NCBI GenBank assembly: GCA_024276465.1
Contig: JAJRXD010000124.1
Coordinates: 1 to 41,534 of the forward strand
Source: Deltaproteobacteria bacterium
GTDB lineage: Bacteria; Desulfobacterota; WTBG01; CAIYCZ01; CAIRTM01
Direction: 5' to 3'
Length of the DNA: 41,534 nucleotides
Each line of letters starts with the position of its first letter. The first letter of the stretch is position 1. Positions 1 through 41,534 of the stretch are shown here, in pieces. Both the position numbers and the translations under genes were made by a program. The notes below the pieces were generated by a model, which worked only from the letters and a program-made list of their open reading frames with translations, was not told where the DNA came from and made no database searches.

Positions 1-10
1 AGATAAAGAC

Positions 11-141
11 AGCATAGTGTAACAGCATTTCACTCATTCTCAGCAGACATCCATGTCTGCTTCCGAGGTAAGCATTACACTTCACCATCCAGGTGAAGCT
101 TATGTAATGCTTAAATCCGTTCAATGCTATTACACTATGCT
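11..141. repeat. Compound palindrome: two hairpins enclosed by a 19-bp inverted repeat
   Basis: Bases 11-29 and 123-141 are inverted repeats matching at 18 of 19 positions. Between them are two further palindromes: 42-50 with 53-61 (9 bp, 2-nt gap), and 69-86 with 92-113 (18 paired bases, a 4-nt bulge at 99-102, loop 87-91). The whole could fold as a three-way junction. No protein is encoded. It lies about 90 bases upstream of asnB. It could be a MITE or REP-type mobile palindrome, or a structured leader RNA. An integron attC site was considered, but the expected core motif is absent. Confidence 0.75.
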
Positions 142-233
142 TCTGTATGTGGCATCATGTTTTTTTAGAATCGCTCAATTTAGGTACCACATTAAAAATT
201 TCAGCAAAAAACAGTATTTTTTCAGTAGACATT

Positions 234-2117
234 ATGTGCGGAATTGCCGGTATTTATAACAGAAACAGAATCAACCAGGACAGAAGCATCATAGAAAAAA
301 TGTCTTCTGCCATCTCCCACCGCGGCCCGGATGAAGAAGGATTCCATTTTGACAGCCACGCTCATATTGCCTCCCGCCGCTTAAGCATTATAGACGTGGG
401 AGCAGGCCCACAGCCGGTTTATAACAGGGACAAAACCCTGTGCATCGCCTTTAATGGAGAAATCTACAACTACAGATCTCTCAGGAAAGAGCTTTCTTCC
501 CTGGGCTATTGCTTTCAAACAAAAACAGACACTGAGGTGGTTCTTGCTGCTTACAGCTTATGGGGAGAGCATTTTCTCAGCCGCCTCAATGGAATGTTTG
601 CCATATGCTTATGGGACAGCTCTAAAAAGGAACTTTTTTTAGCCAGGGACAGGTTCGGGATCAAGCCCCTTTACATGTTTGAGCTTTCCGACGGAACATT
701 GCTTTTTGCATCTGAAATAAAAGCTTTGCTGCAGCATCCTGAAATAACAAAAAAGATTCATCCCCGGGCCATTCATAATCTTTTAACCTATGGGTTCAAT
801 ATTGCCCCTCACACCTTCTTTAAGGAGATCAAGCAGGTACTGCCAGGACATTTTGTAAAAGCTGCTCCGGAAGGTTTCCTTATAAAGGAGTACTGGGATA
901 TTGACCTGGAATCGCCGATAATCGATGCTGGAGAGGAAGAACTGGCCTGCATGCTCAGACAAAAGCTTGAGCACTCGGTAAAATCTTCTCTTATGTCAGA
1001 CGTGCCTGTTGCAGCATACTTAAGCGGCGGAATAGATTCCAGCGCAGTTACCGGAATATACTCAAACCTGAGTGATGAGAAAATCAAAACAATAACAATC
1101 ACATTTGATGATGCGGGCTATGATGAATCAGGGTATTCAAAAAAAGTTTCGAATCTTTTTAACACCGAAAACCTTGAATTCAAATGTGCCATAGAACCTG
1201 ATGACATTCAAAATTTAATTTATCACCTGGAAAACCCTCTGGCATCCCTTCTGAACCTGCCCCTGTTTCTTCTGTCAAGAAGTGCTAGAGAATCAGGGGT
1301 TAAGGTTGTTCTTACCGGTGATGGCGCTGATGAGGTTCTTGGGGGATATGATTATTTTAAGCTGCTGAAGGCAATGTCTTTTATTGACAGGACTGAAGGC
1401 AGCTGCAGAAAAAATATATTAAGAAAAATTTATCCAAACCTTCATTCTGTTCAGGAAGCCGAAGCACAGTTTGTCTATCTGAATAATATCAGAAGCAAAT
1501 TCCCTGTTTCCCATCCAGCCATACCCTACCAGTTCAGCGAGTTTCAGTTAAAGGAGCAGCTGTATTCAGAGGATTTTATCAACCTGCTTCAGGACACACC
1601 ACAGGACAACCCGTTTTTTTTCAACACTGAAAAATTTTCCCACAGGCCGCTTGTTGATCAGGCTTTATATATGGATATAAAATTAAGGCTTCTTAACCTG
1701 ACCCTGCCTTTGTCAGACAAGATGAGCATGGCAAATTCGGTAGAGGTCAGACCTCTTTTCCTGGATCATGATTTTGTTAACTTTACCTTCAGAATCCCGC
1801 ATCACTATAAGATCCAGGGACTTTCAGAAAAGCAGATTCTCAAAAAAAGCATGGCAGATCTGCTGCCGGGAGAGATCTGCAGAAGGCGCAAACAGCCCCT
1901 CCAGCCCCCGGGGAAATGGTTCATTGACAATGCGGGCGAGATGCTGAGATACTATCTGTCAGATGAGAAGACAGGGGATGCCGGATATTTCAACCCTTGT
2001 TTTGTTAATTACATCCTTGCTGAATATGACGCAGACAGCAAAATTGATTTTTCAGGGGTAATTATTGTTGTATTTTTTATTCAGCTCTGGCATGATATTT
2101 TCCTTAATCCTCATTAG
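234..2117 (+). CDS. asnB: Asparagine synthetase, glutamine-hydrolysing (AsnB type)
   Basis: Transfers the glutamine amide nitrogen to aspartate, or to a related carboxylate, using ATP; cytosolic. The start at 234 gives an N-terminus MCGIAG, so Cys2 becomes the class II glutaminase nucleophile after Met removal. An in-frame start at 147 would bury that cysteine and is rejected. The N-terminal glutaminase domain (about 1-200) contains SRRLSIID and NGEIYNY. The synthetase domain has the ATP pyrophosphatase loop SGGIDSS at 264-270 and a later DGADE motif. At 627 residues it is longer than E. coli AsnB (about 554), as is common for AsnB-like amidotransferases in polysaccharide clusters. A role in modifying a sugar or peptide instead of making free asparagine is therefore possible. 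The gene downstream is on the same strand, 104 bases away, and functionally unrelated. Confidence 0.88.
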   Translation: MCGIAGIYNRNRINQDRSIIEKMSSAISHRGPDEEGFHFDSHAHIASRRLSIIDVGAGPQPVYNRDKTLCIAFNGEIYNYRSLRKELSSLGYCFQTKTDTEVVLAAYSLWGEHFLSRLNGMFAICLWDSSKKELFLARDRFGIKPLYMFELSDGTLLFASEIKALLQHPEITKKIHPRAIHNLLTYGFNIAPHTFFKEIKQVLPGHFVKAAPEGFLIKEYWDIDLESPIIDAGEEELACMLRQKLEHSVKSSLMSDVPVAAYLSGGIDSSAVTGIYSNLSDEKIKTITITFDDAGYDESGYSKKVSNLFNTENLEFKCAIEPDDIQNLIYHLENPLASLLNLPLFLLSRSARESGVKVVLTGDGADEVLGGYDYFKLLKAMSFIDRTEGSCRKNILRKIYPNLHSVQEAEAQFVYLNNIRSKFPVSHPAIPYQFSEFQLKEQLYSEDFINLLQDTPQDNPFFFNTEKFSHRPLVDQALYMDIKLRLLNLTLPLSDKMSMANSVEVRPLFLDHDFVNFTFRIPHHYKIQGLSEKQILKKSMADLLPGEICRRRKQPLQPPGKWFIDNAGEMLRYYLSDEKTGDAGYFNPCFVNYILAEYDADSKIDFSGVIIVVFFIQLWHDIFLNPH

Positions 2118-2221
2118 TATCTAATAAGATTTTTTATATTTGCTGGCAAGAATTTTATCACCTCAATTGCCATGTAACCATCTCAAAACTTTTTGCTTCC
2201 GGCTTGTCCGGATTTGGAATT

Positions 2222-5200
2222 ATGTTTTACCTTGGCCTTGATATAGGATCTGTAAGCGTTAATGCAGTTGTTGTAACGCCTGATATTACAATAAAACAGG
2301 AGTATTACAGGCGCACCTTTGGACAACCGGTTGAAACCACCCTTAAGATCTTAAAAGATATCCTTTCCCAGACACCCACAGACAGTATTTCCGGTATTGC
2401 TGTGACAGGCACTGGGGGAACCCTGGTTGCTGAACTGATCAACTGCCCCTTTATTAATGAAATCATCGCCCAGGGCAAGGCAACTAACTATCTCCACCCT
2501 GATATATGTTCAATAATTGAGCTTGGGGGGGAGGATTCCAAGCTGATAATCATGAACCCTGAAAGAGATAACGGTTACCCCGGGATAAAAGACTTTTCAA
2601 TGAACACTGTCTGCGCAGCAGGAACCGGTTCTTTTCTCGACCAGCAGGCAGCACGTCTTGGAATAAGCATAGAAAATGAGTTCGGTCAACGTGCCCTGAA
2701 GTCTACCCATGCACCACGCATTGCAGGCAGGTGCAGTGTATTTGCCAAATCAGACATGATACACCTGCAGCAGGTGGCAACCCCGGATAATGACATAATA
2801 ATGGGCCTGTGCCTTGCCCTTGCCCGTAACTTTAAAAGTAATGTTGCAAAGGGCATGGAACTCCAGGGGCCTGCTTCATTTCAGGGCGGGGTTGCCGCAA
2901 ACCTTGGGATGGTTCGCGGGTTTGAAATGGTTTTTGAACTGAATCATGGGGAACTTCTTATACCTGAGCATTTTGCTTCCATGGGGGCAATAGGCGCTGT
3001 CCTGGCAATGATAGAAAAAGGCAGTCAGTCGAAATTTGCAGGGCTTGGAAAACTTGAAAATTATTTGCACAACAGAAAGGCTGAATCCGACCGGCTCGAA
3101 CCGCTGCAGGATGACGGGCACAAAATATTCGTTAAGCCTTTTCCAAATGAGGGCCGCGGTACTGTTAACGCATATCTTGGTGTTGATGTTGGGTCAATAA
3201 GTACCAATCTGGTGGCGATTGATGAAAACAGGCGTGTTATAGCCCGGCGATATCTTATGACCTCCGGACGTCCCATCGAGGCTGTGCGCCAGGGCCTGCT
3301 TGAAATCGGAAAGGAGCTGGGAAACAGGGTAATTATCAAAGGTGTAACAACAACAGGGTCCGGCCGTTATCTCATAGGTGATTTTATAGGGGCTGATTTT
3401 GTCAAAAATGAGATAACAGCTCATGCCCGGGGCGCAGCAAATATTAATCCTGATGTTGACACAATTTTTGAAATCGGGGGACAGGATTCCAAATATATAA
3501 GGCTTGAAAATGGAGCAGTGGTTGATTTTACCATGAACAAGGTCTGCGCGGCAGGAACCGGTTCTTTTCTTGAAGAGCAGGCTGAAAAACTTGGGATCAG
3601 CATCAGGGAGGAGTTCGGCGCTTTGGCCATGTCATCAAAGAATCCCGTGAGCCTGGGCGAGCGGTGCACTGTTTTTATGGAATCAAGCCTCAACCGTCAG
3701 CAGCAGCTTGGAGTGCCAAAGGAAGATCTCGTGGCAGGGTTGAGCTATTCTATTGTTAAGAACTACCTCATCCGTGTGGTGGAGGACCGCAGCATAGGGG
3801 ATGTTGTTTTTTTTCAGGGTGGAACAGCATATAACCGTGGTGTAAAGGCAGCTTTTGAAAAGGTCTGCGGGAAAAAAATCATTGTGCCACCGCACCACGA
3901 CGTTTTAGGGGCTCTTGGGTCTGCGCTGATAGCACTTGAAAACAATTCTGAAGGGCCCTCAAAATTTAAGGGGTTTGATCTTGCAAAACGCAGGTACTCT
4001 GTGGAATCATTTGAATGTACTGACTGCCCTAACAGTTGTGAAATACGAAAGGTCTCCGTTGAAGCAGAAAAGTCCTTTCATTATGGCAGCCGCTGCGGCA
4101 AATTTGACGAGGAAAAACAGGATAAGCTGGGGCAGGGACTGCCAAGGTTGTTTGCAGAGCGGGGGAAAATGCTTCTCAGCCAGCATGTTCCATCACGGCC
4201 AGTACCCCATAATGCCCCGTCCATCGGCATTCCAAGGGCAACGCTGTTTTTTGAAATGTACCCTTTCTGGAATGCCTTTTTTTCAGAGCTTGGCTTAAGG
4301 GTCGTGCTTTCTTCTCATACCAATAAAAAGATCATCGACAAAGGCTGCGAGACTGTTGTTGAGGAGATCTGCTTTCCGATAAAAGTTGCCCACGGGCATG
4401 TTGTCGACCTTCTGGAGCAGGGTGTTGACTATCTTTTTCTGCCTGGAATTGTAAACATGGAACACCTGAGCACTGATTCCGAAGCTTCCTATAACTGTCT
4501 GTATGTGCAGAGCCTGCCATATCTTTCCGAAGCAGCAGTGGATTTTGACCAGTATAAAAAAACAAGGGTCTTGAAACCCATACTCCACTTTGAATGGGGC
4601 AGGGATGTTTATGAGCCCCAGCTGCGAAAACTTGCCCGTGATGTTGGATGCCGCGGTAAAACCGTTGCCCTGGCAATTGATGCTGCCTTTAAAGCCTTGA
4701 GAGGATTCAGGGCAAAACTGCTTGAGAAAGGCAGAGAAGTCCTGAAAAATCTTTCTAAAAACCAGACCGCCCTTGTGCTTGTCAGCCGTCCGTACAATGG
4801 TTGCGATTCAGGATTGAATTTTCGCATACCTGATAAGCTCAAAGATATGGGCACACTTGCCATACCCGTTGATTTTCTCCCTGTGCAGGATGATTTTGGG
4901 CCGGATATGAAAGCAATGTACTGGCGATACGGCCAGCGCATACTGTCTGCAGCCCGCACCATAGCACAGGACCCGCGGTTGAATGCCGTATATATTACTA
5001 ATTTCGGCTGTGGCCCGGATTCTTTTATCTCAAAGTATTTTAATCGGGAAATGAAGCAGAAACCCTATCTTACAATTGAGGTGGATGAGCACTGTGCAGA
5101 TGCCGGGGTTATAACACGCCTTGAAGCGTTTCTTGACAGCCTCAGGAAGACAAGAATCCCTGAGCCACAAATAAAAAGCAAACCACTCGGGGCAGCATCA

Positions 5201-6388
5201 GGCAATCAGCCTTTAGTTTACATCCCCTATATGGATGACCATGGAATGTGTCTTGCTGCTGCAATGCAGTATAATGGAATAGATGCAGAGGCTCTCCCCA
5301 TGGCAGATGAAAAAACTGTTGAAACAGGCCGGCAGTATACAACAGGGAAGGAGTGCTATCCCTGCATAATCACAACCGGGGACATTGTGAAAAAAACACT
5401 TTCTGCTGATTTTGATCCTGCCCGCTCAAGCTTTTTTATGCCTTCGGCCATGGGGCCGTGCAGGTTTGGCCAGTACAACCGTTTTCAGAGGATGGTTCTT
5501 GACGATCTGGGATTAGTGGATGTCCCCCTGGTGATTCTTGATCAAACAACAAACTATGAAGGGGACCTCGGCAGCCTCGGCAATGGTTTCCGGCGGCTTG
5601 CATGGCAGTCAATAATACTGATAGATTACCTGAAAAAACTTGTTCTGCACACAAGGCCATATGAAACCAGCAGGGGCGACACAGATGCAGTCTACAGCGA
5701 CTGTTTGAAAAAAATCCTTCAAACCATTAAAAGGCATGGTACTGTGGGAGACTGCGCTAAATATGCTGCAGGCTGTTTCTCTTCTATTCCTGTAAACAGA
5801 AGCCAGAAAAAACCTGTTGTAGGAATCATCGGTGAGATTTATGTCAGGTCCAACCAGTTCAGCAACAACTTTATAATACGCCGGATTGAGGGACTTGGGG
5901 GTGAGGCTGTCATGCCGACGCTGCAGGAGTGGGTTCAATATACAGATTGGGAACGGAAGAAGGATTTCAAAAGAGCATCCGATTACCGCGGGTATTTGAC
6001 TGAAGTTATTAAATCCCGGGTCCAGCGCCATGATGTCCGAAAAACAGCCAGTGCTTTCAAAGGTGCAGTGAATTGCTTTTTCCGCGAGGAATCAACAGAA
6101 GCTGTTATGAAGACCTGCTCACAGTACCTTGATGAAAACATACGGGGTGAGGCAACACTGAGCATGGGCAGGGCCATTGAATATGCTCAGCATGGTTTCA
6201 ACGGTATAGTTAACCTGATTCCTTTCAATTGCCTTCCCGGAACTATTGTCAATACCCTGCTCCGGAGTTTTTCCAGGGACTACCCCAACCTGCCTGTTCT
6301 TAAGATGGTCTATGACGGGAACATGCAGTCAAGCGACCAGACAAGGATAGAGGCTTTTATGTACCAGGCAGAACATGGTATTACCTGA
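2222..6388 (+). CDS. Giant 2-hydroxyacyl-CoA dehydratase activase (BadF/BcrA/HgdC ATPase family)
   Basis: This 1388-residue protein belongs to the CoA-enzyme activase family, whose members use ATP to push an electron to a low potential in 2-hydroxyacyl-CoA dehydratases or benzoyl-CoA reductase-like enzymes. Two tandem ASKHA ATPase modules are visible. The first has LGLDIGS near residue 4, ELGGEDSK near 99-106 and CAAGTGSF at 131. The second has LGVDVGS near 319, EIGGQDSK and CAAGTGSF at 442. Each CAAGTGS Cys is expected to help bind the 4Fe-4S cluster. A cysteine cluster CX2CX3C follows at 599/602/606, then a DUF2229-like region and an HgdB-like C-terminal part with a GKECYPC motif near 1043-1049. 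ATG at 2222 is preferred over TTG at 2204 because the ATPase fold starts directly after it. No dehydratase subunit genes lie nearby, so the target is unknown. It ends 6 bases from a convergent gene with no obvious terminator. Confidence 0.9.
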   Translation: MFYLGLDIGSVSVNAVVVTPDITIKQEYYRRTFGQPVETTLKILKDILSQTPTDSISGIAVTGTGGTLVAELINCPFINEIIAQGKATNYLHPDICSIIELGGEDSKLIIMNPERDNGYPGIKDFSMNTVCAAGTGSFLDQQAARLGISIENEFGQRALKSTHAPRIAGRCSVFAKSDMIHLQQVATPDNDIIMGLCLALARNFKSNVAKGMELQGPASFQGGVAANLGMVRGFEMVFELNHGELLIPEHFASMGAIGAVLAMIEKGSQSKFAGLGKLENYLHNRKAESDRLEPLQDDGHKIFVKPFPNEGRGTVNAYLGVDVGSISTNLVAIDENRRVIARRYLMTSGRPIEAVRQGLLEIGKELGNRVIIKGVTTTGSGRYLIGDFIGADFVKNEITAHARGAANINPDVDTIFEIGGQDSKYIRLENGAVVDFTMNKVCAAGTGSFLEEQAEKLGISIREEFGALAMSSKNPVSLGERCTVFMESSLNRQQQLGVPKEDLVAGLSYSIVKNYLIRVVEDRSIGDVVFFQGGTAYNRGVKAAFEKVCGKKIIVPPHHDVLGALGSALIALENNSEGPSKFKGFDLAKRRYSVESFECTDCPNSCEIRKVSVEAEKSFHYGSRCGKFDEEKQDKLGQGLPRLFAERGKMLLSQHVPSRPVPHNAPSIGIPRATLFFEMYPFWNAFFSELGLRVVLSSHTNKKIIDKGCETVVEEICFPIKVAHGHVVDLLEQGVDYLFLPGIVNMEHLSTDSEASYNCLYVQSLPYLSEAAVDFDQYKKTRVLKPILHFEWGRDVYEPQLRKLARDVGCRGKTVALAIDAAFKALRGFRAKLLEKGREVLKNLSKNQTALVLVSRPYNGCDSGLNFRIPDKLKDMGTLAIPVDFLPVQDDFGPDMKAMYWRYGQRILSAARTIAQDPRLNAVYITNFGCGPDSFISKYFNREMKQKPYLTIEVDEHCADAGVITRLEAFLDSLRKTRIPEPQIKSKPLGAASGNQPLVYIPYMDDHGMCLAAAMQYNGIDAEALPMADEKTVETGRQYTTGKECYPCIITTGDIVKKTLSADFDPARSSFFMPSAMGPCRFGQYNRFQRMVLDDLGLVDVPLVILDQTTNYEGDLGSLGNGFRRLAWQSIILIDYLKKLVLHTRPYETSRGDTDAVYSDCLKKILQTIKRHGTVGDCAKYAAGCFSSIPVNRSQKKPVVGIIGEIYVRSNQFSNNFIIRRIEGLGGEAVMPTLQEWVQYTDWERKKDFKRASDYRGYLTEVIKSRVQRHDVRKTASAFKGAVNCFFREESTEAVMKTCSQYLDENIRGEATLSMGRAIEYAQHGFNGIVNLIPFNCLPGTIVNTLLRSFSRDYPNLPVLKMVYDGNMQSSDQTRIEAFMYQAEHGIT

Positions 6389-6394
6389 ATAATC

Positions 6395-7120
6395 CTATAA
6401 CAGCCTTTGGCCAAAACCTTTTTTGCTTGCGCTGTTATCATAGACCTCTTTTATATTGAATATATAAGCAGGCTTATCCACAAGACCGGGATTTTCCCCG
6501 TGATAGACATCATGCACAGCATGAACAAAATCAAAGTATTCACCCGCAGGATGTATTTCAACCTCAGCGCGCAGCTCATAACTTATAACAGGCGGGGTAA
6601 AAAAGACCAGGGTGGCATTCTTGTTTTGCTCTAAGTACCTGCTCATGTGAGCAGCCTTGCCGGGAAATTCTGTGCCCATCTCAATGGTTCCAAGTTTTTC
6701 AAAATCAACCATCTCTTCAGCCTTGTCCCTTTCAAAATAGACATGCTTGTTAAGAAGCTCCAGAGCCTTTATCTGCCACTCAGTCGGCATTCCCCTCCCG
6801 CTTCCAAATCTGTCATAGCCCCCTGCCTTAACAGCGCTCTGGGCATCTATCCCCTCCTTTTTCATGAATTCTTTAAAAACCTCCGATGTTTCTCTGAGGT
6901 ATTGCTGCTTTAACACAAAACCTATCCCCATTATTTTACCGTTTATGTGAATAGACCCGTCTTCCTCTTTAACAGCAGTACAGACAGTTGGCAGCAGGCG
7001 GGTAATATCGAGCATCATCTTGTTTCTGTCCATGTCAAAGGTTCCGTCAAAGATACTCTTTATCCATCTTGAGCGCATCATGTATGAGTAAGTGATAAAT
7101 TCATCAGGCAGTTTTGACAT
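6395..7120 (-). CDS. Conserved hypothetical protein, possibly PNPOx-like split barrel
   Basis: A 241-residue soluble protein that I do not recognise with certainty. The start at 7120 (MSKLPDEF) follows a strong AAGGAGG ribosome binding site 6-7 bases upstream. A longer in-frame start at 7231 lies inside a palindromic repeat and is rejected. The C-terminal half (about 130-210) contains GTEFPGKAAHMSRYL, then TLVFFTPP, then a strand reading ELRAEVEIHPAG. That layout resembles pyridoxamine 5'-phosphate oxidase-like FMN-binding split barrels, but the resemblance is by eye only. There is no signal peptide and no membrane segment. It is transcribed toward the activase gene. Confidence 0.6.
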   Translation of the reverse strand: MSKLPDEFITYSYMMRSRWIKSIFDGTFDMDRNKMMLDITRLLPTVCTAVKEEDGSIHINGKIMGIGFVLKQQYLRETSEVFKEFMKKEGIDAQSAVKAGGYDRFGSGRGMPTEWQIKALELLNKHVYFERDKAEEMVDFEKLGTIEMGTEFPGKAAHMSRYLEQNKNATLVFFTPPVISYELRAEVEIHPAGEYFDFVHAVHDVYHGENPGLVDKPAYIFNIKEVYDNSASKKGFGQRLL

Positions 7121-7145
7121 TATAACCTCCTTCTTGATCTGTTGT

Positions 7146-7281
7146 TTGATGGCAAAGTAAAAAGTCCGGCTTTCCCGGGAAACGGGACATCCTTTCCCGA
7201 CATTAACCGGGATACAGCAAGTACGACTCATCCTGGAGGATTTGCGCGCCTTTAATTTGAAGCTTTTTACTTTGCCATCAT
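7146..7281 (-). repeat. Short palindromic element with 17-bp perfect inverted ends
   Basis: Bases 7148-7164 (gatggcaaagtaaaaag) are perfectly inverted at 7263-7279. Inside is a smaller palindrome (cgggaaa at 7176-7182 with tttcccg at 7193-7199). Read on the minus strand the interior contains aaggcgc followed by gatgagtcgtacttg, which closely matches the element at 27292-27416. It carries no gene. It lies between the RBS of the hypothetical gene and the TPR gene, and supplies only a false upstream start. Probably a non-autonomous, MITE-like element. Confidence 0.75.
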
Positions 7282-7371
7282 GTTTTGACTTTTTACGGGT
7301 TCATCTTGTTTTAAGGTTATTATTTTATAATAGTTTTTCCTGTTTATTTCAACAGGTTTCCCGCTCCGAAA

Positions 7372-9108
7372 TCACGGGTTGTGCAAAATGAATTTCCTGT
7401 ATTTCGGGTTAAGTTCTGCAGCCCTGCCAAGCTCATAATATCCCTCTTCCTTCCTTTTAAGCCTGATGTAGAGTTTTCCAAGGTTGTAATGAGCAGGGGC
7501 ATAATCGTCTTTACTCTTAATTGCCTGCTTGAAGCTGGCTTCAGCCCTTTTTTCTTCATTAAGCTTTATGAAAACAACACCTAACAGGTTGTACACATAA
7601 TGCTGCCGGGAAGAAGCTGGCAGCACGCTGTTAAGAACCCTGACAGCTTTATCAAGCTCGCCTGTTTTTTCATAAGCCTTTCCAAGGGATATTTTGATGT
7701 CAGCTGTGTATTCAGGGGAAAAATATAAAGGAGTATAGGATAAAGCTTTTTCAAATTCCCGGGAAGCCTTTCCCCACAACCCCTGCTCCATATAAAGACG
7801 GCCCAGGTTTCTGTAGGTTGTATAGAAGTTCTTCACCCCTTCGAAAAACCGGACATCCTCCCGCTGGCCTGATGGGACAGGGTCCATGGCACTGATCGTG
7901 CTTTTAAGAAATATAACAGGGGTTCGGTATTCGTTATTGCGTTTCAGGGTTCCTGCTCCATAAATTAAACTGATAAAAAAAATGATGGTGCAGTACCCCT
8001 GAAAATTTTTCTTTTCACTCCAGCTTGCCGTCAGCATGGAGAAAAAAAGGCAAAAGCCTATTGAGGGGATATAAAGGTAATTTTCCTTGGCAAGGGCCGG
8101 CAGCGGTATAATATTAAGCACAGGTGTCAGCGTGACAGCAATCCAGCCCAGCGCAAGGCAGAGTCGGGGTGCAGTTTTCAGGGAAACTATAATAACTATA
8201 AACAAAAAAATTCCTGTTAAAAAAAGATATGAGCTCAAAACATCTGCCAAAGTCCCCGGCACAATTATATTACTGTAATAACAGAGGTTAAAAGGCAGAA
8301 CAAGTTTCCAGACATAAAACCCGCAGGTAATAAACACCAGCGATACCTTCTGCCAGGCGCTGTACCAGGTGGGGGGTATTACACCAGGAGATTCAAATCC
8401 TACAGCATAAAAGCGCAGGCCCAGATATATAAGGGCAGTCAGGCACAGGCAGCAGAAAGAAAGCCACGCCTCTTTTGCCTTGTGCCTGTTTTGTGATGGC
8501 CAGCAGATTATGTACAGAAGGTAAATTGCAGGCAGGGTGATTGCAATCTCCTTGCATAGAAGGGCCAGGAAAAAGGCCAGGCAGGAGCCGGCAATTTTCA
8601 GAATTCTTTTATAAAGCTGCTCATTTCTGTTCCCCTCAATCAAAAATATCAGGCCCGACATATAAAAAAGCGCGGCAAGAATATCGGTTCTTCCCATGAC
8701 ATAGCTTACAGAATGCGTGTGTATGGGGTGAAGTGCAAAAAAAACAGCTCCCGCGAAACCTGCCCCTGGTTTTGAGGGGAAAAGAAGTGAAAAAAATCTG
8801 TATACAAGAAGCGTAACTATTATATGAAAAATAATATTTGTTAAATGATGCCCTGCTGGATTAAGCCCGTATAGTTTGAAATCAACAAAGTGGGTAAGCA
8901 CAGCTAACGGTCGAAAATAAAGAAAGGATTCACCCCCTAAAATTCCCCAGTAATCAGATGTGAAAGATTTAATAACTGTATCAAAATTTCCAACAAACGG
9001 ATTTCTGAGTATGAACTGGCGGTCGCCTGCTACAAATTCATTTAAAAGTGTGTTGCTGTAAACACCAGCAGTTATAAGGATAAGAATTATTACAAAGCGA
9101 GTCTTCAA
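7372..9108 (-). CDS. TMTC-like membrane protein with C-terminal TPR repeats
   Basis: A 578-residue polytopic membrane protein. It begins with a hydrophobic segment, then a region (about 20-130) with RPLAVLTHFVDFKLYGLNPAGHH and LHPIHTHSVSYVMGRTD motifs like those of the TMTC/DUF1736 family, whose eukaryotic members are O-mannosyltransferases. About nine more hydrophobic segments follow to about residue 395. TPR repeats fill about 425-575 (for example YNLGKLYIRLKRKEEG). The start codon is TTG at 9106-9108, with GGGGA just upstream. A GT-C-type glycosyl transfer to secreted proteins is a family-based guess; the donor and acceptor are unknown. It diverges from argC. Confidence 0.78.
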   Translation of the reverse strand: MKTRFVIILILITAGVYSNTLLNEFVAGDRQFILRNPFVGNFDTVIKSFTSDYWGILGGESFLYFRPLAVLTHFVDFKLYGLNPAGHHLTNIIFHIIVTLLVYRFFSLLFPSKPGAGFAGAVFFALHPIHTHSVSYVMGRTDILAALFYMSGLIFLIEGNRNEQLYKRILKIAGSCLAFFLALLCKEIAITLPAIYLLYIICWPSQNRHKAKEAWLSFCCLCLTALIYLGLRFYAVGFESPGVIPPTWYSAWQKVSLVFITCGFYVWKLVLPFNLCYYSNIIVPGTLADVLSSYLFLTGIFLFIVIIVSLKTAPRLCLALGWIAVTLTPVLNIIPLPALAKENYLYIPSIGFCLFFSMLTASWSEKKNFQGYCTIIFFISLIYGAGTLKRNNEYRTPVIFLKSTISAMDPVPSGQREDVRFFEGVKNFYTTYRNLGRLYMEQGLWGKASREFEKALSYTPLYFSPEYTADIKISLGKAYEKTGELDKAVRVLNSVLPASSRQHYVYNLLGVVFIKLNEEKRAEASFKQAIKSKDDYAPAHYNLGKLYIRLKRKEEGYYELGRAAELNPKYRKFILHNP

Positions 9109-9123
9109 ACCGATCCCCAGTGC

Positions 9124-9151
9124 ATTAAAGTATTCAATGGTCCAATGTCAA
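9124..9151 (-). promoter_or_regulatory. Candidate sigma-70 promoter for the TMTC/TPR gene
   Basis: On the minus strand TTGACA (9146-9151) is followed by a 16-base spacer and TTTAAT (9124-9129), five of six matches to the -10 consensus. The predicted transcript would start about 9 bases before the TTG start codon, which is an unusually short leader. This is a sequence match only. Confidence 0.45.
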
Positions 9152-9300
9152 TAAAAGTCTATATCAACCACAAGGTTTTGTTCAACATAAAGTTTTTCGT
9201 TCAGTTGGTAGCATCAGACTTTAGTCTGCGAAGATTTTTAGTCTCTGCGCTTCTAAAAATGATATCTTTACCTGGTTTTCGTTCAAGTAGTAATTAGACC
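9152..9300. other. Intergenic region with small hairpins and an imperfect direct repeat
   Basis: This is part of the 271-base gap between divergent genes. It holds a 6-bp palindrome (cagact 9215-9220 with agtctg 9223-9228), an 8-bp hairpin (atttttag 9234-9241 with ctaaaaat 9253-9260), and an imperfect direct repeat of ttttcgttca at about 9194 and 9275. No gene is seen. It could be regulatory or an eroded repeat. Confidence 0.4.
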
Positions 9301-9329
9301 TTGACATATTGAAAAGAAAAGCTTAGTTT
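9301..9329 (+). promoter_or_regulatory. Weak candidate promoter for argC
   Basis: TTGACA at 9301-9306 is a perfect -35 box. After a 17-base spacer the -10 position reads TAGTTT, which matches only three of six consensus bases. It lies about 50 bases upstream of the argC ATG. Confidence 0.3.
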
Positions 9330-9379
9330 TTTTGAAAAATGTCGACTTCCTAAACTTCATAAAATGCATTTTTAGAAAA

Positions 9380-10474
9380 ATGAAAAAAATAAAAGCAGGA
9401 ATTATAGGCGCAGCAAGTCTTGTCTCAGGCAAACTGATTGAACTGCTTCTGAATCATGAGAATGTGGAAATAACCTGTCTGGTTTCAGAACACTTCACCC
9501 ATAAAAGCATTGGGCAGGCCCACAGCCACCTGAAAGGTGTCCAGGGCCTTGAATTTGAGCCCTATGACCTTGATCAGATTGAAAAAAAATGTGACCTGGT
9601 GTTCAGCGCAAAACCCCATGGAGAGTCCATGGAAAAAATACCTGAGCTTCTTAAGCTGGGTATTAAAGTCATAGATATCAGTGCTGATTTCAGGATAAAA
9701 AACCCAAAAGTTTTTTCAGAGTGGTACAAGGTTGACCATGCAGCTCCTGAGATATTGAAAAAAGCGGTTTACGGCCTGCCTGAATTGTATTTTGAAAAAA
9801 TAAAAAATGCTCAGCTGATTGCAAATCCAGGCTGTTACCCGACAAGCGTCATTTTAGGCCTTGCACCTCTGATCAGTCTGAGCCTGGTAAATACAGACGA
9901 TGTTATTATTGTTGATTCAGTATCAGGAATTTCCGGAGCAGGAAGAAGCCTCAGCAGTAATACGCAGTTTATTAATATAAGCGACAATATAAGGCCATAT
10001 AATGTTGGCACACACCGGCATACTCCTGAGATGGAGCAGGAATTGTCTTTAATGGCAGGCAATAAAAGTATCAGGGTTTTATTTGCACCTAATGTCGGCC
10101 CATTTAATTTTGGAATAGCCAGTAACATCTTTTTAAATTTAAAAAACAATAAAACAGCAGAAAAAGATCTTTTTGCCGCATACACGGATTATTATAAAGA
10201 CAAACCCTTTGTCCGGATCTGCAAGCCTGATACAATACCAGAAATAAAAGATGTGGTTAATACAAACTTCTGTGATATAGGGGTCTGTTTTGATAAACGT
10301 TTAAAATGCTGCGTTGTGTTTTCTGTTATTGACAATATTATTAAGGGTGCAGCTGGTCAGGCTGTCCAGAACATGAATATCATGTCAGGGCTGGATGAAA
10401 AAGAGGGGCTGCCCTACAAACATGCTCTGAACAAAAAAAAGAAGCCGACTGAAATTGAAACATGTGCCTGCTGA
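9380..10474 (+). CDS. argC: N-acetyl-gamma-glutamyl-phosphate reductase (ArgC), with diverged nucleotide loop
   Basis: Reduces N-acetylglutamyl-5-phosphate to the semialdehyde with NADPH in arginine synthesis; cytosolic. The start at 9380 places KAGIIGA at the usual N-terminal position; an in-frame TTG at 9332 adds a non-conserved extension. The family signatures are DISADFR, YGLPE, the catalytic cysteine Cys152 in NPGCYPT, and HRHTPE at 212-217. The 364 residues are slightly more than the usual 345 or so. The glycine-rich cofactor loop, normally G-A-[ST]-G-Y-x-G, reads GAASLVSG here, so two glycines and the tyrosine are missing. It may be a divergent ArgC or a paralogue with changed cofactor use. 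It sits upstream of icd, which supplies 2-oxoglutarate for glutamate. Confidence 0.85.
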   Translation: MKKIKAGIIGAASLVSGKLIELLLNHENVEITCLVSEHFTHKSIGQAHSHLKGVQGLEFEPYDLDQIEKKCDLVFSAKPHGESMEKIPELLKLGIKVIDISADFRIKNPKVFSEWYKVDHAAPEILKKAVYGLPELYFEKIKNAQLIANPGCYPTSVILGLAPLISLSLVNTDDVIIVDSVSGISGAGRSLSSNTQFINISDNIRPYNVGTHRHTPEMEQELSLMAGNKSIRVLFAPNVGPFNFGIASNIFLNLKNNKTAEKDLFAAYTDYYKDKPFVRICKPDTIPEIKDVVNTNFCDIGVCFDKRLKCCVVFSVIDNIIKGAAGQAVQNMNIMSGLDEKEGLPYKHALNKKKKPTEIETCAC

Positions 10475-10613
10475 CTTTTGCTCCCTCCCCCAGTGATGCC
10501 CCGCCAGGTTTAGATCTTCCATGCCAGTCGTTAAACCCGGATTTTGCAATTCATCTCTTCTGCATCAGATGAGAGTGTCTGATTAAAAAAACTTTTTAGA
10601 GGAAAAATAAATA

Positions 10614-11843
10614 ATGAAAAAAATAAAACCTGTAAATCCTGTTGTTGAGCTTGATGGTGATGAGATGACACATGTCATCTGGAATTTCATTAAGGAAAAG
10701 CTCATATTACCTTACATTGACCTGGAAATAAAATATTTTGACTTAAGCATCAGCAGCCGGGACAAAACAGATGACCGGATAACAGTCGATGCTGCTGAGG
10801 CCATTAAAAAGTATGGTGTTGGGATAAAATGTGCCACCATCACCCCGGATGAAGGAAGGGTCAGGGAATTCAGTCTTAAGAAAATGTGGAAAAGCCCCAA
10901 TGGAACCATCCGTAACATCCTTGGAGGAACGGTTTTCCGCGAGCCGATCATCTGCAGCAACATTCCGCGTCTTGTTCCGGGCTGGACAAAACCTATTGTC
11001 ATAGCCCGTCACGCATTTGCTGATCAGTACAGGGCAACTGATTTTGTTGTGCCGGGCAGAGGGAGGCTCACCATGAAGTTCCAGCCGGATGATGGTGGTC
11101 AGCCTGTAGAATATGAAATTTTCAGATTTCCCGGGCCTGGTGTTGCAATGGGAATGTACAACCTGGACGAATCCATCACTGGATTTGCCAGGGCCTGCAT
11201 GAACTATGGGCTGAACCGGAAATGGCCTGTCTACCTTTCAACCAAAAACACGATTCTCAAGGCATACGACGGTCGCTTTAAGGATATTTTTCAGAAGGTT
11301 TTTACGCAGGAGTTCAGAAAAAAATTTGACTCGGAAGGAATTACCTATGAGCATCGACTGATAGATGACATGGTTGCTGCTGCCCTGAAATTGCCGGGCG
11401 GGTTTATCTGGGCATGCAAGAATTATGATGGAGACGTGCAGTCCGATACAGTTGCTCAGGGTTTTGGCTCACTTGGATTGATGACATCTGTACTTATGAC
11501 GCCTGACGGTAAAACAGTAGAAGCAGAAGCAGCCCACGGAACTGTAACCCGCCATTTCAGACTTCACCAGCAGGGCATGGAAACCAGCACAAACCCCATA
11601 GCAAGTATTTTTGCATGGACGCGGGGTCTGACACATCGGGGTAAGCTGGACAACAACCATGCTTTGGTTGATTTTTGCTCAAGCCTGGAAAAAGTCTGCG
11701 TTGAAACAGTCGAAGCCGGCTTTATGACAAAAGACCTGGCTGTATGCATCCACGGGGCTGGTGCTGAACGAAATACTTATCTCACTACCCAGGAATTTCT
11801 GGCCAAAATAGAAGCCGGGCTGCAGAAAGCAGCTGGCAGTTAA
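10614..11843 (+). CDS. icd: NADP-dependent isocitrate dehydrogenase, eukaryote-like (IDH1/2) homodimeric type
   Basis: Oxidatively decarboxylates isocitrate to 2-oxoglutarate, in the TCA cycle (forward or reductive) and for glutamate supply. The 409 residues align with human IDH1 almost without gaps: SPNGTIR starts at Ser94, FREPI contains Arg109 and the substrate arginine is Arg132. HGTVTRH near 309-315 and [14 protein letters not shown] are the cofactor and dimer signatures, and they indicate NADP use. After Arg132 the sequence reads [11 protein letters not shown], where the human enzyme has HAHGDQYRATD. ATG at 10614 follows an AGAGG about 12 bases upstream. The 139-base gap after argC shows no terminator, so joint transcription is possible. 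Confidence 0.93.
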
Positions 11844-11865
11844 CCCTGAAGGGGGGTCAGAACTA

Positions 11866-12390
11866 ATGGACCTGTCAAACTCAGACACTCCTGTCCCGGT
11901 TGATTTTGAAGGATATTCAGCTTATATGGAATCAGGTTTAATCAGCGGAATTATGCAAAGGGTTAATCTTGCCGGTTTTATGGTTTCATCTGTTGCTGAG
12001 CAGGGTTGGCCTGGAGAGATATTTAAAAAGCTTGCTGAAAATCAGATTAATATTGAATTTGCAAATCAGATTATTAATAAAAAAGATTATAACAGCATTA
12101 TTCTATGTGTTGACAGCAAAGATACATACTCTGCCCTGGCCCTGCTGGAAGAAGTCAGGCCAAAAATAAAAGCCCGTGAGATTCGCTCCTTAAAAAGGGT
12201 CGGCATTCTTTCCCTGTTTCCCCACCGGGAACATGCTCTGATCAGCAGCATTATTATTCAAACCCTGTTTTCTGCAGAAATTCCTGTTTTTGCCATGGGA
12301 AGTTCCATCTCTGTTATCTCCTGTGTTGTTAATGAGGAAAAAATAACTGATGCTATCAGACATATGAGTAAAAAATTCGGGCTGTCATAA
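11866..12390 (+). CDS. Stand-alone double ACT-domain protein, aspartokinase-regulatory type
   Basis: A 174-residue protein with two ACT-like halves and no catalytic domain. The first (about 33-100) has WPGEIFKKLAENQINIEF, the helix and second strand typical of aspartokinase ACT domains. The second (about 108-172) ends VVNEEKITDAIRHMSKKFGL, like the end of an aspartokinase. ACT domains bind amino acids and act as allosteric sensors. It starts 22 bases after icd, with AGGGGGG about 10 bases before the ATG, so it is probably co-transcribed. I infer an amino-acid sensor for the neighbouring glutamate/arginine genes. The ligand and partner are unknown. Confidence 0.72.
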   Translation: MDLSNSDTPVPVDFEGYSAYMESGLISGIMQRVNLAGFMVSSVAEQGWPGEIFKKLAENQINIEFANQIINKKDYNSIILCVDSKDTYSALALLEEVRPKIKAREIRSLKRVGILSLFPHREHALISSIIIQTLFSAEIPVFAMGSSISVISCVVNEEKITDAIRHMSKKFGLS

Positions 12391-12422
12391 AATGTTCACC
12401 GTAAAGAAATTAATAATTTTTT

Positions 12423-12896
12423 ATGGAACGATTCAAAGTTTTTGATATTCTGCACCATGAGTATCTCTGTCAGATAAACCTGGCCATTGCTGAAAACAGC
12501 TGTCTCGCTGATCTGTTCAAGCAATTAGAGGACAGGGAGATCAGATTGAAATTTATTGCTTTCCATCAGGATAATAACCGGGGGACACATCTAAGCTTCT
12601 GTGTTGAAAGAAGCAATTTAAAACCTGTTCAAAAAATGCTGCTGCAATATGTTGTAAAGGAAGAAGATATTCATGTTTTTCCAGATGCTGGAATGATTGC
12701 AGTATATGGTCCCCATTTCGGAGAAAGGCCTGGTATAATTGATGCAATGTACAATACCCTGTCATCTCAGGGAGTGAAAATTCTGGCAATAAGCACAACA
12801 GCCTCAACCTCGTTTTTCGTTATCCCTGCATTAGAGATTGTTCGCGCTCTTGGCATCTTAAAGGAGACTTTTGAAATTCCACGCGGAAAGATATAA
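12423..12896 (+). CDS. Second stand-alone ACT-domain protein, aspartokinase-regulatory type
   Basis: A 157-residue protein whose C-terminal half reads MIAVYGPHFGERPGIIDAMYN, then GVKILAISTTASTSFFVI and ends ALGILKETFEIP, the pattern of an aspartokinase ACT domain. The N-terminal half (about 10-80) looks like a second, more diverged ACT fold. It has no kinase domain, no membrane segment and no signal peptide. It follows the first ACT gene by 32 bases on the same strand. The two proteins could form a hetero-oligomeric sensor, as ACT domains usually pair. That is inference. No clear terminator follows; only a weak 6-bp hairpin is seen at 12916-12938. Confidence 0.68.
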   Translation: MERFKVFDILHHEYLCQINLAIAENSCLADLFKQLEDREIRLKFIAFHQDNNRGTHLSFCVERSNLKPVQKMLLQYVVKEEDIHVFPDAGMIAVYGPHFGERPGIIDAMYNTLSSQGVKILAISTTASTSFFVIPALEIVRALGILKETFEIPRGKI

Positions 12897-12937
12897 TCCC
12901 GAACAGGCATACTGAAACAGACACTTTTCTGATCTGT

Positions 12938-13426
12938 TCAGGAGATACTGCTTATTAAGCGGTTTGTAATGTTTAAAAGCCTGCTGCCTGTAAGAGCGGC
13001 AACCTTCCTCATAAAAGTTAAGCCCATAACAGCATCATCATCAAAGAGTTTTTCTAATTCTGCTGCACTTATGGAAATAACCTTTGTTTTATCCAGACAT
13101 TTAATTCCTGACCTGTAGTGCTTAGGCTCAACCAGTGCTGACCAGCCAAAAAGCTCCCCTTTCTTATCTATTGTGCTGACAATAATATTCTGGTGTTTTT
13201 TAAAAAAGACCTGGATAGAAACAGCCCCCTCTGTCAAAACATATAATTTATCCGCTTTCTGTCCCTCAGCAAAAATCAGATCTTCAGCATCATAGCTCTC
13301 CTCAAGGCAGATGTTCACAATCCTTGAAAGATATTCATCTTTGAAATCCTGAAAAAAGCTGCTTGCCTTTAAATGTTCCAGATGTGTCACAAGACCTGTC
13401 TCACTTTCTGTTCCTGTGCGATGCAA
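12938..13426 (-). CDS. Cyclic nucleotide-binding domain protein without output domain
   Basis: A 162-residue protein that is almost entirely one cNMP-binding (CAP_ED) domain: FFQDFKDEYLSRIV, then EDLIFAEGQKADKLYVLTEG, and GELFGWSALVEPKHYRSG as the phosphate-binding cassette region. There is no helix-turn-helix, kinase or channel segment, so it is not a Crp-type transcription factor. The usual RxA arginine-alanine pair is replaced by YRSG, so the ligand is uncertain. The start overlaps the end of lpxA by 26 bases, which suggests translational coupling. It may bind a partner in trans. Confidence 0.8.
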   Translation of the reverse strand: MHRTGTESETGLVTHLEHLKASSFFQDFKDEYLSRIVNICLEESYDAEDLIFAEGQKADKLYVLTEGAVSIQVFFKKHQNIIVSTIDKKGELFGWSALVEPKHYRSGIKCLDKTKVISISAAELEKLFDDDAVMGLTFMRKVAALTGSRLLNITNRLISSIS

Positions 13427-14189
13427 TAGGACGTTTTGTGTTTTTCACAAATAAAATAAATTCTGCTGCTTCATCCGAGGTAAAGCCCGCAGATTCCATC
13501 TTATCAATTGCCTGATGTTTTAACAGCCCTGACAAATAGAGAATATGATATGCTTCCTTTATTTCACGTATTGTGTCTTTTGCAATCCCTGCCCTGCGAA
13601 GGCCCACAATATTGACCGATTCAACCACATTACGTTCAAGCCCAACTAAAAAGGGCGGGACATCCTGGCTGAAGCTGCCGTTTCCACTGATCATTGCAAA
13701 CCGCCCTATGCTTACAAACTGATGTACCCCAACACCTCCTGATATGAAAGCATTATCACCAATAGTAACGTATCCTCCAAAAAATGCATAATTGGCGATA
13801 ATAACATTGCTGCCAATTGTAACATTGTGTGCAATGTGTGCACCCCCCATTAAATAATTGTTGTTACCGATAAATGTCCTGCTGTCAGGCCTGGTTCCAC
13901 GATGAATTGTGCAGTATTCCCTGATAATGTTTTTATTTCCAATTTCAACATGGCTGCATATGGTTTTGTCAAATGCAAGATCCTGGGGATCATGACCGAT
14001 TACAGCACCCATGTGGATTTCATTATCCTCCCCAATGGTTGTATAGCCGGTAATGTAAGCATTTGCATAGATTTTTGTGCCTTTCCCGATTTCAACATTA
14101 TCATCAATAAAAACATTTGGCCCAATTTCAACTGCTGGATGAATTTCAGCTTTTGGGCTTATAATTGCCGTTTTATGAACTTTTTCCAT
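13401..14189 (-). CDS. lpxA: Acyl-[ACP]-UDP-N-acetylglucosamine O-acyltransferase (LpxA)
   Basis: Performs the first step of lipid A synthesis, adding a 3-hydroxyacyl chain to UDP-GlcNAc in the cytosol. It has 262 residues, the length of the E. coli enzyme. The N-terminal two thirds are hexapeptide repeats of a left-handed beta helix (ITGYTTIGEDNEIHMGAVIG and many similar). AHIAH places His118 and His121 where E. coli has His122 and His125, the latter being the catalytic base. The C-terminal helical part has VGLRRAGIAKDTI. It shows that the organism has a lipid A outer membrane. The usual lpxD, fabZ and lpxB neighbours are absent here. Confidence 0.93.
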   Translation of the reverse strand: MEKVHKTAIISPKAEIHPAVEIGPNVFIDDNVEIGKGTKIYANAYITGYTTIGEDNEIHMGAVIGHDPQDLAFDKTICSHVEIGNKNIIREYCTIHRGTRPDSRTFIGNNNYLMGGAHIAHNVTIGSNVIIANYAFFGGYVTIGDNAFISGGVGVHQFVSIGRFAMISGNGSFSQDVPPFLVGLERNVVESVNIVGLRRAGIAKDTIREIKEAYHILYLSGLLKHQAIDKMESAGFTSDEAAEFILFVKNTKRPIASHRNRK

Positions 14190-14276
14190 TTTTTATCCCA
14201 CAATGCAGCAGATGCCAGGCGCATTGTGTTAAAGTCTTTCAGGTATTTCAATCCCGTCCCCTGCTGGAATGGCTGG

Positions 14277-14984
14277 TTAAAACAATTTAAATATCCTGCG
14301 AAATGATTTAAAATATCTCAGGGTTATATACAAAACACCGAAAACACCTTTGGGGGCAGGTTTTTGTTTTTTGAGATATCGTGCCCTGATTTTTGCAGCA
14401 GCATGCAGGTCAAGCTGCATCAGCAGCCTCGCTATGAGGCCCGGGGACTTCAGTTTATTGAAAATTAATGCAGAAGCAAAATCAACCATGTAAACATCAT
14501 CTTTTGTCAGCAGAACATTAGAACGGTGAAGGTCACAGTTTACAACTCCCCGGGAATGCATTAAAAAGATTAACCGGTCAAGTTTGTCAAAAACAGACTC
14601 AGGCACTTCCCCGCGCCTGAAACAGCTTAAGGGCCTGCCCTGTATATACTCCAGCAGAAGAATATCTTTTCCCTCCAGACCGTAACAGTCAGGAAAGCCT
14701 GCTGTTCCTGAAAGTTTTGAATACGCCTTTGCCTCCCTGCGCAAAGTAAAGCGTCCGTAACAAAACTTTATTAACGGATTGCTGCCGGAATAGTCCTTGA
14801 TTATAATATGTTTCCCATCCCGTTTTTCAAGACGGATCTGGGCTTTGGTTGAGTTACGGGCATGCGGTATGTCCGCTCCAAAACCTGATTCGCTATCCAC
14901 GGGTACGGGTTTTTTATTTAATGCATTCAAAGGTATACTATCTCTGTCATTTAAGTCCGAAGCATATTGAAGTAATTTTGTCAT
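14277..14984 (-). CDS. Lipopolysaccharide core kinase-like protein (WaaP/KdkA family)
   Basis: A 235-residue eukaryotic-type small kinase fold. The catalytic loop reads HSRGVVNCDLHRSNVLL, with catalytic Asp151 and Asn156, followed by metal-binding Asp168 in VDFAS. IIIKDY near 60-65 supplies the likely ATP-binding lysine. This H-x-D...N...VDF pattern is that of Kdo or heptose kinases that phosphorylate the inner core of LPS. The neighbouring lpxA supports that role. Which sugar is phosphorylated is unknown. There is no signal peptide, so it is cytosolic or loosely membrane-bound. Confidence 0.75.
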   Translation of the reverse strand: MTKLLQYASDLNDRDSIPLNALNKKPVPVDSESGFGADIPHARNSTKAQIRLEKRDGKHIIIKDYSGSNPLIKFCYGRFTLRREAKAYSKLSGTAGFPDCYGLEGKDILLLEYIQGRPLSCFRRGEVPESVFDKLDRLIFLMHSRGVVNCDLHRSNVLLTKDDVYMVDFASALIFNKLKSPGLIARLLMQLDLHAAAKIRARYLKKQKPAPKGVFGVLYITLRYFKSFRRIFKLF

Positions 14985-15022
14985 GTTATAAAAATATCGT
15001 TTTACCTGTCAATGAAAATTTC

Positions 15023-16648
15023 TTACAGTCTTCTGTCTAAAAACAATCTGTTCCACTTTTCCATTACTGCCAGGGCAGAAGCCCTGTATCCTTTTACCCA
15101 GGGCTGGTGTATGGAACAGGAATACTTGTGCCAGAAAAAAACCCATGGTGCCTCCTCAATTACAATTTTTTCAACTAAACGGTAAAGGGCCTTCCTTTGT
15201 CCCTTATCAGCTGTTTTTACAGCCTTTGATATGAGTTCATCCACCCTTTTGTCCTTAAACCTGCAGCGGTTTCCTCCCGGACCCCAGTTTTGAGAATGAA
15301 AAAGCGGAAAGAGAAAATTTTCTTCATCAGGGTAATCCGCCCACCAGGAAAGCCAGAAAGACTGTGCCTCTCCCTTTCCTACAGCATCCAGGAAGGTGCT
15401 CCATTCAAGCTGAACAATTCGGGCATTAATTCCAATATCCATGAGGTATGCCTGAACAGCCTGGCAAATGTCAAGATTTGCCAAATCTGGAGTCTGATAA
15501 ATAGTCATGGAAAACCCTTTTGGATATCCTGCCTCCTTCAGCAGCTGTTTTGCCATGTCAGGATTGTAGGGATAACCCTGTGGCAGGGGGTCGCCTCTTA
15601 AAAGCGGGGGAAGGGGCCCCCGGGCAGCAGCACCCCTGCCTTCAAGGAGCCTGGCAAGTATTTTCCGGCGGTCTATTGCATAGTTCATAGCTCTTCTGAC
15701 CCGGGAGTCATTAAAGGGGGGCATCTGACAGTTCAGACCTAAATAGTATGTATTTAAGCCAGGGGCAGTCTTGATAAATGGTTTCCATTTCGGATCATTG
15801 GCATAGCGGCCGTATTCGGATGTCATGATTTCAGGCAGCAGGTCAATATCCCCCTTTTCAAACTCTACCAGAGCAGTAAAATCTTCCGGCAGTATCCTGT
15901 AGCAGATACCTGCAAGAAGGGGTTTTGCGCCAAAATATTTTCTGTTTGCTTTGAGGATTAAAAATTGATTGTGCTTCCACTGCTCCAGAACAAAAGGCCC
16001 GGTGCCTCTTCCCTGAAAGGAAAAGTCTGCGCCATAATGCTGCACCTCCTCGCGAGGAACAACATATGCGGTCGTAAGGCCCAGCAGGCTGATAAACGGG
16101 GCAAAAGGTTCATCTAATTCAATTTCAAGTTCATAAGGACTTTTAACGCGTATACCTGTTACATGTTCTGCCCTGCCTTGTATAAACTGCTTTGAGCCTT
16201 TAATCCTGGACAAAACCCATGTACGTGGAGATCTGGTTTGTGGATCAAGAACACGCTCAAAGGAATATTTAAAATCAGCAGCAGTGACCAGCCTGCTGTT
16301 AAAAAATTTTACATCTCTTTTGAGCCTGAAGAAGTATGTCAGTCCGCTTGATGAAACTGTCCAGGATTCTGCAATATCCGGTACAGGCTCTAAATTTTCC
16401 CCAAAACTTATAAGTCCATTATAAAGCTTTGCAGCAATCCGGGCGCTGTCAAGGTCAACTATCATGGCAGGGTCCATGGTTACAGGATTTGCTTTTAGCC
16501 GAACGTACATATGGTTCGGAATTCTTTCATTTCCTTTTGTTCCACAGCCGCTGCCTAAAATAAAACAGGCAAAAAAAAGCAGAAAAATGTCTGTTCCTGC
16601 CTTCCTGCAGATAGTGCGCATACCTCTGTTTTGTTTTATTTTCTGCAC
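15023..16648 (-). CDS. Periplasmic peptide/nickel-type solute-binding lipoprotein (SBP family 5)
   Basis: A 541-residue extracellular solute-binding protein of the DppA/OppA family. It has a hydrophobic signal (about 20-34) and a probable lipidated Cys35 in LGSGC. The Gly at -3 makes the lipobox imperfect. Family signatures include ANPVTMDPAM, RIAAKLYNGLISF and PVPDIAESW near the mature N-terminus, then VRRAMNYAIDRRKI. It should deliver oligopeptides or a related ligand to an ABC importer, but no permease or ATPase gene is present. The GTG start at 16648 overlaps the glycosyltransferase stop. An internal ATG at 16621 would give a more usual signal peptide. Confidence 0.88.
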   Translation of the reverse strand: MQKIKQNRGMRTICRKAGTDIFLLFFACFILGSGCGTKGNERIPNHMYVRLKANPVTMDPAMIVDLDSARIAAKLYNGLISFGENLEPVPDIAESWTVSSSGLTYFFRLKRDVKFFNSRLVTAADFKYSFERVLDPQTRSPRTWVLSRIKGSKQFIQGRAEHVTGIRVKSPYELEIELDEPFAPFISLLGLTTAYVVPREEVQHYGADFSFQGRGTGPFVLEQWKHNQFLILKANRKYFGAKPLLAGICYRILPEDFTALVEFEKGDIDLLPEIMTSEYGRYANDPKWKPFIKTAPGLNTYYLGLNCQMPPFNDSRVRRAMNYAIDRRKILARLLEGRGAAARGPLPPLLRGDPLPQGYPYNPDMAKQLLKEAGYPKGFSMTIYQTPDLANLDICQAVQAYLMDIGINARIVQLEWSTFLDAVGKGEAQSFWLSWWADYPDEENFLFPLFHSQNWGPGGNRCRFKDKRVDELISKAVKTADKGQRKALYRLVEKIVIEEAPWVFFWHKYSCSIHQPWVKGYRASALAVMEKWNRLFLDRRL

Positions 16649-18915
16649 GTTTCCTTTACCATTTCATAATAAGACTCGAAATATCCGCTGTAATTAAACT
16701 TCTTCATAACAGCCTCTCTGCCCGCCTTTCCCATGGCATCGGCAAGTCCGGCATCATCAAGCAGTTTAATCAGCGCATTGCTCAGTGATCCTTCATCGCC
16801 CGGCTTAAAAAGAAGCCCTGTCTTTCCATCTGAAACAATTTCCGGTATTCCACCAACACGGGATGCAACCACAGGTCTTTCAAGCAGATGTGCCTCTATT
16901 GCAACACGTCCAAGCCCCTCTGTAAGGGATGGGAGGACAAGAGCAATTGAATTTTTAATATAGGCACAAAGGGTTTGCTGGTCGCAATGCCCGATAAAAC
17001 AGACACTGCTGCCAATTCCCAGATCTTTGGCAAGGCTCTTCAGGTGCTTTTCTTCTTCACCTCTGCCTGCAATAAAGAGCTTTGCCCCCGGATACCTTGC
17101 CAGCACAGCACTGAATGCTTTTATTAAATAATGGACCCCCTTCAGGTAAATAAGCATTCCTGCAAAAAGGAAAAACCCCTTTCCATGCTCTTCTGAAACT
17201 CTTTTAACAGCTTCTTTTGAAGGCTCTATGAAGCTTGAAAGGTCTGTAAAAGTTGGAAATATAAAAACAGGTTTTCTGCTCTGCGGAAGGAGCCTGCTGC
17301 AGTAACCGGATATTGCCCTGTACGAATCAGCCTGAGACAGGCTGAAGCATCCTATAATTAAGCGAAATGCCTTTTCTATCCATGATAAAAACCAGCGATG
17401 ATAAAGCATGACGCCTTCCTTCCAGTCACTGTGTATCTCTATTATAAGACGCGGCCTGGACAAAGCCCCTGCCAGGTGCCACGGCAGAAGTGCAAGCGCC
17501 GGGGCCATGGCTTCATAGGGGCTCTGGGCAACAATTGCCGCATGTTTTTTGCGAATAACACTGTTAAGGCAAAGAAAGAAGGAGGCTGAAAAGTGTAAAA
17601 AATACCTCAAAAACCGCGGGAGGGTTGATGGCAGCAGTATCCACTGCGAGCCTTCCAGAACAGGCCGCAATGACCCTGAACCCTCCCGGAACGAAATAAC
17701 AGTAGCCTTGAAATAAGGCTTCAGGCCTTTCCACTTTTTTATCAGCGTAGGGTCAGGGGGGGTGCTGTACCTGGTGGTACTTATAAACAGAACCGGCAAA
17801 GGATCGCTGCAATGAGTGTTGGAAAAGTTTTCCCTGAGCTGATCTTTTTCTTTTACTGCATTTTCAAGGACCTGCTCTGTCTGATCAGCAAGGTTTTTCC
17901 AGCTAAAGTCTTTAAGAGTTTCAAACCCCTCCTGAACCATGTTGTGCCTGAACTCATCATCATTCAGCAGTTTTTTTATGCTCCCCTCAAGCAATTCCGG
18001 CTCTGAAGGGGGAACAAGAATTCCATTACAGCCGTCCCTGACAAGCTCAGCCGTGCCTCCGGCATCTGTTGCCAGAACAGGCACACCTGCTGCCATTGCC
18101 TCAAGGACAATATGCGGAAGACCTTCATAAGATGAATTAAGCACAAAAAGATCCGATTTTTTTAAACAGGAAAACACCTCGTTGCGGGAGAGCATACCGG
18201 TCAAGTGTATCCTGTCCTGCAGTTTTTTTCCCCTGATAAGAGACTCGATTTTTTCTCTTTCAGGGCCCTCACCGATTATTATCAGGCTGGCTTCCTGAAT
18301 ATTGTTTACGGCCATGATAAGACCTTCAAATCCTTTCCACGGAACAAGCCGCCCAACAGAAACAATTATTTTTCTGCCCCTGCCTGCCTGCTGGAAAGGC
18401 TCAGGCAGCTCTGTCCGGGCTGGTTCCATATTCTGGACAGCATTATAGATAACACTGATTCTGTCTGCACTGGCTCCCCATTTAGTTATTATCCCCTTGA
18501 GATATATGCTTGGCGTTATTATCAGATGGCTCTTTTTAGTCCAGAATGCTCTGAGCTTTTTATGAAATTCAATGTAGAGGCCATATTTCTTTTCCTGGAA
18601 TTCATCTATCCTGTCCATTGTCAGCCCAAGGGTCACTACACGTTCCCAGGCAAGGTCGCCAACTGTTTTCTGAACCATTGGTTTTTTCAGAAAATAATTT
18701 GCAGTTACAGATTCAAGAGCAAGGCCGTGCACAAAAAGAAGATCCGCTTTTTTTCCATGCTGCATAATTGTCATTACTGTTTTGCAAAACCGCCATGGCC
18801 GTGAAAGAGAGCGAAAAACCCTGACAACTGAAAACGGGTATGAGCTGTCGTCATGGCTCATGCTGTTGCTTAGCGTTACAACTGAAATTTTATGGCCCTT
18901 ATCTGCAAGAGCCAT
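16636..18915 (-). CDS. Double GT4 glycosyltransferase (two GT-B units in tandem), N-terminus uncertain
   Basis: The ATG at 18915 gives 759 residues with two complete-looking GT4 donor halves. The first has SVGRLVPWKGFEGLI and EGLPHIVLEAMAAGVPVLA (about 180-300). The second has FAGMLIYLKGVHYLI and EGLGRVAIEAHLLERPVVA (about 580-720). Two successive sugar transfers from nucleotide sugars during LPS or exopolysaccharide assembly are likely. Upstream of 18915 the same frame encodes NILVITGIFPP and DIGGPASFVPAIS, the normal GT4 start with its glycine loop. The true coding region therefore reaches at least 18990. No ATG, GTG or TTG exists there before an in-frame TAA at 19006-19008; an ATG at 19027-19029 lies beyond it. 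The gene may have a rare start, or be damaged. Confidence 0.82.
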   Translation of the reverse strand: MALADKGHKISVVTLSNSMSHDDSSYPFSVVRVFRSLSRPWRFCKTVMTIMQHGKKADLLFVHGLALESVTANYFLKKPMVQKTVGDLAWERVVTLGLTMDRIDEFQEKKYGLYIEFHKKLRAFWTKKSHLIITPSIYLKGIITKWGASADRISVIYNAVQNMEPARTELPEPFQQAGRGRKIIVSVGRLVPWKGFEGLIMAVNNIQEASLIIIGEGPEREKIESLIRGKKLQDRIHLTGMLSRNEVFSCLKKSDLFVLNSSYEGLPHIVLEAMAAGVPVLATDAGGTAELVRDGCNGILVPPSEPELLEGSIKKLLNDDEFRHNMVQEGFETLKDFSWKNLADQTEQVLENAVKEKDQLRENFSNTHCSDPLPVLFISTTRYSTPPDPTLIKKWKGLKPYFKATVISFREGSGSLRPVLEGSQWILLPSTLPRFLRYFLHFSASFFLCLNSVIRKKHAAIVAQSPYEAMAPALALLPWHLAGALSRPRLIIEIHSDWKEGVMLYHRWFLSWIEKAFRLIIGCFSLSQADSYRAISGYCSRLLPQSRKPVFIFPTFTDLSSFIEPSKEAVKRVSEEHGKGFFLFAGMLIYLKGVHYLIKAFSAVLARYPGAKLFIAGRGEEEKHLKSLAKDLGIGSSVCFIGHCDQQTLCAYIKNSIALVLPSLTEGLGRVAIEAHLLERPVVASRVGGIPEIVSDGKTGLLFKPGDEGSLSNALIKLLDDAGLADAMGKAGREAVMKKFNYSGYFESYYEMVKETCRK

Positions 18916-19022
18916 TGAAATGGCAGGGACAAAGCTTGCCGGGCCGCCAATATCAGGGGGAAATATGCCTGTTATAACAAGTATATTAATGGTTTTAGGA
19001 ACAGATTATCCTATTATCTTAA

Positions 19023-19049
19023 TTGACATAAAAAAATTTTAAATATAAA
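19023..19049 (+). promoter_or_regulatory. Weak candidate promoter for glmM
   Basis: TTGACA at 19023-19028 and TATAAA at 19044-19049 are separated by 15 bases, shorter than optimal. The intervening region is very AT-rich, so chance matches are easy. Confidence 0.28.
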
Positions 19050-19061
19050 CTGTGGTATTAC

Positions 19062-19089
19062 ATTATACAGTTCAAATTAACATATACAA
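19062..19089 (-). promoter_or_regulatory. Candidate promoter for the double GT4 gene
   Basis: On the minus strand a perfect TATAAT (19062-19067) is preceded, 16 bases upstream, by TTGTAT, a weak -35. A transcript from here would start near 19055, about 26 bases before the ATG at 19029. This supports the view that the original gene began at 19029, ahead of the in-frame TAA. Confidence 0.4.
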
Positions 19090-19119
19090 ATCATAAATTA
19101 AATAATACCTGGGGAAAAC

Positions 19120-20472
19120 ATGGGGAGAAAGCTGTTTGGAACAGATGGAATAAGGGGTATAGCAAATACACACCCCATGACAGCAGAAGTAGCGCTCAAT
19201 ATTGGCAGAGCTGTAGCGCATCTGTTTAAAAGAAATTCGCATAGAGCAAAAATAATTATTGGAAAGGATACCAGAATTTCAGGCTACATGCTGGAACAGG
19301 CTATTGTTTCAGGCATCTGCTCAATGGGTGGCGAGGCCTATTTAATAGGTCCCCTGCCAACCCCTGGAGTAGCCTTCATGGTTCAAAGCCAGAGGGCTGA
19401 TGCAGGTGTTGTAATATCAGCATCCCATAACCCTTATCAGGATAATGGAATAAAGATATTTTCCTCGGATGGTTTTAAGCTCCCTGATGAGAAAGAATCT
19501 GAAATTGAAGATATTTTTTTAAATAACAGGCTTAATAATCACCTCCCGCAGCCCAAAAATCTGGGAAAAGCTTACAGAATTGATGACGCAGAGGGCCGGT
19601 ACATTGTTTTTTTGAAAAACACCTTTCCCAGAGAGCTTTCCATGGAGGGATTGAAAATAGTGCTGGATTGTGCCAACGGAGCAACATATAAAGTTGCCCC
19701 TCATGTCTTCTGGGAGCTGGGTGCAGAAGTTGTCACAATTCACGCAGACCCGGACGGTTTAAATATTAACCACAATTGCGGGTCCCAGTATACCGACAAC
19801 CTGTGTGAAGCTGTTGTTCGTGAGGGAGCGCATCTCGGGCTGGCATTTGATGGTGACGGGGACAGACTGATAGCGGTTGATGAAAACGGAAACATGCTTA
19901 CAGGGGACCAGATTATTGCAATCTGCACCGCTAACCTGAAAAAAGAGGGCCGGTTAAAGAAAAATACAGTTGTTACAACTGTTATGTCAAACAAGGGGCT
20001 TTGCAACACTTTTAAAGAAATGGGCGTTGAGCATACCATGGTAAATGTGGGGGACAGGTATGTGATAGAAGAGATGCTCAAGGCAGGAGCTGTAATTGGC
20101 GGGGAGGATTCAGGGCACATAATTTTTCTTGACCACCATACATCAGGTGACGGCATTTTAACCGGTCTTCAGCTTATCGCTGTCATGCTGAAAGAAAAAA
20201 AACCTCTTTCCCGGCTTGCAAAAATTGTTACCATTTATCCACAGTTTTTGATAAATATTGATGTCAAAAGCAAACCTGACCTGGCCACAATATCAGAAGT
20301 ACAGGATGCTGTCAGGGAGGCAGAAGAAAAGATAGGGGGCAGGGGAAGGGTCCTTGTTCGCTATTCAGGAACCCAGCAGATATGCAGGGTAATGCTTGAA
20401 GGTCCTGACAGGGAGCAGACAGAGATGTTATGTAAAAATATTTCCAGAGTTATAAAAGAAAAAATCGGATAA
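19120..20472 (+). CDS. glmM: Phosphoglucosamine mutase (GlmM)
   Basis: Interconverts glucosamine-6-phosphate and glucosamine-1-phosphate, feeding UDP-GlcNAc for peptidoglycan and lipid A. It has 450 residues. The start KLFGTDGIRGIA is diagnostic. The phosphorylated serine is Ser102 in SASHNP, the same position as in E. coli. The metal-binding loop is DGDGDR, the sugar-specificity loop is GGEDSGH, and the phosphate-binding loop near the C-terminus is RYSGTQ. GGGGA lies 4 bases before the ATG. It is not with the usual folP or cdaA genes. Supplying UDP-GlcNAc links it functionally to the lpxA block. Confidence 0.95.
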   Translation: MGRKLFGTDGIRGIANTHPMTAEVALNIGRAVAHLFKRNSHRAKIIIGKDTRISGYMLEQAIVSGICSMGGEAYLIGPLPTPGVAFMVQSQRADAGVVISASHNPYQDNGIKIFSSDGFKLPDEKESEIEDIFLNNRLNNHLPQPKNLGKAYRIDDAEGRYIVFLKNTFPRELSMEGLKIVLDCANGATYKVAPHVFWELGAEVVTIHADPDGLNINHNCGSQYTDNLCEAVVREGAHLGLAFDGDGDRLIAVDENGNMLTGDQIIAICTANLKKEGRLKKNTVVTTVMSNKGLCNTFKEMGVEHTMVNVGDRYVIEEMLKAGAVIGGEDSGHIIFLDHHTSGDGILTGLQLIAVMLKEKKPLSRLAKIVTIYPQFLINIDVKSKPDLATISEVQDAVREAEEKIGGRGRVLVRYSGTQQICRVMLEGPDREQTEMLCKNISRVIKEKIG

Positions 20473-20495
20473 TACCTGGGTTGACGGCAAACAGT

Positions 20496-21416
20496 ATGAC
20501 AGCACAAAACAAAGTTAAAATCCTTATAGTTGATGATGAGGCAGAGGCAAGAGAAACAATCGGTGACTTTTTAGCCGAAGCGGATTTTGGTGTTGAAACC
20601 ACAGATTCAGGCTTGAAGGCACTGGACATCCTGAAAAAGTCCTCTTTTGACATCATAATATCAGACCTGTTTATGCCGGAAATGAACGGCATAGCCTTGA
20701 TCAAGGAGATTAAAAAACAGGGCATTGATACCCCTATTATCGCTATTACGGGAATTGGCACAATTGAGAATGCAGTTGAATCAATGAAGGCCGGGGCTTC
20801 AGATTTTATTACCAAGCCTTTCAACATTAGCCAGATCAGTCTCATTGTGGAAAAAACCCTTGAAACAAAAAAGCTCAAACAACTGGCAAGTGAAAGTGAA
20901 TTTTATAAAAAACTTTCAAACAGTGATGACCTGACAGGGCTTGCCAATTATCGTTATTTTAAGGAGATATTACAGCAGGAGATAGACAGGGCAGAGCGCT
21001 ATAACCGGACTCTTTCCCTCATGATGCTGGATATAGACAATTTTAAATCCTGCAACGATACCTTTGGGCATCCTGTGGGGGACCTGATGCTCAAACAGAT
21101 AGCCTCACAAATAAAAAAAAATACGCGAGGGATAGACATAGTTGCCCGCTATGGCGGTGAAGAATTTACTGTTATTTTACCTGAAACACCGGTTGAAGAG
21201 GCCCTTGTTGTTGCAGAACGTATCAGGGATTCCATAGACAAATTTGTGTTTGAGACTGAGGATGGAGAAAAAATTACCCATTTCACCATTACCATAGGAC
21301 TTTCATCTTTTCCGGACAAAGTCAAAAGCCTTAAAGAGCTGATTGAAACAGCTGACTCTGCGCTTTATAAGGGGAAAAATTCCGGGAAAAACTGCGTTGT
21401 GCTTTACAGCGATTGA
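20496..21416 (+). CDS. Response regulator with GGDEF domain (diguanylate cyclase)
   Basis: A 306-residue, PleD-like two-domain protein. The receiver domain (about 6-122) has the DDE acidic pocket, phospho-acceptor Asp57 in SDLFMP, and the conserved Lys in TKPF. After a short helical linker, the GGDEF domain (about 140-305) starts DDLTGLANYR. Its active site is GGEEF at 220-224. The product-inhibition I-site RGID lies five residues before it, so a c-di-GMP-synthesising and feedback-controlled enzyme is predicted. ATG at 20496 is preferred to an upstream TTG at 20481. It starts 23 bases after glmM. The partner histidine kinase is not in the window. Confidence 0.92.
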   Translation: MTAQNKVKILIVDDEAEARETIGDFLAEADFGVETTDSGLKALDILKKSSFDIIISDLFMPEMNGIALIKEIKKQGIDTPIIAITGIGTIENAVESMKAGASDFITKPFNISQISLIVEKTLETKKLKQLASESEFYKKLSNSDDLTGLANYRYFKEILQQEIDRAERYNRTLSLMMLDIDNFKSCNDTFGHPVGDLMLKQIASQIKKNTRGIDIVARYGGEEFTVILPETPVEEALVVAERIRDSIDKFVFETEDGEKITHFTITIGLSSFPDKVKSLKELIETADSALYKGKNSGKNCVVLYSD

Positions 21417-21437
21417 TAAAGCAGCGAATTTTTTGTT

Positions 21438-22058
21438 ATGCAAAAAGCAAAAAGCAATAATATAGTCTGGCACCAGTCAACTGTTTCAAAAAAAGACAGG
21501 GGTAAGCTGTTCGGGCACAGGGCTGCTGCTCTCTGGTTTACAGGCCTTTCAGGGTCAGGCAAATCAACCCTTGCACATGAGGTTGAATACAGGCTGTTTA
21601 AAAGGGGGTGCCATACCTATGTGCTGGATGGAGACAATGTAAGGCACGGCCTGAACAGGGATTTAGGGTTTTCCCAGGAGGACCGGCAGGAAAACATCCG
21701 AAGGCTTGCTGAGCTTGCCCATCTTTTCACTGATGCAGGCATGATTGTACTTTCGGCATTTATTTCTCCATTCAGGGCAGACAGGCAAAAGGCAAGGGAC
21801 ATCCTGGAAAAAGGGGAGTTTGTAGAGATTTTTTGCAGGTGCAACCTTAAGGAGTGTGAACAAAGGGACCCAAAAGGGTTATATAAAAAAGCCAGGGCTG
21901 GAGAAATATCCGAGTTTACCGGAATATCCTCTCCCTATGAAGAACCGGAAAACCCTGAAATAGTAGTGGATACGGACAGTGATGAGATAGATGGCTGTGT
22001 GAATAAAATTATTTCCTGCCTGGAAAGAAAAAATATAATTTCATCCCTCAGCATGTGA
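21438..22058 (+). CDS. cysC: Adenylylsulfate kinase (CysC)
   Basis: Phosphorylates APS to PAPS with ATP. It has 206 residues with a P-loop GLSGSGKST at 36-44, DGDNVRHGLN for APS binding, and the FISPFRADR segment with the family serine. GLYKKARAGEISEFTGISSPYE is the usual lid region. It begins 21 bases after the diguanylate cyclase. In a dissimilatory sulfate reducer CysC is not needed for respiration, so PAPS for assimilation or for sulfating a surface glycan is more likely. The last 18 bases overlap the end of the convergent transaldolase gene. Confidence 0.94.
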   Translation: MQKAKSNNIVWHQSTVSKKDRGKLFGHRAAALWFTGLSGSGKSTLAHEVEYRLFKRGCHTYVLDGDNVRHGLNRDLGFSQEDRQENIRRLAELAHLFTDAGMIVLSAFISPFRADRQKARDILEKGEFVEIFCRCNLKECEQRDPKGLYKKARAGEISEFTGISSPYEEPENPEIVVDTDSDEIDGCVNKIISCLERKNIISSLSM

Positions 22059-23177
22059 TGCAAGAAACACCCCTTTCTGCTTAATCGATTTCAGCAAATC
22101 CAGATACGACTTTTCAAATGCCCTGACACCTTCATCCAGAAGCTGGTCAAAAATTTTGTTGAGGTCTATACCGCACTGTTCAATCTGTTTAAGGACTTCA
22201 GGCGCATCATGCAGTCCCTCTTCCATTGTTTTCTCCACAACACCGTGGTCCCTGAATGCAGCAATGGTTTGGGGTGGAAGCGTGTTTATGGTTCCAGGTG
22301 CAATAAGTCCCTCCACATATTTAACATCACTGTATGCCGGGTCTTTTGTGCCGGTACTTGCCCAGAGAGGCCTCTGTATGCGTGCTGACCTTTTCTGCAG
22401 GTTTTTGAAACGCTGGCTGAAAAACAGTTCTTTATAAATTGCATACGTAACTTTTGCCACATTAATTGCCGTCTGGCCCCTGAGTGCTGCTGCCCTTTCT
22501 CCTGCAGCTGTATCTGCCATGACAACTGCGTCAATTTGTTTGTCCACTTTTGTATCGATCCGGCTTATAAAAAAACTTGCTACTGAATGGACATTAGAGA
22601 TCTCTTTGCCATTCCTGTCTCTTTCCTCCAGGCCTTCTATATAGGCAAGGGCCACCTGCCTGTAATACTCCGGTGAGAAAAGCAGTGTGATGTTAACATT
22701 CATCCCTTCTGATATTAACTGCCTTGCTACTTTTATCCCCTCCCTTGTCCCGGGAACCTTAATCATGATATTGGGCAGACCAGTTTCAGACAGAATTTCC
22801 CTTGCTTCTTTTATGCTTTCTTCAGCATTAAAAGCATTCTGGGGATTCAGCTCTATTGACACAAACCCGTCCCTGCCATCTGTTTCTTTAAATATGGGCA
22901 AAAAAATAGTGCCGGCTTTTTTTATGTCATCTAATGTAATCCCACGATAAATTTTTTCAGCATCTTTTCCGGATTCTGTCAGTTCCAGTATCTGTTCATC
23001 GTAATCCCTGCTTTTTGTAACAGAGTTCATGAATATTGTGGGGTTGGATGTGATTCCACTGACCCCGTCTTCCTGAATCATCTGCTGAACAGTGCCATCA
23101 TACAGCTCTCTGCGCTGGATATTATCCAGCCAGATACTCTGCCCTGCTTCTTTTATTGCCTGAGTTCTAAATGTCAT
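22041..23177 (-). CDS. tal: Transaldolase
   Basis: Transfers a dihydroxyacetone unit between sugar phosphates in the non-oxidative pentose phosphate pathway. It has 378 residues, the long form of the family. SIWLDNIQRREL and DGVSGITSNPTIF are N-terminal signatures. The Schiff-base lysine is Lys140 in IMIKVPGT, and VASFFISRIDTKVD follows. RPLWASTGTKDP and GTINTLPPQTI complete the barrel. It converges with cysC with an 18-base overlap, so no separate terminator exists between them. The upstream neighbour on the same strand is a subtilase. Confidence 0.94.
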   Translation of the reverse strand: MTFRTQAIKEAGQSIWLDNIQRRELYDGTVQQMIQEDGVSGITSNPTIFMNSVTKSRDYDEQILELTESGKDAEKIYRGITLDDIKKAGTIFLPIFKETDGRDGFVSIELNPQNAFNAEESIKEAREILSETGLPNIMIKVPGTREGIKVARQLISEGMNVNITLLFSPEYYRQVALAYIEGLEERDRNGKEISNVHSVASFFISRIDTKVDKQIDAVVMADTAAGERAAALRGQTAINVAKVTYAIYKELFFSQRFKNLQKRSARIQRPLWASTGTKDPAYSDVKYVEGLIAPGTINTLPPQTIAAFRDHGVVEKTMEEGLHDAPEVLKQIEQCGIDLNKIFDQLLDEGVRAFEKSYLDLLKSIKQKGVFLASHAEG

Positions 23178-23230
23178 AACTTCTTCTTTTCCTGAAACAT
23201 CGCCCCAGGAGGCTGTCCGGAAATAGCTTC

Positions 23231-24463
23231 CTATGGGAGATCATCATAAATCAGTGCTGCATCTGCATCAATAAGGCCATACCCGTATTCATCGTCCCTG
23301 CCTGTTGGCCCAAGGTCTATGGCTGTTTCTACAATCGCTGTTTTGATTTCATCCGGCCCCCATTGCGGGTTAATCGACTTTATGAGAGCCGCAACACCTG
23401 AAACATGGGGTGCTGCCATGGAGGTGCCTGACAGACTGGCATACTTCCAGCCAACAGCAAAATTTCTAAATCCTAAAAATTCAATAAAAGTTTCCTGAAC
23501 AATATCGTCATTTTCGGGGTCCTGGCTGGAATCTCCCCCCGGAGCAACAATATCCAGTTCAGGTCCAAAATTTGAGTAAAAGGCACGCTGCATTTTATAA
23601 CCAACCGCACCCACAGCCATGACATTTTAAAATGCTGCCGGGAACCCGATTTCAGAAGCCTCGTTACCTGATGCTGCTATTAATATTACCCCCCTGTTAT
23701 AGGCATAGTTAACAGCTTCTTCAAAAATCTCGGAGGATTCATCTCCTCCCAGGCTCATATTGATAATATCTGCCCCCTGGTCTGTTGCCCAGTAAATACC
23801 GTCAGCAACAGAAGAAAGGCTTCCGACTCTGACCCTGGTCAGAACCTTGACCGGAAGAATTTCAGCATCATAGGCAACCCCCACAACGCCCTCTCCGTTA
23901 TTTGTCTCCTGCCCGATGGTTCCTGCCACATGGGTTCCGTGGAAATTACCATCTTCCCACAGGGCTTCAGTTCCAAGAAAAGCATTATATCCCGGCAATA
24001 AGCGGCCGCCAAAACCATCCTTCCCGTTCGGATTTACACCTGTATCAAGAACAGCCACCACAACGCCTTCTCCTGTGCTTTTCTCCCATGCATCCTCCAG
24101 GTTAATCATGGGGAAATTCCATTGCAGGCTGTAGAATTCGTCATTCGGGACACTGTATGCCCTTACAATATAGTTGGGCTCAGCATATTTAACTTCCGGA
24201 TGATTTTTAAGTACAGATATGACAGGACCAGCAGAGCCTGGATTAACCTTTACAACCTTAAAGAAATTATTATATGAACTTTTTACATCAGTAATGCCAG
24301 GGGATTTCAAAATTGATAAAATTTTAAACTCTTTAACCCCATCCCTGAATTTAACAATAATTTCATCTGGCACAAAATCCGGGCTGCTCTCTGTAAAAGC
24401 ATGGACTGGAAGAGAAGTGAACAGCATGGCAATGAAGAACAGTAAAAACAGGGATCTTCTCAT
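23231..24463 (-). pseudogene. Subtilisin-like serine protease (S8) interrupted by an in-frame TAA
   Basis: The first part encodes a signal peptide (about 1-23), an inhibitor I9-like propeptide (about 30-100) and a catalytic domain with Asp140 (VLDTGVNP) and His175 (HGTHVAG), ending SGNEASEIGFPAAF. TAA at 23627-23629 is codon 279. The same frame continues NVMAVGAVG to the catalytic Ser348 in SGTSMAAPH, ending at 23231. Related proteases read FPAAFENV or similar here, so one base change from GAA to TAA explains the stop. All other catalytic parts are intact, so the loss is recent, or this is a sequencing error or a rare read-through. An exported protease is the ancestral role. AAAGGA lies about 11 bases before the ATG. 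Confidence 0.87.
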
Positions 24464-24513
24464 AAATATTATATCCTTTCTTCAGGGGTTGAAACTTTAC
24501 GAATGATTCAATT

Positions 24514-24678
24514 TTGATGACTTCGCAAAAAGTCATCAATAGTGTTTCAGATGGTTAAGTTAAAAGTTCAATATACAAGGCGTGGTGTTTTTTTTGCTGC
24601 GAAGACATACAAATAGTATTTTGAGCAGCAAAAAAAACAGTACAACACAGTAGATTGGTCTTTTAACGACGCCATCAA
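24514..24678. repeat. MITE-like palindromic element with imperfect inverted ends
   Basis: The left end starts ttgatgacttcgcaaaaag and the right end, read in reverse, starts ttgatggcgtcgttaaaag, so the ends are imperfect inverted repeats. The left end also folds on itself (24514-24523 with 24530-24539). Inside are atacaaggcg and gtacaacacagtagatt, which match the same framing sequences in the 27292-27416 element, and an inner palindrome of tttttttgctgc with gcagcaaaaaaa. It contains no gene. It fills most of the 217-base gap between the exported protein and the subtilase. Confidence 0.75.
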
Positions 24679-24680
24679 TT

Positions 24681-25175
24681 TTAAGGCGCAGGGGCAAGAT
24701 AGAAGGTCATGCTCATTGTAACGGGAAAATCAGGGCTGCCTATTCCTGCAACAACACTTGTTAAAAGAAAACCGATATTAACAGGCGAATCGCTTAGAGG
24801 CAGACTCATGCTGATGGGCGAAGAACCATATGCATAATCAAGCACCGGGGTAAGTCCAATAAAACCGGTGGTTGCGTATAATATCTCTGAGCCCTTACCC
24901 ATTGGGGTGGTACTTGCAACTGAAACTGTTAATGTACCGGCACCAAGAGTGAATATGAATGTTGTATGAACAGCGCTGACATCATTATAGATAATGTCAT
25001 GGAGCTCATAAAAAATTGTTCTTGAATGTCCGGGGCTTAAAATTACAACATTTGCATTTATGCCTGCACCGGACAGATTGTCTGCGGGTTCAGCCAGGAT
25101 AACCTGTGGTAAAAGGAAAAGAAAAATTAATGCAGCTGCTAAAAGCAGAAAAGAAATTTTTTGTTTTGCCATCAT
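24681..25175 (-). CDS. Small exported protein of unknown function
   Basis: 164 residues with a clear signal peptide (about 1-28, cleavage after VILA) and a mature part of about 136 residues. The mature part is rich in Ser, Thr, Gly and hydrophobic strands, and probably all beta. It has no cysteine in the mature region and no known motif that I recognise. GGGG lies 7 bases before the ATG. It is the only gene between a terminator hairpin at 25272 and a palindromic element at 24514, so it is probably its own transcription unit. It could be a surface or extracellular structural protein, perhaps once a substrate of the adjacent protease; that is speculation. Confidence 0.65.
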   Translation of the reverse strand: MMAKQKISFLLLAAALIFLFLLPQVILAEPADNLSGAGINANVVILSPGHSRTIFYELHDIIYNDVSAVHTTFIFTLGAGTLTVSVASTTPMGKGSEILYATTGFIGLTPVLDYAYGSSPISMSLPLSDSPVNIGFLLTSVVAGIGSPDFPVTMSMTFYLAPAP

Positions 25176-25271
25176 TTTAACCCCGTCTGAAATTGTTTTG
25201 TTTTTTTTCTGTTTATTTGGCCGACATATATGTATATTTAATACAATATTCCTGTAATATGGTCAAACCAA

Positions 25272-25300
25272 AAAAACAGGGACTACAGCGCCCTGTTTTT
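25272..25300 (-). terminator. Bidirectional-looking intrinsic terminator
   Basis: aaaaacaggg (25272-25281) and ccctgttttt (25291-25300) form a perfect 10-bp stem with a 9-base loop, and the T-run lies within the stem end on either strand. It lies 22 bases downstream of the helicase remnant, so it would stop that transcription unit ahead of the exported-protein gene. Confidence 0.7.
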
Positions 25301-25322
25301 GCTGGTGTTACAAATAATATAA

Positions 25323-26153
25323 TCAGTGCCTGATAGAAGACCATAAAAAGCTGTCATTTCGAGTACAATCAGAAACACTTATTGCTAACCCGTCACGGGT
25401 AACTTTTAGGCCACGGGCCAAAAGCTGTACAAATATTGTGTTAATAATTCGGTCTCCCTTCCAAATGAAAATCAGTGTTTCTTTTCCGTTTTGTAATATC
25501 GACATCTCTGCAAGGCGATAACTTAAAAAATATTTCCTTGCTTCTAACAAAAGATCTTGCGCTGTTTTATCTAAATAGACTGGTGTATTTGTCGAAGTAT
25601 ACACATTATGCATTTCCTCTTTTATTTTATCATCGACCAACCCAGCCCCGCCTTCAAATTTTGGTACTCTTCCACCTGCTGAGGGTGTCAAATCAATAAC
25701 TTTTTTATCCATATCCACAGAGATTACTTTCCATCGTCTTCCGGCAAAAATCAAAAAAGCTCCTTCTGAAATAGGATTTGAAAATGGTAATGTTCCCAAA
25801 GACTTGCCTTCAGCCATAAGGGTATACTCTTCGGGTGTTGAAAAAGCTGCATAAAAACTGTAGTGATTAACGATTCTCTCACCCTTCAAATCAAGTAACA
25901 GTGTGCCTTCGGATGTTTGTATTATAATTCCTTCTTTACCGAGGCATTTTAATATTTCGCTAAACATACTCTGATTCACAGCTGCAAAAGGGCCGTTTTG
26001 GCAAAGACATTGCCAGGAATTTAGTGGTGTAACGCCACCATACCGGGCTATCATCGATAATACTTGTTGAATCAGTGTAGAAAGATGTAACGCATCAAAT
26101 TTCGGCGGCTCAATTCTACCATAATCACTTGCAGGTGGAAGGAGTTGTTGGAA
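25323..26153 (-). pseudogene. C-terminal remnant of an Lhr-like DEAD/DEAH helicase
   Basis: The longest ATG-started frame is 243 residues (from 26054). The same frame stays open to about 26168 and the likely homology begins with DYGRIEPPKFDALHLSTLIQQVLSMIARYGG. The middle part, AFLIFAGRRWKVISVDMDKK then GGRVPKFEGG, is characteristic of the C-terminal region of Lhr-type helicases. The Walker A, DEAH and other ATPase motifs are absent because the N-terminal two thirds or more of the gene is missing. The break coincides with the end of the antitoxin gene. It is therefore probably non-functional as a helicase. Retention as a separate nucleic-acid-binding domain cannot be excluded. Confidence 0.78.
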
Positions 26154-26155
26154 TT

Positions 26156-26428
26156 TTAATTTGTTTTTTCAGTAAGGTGTCCGGTAATAAATTTATGTAG
26201 TATGCTGGAGATAAATGTCTGGTAGGGCAACCCTTCTTCGACTGCCTTTCTCTGTATGTGGATAAGGTCTCGTTCTGAGATACGAATATTTATACGTTTA
26301 TTCTTTTGTAGTGCATGCTTGGCATATTCGCGATATTTTGCAATTTCCTTTTTCACATTTGACACAGACTTGAATTCACCTTTTTCATAGTCCTGCAGGA
26401 TTTCTCTTTCTTCTTTGTTCAATTTCAT
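26156..26428 (-). CDS. BrnA/CopG-like ribbon-helix-helix antitoxin
   Basis: 90 residues from the ATG at 26428, preceded by AGAGGTG at good spacing. A GTG at 26437 is the alternative start. The C-terminal part, KRINIRISERDLIHIQRKAVEEGLPYQTFISSILHKF, is a ribbon-helix-helix DNA-binding domain as in CopG/BrnA antitoxins. The N-terminal part is charged and probably wraps the toxin. It would neutralise the toxin encoded just upstream and repress their shared promoter. The order here is toxin first, with the toxin stop inside the antitoxin's ribosome-binding region, so the two are translationally coupled. Confidence 0.83.
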   Translation of the reverse strand: MKLNKEEREILQDYEKGEFKSVSNVKKEIAKYREYAKHALQKNKRINIRISERDLIHIQRKAVEEGLPYQTFISSILHKFITGHLTEKTN

Positions 26429-26433
26429 TTTTA

Positions 26434-26706
26434 TCACCTCTTTAGGTATTTTTTCGTAGCTTTGCGGCTGGGAATAATAGTTTTTAAATATATTGTCTCT
26501 TCTTTTTCAATAAAAGGTATTAAATAGGCATAGCTATCAATATTGACGATAAACATTTTTTGACCAGGATATTTATTCGGATTAGGATGGGGGACAACAT
26601 CAAGCACAAAGTCATTGGCAATGTAAAATACTGCCTCTTCAAAGGAAAGCCCTCTAATGGCTTTTAGTTTTTTATTTTTTTCATCATCCCATTCAAATAA
26701 CTTCAT
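26434..26706 (-). CDS. BrnT-like toxin
   Basis: 90 residues starting KLFEWDDEKNKKLKAIRGLSFEEAVF, the BrnT signature (F-x-W-D...K...GLSFEEA), and ending IIPSRKATKKYL. The middle reads VVPHPNPNKYPGQKMFIV, typical of a BrnT-like subgroup. BrnT toxins are RelE-fold ribonucleases that block translation. The ATG is at 26704-26706, and its TGA stop falls next to the antitoxin start. It has its own strong promoter. The pair lies directly against a truncated helicase gene, consistent with arrival by insertion or deletion. Confidence 0.8.
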   Translation of the reverse strand: MKLFEWDDEKNKKLKAIRGLSFEEAVFYIANDFVLDVVPHPNPNKYPGQKMFIVNIDSYAYLIPFIEKEETIYLKTIIPSRKATKKYLKR

Positions 26707-26722
26707 ATCTGTTTATGTTTAA

Positions 26723-26751
26723 AATATATCATATTGTGTGCCTTTTGTCAA
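26723..26751 (-). promoter_or_regulatory. Strong sigma-70-type promoter for the toxin-antitoxin operon
   Basis: On the minus strand a perfect TTGACA (26746-26751) is followed by exactly 17 bases and TATATT (26723-26728). The predicted start of transcription is about 10 bases before the toxin ATG. The AT-rich partial palindrome atatgatatat over the -10 region could be the antitoxin operator. Confidence 0.65.
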
Positions 26752-26767
26752 CAGATTGTTTTTCGAA

Positions 26768-27193
26768 CTAATCTTCTTCCGGAGAAACAGGCCTCCTCTG
26801 TTTTTTTGTTTTCCCTGTACGCCGCTTGGCATCAAGTCTGCGCCTCTTTGATGCAAGGGTGGGTTTTGTCCTGCAGCGTGGTTTTGGCTTTTGAGCTGCC
26901 CTTTGTATCAGATCAACCAGCCTGTCCAGGGCGTCCTGACGGTTTCTCTCCTGATTGCGAAACCTGCGGGCAGTAATTATTAAAACACCGTCCCGTGACA
27001 TCCTCCTTCCGGCCAGCCTGATCAGGCGCTGCCTGACATCATGGGGCAGGGATTCTGTTTTGGACACGTTAAACCTGAGCTGAACTGCTGTTGAAACCTT
27101 GTTGACATTCTGGCCACCAGGGCCTGAGGCGCGGATGAATTCCTGATGAATTTCAGACTCACCGATTGAGATATCACGTGTAATGTGAATCAT
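26768..27193 (-). CDS. arfB: Peptidyl-tRNA hydrolase ArfB (ribosome rescue)
   Basis: Rescues stalled ribosomes by hydrolysing peptidyl-tRNA in the P site without a stop codon. It has 141 residues, against 140 in E. coli. The catalytic GGQ is at 26-28 in SGPGGQNVNKVST, the same position as in E. coli. The long basic C-terminal tail (about 100-137, rich in Lys and Arg) is the part that enters the empty mRNA channel. A repeated hairpin lies 20-60 bases upstream of the ATG. There is no strong ribosome binding site. Confidence 0.93.
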   Translation of the reverse strand: MIHITRDISIGESEIHQEFIRASGPGGQNVNKVSTAVQLRFNVSKTESLPHDVRQRLIRLAGRRMSRDGVLIITARRFRNQERNRQDALDRLVDLIQRAAQKPKPRCRTKPTLASKRRRLDAKRRTGKTKKQRRPVSPEED

Positions 27194-27213
27194 GGCTGTT
27201 TTTTACCTTTAAC

Positions 27214-27255
27214 CCGGAGAAAGCAGTAGACACCTACTGCAATATCCGGACTCAA
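27214..27255 (-). repeat. Hairpin repeat copy 1, upstream of arfB
   Basis: The segment 27224-27255 matches 29572-29603 at 29 of 32 positions. As minus-strand RNA it folds with gcagta pairing tactgc, plus a lower ccgga/tccgg stem across a small internal loop. It sits about 20 bases before the arfB start, in the presumed leader. Confidence 0.65.
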
Positions 27256-27291
27256 CACCCTGTGTGGGGATGTTGAAAAAGTCATTTCAAT

Positions 27292-27416
27292 GGGGCTGTT
27301 CAAAAACGTCCATATGCAAGGCGCATGAAATCATAAGGAATGAGTCGTACTTGTTCGTACGTCGCAATGACGACTGATGAGTGCAACGCAGCAGATGGGG
27401 GTTTTTCAACAGTCCC
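27292..27416 (+). repeat. MITE-like element with 20-bp imperfect inverted ends
   Basis: ggggctgttcaaaaacgtcc at 27292-27311 and the reverse of 27397-27416 agree at 16 of 20 positions. Inside are atgcaaggcgc, gaatgagtcgtacttg, a cgtcgcaatgacg palindrome and gtgcaacgcagcagat. Those internal parts recur in the elements at 7146 and 24514, but the ends differ from theirs. It has no coding capacity. It lies between the ends of the prc and arfB leader regions. Confidence 0.75.
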
Positions 27417-27421
27417 AGTGT

Positions 27422-29536
27422 CTATCTGTTTTGTGCTGCAGGCAGATCATTGCCTGTAAAAAGCGACATAAAATCAATGAGAACCTGCCCGCTCTCAATC
27501 AGCAAGGGATCATCCTCTGGGGACTGGTCATCTGGTTTTTTTTCCTTTTCAGCCTCCAGGTCGGAAAATTTTGCCAGGGGTTCCAGGTGCTTGGCTATCC
27601 GACGTTTGTTTTCCAGATCAAGTCGCCACTGTTTGGTGGATTCTGTTTCCTTTCTGCGAAAAGCTTCCTTAAGGGAAATTTGCGTTTTTTTTCGTAATCT
27701 TTCACGGTGTTCAATCATTTTAAGGATATAAATATAATCAGGATCCTGTTTGATACGGCTCCTGTGCAGCTCCCGCAGCTTTGCAACTACCTGTGTTAAT
27801 TCAGCACAGGCCCTGTATGGAGCAGGGCCAATCTTGTCCCAGGGCAAAGCCTGGGGCAGGGCGCTTTCCCCTATTTCGTCCTTATCATAAAGATCAGGGT
27901 AAAAGATGTCCGGCACAACACCTTTCCTTTGTGTGCTTTCTCCTGTAATACGGTAAAACTTGGCCATTGTTGTTTTCAACTGGCCCCTGTTGAGCGGAAT
28001 CAGGGTTTGTACTGTTCCTTTGCCGAAAGTAGGTCCCCCTATAATGATACCCCGCCCGTAATCCTGTATGGCACCTGCAAATATTTCCGAGGCTGATGCA
28101 CTCAGGCGGTTTACCACTACTGCCAGAGGGCCGCTGTACAAAATCTCCGGGTCCTGATCCAGTAGAATGTTCACTGTGCCATTTGCATTGCGTACCTGAA
28201 CAACCGGACCCTGCCTGATAAACAGGCCCGTCAAAGTGTGAACTTCCTGAAGCGATCCGCCACTGTTGTCTCGAAGATCGATAATTATACCGTCAACACC
28301 TGTTTCCGAGAGCTCCTGCAAAAGTCTTTTGACATCACGCGTAGTGCTTTTAAAGTCAGGATCGCCTTGTTGAAGGGCTTTAAAATCCAGGTAGAATGTC
28401 GGAATATCAATAATACCAATTTTAAATGTATGGTCTTTGCGCGAAAGTTCCATCACCTTTTTCCTGGCAGACTGCTCCTCTAACCTGACAGTGTCCCGCA
28501 CAATTTTAATGGTTTTTGTCTGGTGCTCATCATCCGCATCCTCCGGGATAACCTCTAACCGGACTGTTGTCTGCTTTGGGCCCCTGATAAGCTGTACCAC
28601 ATCATCAAGGCGCCACCCCACAACATCCACTATCTCTCCATCATGCCCCTGTCCCACACCAACAATACGGTCGCCTGGTTTGAGCTGTTTTGCCTTGTCT
28701 GCAGGCCCGGCTGCAACCAGTCGCACAACCTTGGTATATTCATTTTCCTGCTGCAGAATCGCACCAATGCCCTCCAGTGAAAGACTCATGTGAATGTTGA
28801 AATTTTCAGTTGCCCTCGGAGAAAAATATTGCGTGTGGGGATCATGGGTTTCTGTAAATGAGTTAATATATGTCTGAAACGCATCCTCGCTGTTAACCTG
28901 CATGGTTCGTTTAAGCTGGCTGCGATACCTCTTTTCTAAAATGCCTGTTATCTCCTCTAATGATTTGTCAGACAGCTTAAGATTTAAAACATTGCTTTTC
29001 AGGCGTTTGCGCCAAAGCTCATCCAGTGCAGCCACGCTGTCAGGCCACGGAGCATTTTTTCTGTCTGTTACCAGGCTTTCGTCGATATCAAATTTCAAGC
29101 CCTGCAGGCCCTGCTCTATACGGCTGATCAGGAAAACAAGCCTGTCTGTAACCCGCTGCTCAAAACGGTTATATATTTTGAAAGCTATATCCAGATCACC
29201 GGCCTTCAGGGCATCATCTAATTGATAACGGTAAGCCTCAAACTCTCTGATATCAGAGGCAAGGAAATAGCTCCGTGCTGGATCCAGGTCTGACAAATAA
29301 CGATCAAACATCTTTGTGGACAGGTTGTCGTTCAGGGCAAGGCGGACATAATGTCCATGCTGAAGCTGCTTTACTATGGCATTACCGGTTTTTGACTGTT
29401 CTTTGGCAGGGCTGAGAAAATTGTAAAAATTTGCAGGGTCAGGGGAAGGATTAGCTGAACACCACGTTAAAAAACAAGGTAAAAAAAACAAAAAGATAAT
29501 GCTTAAAATTCCTGTAATTCTTTTTTTTATTGTCAT
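27422..29536 (-). CDS. prc: Tail-specific (C-terminal processing) protease Prc
   Basis: An S41A periplasmic protease of 704 residues that degrades or trims proteins from their C-termini, including envelope lipoproteins and cell-wall hydrolases. It has an N-terminal signal or anchor (about 8-26), a helical N-terminal domain with SDLDPARSYFL, and a PDZ domain (about 245-330, SLEGIGAIL then LKPGDRIVGVG). The catalytic dyad is Ser481 in SASASEIF and Lys506 in TFGKGTVQ, 25 residues apart as in E. coli Prc. The C-terminal DUF3340-like tail is present. The whole family length is present, so it looks functional. A hairpin repeat lies in its leader. The gene upstream is a radical SAM protein 92 bases away. 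Confidence 0.94.
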   Translation of the reverse strand: MTIKKRITGILSIIFLFFLPCFLTWCSANPSPDPANFYNFLSPAKEQSKTGNAIVKQLQHGHYVRLALNDNLSTKMFDRYLSDLDPARSYFLASDIREFEAYRYQLDDALKAGDLDIAFKIYNRFEQRVTDRLVFLISRIEQGLQGLKFDIDESLVTDRKNAPWPDSVAALDELWRKRLKSNVLNLKLSDKSLEEITGILEKRYRSQLKRTMQVNSEDAFQTYINSFTETHDPHTQYFSPRATENFNIHMSLSLEGIGAILQQENEYTKVVRLVAAGPADKAKQLKPGDRIVGVGQGHDGEIVDVVGWRLDDVVQLIRGPKQTTVRLEVIPEDADDEHQTKTIKIVRDTVRLEEQSARKKVMELSRKDHTFKIGIIDIPTFYLDFKALQQGDPDFKSTTRDVKRLLQELSETGVDGIIIDLRDNSGGSLQEVHTLTGLFIRQGPVVQVRNANGTVNILLDQDPEILYSGPLAVVVNRLSASASEIFAGAIQDYGRGIIIGGPTFGKGTVQTLIPLNRGQLKTTMAKFYRITGESTQRKGVVPDIFYPDLYDKDEIGESALPQALPWDKIGPAPYRACAELTQVVAKLRELHRSRIKQDPDYIYILKMIEHRERLRKKTQISLKEAFRRKETESTKQWRLDLENKRRIAKHLEPLAKFSDLEAEKEKKPDDQSPEDDPLLIESGQVLIDFMSLFTGNDLPAAQNR

Positions 29537-29561
29537 TTTATTTATTCTTCATAGTTATAAC

Positions 29562-29603
29562 CCAGATATTACAGTAAACACCTACTGCAATATCCGGGTT
29601 CAA
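29562..29603 (-). repeat. Hairpin repeat copy 2, upstream of prc
   Basis: Read on the minus strand, cccggatattgcagta pairs with tactgtaatatctggg across a 6-base loop. That is a 16-bp stem in RNA whose only irregularities are two G-U pairs, and those pairs are perfect only on this strand. It lies about 20-60 bases upstream of the prc ATG and is a near-copy of 27224-27255 upstream of arfB. Confidence 0.7.
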
Positions 29604-29628
29604 AAAATCGTTTGATTCAGATTGAACT

Positions 29629-31098
29629 CTATCTGAATATATTCAATGCCTTCCTGTTTTTCCTTGCAATAGACATTATTTCGCGGATTTTGTTTCTCCC
29701 ATATCTTGAATAGGTTATAGGAACAGTCAAAATAAAAATCAGCTTGCTCAGCGCTAAACACCTCTTTTTTATAAGCCATAAAACAACAGGTGCTAAAAAA
29801 CGGAATTTAACACAGAACGGAAGAAGATTTTTGAGAATTTCAGCAAGCTCTGCATTGTCCTGTTTAATAAGAGAAGTTTTATGGAATGAGCCTTCACCAT
29901 TGATAATTTTTTCATGATCTGCCGGGTCAAGCAGATTGTTTTCAATACAGTATTTGTAGGAATCCGTGTTGGGGAACGGGTAAAAAATAAACGAATAGGA
30001 CAGGTCACTTTTAATGTCCATTATAAGTTTCATTGTATCAAACATCTGTTTTTCGGTCTCATCCGGAAGACCAAAAATCGCTGAGGTGGTGATTTTGATC
30101 CCATTGTCCCGCAGGAATCTGGCCTGTTCAAGAATCACGCTGTTTTTAATCTTTCTGTTCATAATATTGAAACGCATATCTTCATTGCCTGAGTCAACAC
30201 CAAAGAATACAGACCGGCAGTTTGCCCGCTTCAGGCTGTCTATCATGCGCTGGGTAACAGTTCCCGGACGCACGTGGCAATAAAGCGGCAGATTGATTTT
30301 CTCCCTGTACCTGAGGCTGAACTCCTCAATCCACTCATTATCAAGGGTAAAGGTATCATCGATTGAATAAACAGACTTTATTTCATGCTTTTCCGCACAA
30401 AGAGCAATCTCTTTAATAATGTTGTCAACACTTCTCCTTCGAACATATCTGCCTTTCCCTCTGTACAGCCCCTGCAGAAAATGGTGGCAGCAGTAGCTGC
30501 AGCTGAATGGGCAGCCTCTGCCTGAGACAAGGTAGAATGTGCCGGCAAAACATCCATACTGGTAAAACAGCTCCCTGTCAGGAAACGGAAGGCTGTCAAG
30601 GTCCTGTATAAGAGGCCTTATGGGGTTTTTTATAACAGAGCCGTTTTTCCTGAACCAGAAATTTTCAGTATTATAGTAATCAGAGCCCTTTTCCATTTTT
30701 TCAGCAAGCTCAACAATGGCTTCATCTCCCTCCCCCAGACAGATCATGTCAATATCAGGATTTTTAATTACCTGTTCAGGCAGAATTGTGGGGTGTATCC
30801 CTCCTACTGCAACAGGAATGTTGAACCGTTTTTTTATGACCGATGCTTTTTCTTTTACAAAGGCATACAGGTTTGTAAGGCATGAAAAACAGATAAGGTC
30901 CGGCTGGAACGACTCTATCTTTTTCAGGAACCAGTCATTGCTGCCTGCTTTGAGAAACCCTATATCCAGGAACCCAAGGATATCATCAAGCCCGGGATCA
31001 AAGGCAAGGTCAACCTGATGCCCGTTTTTTTTCAGGGCTGCGGAAAGGGACTCTATTGAAATAGATTCCTGACCTTTTGCAAAAAAAAGTATTTTCAT
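29629..31098 (-). CDS. B12-binding-type radical SAM protein 1
   Basis: 489 residues. The N-terminal Rossmann-like B12-binding-type domain (about 1-140) starts MKILFFAKGQE and contains VGGIHPT and CLGEGDEAIVEL. The usual cobalamin-ligand motif DxHxxG is not seen, as in many such proteins. The radical SAM domain has the cluster motif CX3CX2C at Cys196, 200, 203, then YRGKGRYVRRRSV and GLPDETEKQM. ATG at 31098 is chosen because it aligns with the next gene's start; the in-frame ATG at 31161 would overlap that gene. Close paralogue of the gene at 31115. The reaction is unknown: methylation or rearrangement of a lipid or sugar is typical of the class. Confidence 0.85.
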   Translation of the reverse strand: MKILFFAKGQESISIESLSAALKKNGHQVDLAFDPGLDDILGFLDIGFLKAGSNDWFLKKIESFQPDLICFSCLTNLYAFVKEKASVIKKRFNIPVAVGGIHPTILPEQVIKNPDIDMICLGEGDEAIVELAEKMEKGSDYYNTENFWFRKNGSVIKNPIRPLIQDLDSLPFPDRELFYQYGCFAGTFYLVSGRGCPFSCSYCCHHFLQGLYRGKGRYVRRRSVDNIIKEIALCAEKHEIKSVYSIDDTFTLDNEWIEEFSLRYREKINLPLYCHVRPGTVTQRMIDSLKRANCRSVFFGVDSGNEDMRFNIMNRKIKNSVILEQARFLRDNGIKITTSAIFGLPDETEKQMFDTMKLIMDIKSDLSYSFIFYPFPNTDSYKYCIENNLLDPADHEKIINGEGSFHKTSLIKQDNAELAEILKNLLPFCVKFRFLAPVVLWLIKKRCLALSKLIFILTVPITYSRYGRNKIREIMSIARKNRKALNIFR

Positions 31099-31114
31099 GC
31101 TGCAAGTAATAAAG

Positions 31115-32599
31115 TTAGGGGTTAATTGATTTAAATCCAAACCTGTACTGAAAAAAGACAAAAATGGTTTTCAGGATCTCTTTTCGTTTTATCTTTCCAA
31201 CATGCCCATAGGCAAAGGGGGTTAACAGAAGGTTAACTGCAGCACTTAATCTGAGCAGCCTGAACCTGATAATAATGTCAATCAGGGGCCTGATCATTCT
31301 GAAGCGCATGTAAACAGGCACTGTGTTTTTCAGAATCATGGCCAGATCATTATGCTCGCCCTCAAGAAAAGAGTACTGGTATGGCGAGCCTTCTCCCTCC
31401 CTGATTTTCAGTGCAGTCTCCTGCCTGAGATAGCCATTTTCAAGACAATACTCATACAGTTTTGTCCCGTAAAACGGGTAATAGATTGTCGCGTAAACAT
31501 AGTCTGCCTCTATTTTTTTAAGCATCCTGAATGTGTCAAGCATCTGATCAGGGGTTTCGCCGGGCAGCCCGTACATGGAGGGGCAGGCAAGTTCAAGGTC
31601 TGAATCTCTTATCAGCTTTGCCTGCTCATACATTACATCATTGCTTACTTTCCTGTTCAGTGTCTTTTGCCTGATTTCTGCATTGCCTGAGTCAATGCCA
31701 AGATACATAACCCTGCACCCGGCATCCTTCAGCTTGACAATCATCTGATCAGACAGTGTGCCAGGACGGTAATGGCAATACAGAGGTATGTTAATCCTTG
31801 CTTTATAAGCATCGCAGAACTCCCCAAGCCAGTTTTCATCAAGGGCAAAAAGATCATCCTCAGAATGTATCCTCTCAACCCTGTATTTTTTTACACACTC
31901 CTCAAGTTCCTGTATAACATTTTCTACGCTTCGAAACCGCACGTATTTTCCCCTGCCCCTGTATATTGTCCGGAAGGCATGCTGGCAGCAGTAGGTGCAT
32001 CCAAATGGACAGCCACGGCCAGCTACAAAATAAATATTGCCGGCAAAGCACCCAAACCGGTAAAAAAGATCACGGTCAGGGAAGGGCAGTTGGTCAAGAT
32101 CCTCATTAAGTGGCCGCACCGGGTTGACAACTGCCTCGCCATTTCTCCTGAACCCCAGGTTCAGGGTCTGCGTATAGTCACGCCCCAGCTCCATCAGCCC
32201 GGCAAGCTCTACAAGGCTTTCTTCGCCCTCACCAACACACACCATGTCAATATCAGGGTTTTTCAGAATATGCTCAGGAGCAAGTGTCGGATGGCCTCCG
32301 CCTGCAATGATCGGAACAGAGAAATGTTTTTTTATGAGCCTGGCTGTTCTCTTTACAAACGGATAAATATTGAGGGGGCTGGACATAGCAATCAGGTCCG
32401 GATCAATTTTTTTTACCCCCTTTATTATAAAATCCGGGGTAAGAAGGTCCTCAAAACAGGAGCGCCGGATAAACCCCATGCTTCCGTCAAGGTCCGGGAT
32501 AAACAGAAGCTGAACATCATGGCCCTCTGCCTTAAGAGATGCAGACAGATATTCAATCGCTAATGTTTCCTGGCCCTTTGCAATAAAAAGTATTTTCAT
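31115..32599 (-). CDS. B12-binding-type radical SAM protein 2
   Basis: 494 residues, clearly a tandem paralogue of the downstream neighbour. MKILFIAKGQETLAIEYLSASLK opens the B12-binding-type domain, and GGGHPTLAPEHIL and CVGEGEESLVEL recur in the same places. The radical SAM cysteines are Cys197, 201, 204 in GCPFGCTYCC, followed by YRGRGKYVRFRSVENVIQEL. GLPGETPDQMLDTF is the later conserved motif. No signal peptide is present. The C-terminal part is basic and hydrophobic and may touch the membrane. It is preceded by a 141-base gap, so a promoter could lie there. Substrate unknown. Confidence 0.86.
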   Translation of the reverse strand: MKILFIAKGQETLAIEYLSASLKAEGHDVQLLFIPDLDGSMGFIRRSCFEDLLTPDFIIKGVKKIDPDLIAMSSPLNIYPFVKRTARLIKKHFSVPIIAGGGHPTLAPEHILKNPDIDMVCVGEGEESLVELAGLMELGRDYTQTLNLGFRRNGEAVVNPVRPLNEDLDQLPFPDRDLFYRFGCFAGNIYFVAGRGCPFGCTYCCQHAFRTIYRGRGKYVRFRSVENVIQELEECVKKYRVERIHSEDDLFALDENWLGEFCDAYKARINIPLYCHYRPGTLSDQMIVKLKDAGCRVMYLGIDSGNAEIRQKTLNRKVSNDVMYEQAKLIRDSDLELACPSMYGLPGETPDQMLDTFRMLKKIEADYVYATIYYPFYGTKLYEYCLENGYLRQETALKIREGEGSPYQYSFLEGEHNDLAMILKNTVPVYMRFRMIRPLIDIIIRFRLLRLSAAVNLLLTPFAYGHVGKIKRKEILKTIFVFFQYRFGFKSINP

Positions 32600-32740
32600 G
32601 GTAAAAAATAAAAGATGCGCGTTGCATGTTTTGAGTTACAGGTCTAATAAAATTTTTTAACTATAATGGGTAAATCTCCTGTTCTGAGACTGTGTCACAA
32701 TTATGAATGAGAAGGGTAGCCGCAGATCAAAATTCCCGGG

Positions 32741-34120
32741 TCAGCTCACAACTTTTGCAAATGCTTTCAGGTTCATCTTCACCTCTTCCATGGAGCGGAT
32801 CTTTAACATGTGCCGGAAAAGAAAGGAAGGACGGAGATAAAACTTTCTGTAAAATTTTCTGTGCCATCTGTCTACAACATCAGGATCAATCGTGGGCAGG
32901 CGCATGACTGAATTAACCGTTGTATAATCACTCCAGTCATCACTCATCAGATACCCCTTTTCCTTTGCCCACTGGTAAAGCCTGCTCCCCGGAAGGGGGG
33001 TGAGAACTGTAACAGATATCAGATCAAGGTCCAGATCTTTTGCAAAATCGACTGTCTGCTTCAGGGTTTCTTCGGTCTCCCCGGGACACCCGACCATAAA
33101 AGACCCTCTGGCATCAATTCCAGCTTTTTTTACCATGGCTACAGCTGCCCTCACCTGATCTAACTTGACCGGTTTATTTAAGTTGCGAAGGATTGTTTCG
33201 CTGCCCGACTCTATTCCCATGCAGATCTGATGGCACCCTGCCTCTTTCATATGCATAAGCATCTCTTCATCAAGCGCAACTGCATTTGCCATGCAAAGCC
33301 AGCTTATATCAATTTTTTCTTTTTTTATAAGCCCGCACAGCTCTAAAACTCTTGCCTTGTTCAATGTAAAACTGTCATCCTGAAAATGAATTTCCTGTAT
33401 TCCGTATTTTCCTGTAAGAAGCTTTATCTCTCCCAGAATGTTCTCTGCAGACCTGAAGCGAAACTTGCTTCCCATTGCTGCTGTTGTACAAAAACTGCAT
33501 TTAAACCTGCAGCCCCTTGAGCCAATAAGCATCATGGCTGGCCAGCGTTTTGCAGTACCAAGGGTCAGCTTGCTTTTCCCCATGGGAAGCAGGTGATATG
33601 CGGGGTATGGTATATCATCCAGGTTTTCAATCCATGGCCTGCTGGGGTTGTGTACTGCTTTTTCTCCCTCCCTGAAGCTCAGGCCGGAAATTTTTTCAGG
33701 CTGCTTTCCCTGGACCAGCTCAGTCAGTGTTATCTCACCTTCATTTCTCACAACAAAATCTACGGATGAAATTCCCAAAACCTCATCAGGAAAGAGTGTC
33801 GGGTGTACTCCTCCCATTACAATACGTGAACCAGGACTGGTTTCTCTTGCAATCATGGCAACCTTTGTTGCCATTTTAAACTGATATGATGTGGTGCTGA
33901 TTCCTATCCACGGAATGCCCTTTTTTTCGATTATTTTTTTCTTTACATCTTCAAGGCTTTTATCCTCGGCAGAGGCATCAAATATTTCTGCCTGCATCCC
34001 GTTTTTCTCCAGGGAGGCTGCAAGATAACCAAGGCCAAGGCTCGGGGTGTTGGCTATCAGCCCCTTCCAGAATGAGCCTTTTTCTATTATCCACGGCGGA
34101 CTTATCAGTAAAATATCCAT
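32741..34120 (-). CDS. B12-binding-type radical SAM protein 3 (different subgroup)
   Basis: 459 residues. The N-terminus MDILLISPPW then SLGLGYLAASLEKNG is the common opening of B12-binding radical SAM proteins. GGVHPTLFPDEVL and RNEGEITLTELV follow. The cluster motif is Cys204, 208, 211 in GCRFKCSFC, then KFRFRSAENILGEI and HFQDDSFTLNKARV. GCPGETEETL marks the later barrel. It is a different subgroup from the proteins at 29629, 31115 and 37043, because it lacks the YRGKG segment. It starts 21 bases downstream of the next radical SAM gene, so co-transcription is likely. Substrate unknown. Confidence 0.86.
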   Translation of the reverse strand: MDILLISPPWIIEKGSFWKGLIANTPSLGLGYLAASLEKNGMQAEIFDASAEDKSLEDVKKKIIEKKGIPWIGISTTSYQFKMATKVAMIARETSPGSRIVMGGVHPTLFPDEVLGISSVDFVVRNEGEITLTELVQGKQPEKISGLSFREGEKAVHNPSRPWIENLDDIPYPAYHLLPMGKSKLTLGTAKRWPAMMLIGSRGCRFKCSFCTTAAMGSKFRFRSAENILGEIKLLTGKYGIQEIHFQDDSFTLNKARVLELCGLIKKEKIDISWLCMANAVALDEEMLMHMKEAGCHQICMGIESGSETILRNLNKPVKLDQVRAAVAMVKKAGIDARGSFMVGCPGETEETLKQTVDFAKDLDLDLISVTVLTPLPGSRLYQWAKEKGYLMSDDWSDYTTVNSVMRLPTIDPDVVDRWHRKFYRKFYLRPSFLFRHMLKIRSMEEVKMNLKAFAKVVS

Positions 34121-34141
34121 AATACCTTCTGCAAAAAACAG

Positions 34142-35557
34142 TTATTCTTTATAAGCCTTAAGAAAGGTTCTCTTGGCAAACCTGAGGAAAAGGTTCGGAA
34201 TATCTTTTTTCTGAGGCAAAAGCTGCAAAAACCTGAACATGCGCATGGGGTTCAGATAAAACAGATAATTTGCCTTTTTAAGCAGCCTCTGAAGCTCAGC
34301 GTCATCCACCTCGCAAATTCCATACGGATGAAAATAGTGGAAAAGAGCACCGTCATCCGGTTTCTTTTCAATGGAATCTTTAACCATATCATAGAGCTCT
34401 GTCCCCGGATTTGGCGTAACAACAAAAAAACTTGCTGTATGAAATTTTGATTTCAGGGCATACCTGATAGTCATTTCAATTTCCTGCCTTGTTTCACCGG
34501 GAAATCCTATCATGAAAAAACCGTTTACGATTATGCCTAACTTGTCAGTCTTTTTAATAATTTCAAAGACCTTGTCAAGCTGTACATTCTTTTTGATAAT
34601 TTTCTGCATCCGCGGGGACGCTGTTTCAATGGCATAGGAAACCATATAAGTTCCTGCTTTTTTCATTTTTCCTAACAGCTTGTCTGTGAGCCTGTCAGCA
34701 CGCACTCCATTGGGAAAGGAGATTCTAATGTCAAGATTGCTGTCAATAATGAAATCAAGGATCTTTTCTGCCCTGGAAATATCAAGGTTGAAGGTGTCAT
34801 CTGCAACATGCAGTTCTCTGATACCATACTCATGGTATAAAATATTTATCTCTTCACAAACATTTTCAGCACTTCTGGTGCGGTATTTTTTACCGAAAAC
34901 AGGGTGGCAGTAAACACACTGATAGGGACAGCCCCTGGATGTAAAAATGCTCATATACCGTTTGTGGGCGTGGATAACGCTCTGGCGCACCTTGGGAAAA
35001 TATTTCTCAAGCGCAACCAGGTCCCAGGCTGGAAACGGAAGACTGTCAAGGGGCGTGTCCGGAATTTTGCGCGGGTTAATCACTGGTTTTCCCTTGACCC
35101 TGTAGGCAACACCAGGCATCTCGGGCGCGGGATTGCCTGCATTAATCTCATCTATAAGCCTGCAGAAAGCCTCCTCCCCGTACCCTATAATAACATAATC
35201 AATATTGTCATCTTTTATGAGTTCATCAGGAGCAACAGATGCATGAACCCCTCCCACAACTGTTGTTATTGCAGGATAGTGCTGCTTGATCAGTTTTGCC
35301 ATGCTGTGCAGTTCTTCAGCCTCATAGGTCATTCCGCTTATCCCTGCAAAATCAGCAGAAAACTCACCAATCTTTTTGATAATATTTTCATAAGGAATCA
35401 ATTCAACTTTGGGATCAATAATTGTTACATCATGGTTGCCGAATTTTCGAAGGGATGAGGCAATGTACATAAGTCCCAGAGGAAAACAAAGGAAGTCATT
35501 AAAGGGAAATCCCAGGGTCTTTGGGGTTCTAAGCAAAGCAATTCTTGACATCTTCAA
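34142..35557 (-). CDS. B12-binding-type radical SAM protein 4
   Basis: 471 residues. LCFPLGLMYIASSLRKFG and GGVHASVAPDELI mark the B12-binding-type domain (about 1-145). The cluster cysteines are Cys210, 214, 217 in GCPYQCVYC, followed by KKYRTRSAENVCEEI and ELHVADDTFNLD. GFPGETRQEIEMT is the later motif. It is most like protein 3 in layout. It begins 13 bases after the methyltransferase gene ends, in the same orientation. No membrane segment is obvious. A radical methylation or ring-forming step on a lipid or glycan is plausible but not shown. Confidence 0.86.
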   Translation of the reverse strand: MKMSRIALLRTPKTLGFPFNDFLCFPLGLMYIASSLRKFGNHDVTIIDPKVELIPYENIIKKIGEFSADFAGISGMTYEAEELHSMAKLIKQHYPAITTVVGGVHASVAPDELIKDDNIDYVIIGYGEEAFCRLIDEINAGNPAPEMPGVAYRVKGKPVINPRKIPDTPLDSLPFPAWDLVALEKYFPKVRQSVIHAHKRYMSIFTSRGCPYQCVYCHPVFGKKYRTRSAENVCEEINILYHEYGIRELHVADDTFNLDISRAEKILDFIIDSNLDIRISFPNGVRADRLTDKLLGKMKKAGTYMVSYAIETASPRMQKIIKKNVQLDKVFEIIKKTDKLGIIVNGFFMIGFPGETRQEIEMTIRYALKSKFHTASFFVVTPNPGTELYDMVKDSIEKKPDDGALFHYFHPYGICEVDDAELQRLLKKANYLFYLNPMRMFRFLQLLPQKKDIPNLFLRFAKRTFLKAYKE

Positions 35558-35570
35558 TCCTCTTTAGTTG

Positions 35571-36227
35571 TTAATTTGCAGCATAGATGAACATCTGTTT
35601 TCCCATAATAAGCTGCAGTGGATAAAGTTTCAGATAAATTTTTACAAACAGGGGGTGCAGCGGCAAACAGGATTTTGTTGAAAAGGGTAAAAACTTCGGC
35701 TTAAGCATCAGGATTTTAAACCCCAGGCACAGCAGGGCTTCCCGCAGACTTTTATGGCTCAGGGCAATATTATGGTCAAAAAAATCCCAGTACTGCTTAT
35801 AGCAGTACCTGATGTTCGGCTGAAGTATAAGAAGCTTGCCCGGATTCCTTGTGATTTTTTTTATCTCCTGCAGCGTTATTCGCAGCTCTTCCTTACTGTT
35901 CATATGCTCAAAAAAATTGCTGACAAAAACCACATCAACCTTTTCCCCCTGAAGAAACTCTGAGGCTTTTGTGCATGGGCCTGTGATGACCTTTACATCA
36001 GGGTGCGCATACAAGCCCGTGTTTTCCTGCGCATCAAGAGCATATTTTTCCCCGCAGACAATATTATTTATAAATTCACAATTTCCTGCACCCATGTCAA
36101 GCACTGACTGGTTTTCACCTATAAACTGCTGGAAGAAATCCCTGCACAGCACCTGCCAGACAAGGTCTCTTTTTTGCCGCTCCTTTTCTGAAAACCGTAT
36201 ATCCAGATAGTTGTCAGTCTCAGGCAT
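35571..36227 (-). CDS. Class I SAM-dependent methyltransferase
   Basis: 218 residues with a Rossmann methyltransferase fold: motif I VLDMGAGNCEF at 42-52, a second acidic strand end YALDAQE, and VDVVFVSNFFEHM as motif IV. Such small SAM methyltransferases (Methyltransf_11/23 type) in glycan clusters usually O- or N-methylate sugars or lipids. The C-terminal 60 residues are basic and hydrophobic, which could place it at the membrane. Its start overlaps the end of the GT2 gene by 8 bases, indicating translational coupling and a shared pathway. Confidence 0.85.
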   Translation of the reverse strand: MPETDNYLDIRFSEKERQKRDLVWQVLCRDFFQQFIGENQSVLDMGAGNCEFINNIVCGEKYALDAQENTGLYAHPDVKVITGPCTKASEFLQGEKVDVVFVSNFFEHMNSKEELRITLQEIKKITRNPGKLLILQPNIRYCYKQYWDFFDHNIALSHKSLREALLCLGFKILMLKPKFLPFSTKSCLPLHPLFVKIYLKLYPLQLIMGKQMFIYAAN

Positions 36228-36972
36228 TCTTCCGTGCAGCCTTCCTGTTTCTGTTTTTGTCAGTAAAAAAGCTTACCAGCCTGTAGCGGAAAATCAGCAG
36301 AATCATCCTGAGCCCCAGGAACAGGGCAACCTTGCTGTTGCCTGTTACCATGGATTTACCCACCCTCTCTGCATACCTGACAGGAATCTCAATAAAATTA
36401 ATGTTGCTTAGAATAACAAGACACATCAGCTCGGGATTAAAATGGGAGTTCCCCACTGTAAAGCTACTCCTGATCTTTTCATAGGCATTTCTTGTAAGAA
36501 GCTTCATGGAACATCCAACATCAGTAAGCACACCTGTTAAAAAAAGAAATTCTATCAGTTTTGCAACAAACCAGTTGCCAACTCTGAGGAACATACCCAT
36601 ATTGGCCCTGTAATCTATCAGCTTGGGTGCGGTCCGCGATCCGAAAACAACATCAAACCCGTCAGAATAGGCAAGAAGCTTTAATACATCCTCTCCGTAA
36701 AAAGTGCCATCAGGCTCTGAAAGTATTATTATATCACCTGTTGCTTCCTTCATTCCCCTCTGCATTGCATACCCATAGCCCTGCTGGGGTTCAAAAACCT
36801 GAACAGCCCCTGTTTTTTCCACCTCCTCCTTTGTGCCGTCTTCAGCATTATTATTCACAACAATTATTTCATCCACATACCCTGTGCTGAAAAAATCCTC
36901 AATAACCGACCTGATCGAGAGCTTCTCACGGTAAGTAGGAAAAACAACAGATACCTTTTTATTTTTCCACAA
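36220..36972 (-). CDS. Family 2 glycosyltransferase (polyprenyl-phosphate sugar synthase-like)
   Basis: 250 residues. VVFPTYREKLSIRSVIEDF and IIVVNNNAEDGT form the nucleotide-sugar fold. The metal-binding acidic motif is EPDG at 86-89, then DVVFGSRT and TDVGCSMKLL. This is the pattern of dolichol- or undecaprenyl-phosphate sugar synthases. The C-terminal 40 residues are hydrophobic and basic. It would load one sugar on a polyprenyl phosphate at the inner membrane face, and the GT-C-like protein encoded nearby could use that donor on the outer face. That pairing is inferred from context. Confidence 0.88.
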   Translation of the reverse strand: MWKNKKVSVVFPTYREKLSIRSVIEDFFSTGYVDEIIVVNNNAEDGTKEEVEKTGAVQVFEPQQGYGYAMQRGMKEATGDIIILSEPDGTFYGEDVLKLLAYSDGFDVVFGSRTAPKLIDYRANMGMFLRVGNWFVAKLIEFLFLTGVLTDVGCSMKLLTRNAYEKIRSSFTVGNSHFNPELMCLVILSNINFIEIPVRYAERVGKSMVTGNSKVALFLGLRMILLIFRYRLVSFFTDKNRNRKAARKNA

Positions 36973-37042
36973 AATTCAACTCCTTAATCCCTGGTTTTTG
37001 TTCCTCAACACCAACCTGCGACCTCGTGACACACGAAACTCG

Positions 37043-38497
37043 TTATGCCTCTGTGCCTTTGTGCCTCTGCCCCTTTTTGCCTGTCCTTCCGAGTCTCAGC
37101 TTTATCCTTTCCAGAAACGGCAGCAAAACATCACCTGCATCAATCCAGCTTATTCTGAAAAAATAGCCATAGCTTCTCGTTACATGCCAGATTAATTTAA
37201 AAAAAACATTATCAGGAAGCTTGATTGCCAGTCTGATAACAGGCAAAAGTCTCTGAAATTCCACTCCAAGGGAAAACAGGCGGGAAAGGTTTTTAAGCTC
37301 TTTTTTTTCTTTCAGCTCAAGTACAGACGTGGCGTAGAAAGAGTCATGGAGAATTTCATTTTCTTTTTTATAATATCCCTTTGCAATAGCATACTCAGTC
37401 AGCTCAACCCCGGGATAGGGTTGAAAAATGGATGCATTTGCATAGCTTGGCCTGCACAAAGCATTGAGCTTTACGGTCTTGAATGCTTTTTCAACTGTTT
37501 CCCCTGGCAATCCTACCATATTTTGAGTAAAAAACTTAATTTTATATTTGTGCATAAGCTGACCAGCCTCGATGATTTTTCTTTCAGAAATTTTTCTTTT
37601 GAGAATTTCATTTCTGAGAAAATCATCACCTGTCTCAATCGCAAAAGTTACAGTAATGACTCCTGCTGATTTTAATGCTGCAACAATTTCCTCATCAAGA
37701 AGGTTCACCCTGACATAGCAGATAAAGGGTATGGAGATCTCTTTCCGGTAGACATTGCAGAAGTCAAGAACCCACTGCTTGTCCAGTATAAATATATCAT
37801 CAAAAAATTGAATCCTTTTTACCGGAGCACTGGCTCTAAGCTCCTCTGTTTCTGCAATTACGTTTGAGATACTTCTTTTTCTGCAAAAAAGTCCTTTCCC
37901 CCTGTAGATTTTTTTAAGGGAATGGTTAAAACAGTATGTACAGTTAAACGGGCAGCCCCTTGAGGTTAACACATATTTGTTGCTTCTTTTTCTGTATGCA
38001 TCATATTTGTACACCAGATCACGGTCAGGAAACTCAATCTCATCAATATTGCGCTGCAGGTTCCTGACAGGGTTTCGGAATATTTTTTCCCCGGCCTTCA
38101 CCCAGATGTTTTTTATGCTGGTTATATCCTGCTGCTTTTCAATCTTCGTGACAAGTTCTGCAAAAGCAGCCTCACCCTCCCCCACGCATATTGCATCAAC
38201 ATCAGGCTCATTAATGAATTCAGGGAAAAAGGTTGCATGCGGCCCCCCAAAAACGGAAAAAAAACTGAGCCTCTCTTTAAGAGCACTGTTAAGCTGCGCA
38301 TAAAGTCTGTGTGTTCCTGTAATAATGGAATATGCAATAATGTCAGGCTGCAGACCCTCAGCAAAAGAGAAAAGTGAGGGGCCAAGGTTTATGTCATAAA
38401 AAAAGGTTTCGTGCCCATCTTTTTTCAGTGCGCTTGAAAGGCACATAAGCCCTATGGGCTCAATATAGTTGTATTTATAAACAAAAAGGACTTTCAA
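37043..38497 (-). CDS. B12-binding-type radical SAM protein 5
   Basis: 484 residues and a third member of the subgroup found at 29629 and 31115. The N-terminal domain has GLMCLSSALKKDG, FGGPHATFFPEFI and CVGEGEAAFAEL. The radical SAM cysteines are Cys182, 186, 189 in GCPFNCTYC, followed by YRGKGLFCRKRSISNVIAE. GLPGETVEKAF is conserved. The last dozen residues (GKKGQRHKGTEA) are encoded by a low-complexity tandem sequence and look like a late extension. It begins 68 bases after the GT-C-like gene. The substrate is unknown, but presumably shared with the neighbours. Confidence 0.86.
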   Translation of the reverse strand: MKVLFVYKYNYIEPIGLMCLSSALKKDGHETFFYDINLGPSLFSFAEGLQPDIIAYSIITGTHRLYAQLNSALKERLSFFSVFGGPHATFFPEFINEPDVDAICVGEGEAAFAELVTKIEKQQDITSIKNIWVKAGEKIFRNPVRNLQRNIDEIEFPDRDLVYKYDAYRKRSNKYVLTSRGCPFNCTYCFNHSLKKIYRGKGLFCRKRSISNVIAETEELRASAPVKRIQFFDDIFILDKQWVLDFCNVYRKEISIPFICYVRVNLLDEEIVAALKSAGVITVTFAIETGDDFLRNEILKRKISERKIIEAGQLMHKYKIKFFTQNMVGLPGETVEKAFKTVKLNALCRPSYANASIFQPYPGVELTEYAIAKGYYKKENEILHDSFYATSVLELKEKKELKNLSRLFSLGVEFQRLLPVIRLAIKLPDNVFFKLIWHVTRSYGYFFRISWIDAGDVLLPFLERIKLRLGRTGKKGQRHKGTEA

Positions 38498-38565
38498 AAA
38501 TATTCCCCTGTGGTTAAGCCGCAGAGCTGTCAGTCTAAGCTGAAATCGGGACTGATAGCTCCGGA

Positions 38566-40518
38566 TTAAAGTCTGTTTCTGAATAAATCTGCTATTTTTA
38601 TCCAGTCTGCGAAAACAGCTTTGTAGCTGTTGTAGATGATAAGCTCTGCTGGCGGGTTTTTTAATGTTATAAATCCGCCCGGATCATCCAGCATGCGTGT
38701 CTCATCAATGGCAATTTCAGATTCTGTCCTTAAATATTTCATCCACCGGTAGGATATTATTACTTCACCATCCTGTGGCTCCAGGTCTGTTAGTTCAATC
38801 CTGTTTATTTCAGCCCTGATTTTTCCACGACCTTTAATGAAAAAGTTGCCTGTCCTGTTAACTTCATAGATATAAAATTTATCAATTTTTTTTCTGAACA
38901 GATAGTAGTCAGGGGCTGATTCAAAAAAATCTCTTGATTCCTCAGACCAGATTATAATCCATTTTATATTATACAGGTCCATATACGGCCACACTTCATC
39001 ACGGGTGTACTCCTGTATTTTTCTTCGAAAAAGGTAACCCCAGTAAAAGGTGGCAAATGAATCACGGCTGATTGCATAAGGAGAATAATTGCCTATATAT
39101 TCTCTTTTGGTCAGCAGGGGAAGAAAATACGGGAGATGAGTTCCATAGTACTGATGACTGCTTTCAAAGTCTGAGTTTTCAATAAGGATCCTGCCATCAG
39201 GAGAAGTATTCTGCCTGATCCATGATGTCAGGGCATTAACAGGTGCCGGGATTTCTGTTAAAAGGCGAAAGTCCTTTCTTTGAAAAAGGTGGTAGTAGGG
39301 AACGGCCAGAACTGTTCCAGACAGATAAAAGACAACTATCAAAGATAATGACCTGATTTTTACCGGTTTGTCTTTGAGAAACAGATCGTATAGCCTGCAG
39401 AGCCCTGTTGCAGCCGGAACACACAGACATACATTCATAAAAATTATAAAACGAAGAGGCGTAAGGCTGGCTGTAAAATCCCAGAATGAGCCGTAATATG
39501 CCAGCAAAAAAAAGAAGGTTACAGTAGCTGCAAAAAGGACTGCCCGCAGCCTGTTTTCTTTCCCTCTCCACACAGTCATTCCCAGTATACCTGTCCCTAA
39601 AAGAATCAGATCAACAATGCCGGATTTAAGAAAGGGGATATTCATATATTCATTGAATTTCAGGTTGAGGAAGAAATATGTGTTCAGAGGCTCGGTCAGG
39701 CAGGGGGTTGCATAGATAAAATTATCCCGTGCAAGATCTGCATAGTCAACCAGAAAAATCAGGCAGGGAACCAGCCATATACTGTTAAGAAAAAAAACAA
39801 AACTTCCTGAGAAAGCCACTAAAGCGTGCTGCTTTAATGAAAGTTTGCTGAAACAGAAAATGTAGCAAACAATGACAGGGATAAAAACATGCAGGGCTGT
39901 AAATATATGAACCCAGAACCCTGCACTGAAAAGAACAGCAAACCATACAATGTCAGCAGTCTTTCCGTTTTTTACAAATCTGTAGAAAAAAGATGTTATA
40001 AGAATACACAGGTAGCAGGACAGTATGTAGGATACTGTGCCCCAGTAAAGAAAATCCACGCATATGCTGACATGCAGGAAAAGCGTCCCTAAAACCGAGC
40101 ATACAGCAGCTTCCTTCCTGGTCAGGCCGAAATTTTTTGAGCTCTGGTATAATAAAAAAGGAATGCTCAAAATGGTAAGAATTAAATACAGCTTAAACGA
40201 AAAACCTGATGGTAAAAACGATAAAAGGTAAATAAACACAGACCATCCAAAGTTATCCACTGAAAAAAATATGTTGCATACACTGCCTGCCCGCACATAG
40301 GGGTTATATGCAAACAGCATTTTATATTTTTCAAGATAAACACCTTTATACAGCGCATCAGCATAATGAAAGCTGTAGTCGTCGGTATAGATGGCATTTT
40401 CATTAAACCATTCGGATACGGGTATATAGCATCTGGTAAACCCCACCTGAAGAAGAAACAGCGCCAGCAGGACAGCTTTATGACAGTTTTTGTCTAAACC
40501 AGCTTTTTTAAACCCCAT
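38566..40518 (-). CDS. GT-C-like polytopic membrane protein
   Basis: 650 residues. One N-terminal membrane segment (about 14-30) is followed by a loop with an acidic pair at Asp46-Asp47 (IYTDDYSFHYADAL), the typical place for the catalytic acid of GT-C glycosyltransferases. About ten more membrane segments run to residue 410. A soluble domain (about 415-640) follows, containing the segment RILIENSDFESSHQYYGTHL. This layout matches GT-C enzymes that use polyprenyl-linked sugars on the periplasmic face. No specific family can be named. The start overlaps the upstream radical SAM gene's end by 25 bases. Confidence 0.75.
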   Translation of the reverse strand: MGFKKAGLDKNCHKAVLLALFLLQVGFTRCYIPVSEWFNENAIYTDDYSFHYADALYKGVYLEKYKMLFAYNPYVRAGSVCNIFFSVDNFGWSVFIYLLSFLPSGFSFKLYLILTILSIPFLLYQSSKNFGLTRKEAAVCSVLGTLFLHVSICVDFLYWGTVSYILSCYLCILITSFFYRFVKNGKTADIVWFAVLFSAGFWVHIFTALHVFIPVIVCYIFCFSKLSLKQHALVAFSGSFVFFLNSIWLVPCLIFLVDYADLARDNFIYATPCLTEPLNTYFFLNLKFNEYMNIPFLKSGIVDLILLGTGILGMTVWRGKENRLRAVLFAATVTFFFLLAYYGSFWDFTASLTPLRFIIFMNVCLCVPAATGLCRLYDLFLKDKPVKIRSLSLIVVFYLSGTVLAVPYYHLFQRKDFRLLTEIPAPVNALTSWIRQNTSPDGRILIENSDFESSHQYYGTHLPYFLPLLTKREYIGNYSPYAISRDSFATFYWGYLFRRKIQEYTRDEVWPYMDLYNIKWIIIWSEESRDFFESAPDYYLFRKKIDKFYIYEVNRTGNFFIKGRGKIRAEINRIELTDLEPQDGEVIISYRWMKYLRTESEIAIDETRMLDDPGGFITLKNPPAELIIYNSYKAVFADWIKIADLFRNRL

Positions 40519-41534
40519 TTTATAATGTCCCCTGAATAAAAAACACTTGGAGCTATGTCACACTCACTCCAGCAGCCCCCGCAGGCCTTTACCGCCCTTC
40601 TCTCCTTCATGGCTGCCTCTGAGAACCATATTTCAGAAAAAGATTTTTCTCTGAGGTTGCCTGCCACCTTGCTGCTCCTCAGGCTGCATGAAACAGCTCC
40701 TCCGTCAGGAAGAAGTCTTAAGTGAGTAAAAAAGGCCGTACAGAGAGGTTTGGGTTCTTCCTTTTGATACAAAAGACGGTTTCTGCCGCCCTCATTAAGA
40801 TATCCCTCTAAAAGATCCCGCAAAGAAGAGCTGACCTGTTTCTTTTTAAGATCATATGCATTATGTTTTAAAGCAGAAATCCTTGAATAAATGTCCTCAA
40901 TGGTCTGCAGATCCATGGAATCAATTGTCACAAACGGAAGGGGTTTGCTGAAATCAATACATTCATGGGTTCTTCCCTCATGATACTTTACCGCAAGCGT
41001 TATATTGTGGGTACAGTTAAACTGCCCCGCAAGGTGATTGACATCTTCTATTTTTGTTATATTATCCTTTGCGATTGTCTGGTTAATGCCCACCTCGAAA
41101 CTCCATTTCTCCCTCAGTTTCCGAAGTGTTTCAAGGGTGCTGTACGCCTTTTTAAAAAGACCCGGAACCCCCCTTATCCTGTCGTGAAGCTCAGAGGCAT
41201 CATCAAGGCTTATCTGAACGTGCAGCTGAATCCCCAAAGGCAGCACCCTTTCAACAAATGCCTCAACCCTTTCGGGAAATGTTCCGTTTGAAGTAATATA
41301 AAAAATGCGTGCTTTTGTAAGTTTGTGGATGCTTGAAACAATACCGCCAATATCTTCTTTTAAAAATGGTTCTCCACCGGTAAACCTGACCACATCAAGG
41401 CGGGAAAAAGCCCTGTCCGAAAAAATCTTATTGATCTGCTTTTCTGAAAGCTCATCAGGGCAGTCTTCTGCTTTCTTTGCCATTTCACACATCAGGCACC
41501 TGCAGTTACACCTGTAGGTAACACAATATGTAAC
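40494..41534 (-). CDS. Radical SAM protein with SPASM-like C-terminus, 5' end outside window
   Basis: The reading frame is open through the right edge, so the N-terminus is missing. An ATG at 41492 is not the real start: the residues upstream, TYRCNCRCLMC, carry the radical SAM CX3CX2C motif, and the Met lies inside it. FTGGEPFLKEDI and YITSNGTFP are classic radical SAM barrel motifs. The C-terminal cysteines (CTAFFTHLRLLPDG, then VSCSL, then CGGCWSEC) resemble a SPASM auxiliary-cluster domain as in PqqE-, MoaA- or anSME-like enzymes. No B12-binding domain is visible in the part present. It overlaps the GT-C-like gene by 25 bases, so it belongs to the same operon. Confidence 0.87.
   Translation of the reverse strand, partial: VTYCVTYRCNCRCLMCEMAKKAEDCPDELSEKQINKIFSDRAFSRLDVVRFTGGEPFLKEDIGGIVSSIHKLTKARIFYITSNGTFPERVEAFVERVLPLGIQLHVQISLDDASELHDRIRGVPGLFKKAYSTLETLRKLREKWSFEVGINQTIAKDNITKIEDVNHLAGQFNCTHNITLAVKYHEGRTHECIDFSKPLPFVTIDSMDLQTIEDIYSRISALKHNAYDLKKKQVSSSLRDLLEGYLNEGGRNRLLYQKEEPKPLCTAFFTHLRLLPDGGAVSCSLRSSKVAGNLREKSFSEIWFSEAAMKERRAVKACGGCWSECDIAPSVFYSGDIIKWGLKKLV

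Follow-up and report, generated by a model that had tools for sequence, protein, structure and literature searches.

In the three-component glycosylation systems that have been described, polyprenyl phosphate is charged with a sugar by a GT2 enzyme, the second component is a flippase, and a GT-C enzyme acts outside the membrane (PMC11127046, PMC8035078). The systems GtrB/GtrA/GtrC and CsbB/GtcA/YfhO and that of the GT136 pentofuranose are of this type. The locus described here resembles them in that a dolichol-phosphate-mannose-synthase-like (DPM-like) GT2 and a protein with a predicted GT-C fold occur together, and a related radical SAM array in another genome (G083) adjoins a YfhO-family protein. 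It differs from them in that no flippase gene was found in the cluster, its GT-C protein belongs to no Pfam family, and B12-type radical SAM enzymes, four to five in number, are added. A likeness to archaeal N-glycosylation by AglJ and AglB is also seen, since AglJ is the best NCBIfam match of the GT2 and the GT-C protein has a predicted fold like that of AglB (5gmy, Z 21.1); however, the GT2 scores 80 bits against AglJ, far under the cut-off of 325, and the GT-C protein does not have the WWDxG motif. On the side of the radical enzymes, class 1 cobalamin-dependent radical SAM enzymes (OxsB, TokK, CysS, TsrM and MgmA) and AprD4 share a Rossmann B12 domain and a barrel with the five B12-binding radical SAM proteins of the locus, for which the labels B12a to B12e were coined in this analysis, but these five lie under every curated NCBIfam cut-off and occur several per cluster. 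HpnJ is a cobalamin-dependent radical SAM enzyme, and the enzymes for ladderanes and for tetraether rings have been proposed to be such enzymes as well (PMC13142503). The B12-type enzymes HpnJ and BchE and those of ladderane synthesis have the same domain order as B12a to B12e, which nevertheless stay below their cut-offs in a host genome without a hopanoid cyclase.

The window analysed here is an entire contig (C93, 41,534 b) of a metagenome-assembled genome of 4.1 Mb that is 95% complete. At its right end, re-checking of the ORFs placed nine genes on the minus strand (29629-41534) with a widest intergenic gap of 141 nt, between B12c and B12d, as the earlier note had it in describing nine same-strand genes with gaps of at most 141 bases. 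The run begins with a SPASM-type radical SAM protein (40494..41534; Pfam Radical_SAM and SPASM; closest solved structures SkfB and BlsE), whose 5' end is cut by the contig end, and continues with a GT-C membrane glycosyltransferase-like protein of 650 aa (38566..40518), B12a (37043..38497), the polyprenyl-phosphate sugar synthase-like GT2 (36220..36972; Pfam Glycos_transf_2), a SAM-dependent methyltransferase, hereafter MT (35571..36227; Pfam Methyltransf_11), B12b (34142..35551), the HpnJ/BchE-like B12c (32741..34120), B12d (31115..32599) and B12e (29629..31098). The classes that the earlier note had assigned to eight of these proteins were confirmed by Pfam, and its GT-C-like membrane protein was confirmed by an AlphaFold model and fold matches. 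Three overlaps had also been claimed, of which those between the SPASM and GT-C genes (25 nt) and between the GT2 and MT genes (8 nt) are true. The third, between B12d and B12e, was an artefact of an upstream TTG start codon, because the starts that are conserved in relatives (the ATG at 35551 for B12b and the ATG at 31098 for B12e) leave only two real overlaps and a 16-nt gap in front of B12e. Downstream of B12e, on the same strand, lies a gene for a tail-specific protease. Since the SPASM gene is cut and an assembly overlap search found no other contig of this genome that overlaps the cut end, the upstream end of the cluster lies beyond the known sequence. Sites resembling promoters and terminators were no more frequent in the region than in shuffled sequences, and an Rfam scan of the window gave no RNA family.

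The clustering of B12-type radical SAM genes is not due to chance. With gene totals judged from the listings of this genome, Monte Carlo runs of 400,000 trials on a 4.1-Mb genome never placed five of about 15 such genes in one 9-kb stretch. When B12d and B12e were treated as a single gene, four of 14 fell within 9 kb in 16 of 400,000 trials. A second radical SAM run in the same genome, at 72-79 kb of another contig (G000:C2, L023), has four radical SAM genes, and a B12-binding match was seen for three of these.

A gene-neighbourhood comparison, which the earlier note had proposed as the way to check its idea of a common pathway, gave support to that idea. The nearest cluster is found in Thermodesulfobacteriota bacterium PL23b_bin.63 (JANQGV010000314.1, here G002:C177), which belongs to another genus of the same family. 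There, a 529-aa GT2 protein is followed by B12a, GT2, another SPASM protein, MT, B12b, B12d and B12e, and from B12a to B12e no gap is wider than 85 nt. The GT-C gene of G002 adjoins this cluster, converging on it from the opposite side. Protein identities between the two clusters are 58% for B12a, 76% for GT2, 55% for MT, 65% for B12b, 61% for B12d and 51% for the GT-C protein. In a tree, B12a, B12b, B12d and B12e are 1:1 orthologs between the window and G002 (support 100/100), and the duplication that gave rise to B12d and B12e is old, predating the split of the two genera. B12c and the SPASM gene of the window are missing from the G002 cluster, and the conserved core therefore comprises seven genes (B12a, GT2, MT, B12b, B12d, B12e and GT-C), not nine. 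Thus, the shared product that had been suggested for all nine genes holds as a shared pathway for this core, and B12c and the SPASM protein fall outside the conserved set. It might be argued that a glycosylation pair simply lies beside radical enzymes with separate substrates, so that two or more unrelated functions are neighbours. The different place and strand of the GT-C gene in the two genera, the coming and going of B12c and the SPASM gene, and the frequency of B12-type radical SAM genes in the phylum, where 94 of 395 genomes have relatives, would agree with this, but six genes hold their order at 55-76% identity with the short gaps of G002, the GT2 gene lies between B12a and MT in both clusters, and like mixtures recur with other GT-C families, all of which makes such a coincidence quite unlikely. 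That the cluster serves one pathway is likely.

All five of B12a to B12e have Radical_SAM and B12-binding domains above the curated Pfam cut-offs, with scores for the N-terminal B12-binding domain (PF02310) of 58.7 to 84.3 bits against a cut-off of 32.1, and all five carry the CX3CX2C motif of the radical SAM barrel. They may use cobalamin. None of the five reaches the cut-off of any curated NCBIfam radical SAM model, and membership in the ladderane, hopanoid, BchE and RiPP maturase families was rejected by these scores. The AlphaFold model of B12d (pLDDT 90) aligns from residue 1, that is, including the Rossmann B12-binding domain, with OxsB, CysS and TsrM, and it matches MgmA (9ccb, Z 28.2), a glutamine methylase, and AprD4 (6fd2, Z 28.1), a sugar diol dehydratase, to the same degree, which means that the fold cannot choose between methylase and dehydratase reactions. 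In an alignment with TokK made by hand, the residue under the corrin is Asn in B12d and B12e, Gly in B12a and Tyr in B12b and B12c; this residue is no predictor of the type of reaction, and no conclusion was built on it. The radical enzymes may act on a lipid or a glycan, by methylation or rearrangement.

If the substrate is a lipid, the radical enzymes would alter a lipid of the membrane in the manner known or proposed for HpnJ and the ladderane and tetraether enzymes, and the GT2 and the GT-C protein would add a sugar head group to it. That the known or proposed enzymes of this kind are cobalamin-dependent radical SAM proteins, and that HpnJ, BchE and rSAM_ladder_B12 are among the NCBIfam models nearest to the cluster enzymes, would be in line with such a pathway. 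So would the last 100 residues of B12a to B12e, which have a net charge of +3 to +11, with basic amphipathic stretches in B12b, B12c and B12e; these basic tails would fit work at a membrane, though the evidence is weak. The scores themselves are far under the cut-offs, however: the highest among the five against HpnJ (TIGR03471), that of B12c, is 260.2 bits where 577.6 are required, and against the ladderane model (TIGR04072) at most 132 bits are reached where the cut-off is 360. In addition, squalene-hopene cyclase (PF13243) was not found in this 95% complete genome, which disfavours the hopanoid version in particular, no fatty-acid or isoprenoid gene was found among the scanned cluster proteins, and the partner genes that recur in other genomes are glycan genes. 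A lipid pathway therefore seems unlikely.

The 650-aa membrane protein had no Pfam match, and its identity was approached through an AlphaFold model (pLDDT 81, pTM 0.83), which predicts a GT-C fold. The best match of the model is the oligosaccharyltransferase STT3 (8age, Z 23.4 over 477 residues), and besides AglB it matches AftA (Z 20.7), PMT (Z 18.9) and ArnT (Z 16.1); a Foldseek search with the model gave 28 matches at E <= 0.001, every one of them a GT-C protein. The catalytic acid of GT-C enzymes is located after the first helix, and at this place Y44-x-D46-D47 is invariant in 11 homologs. The protein thus probably works like a GT-C transferase, as far as a predicted structure can tell. 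The oligosaccharyltransferase motif WWDxG is missing from all 11 homologs, and for this reason we did not file the protein as an oligosaccharyltransferase. A paralog with 73% identity elsewhere in the same genome (G000:C157:504-2444, L013) neighbours a SAM synthetase gene. It stands apart from radical SAM genes, as do most relatives of the protein. A homolog with 44% identity (L015, G001:C424) is accompanied by four radical SAM genes, three of them of the SPASM type, a GT2 and a DegT aminotransferase, without B12-type enzymes.

These results also bear on a peptide or surface protein as the substrate, which SPASM and B12-type enzymes would modify and an oligosaccharyltransferase-like GT-C protein would glycosylate. 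Oligosaccharyltransferases are the top fold matches of the GT-C model, enzymes of both radical classes are known to modify peptides, MgmA among them, and MgmA matches the B12d model. Against this, the absence of WWDxG counts once more, AprD4 matches B12d as well as MgmA does, and the tight intergenic gaps of both clusters could hardly hold a precursor gene, the window cluster being known without its upstream end. Furthermore, the SPASM protein is not shared by the window and G002 clusters, and no close ortholog of it was found in 20 related genomes. We regard a peptide pathway as very unlikely.

The nearest solved proteins of the GT2 are dolichol-phosphate mannose synthase (DPMS, 5mlz) and ArnC, and both its family and these closest structures fit a predicted function as a polyprenyl-phosphate sugar synthase of the DPM type. 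The suggestion of the earlier note that the GT2 and GT-C proteins handle a polyprenyl-phosphate sugar that is used outside the membrane is backed by the family of the one, the fold of the other, and the presence of PMT_2 or YfhO proteins in other arrays. Such a pair stands here beside five B12-type radical enzymes and a methyltransferase. When all are taken together, the simplest view is that the sugar is tailored by MT and the radical enzymes, and the chances that the product of the cluster is a surface glycan are about even.

As an overall explanation, we propose that the cluster is one module for the biosynthesis and export of an unusual surface sugar, with a probability of roughly 0.5. In this module, polyprenyl phosphate would receive a sugar from GT2 on the inner side of the membrane. 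The tailoring of this sugar, or of a short lipid-linked glycan, would fall to B12a, B12b, B12d, B12e and MT, before or after lipid loading; the reactions at unactivated carbons would be C-methylation, dehydration or rearrangement, with ordinary methylation in addition. B12c and the SPASM enzyme would be lineage-specific additions to the tailoring. An unlinked flippase would turn the lipid-linked product over, and outside the membrane the GT-C enzyme would pass the sugar on to an acceptor, which may be a glycan, a lipid or a protein. The substrates, the order of the steps, the type of reaction, the use of cobalamin and the acceptor are what we infer in this scheme. It is based on the gene content, the linkage of seven genes in two genera, the folds predicted for the GT-C protein and for B12d, and the recurring combinations in the phylum. 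The basic C-terminal tails of the radical enzymes would fit this scheme too. Counted against it are that the exact gene set was found in two genomes only, that neither a flippase gene nor a nucleotide-sugar gene was found in the cluster, and that the GT-C protein has its paralog elsewhere. The search for a flippase covered the nine cluster proteins (by Pfam), with the upstream end of the cluster missing; GtrA-type genes occur at other sites of this genome, and G002 gave none.

Among 395 sampled genomes of the phylum, G002 alone has matches that reach ortholog level for the window genes. The scores drop sharply beyond it, from more than 900 bits to 518 for B12d/e, from 1029 to 509 for B12b and from 560 to 278 for GT2. 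When named genomes were scanned with the alignment of B12d/e, the contig of G002 came up together with three distant loci that lack the cluster, and scanning viral contigs gave a single weak partial match. Looser combinations were more common. The largest array that we met is in G027 (C111, ~7.8-52.1 kb; L070, L109 and L115), where 18 B12-type radical SAM ORFs with CxxxCxxC lie in about 44 kb together with a DPM-like GT2, methyltransferases and two PMT_2 GT-C proteins. The array in G083 (C72:1576-16093, L127) has six tandem B12-type genes, the YfhO-family membrane protein, an MT and a DPM-like GT2. A GT2 in this array is akin to the 529-aa GT2 protein found in the cluster of G002. B12-type genes are accompanied by five PMT-like proteins and an MT in G099, and a SPASM protein, a DPM-like GT2, a B12-type enzyme, an MT and a PMT_2 protein occur together in G012. 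In G103, the GT2-MT pair is kept and adjoins PMT_2, GT4 and NeuB genes, which is a surface-glycan setting.

The neighbours of B12b relatives were compared with those in a small set of 21 control regions on large contigs, excluding the locus that was the source of the profile (L070) and the locus that was the source of the synteny (L014). The p-values are rough, because the iterated profiles took in members of tested loci, because several loci share a genome and because the controls were picked by hand. Methyltransferases (12 of 24 regions versus 2 of 21 controls, p 0.004) and additional radical SAM genes of the B12 type (12 of 24 versus 0 of 21, p 1e-4) were enriched, and no significant enrichment was seen for DPM-like GT2 (7 of 24 versus 2 of 21, p 0.10) or for large membrane proteins (16 of 24 versus 12 of 21, p 0.36). 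We read the recurrence of radical enzymes with GT-C, GT2 and MT genes as a real but loose theme and not as a fixed system. A more far-reaching view would be that these loci form an undescribed, phylum-wide class of surface-glycosylation loci. Whole sets of B12-type radical SAM enzymes would then work directly on sugars linked to polyprenyl phosphate, and interchangeable GT-C enzymes would attach the highly carbon-modified products outside; this view is tentative and doubtful.

The enzyme classes in the cluster are known, and their combination is one that we could not find described, as a search of the available literature gave no paper on it. To our knowledge, sugars that are carbon-methylated or rearranged by radical enzymes come mostly from antibiotics. 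If the proposed module is true, the joining of several B12-type radical SAM enzymes to lipid-linked sugars would extend such chemistry to bacterial surfaces, and the product, if it is one odd component of a sugar coat, is not known to have been isolated. Defined gene sets, with arrays of up to 18 genes, are also a place to find substrates for a large group of uncharacterised enzymes.

Two further features were seen in the window outside the gene run. A single subtilase is present at 23231-24463 as two adjacent ORFs, which match positions 174-288 and then 1-169 of the profile, and this split indicates that the gene is broken or misassembled. At 26156-26706, an ORF for a BrnT-like toxin, with a score under the Pfam cut-off, lies with a small neighbouring ORF, and the two are possibly a toxin-antitoxin pair.
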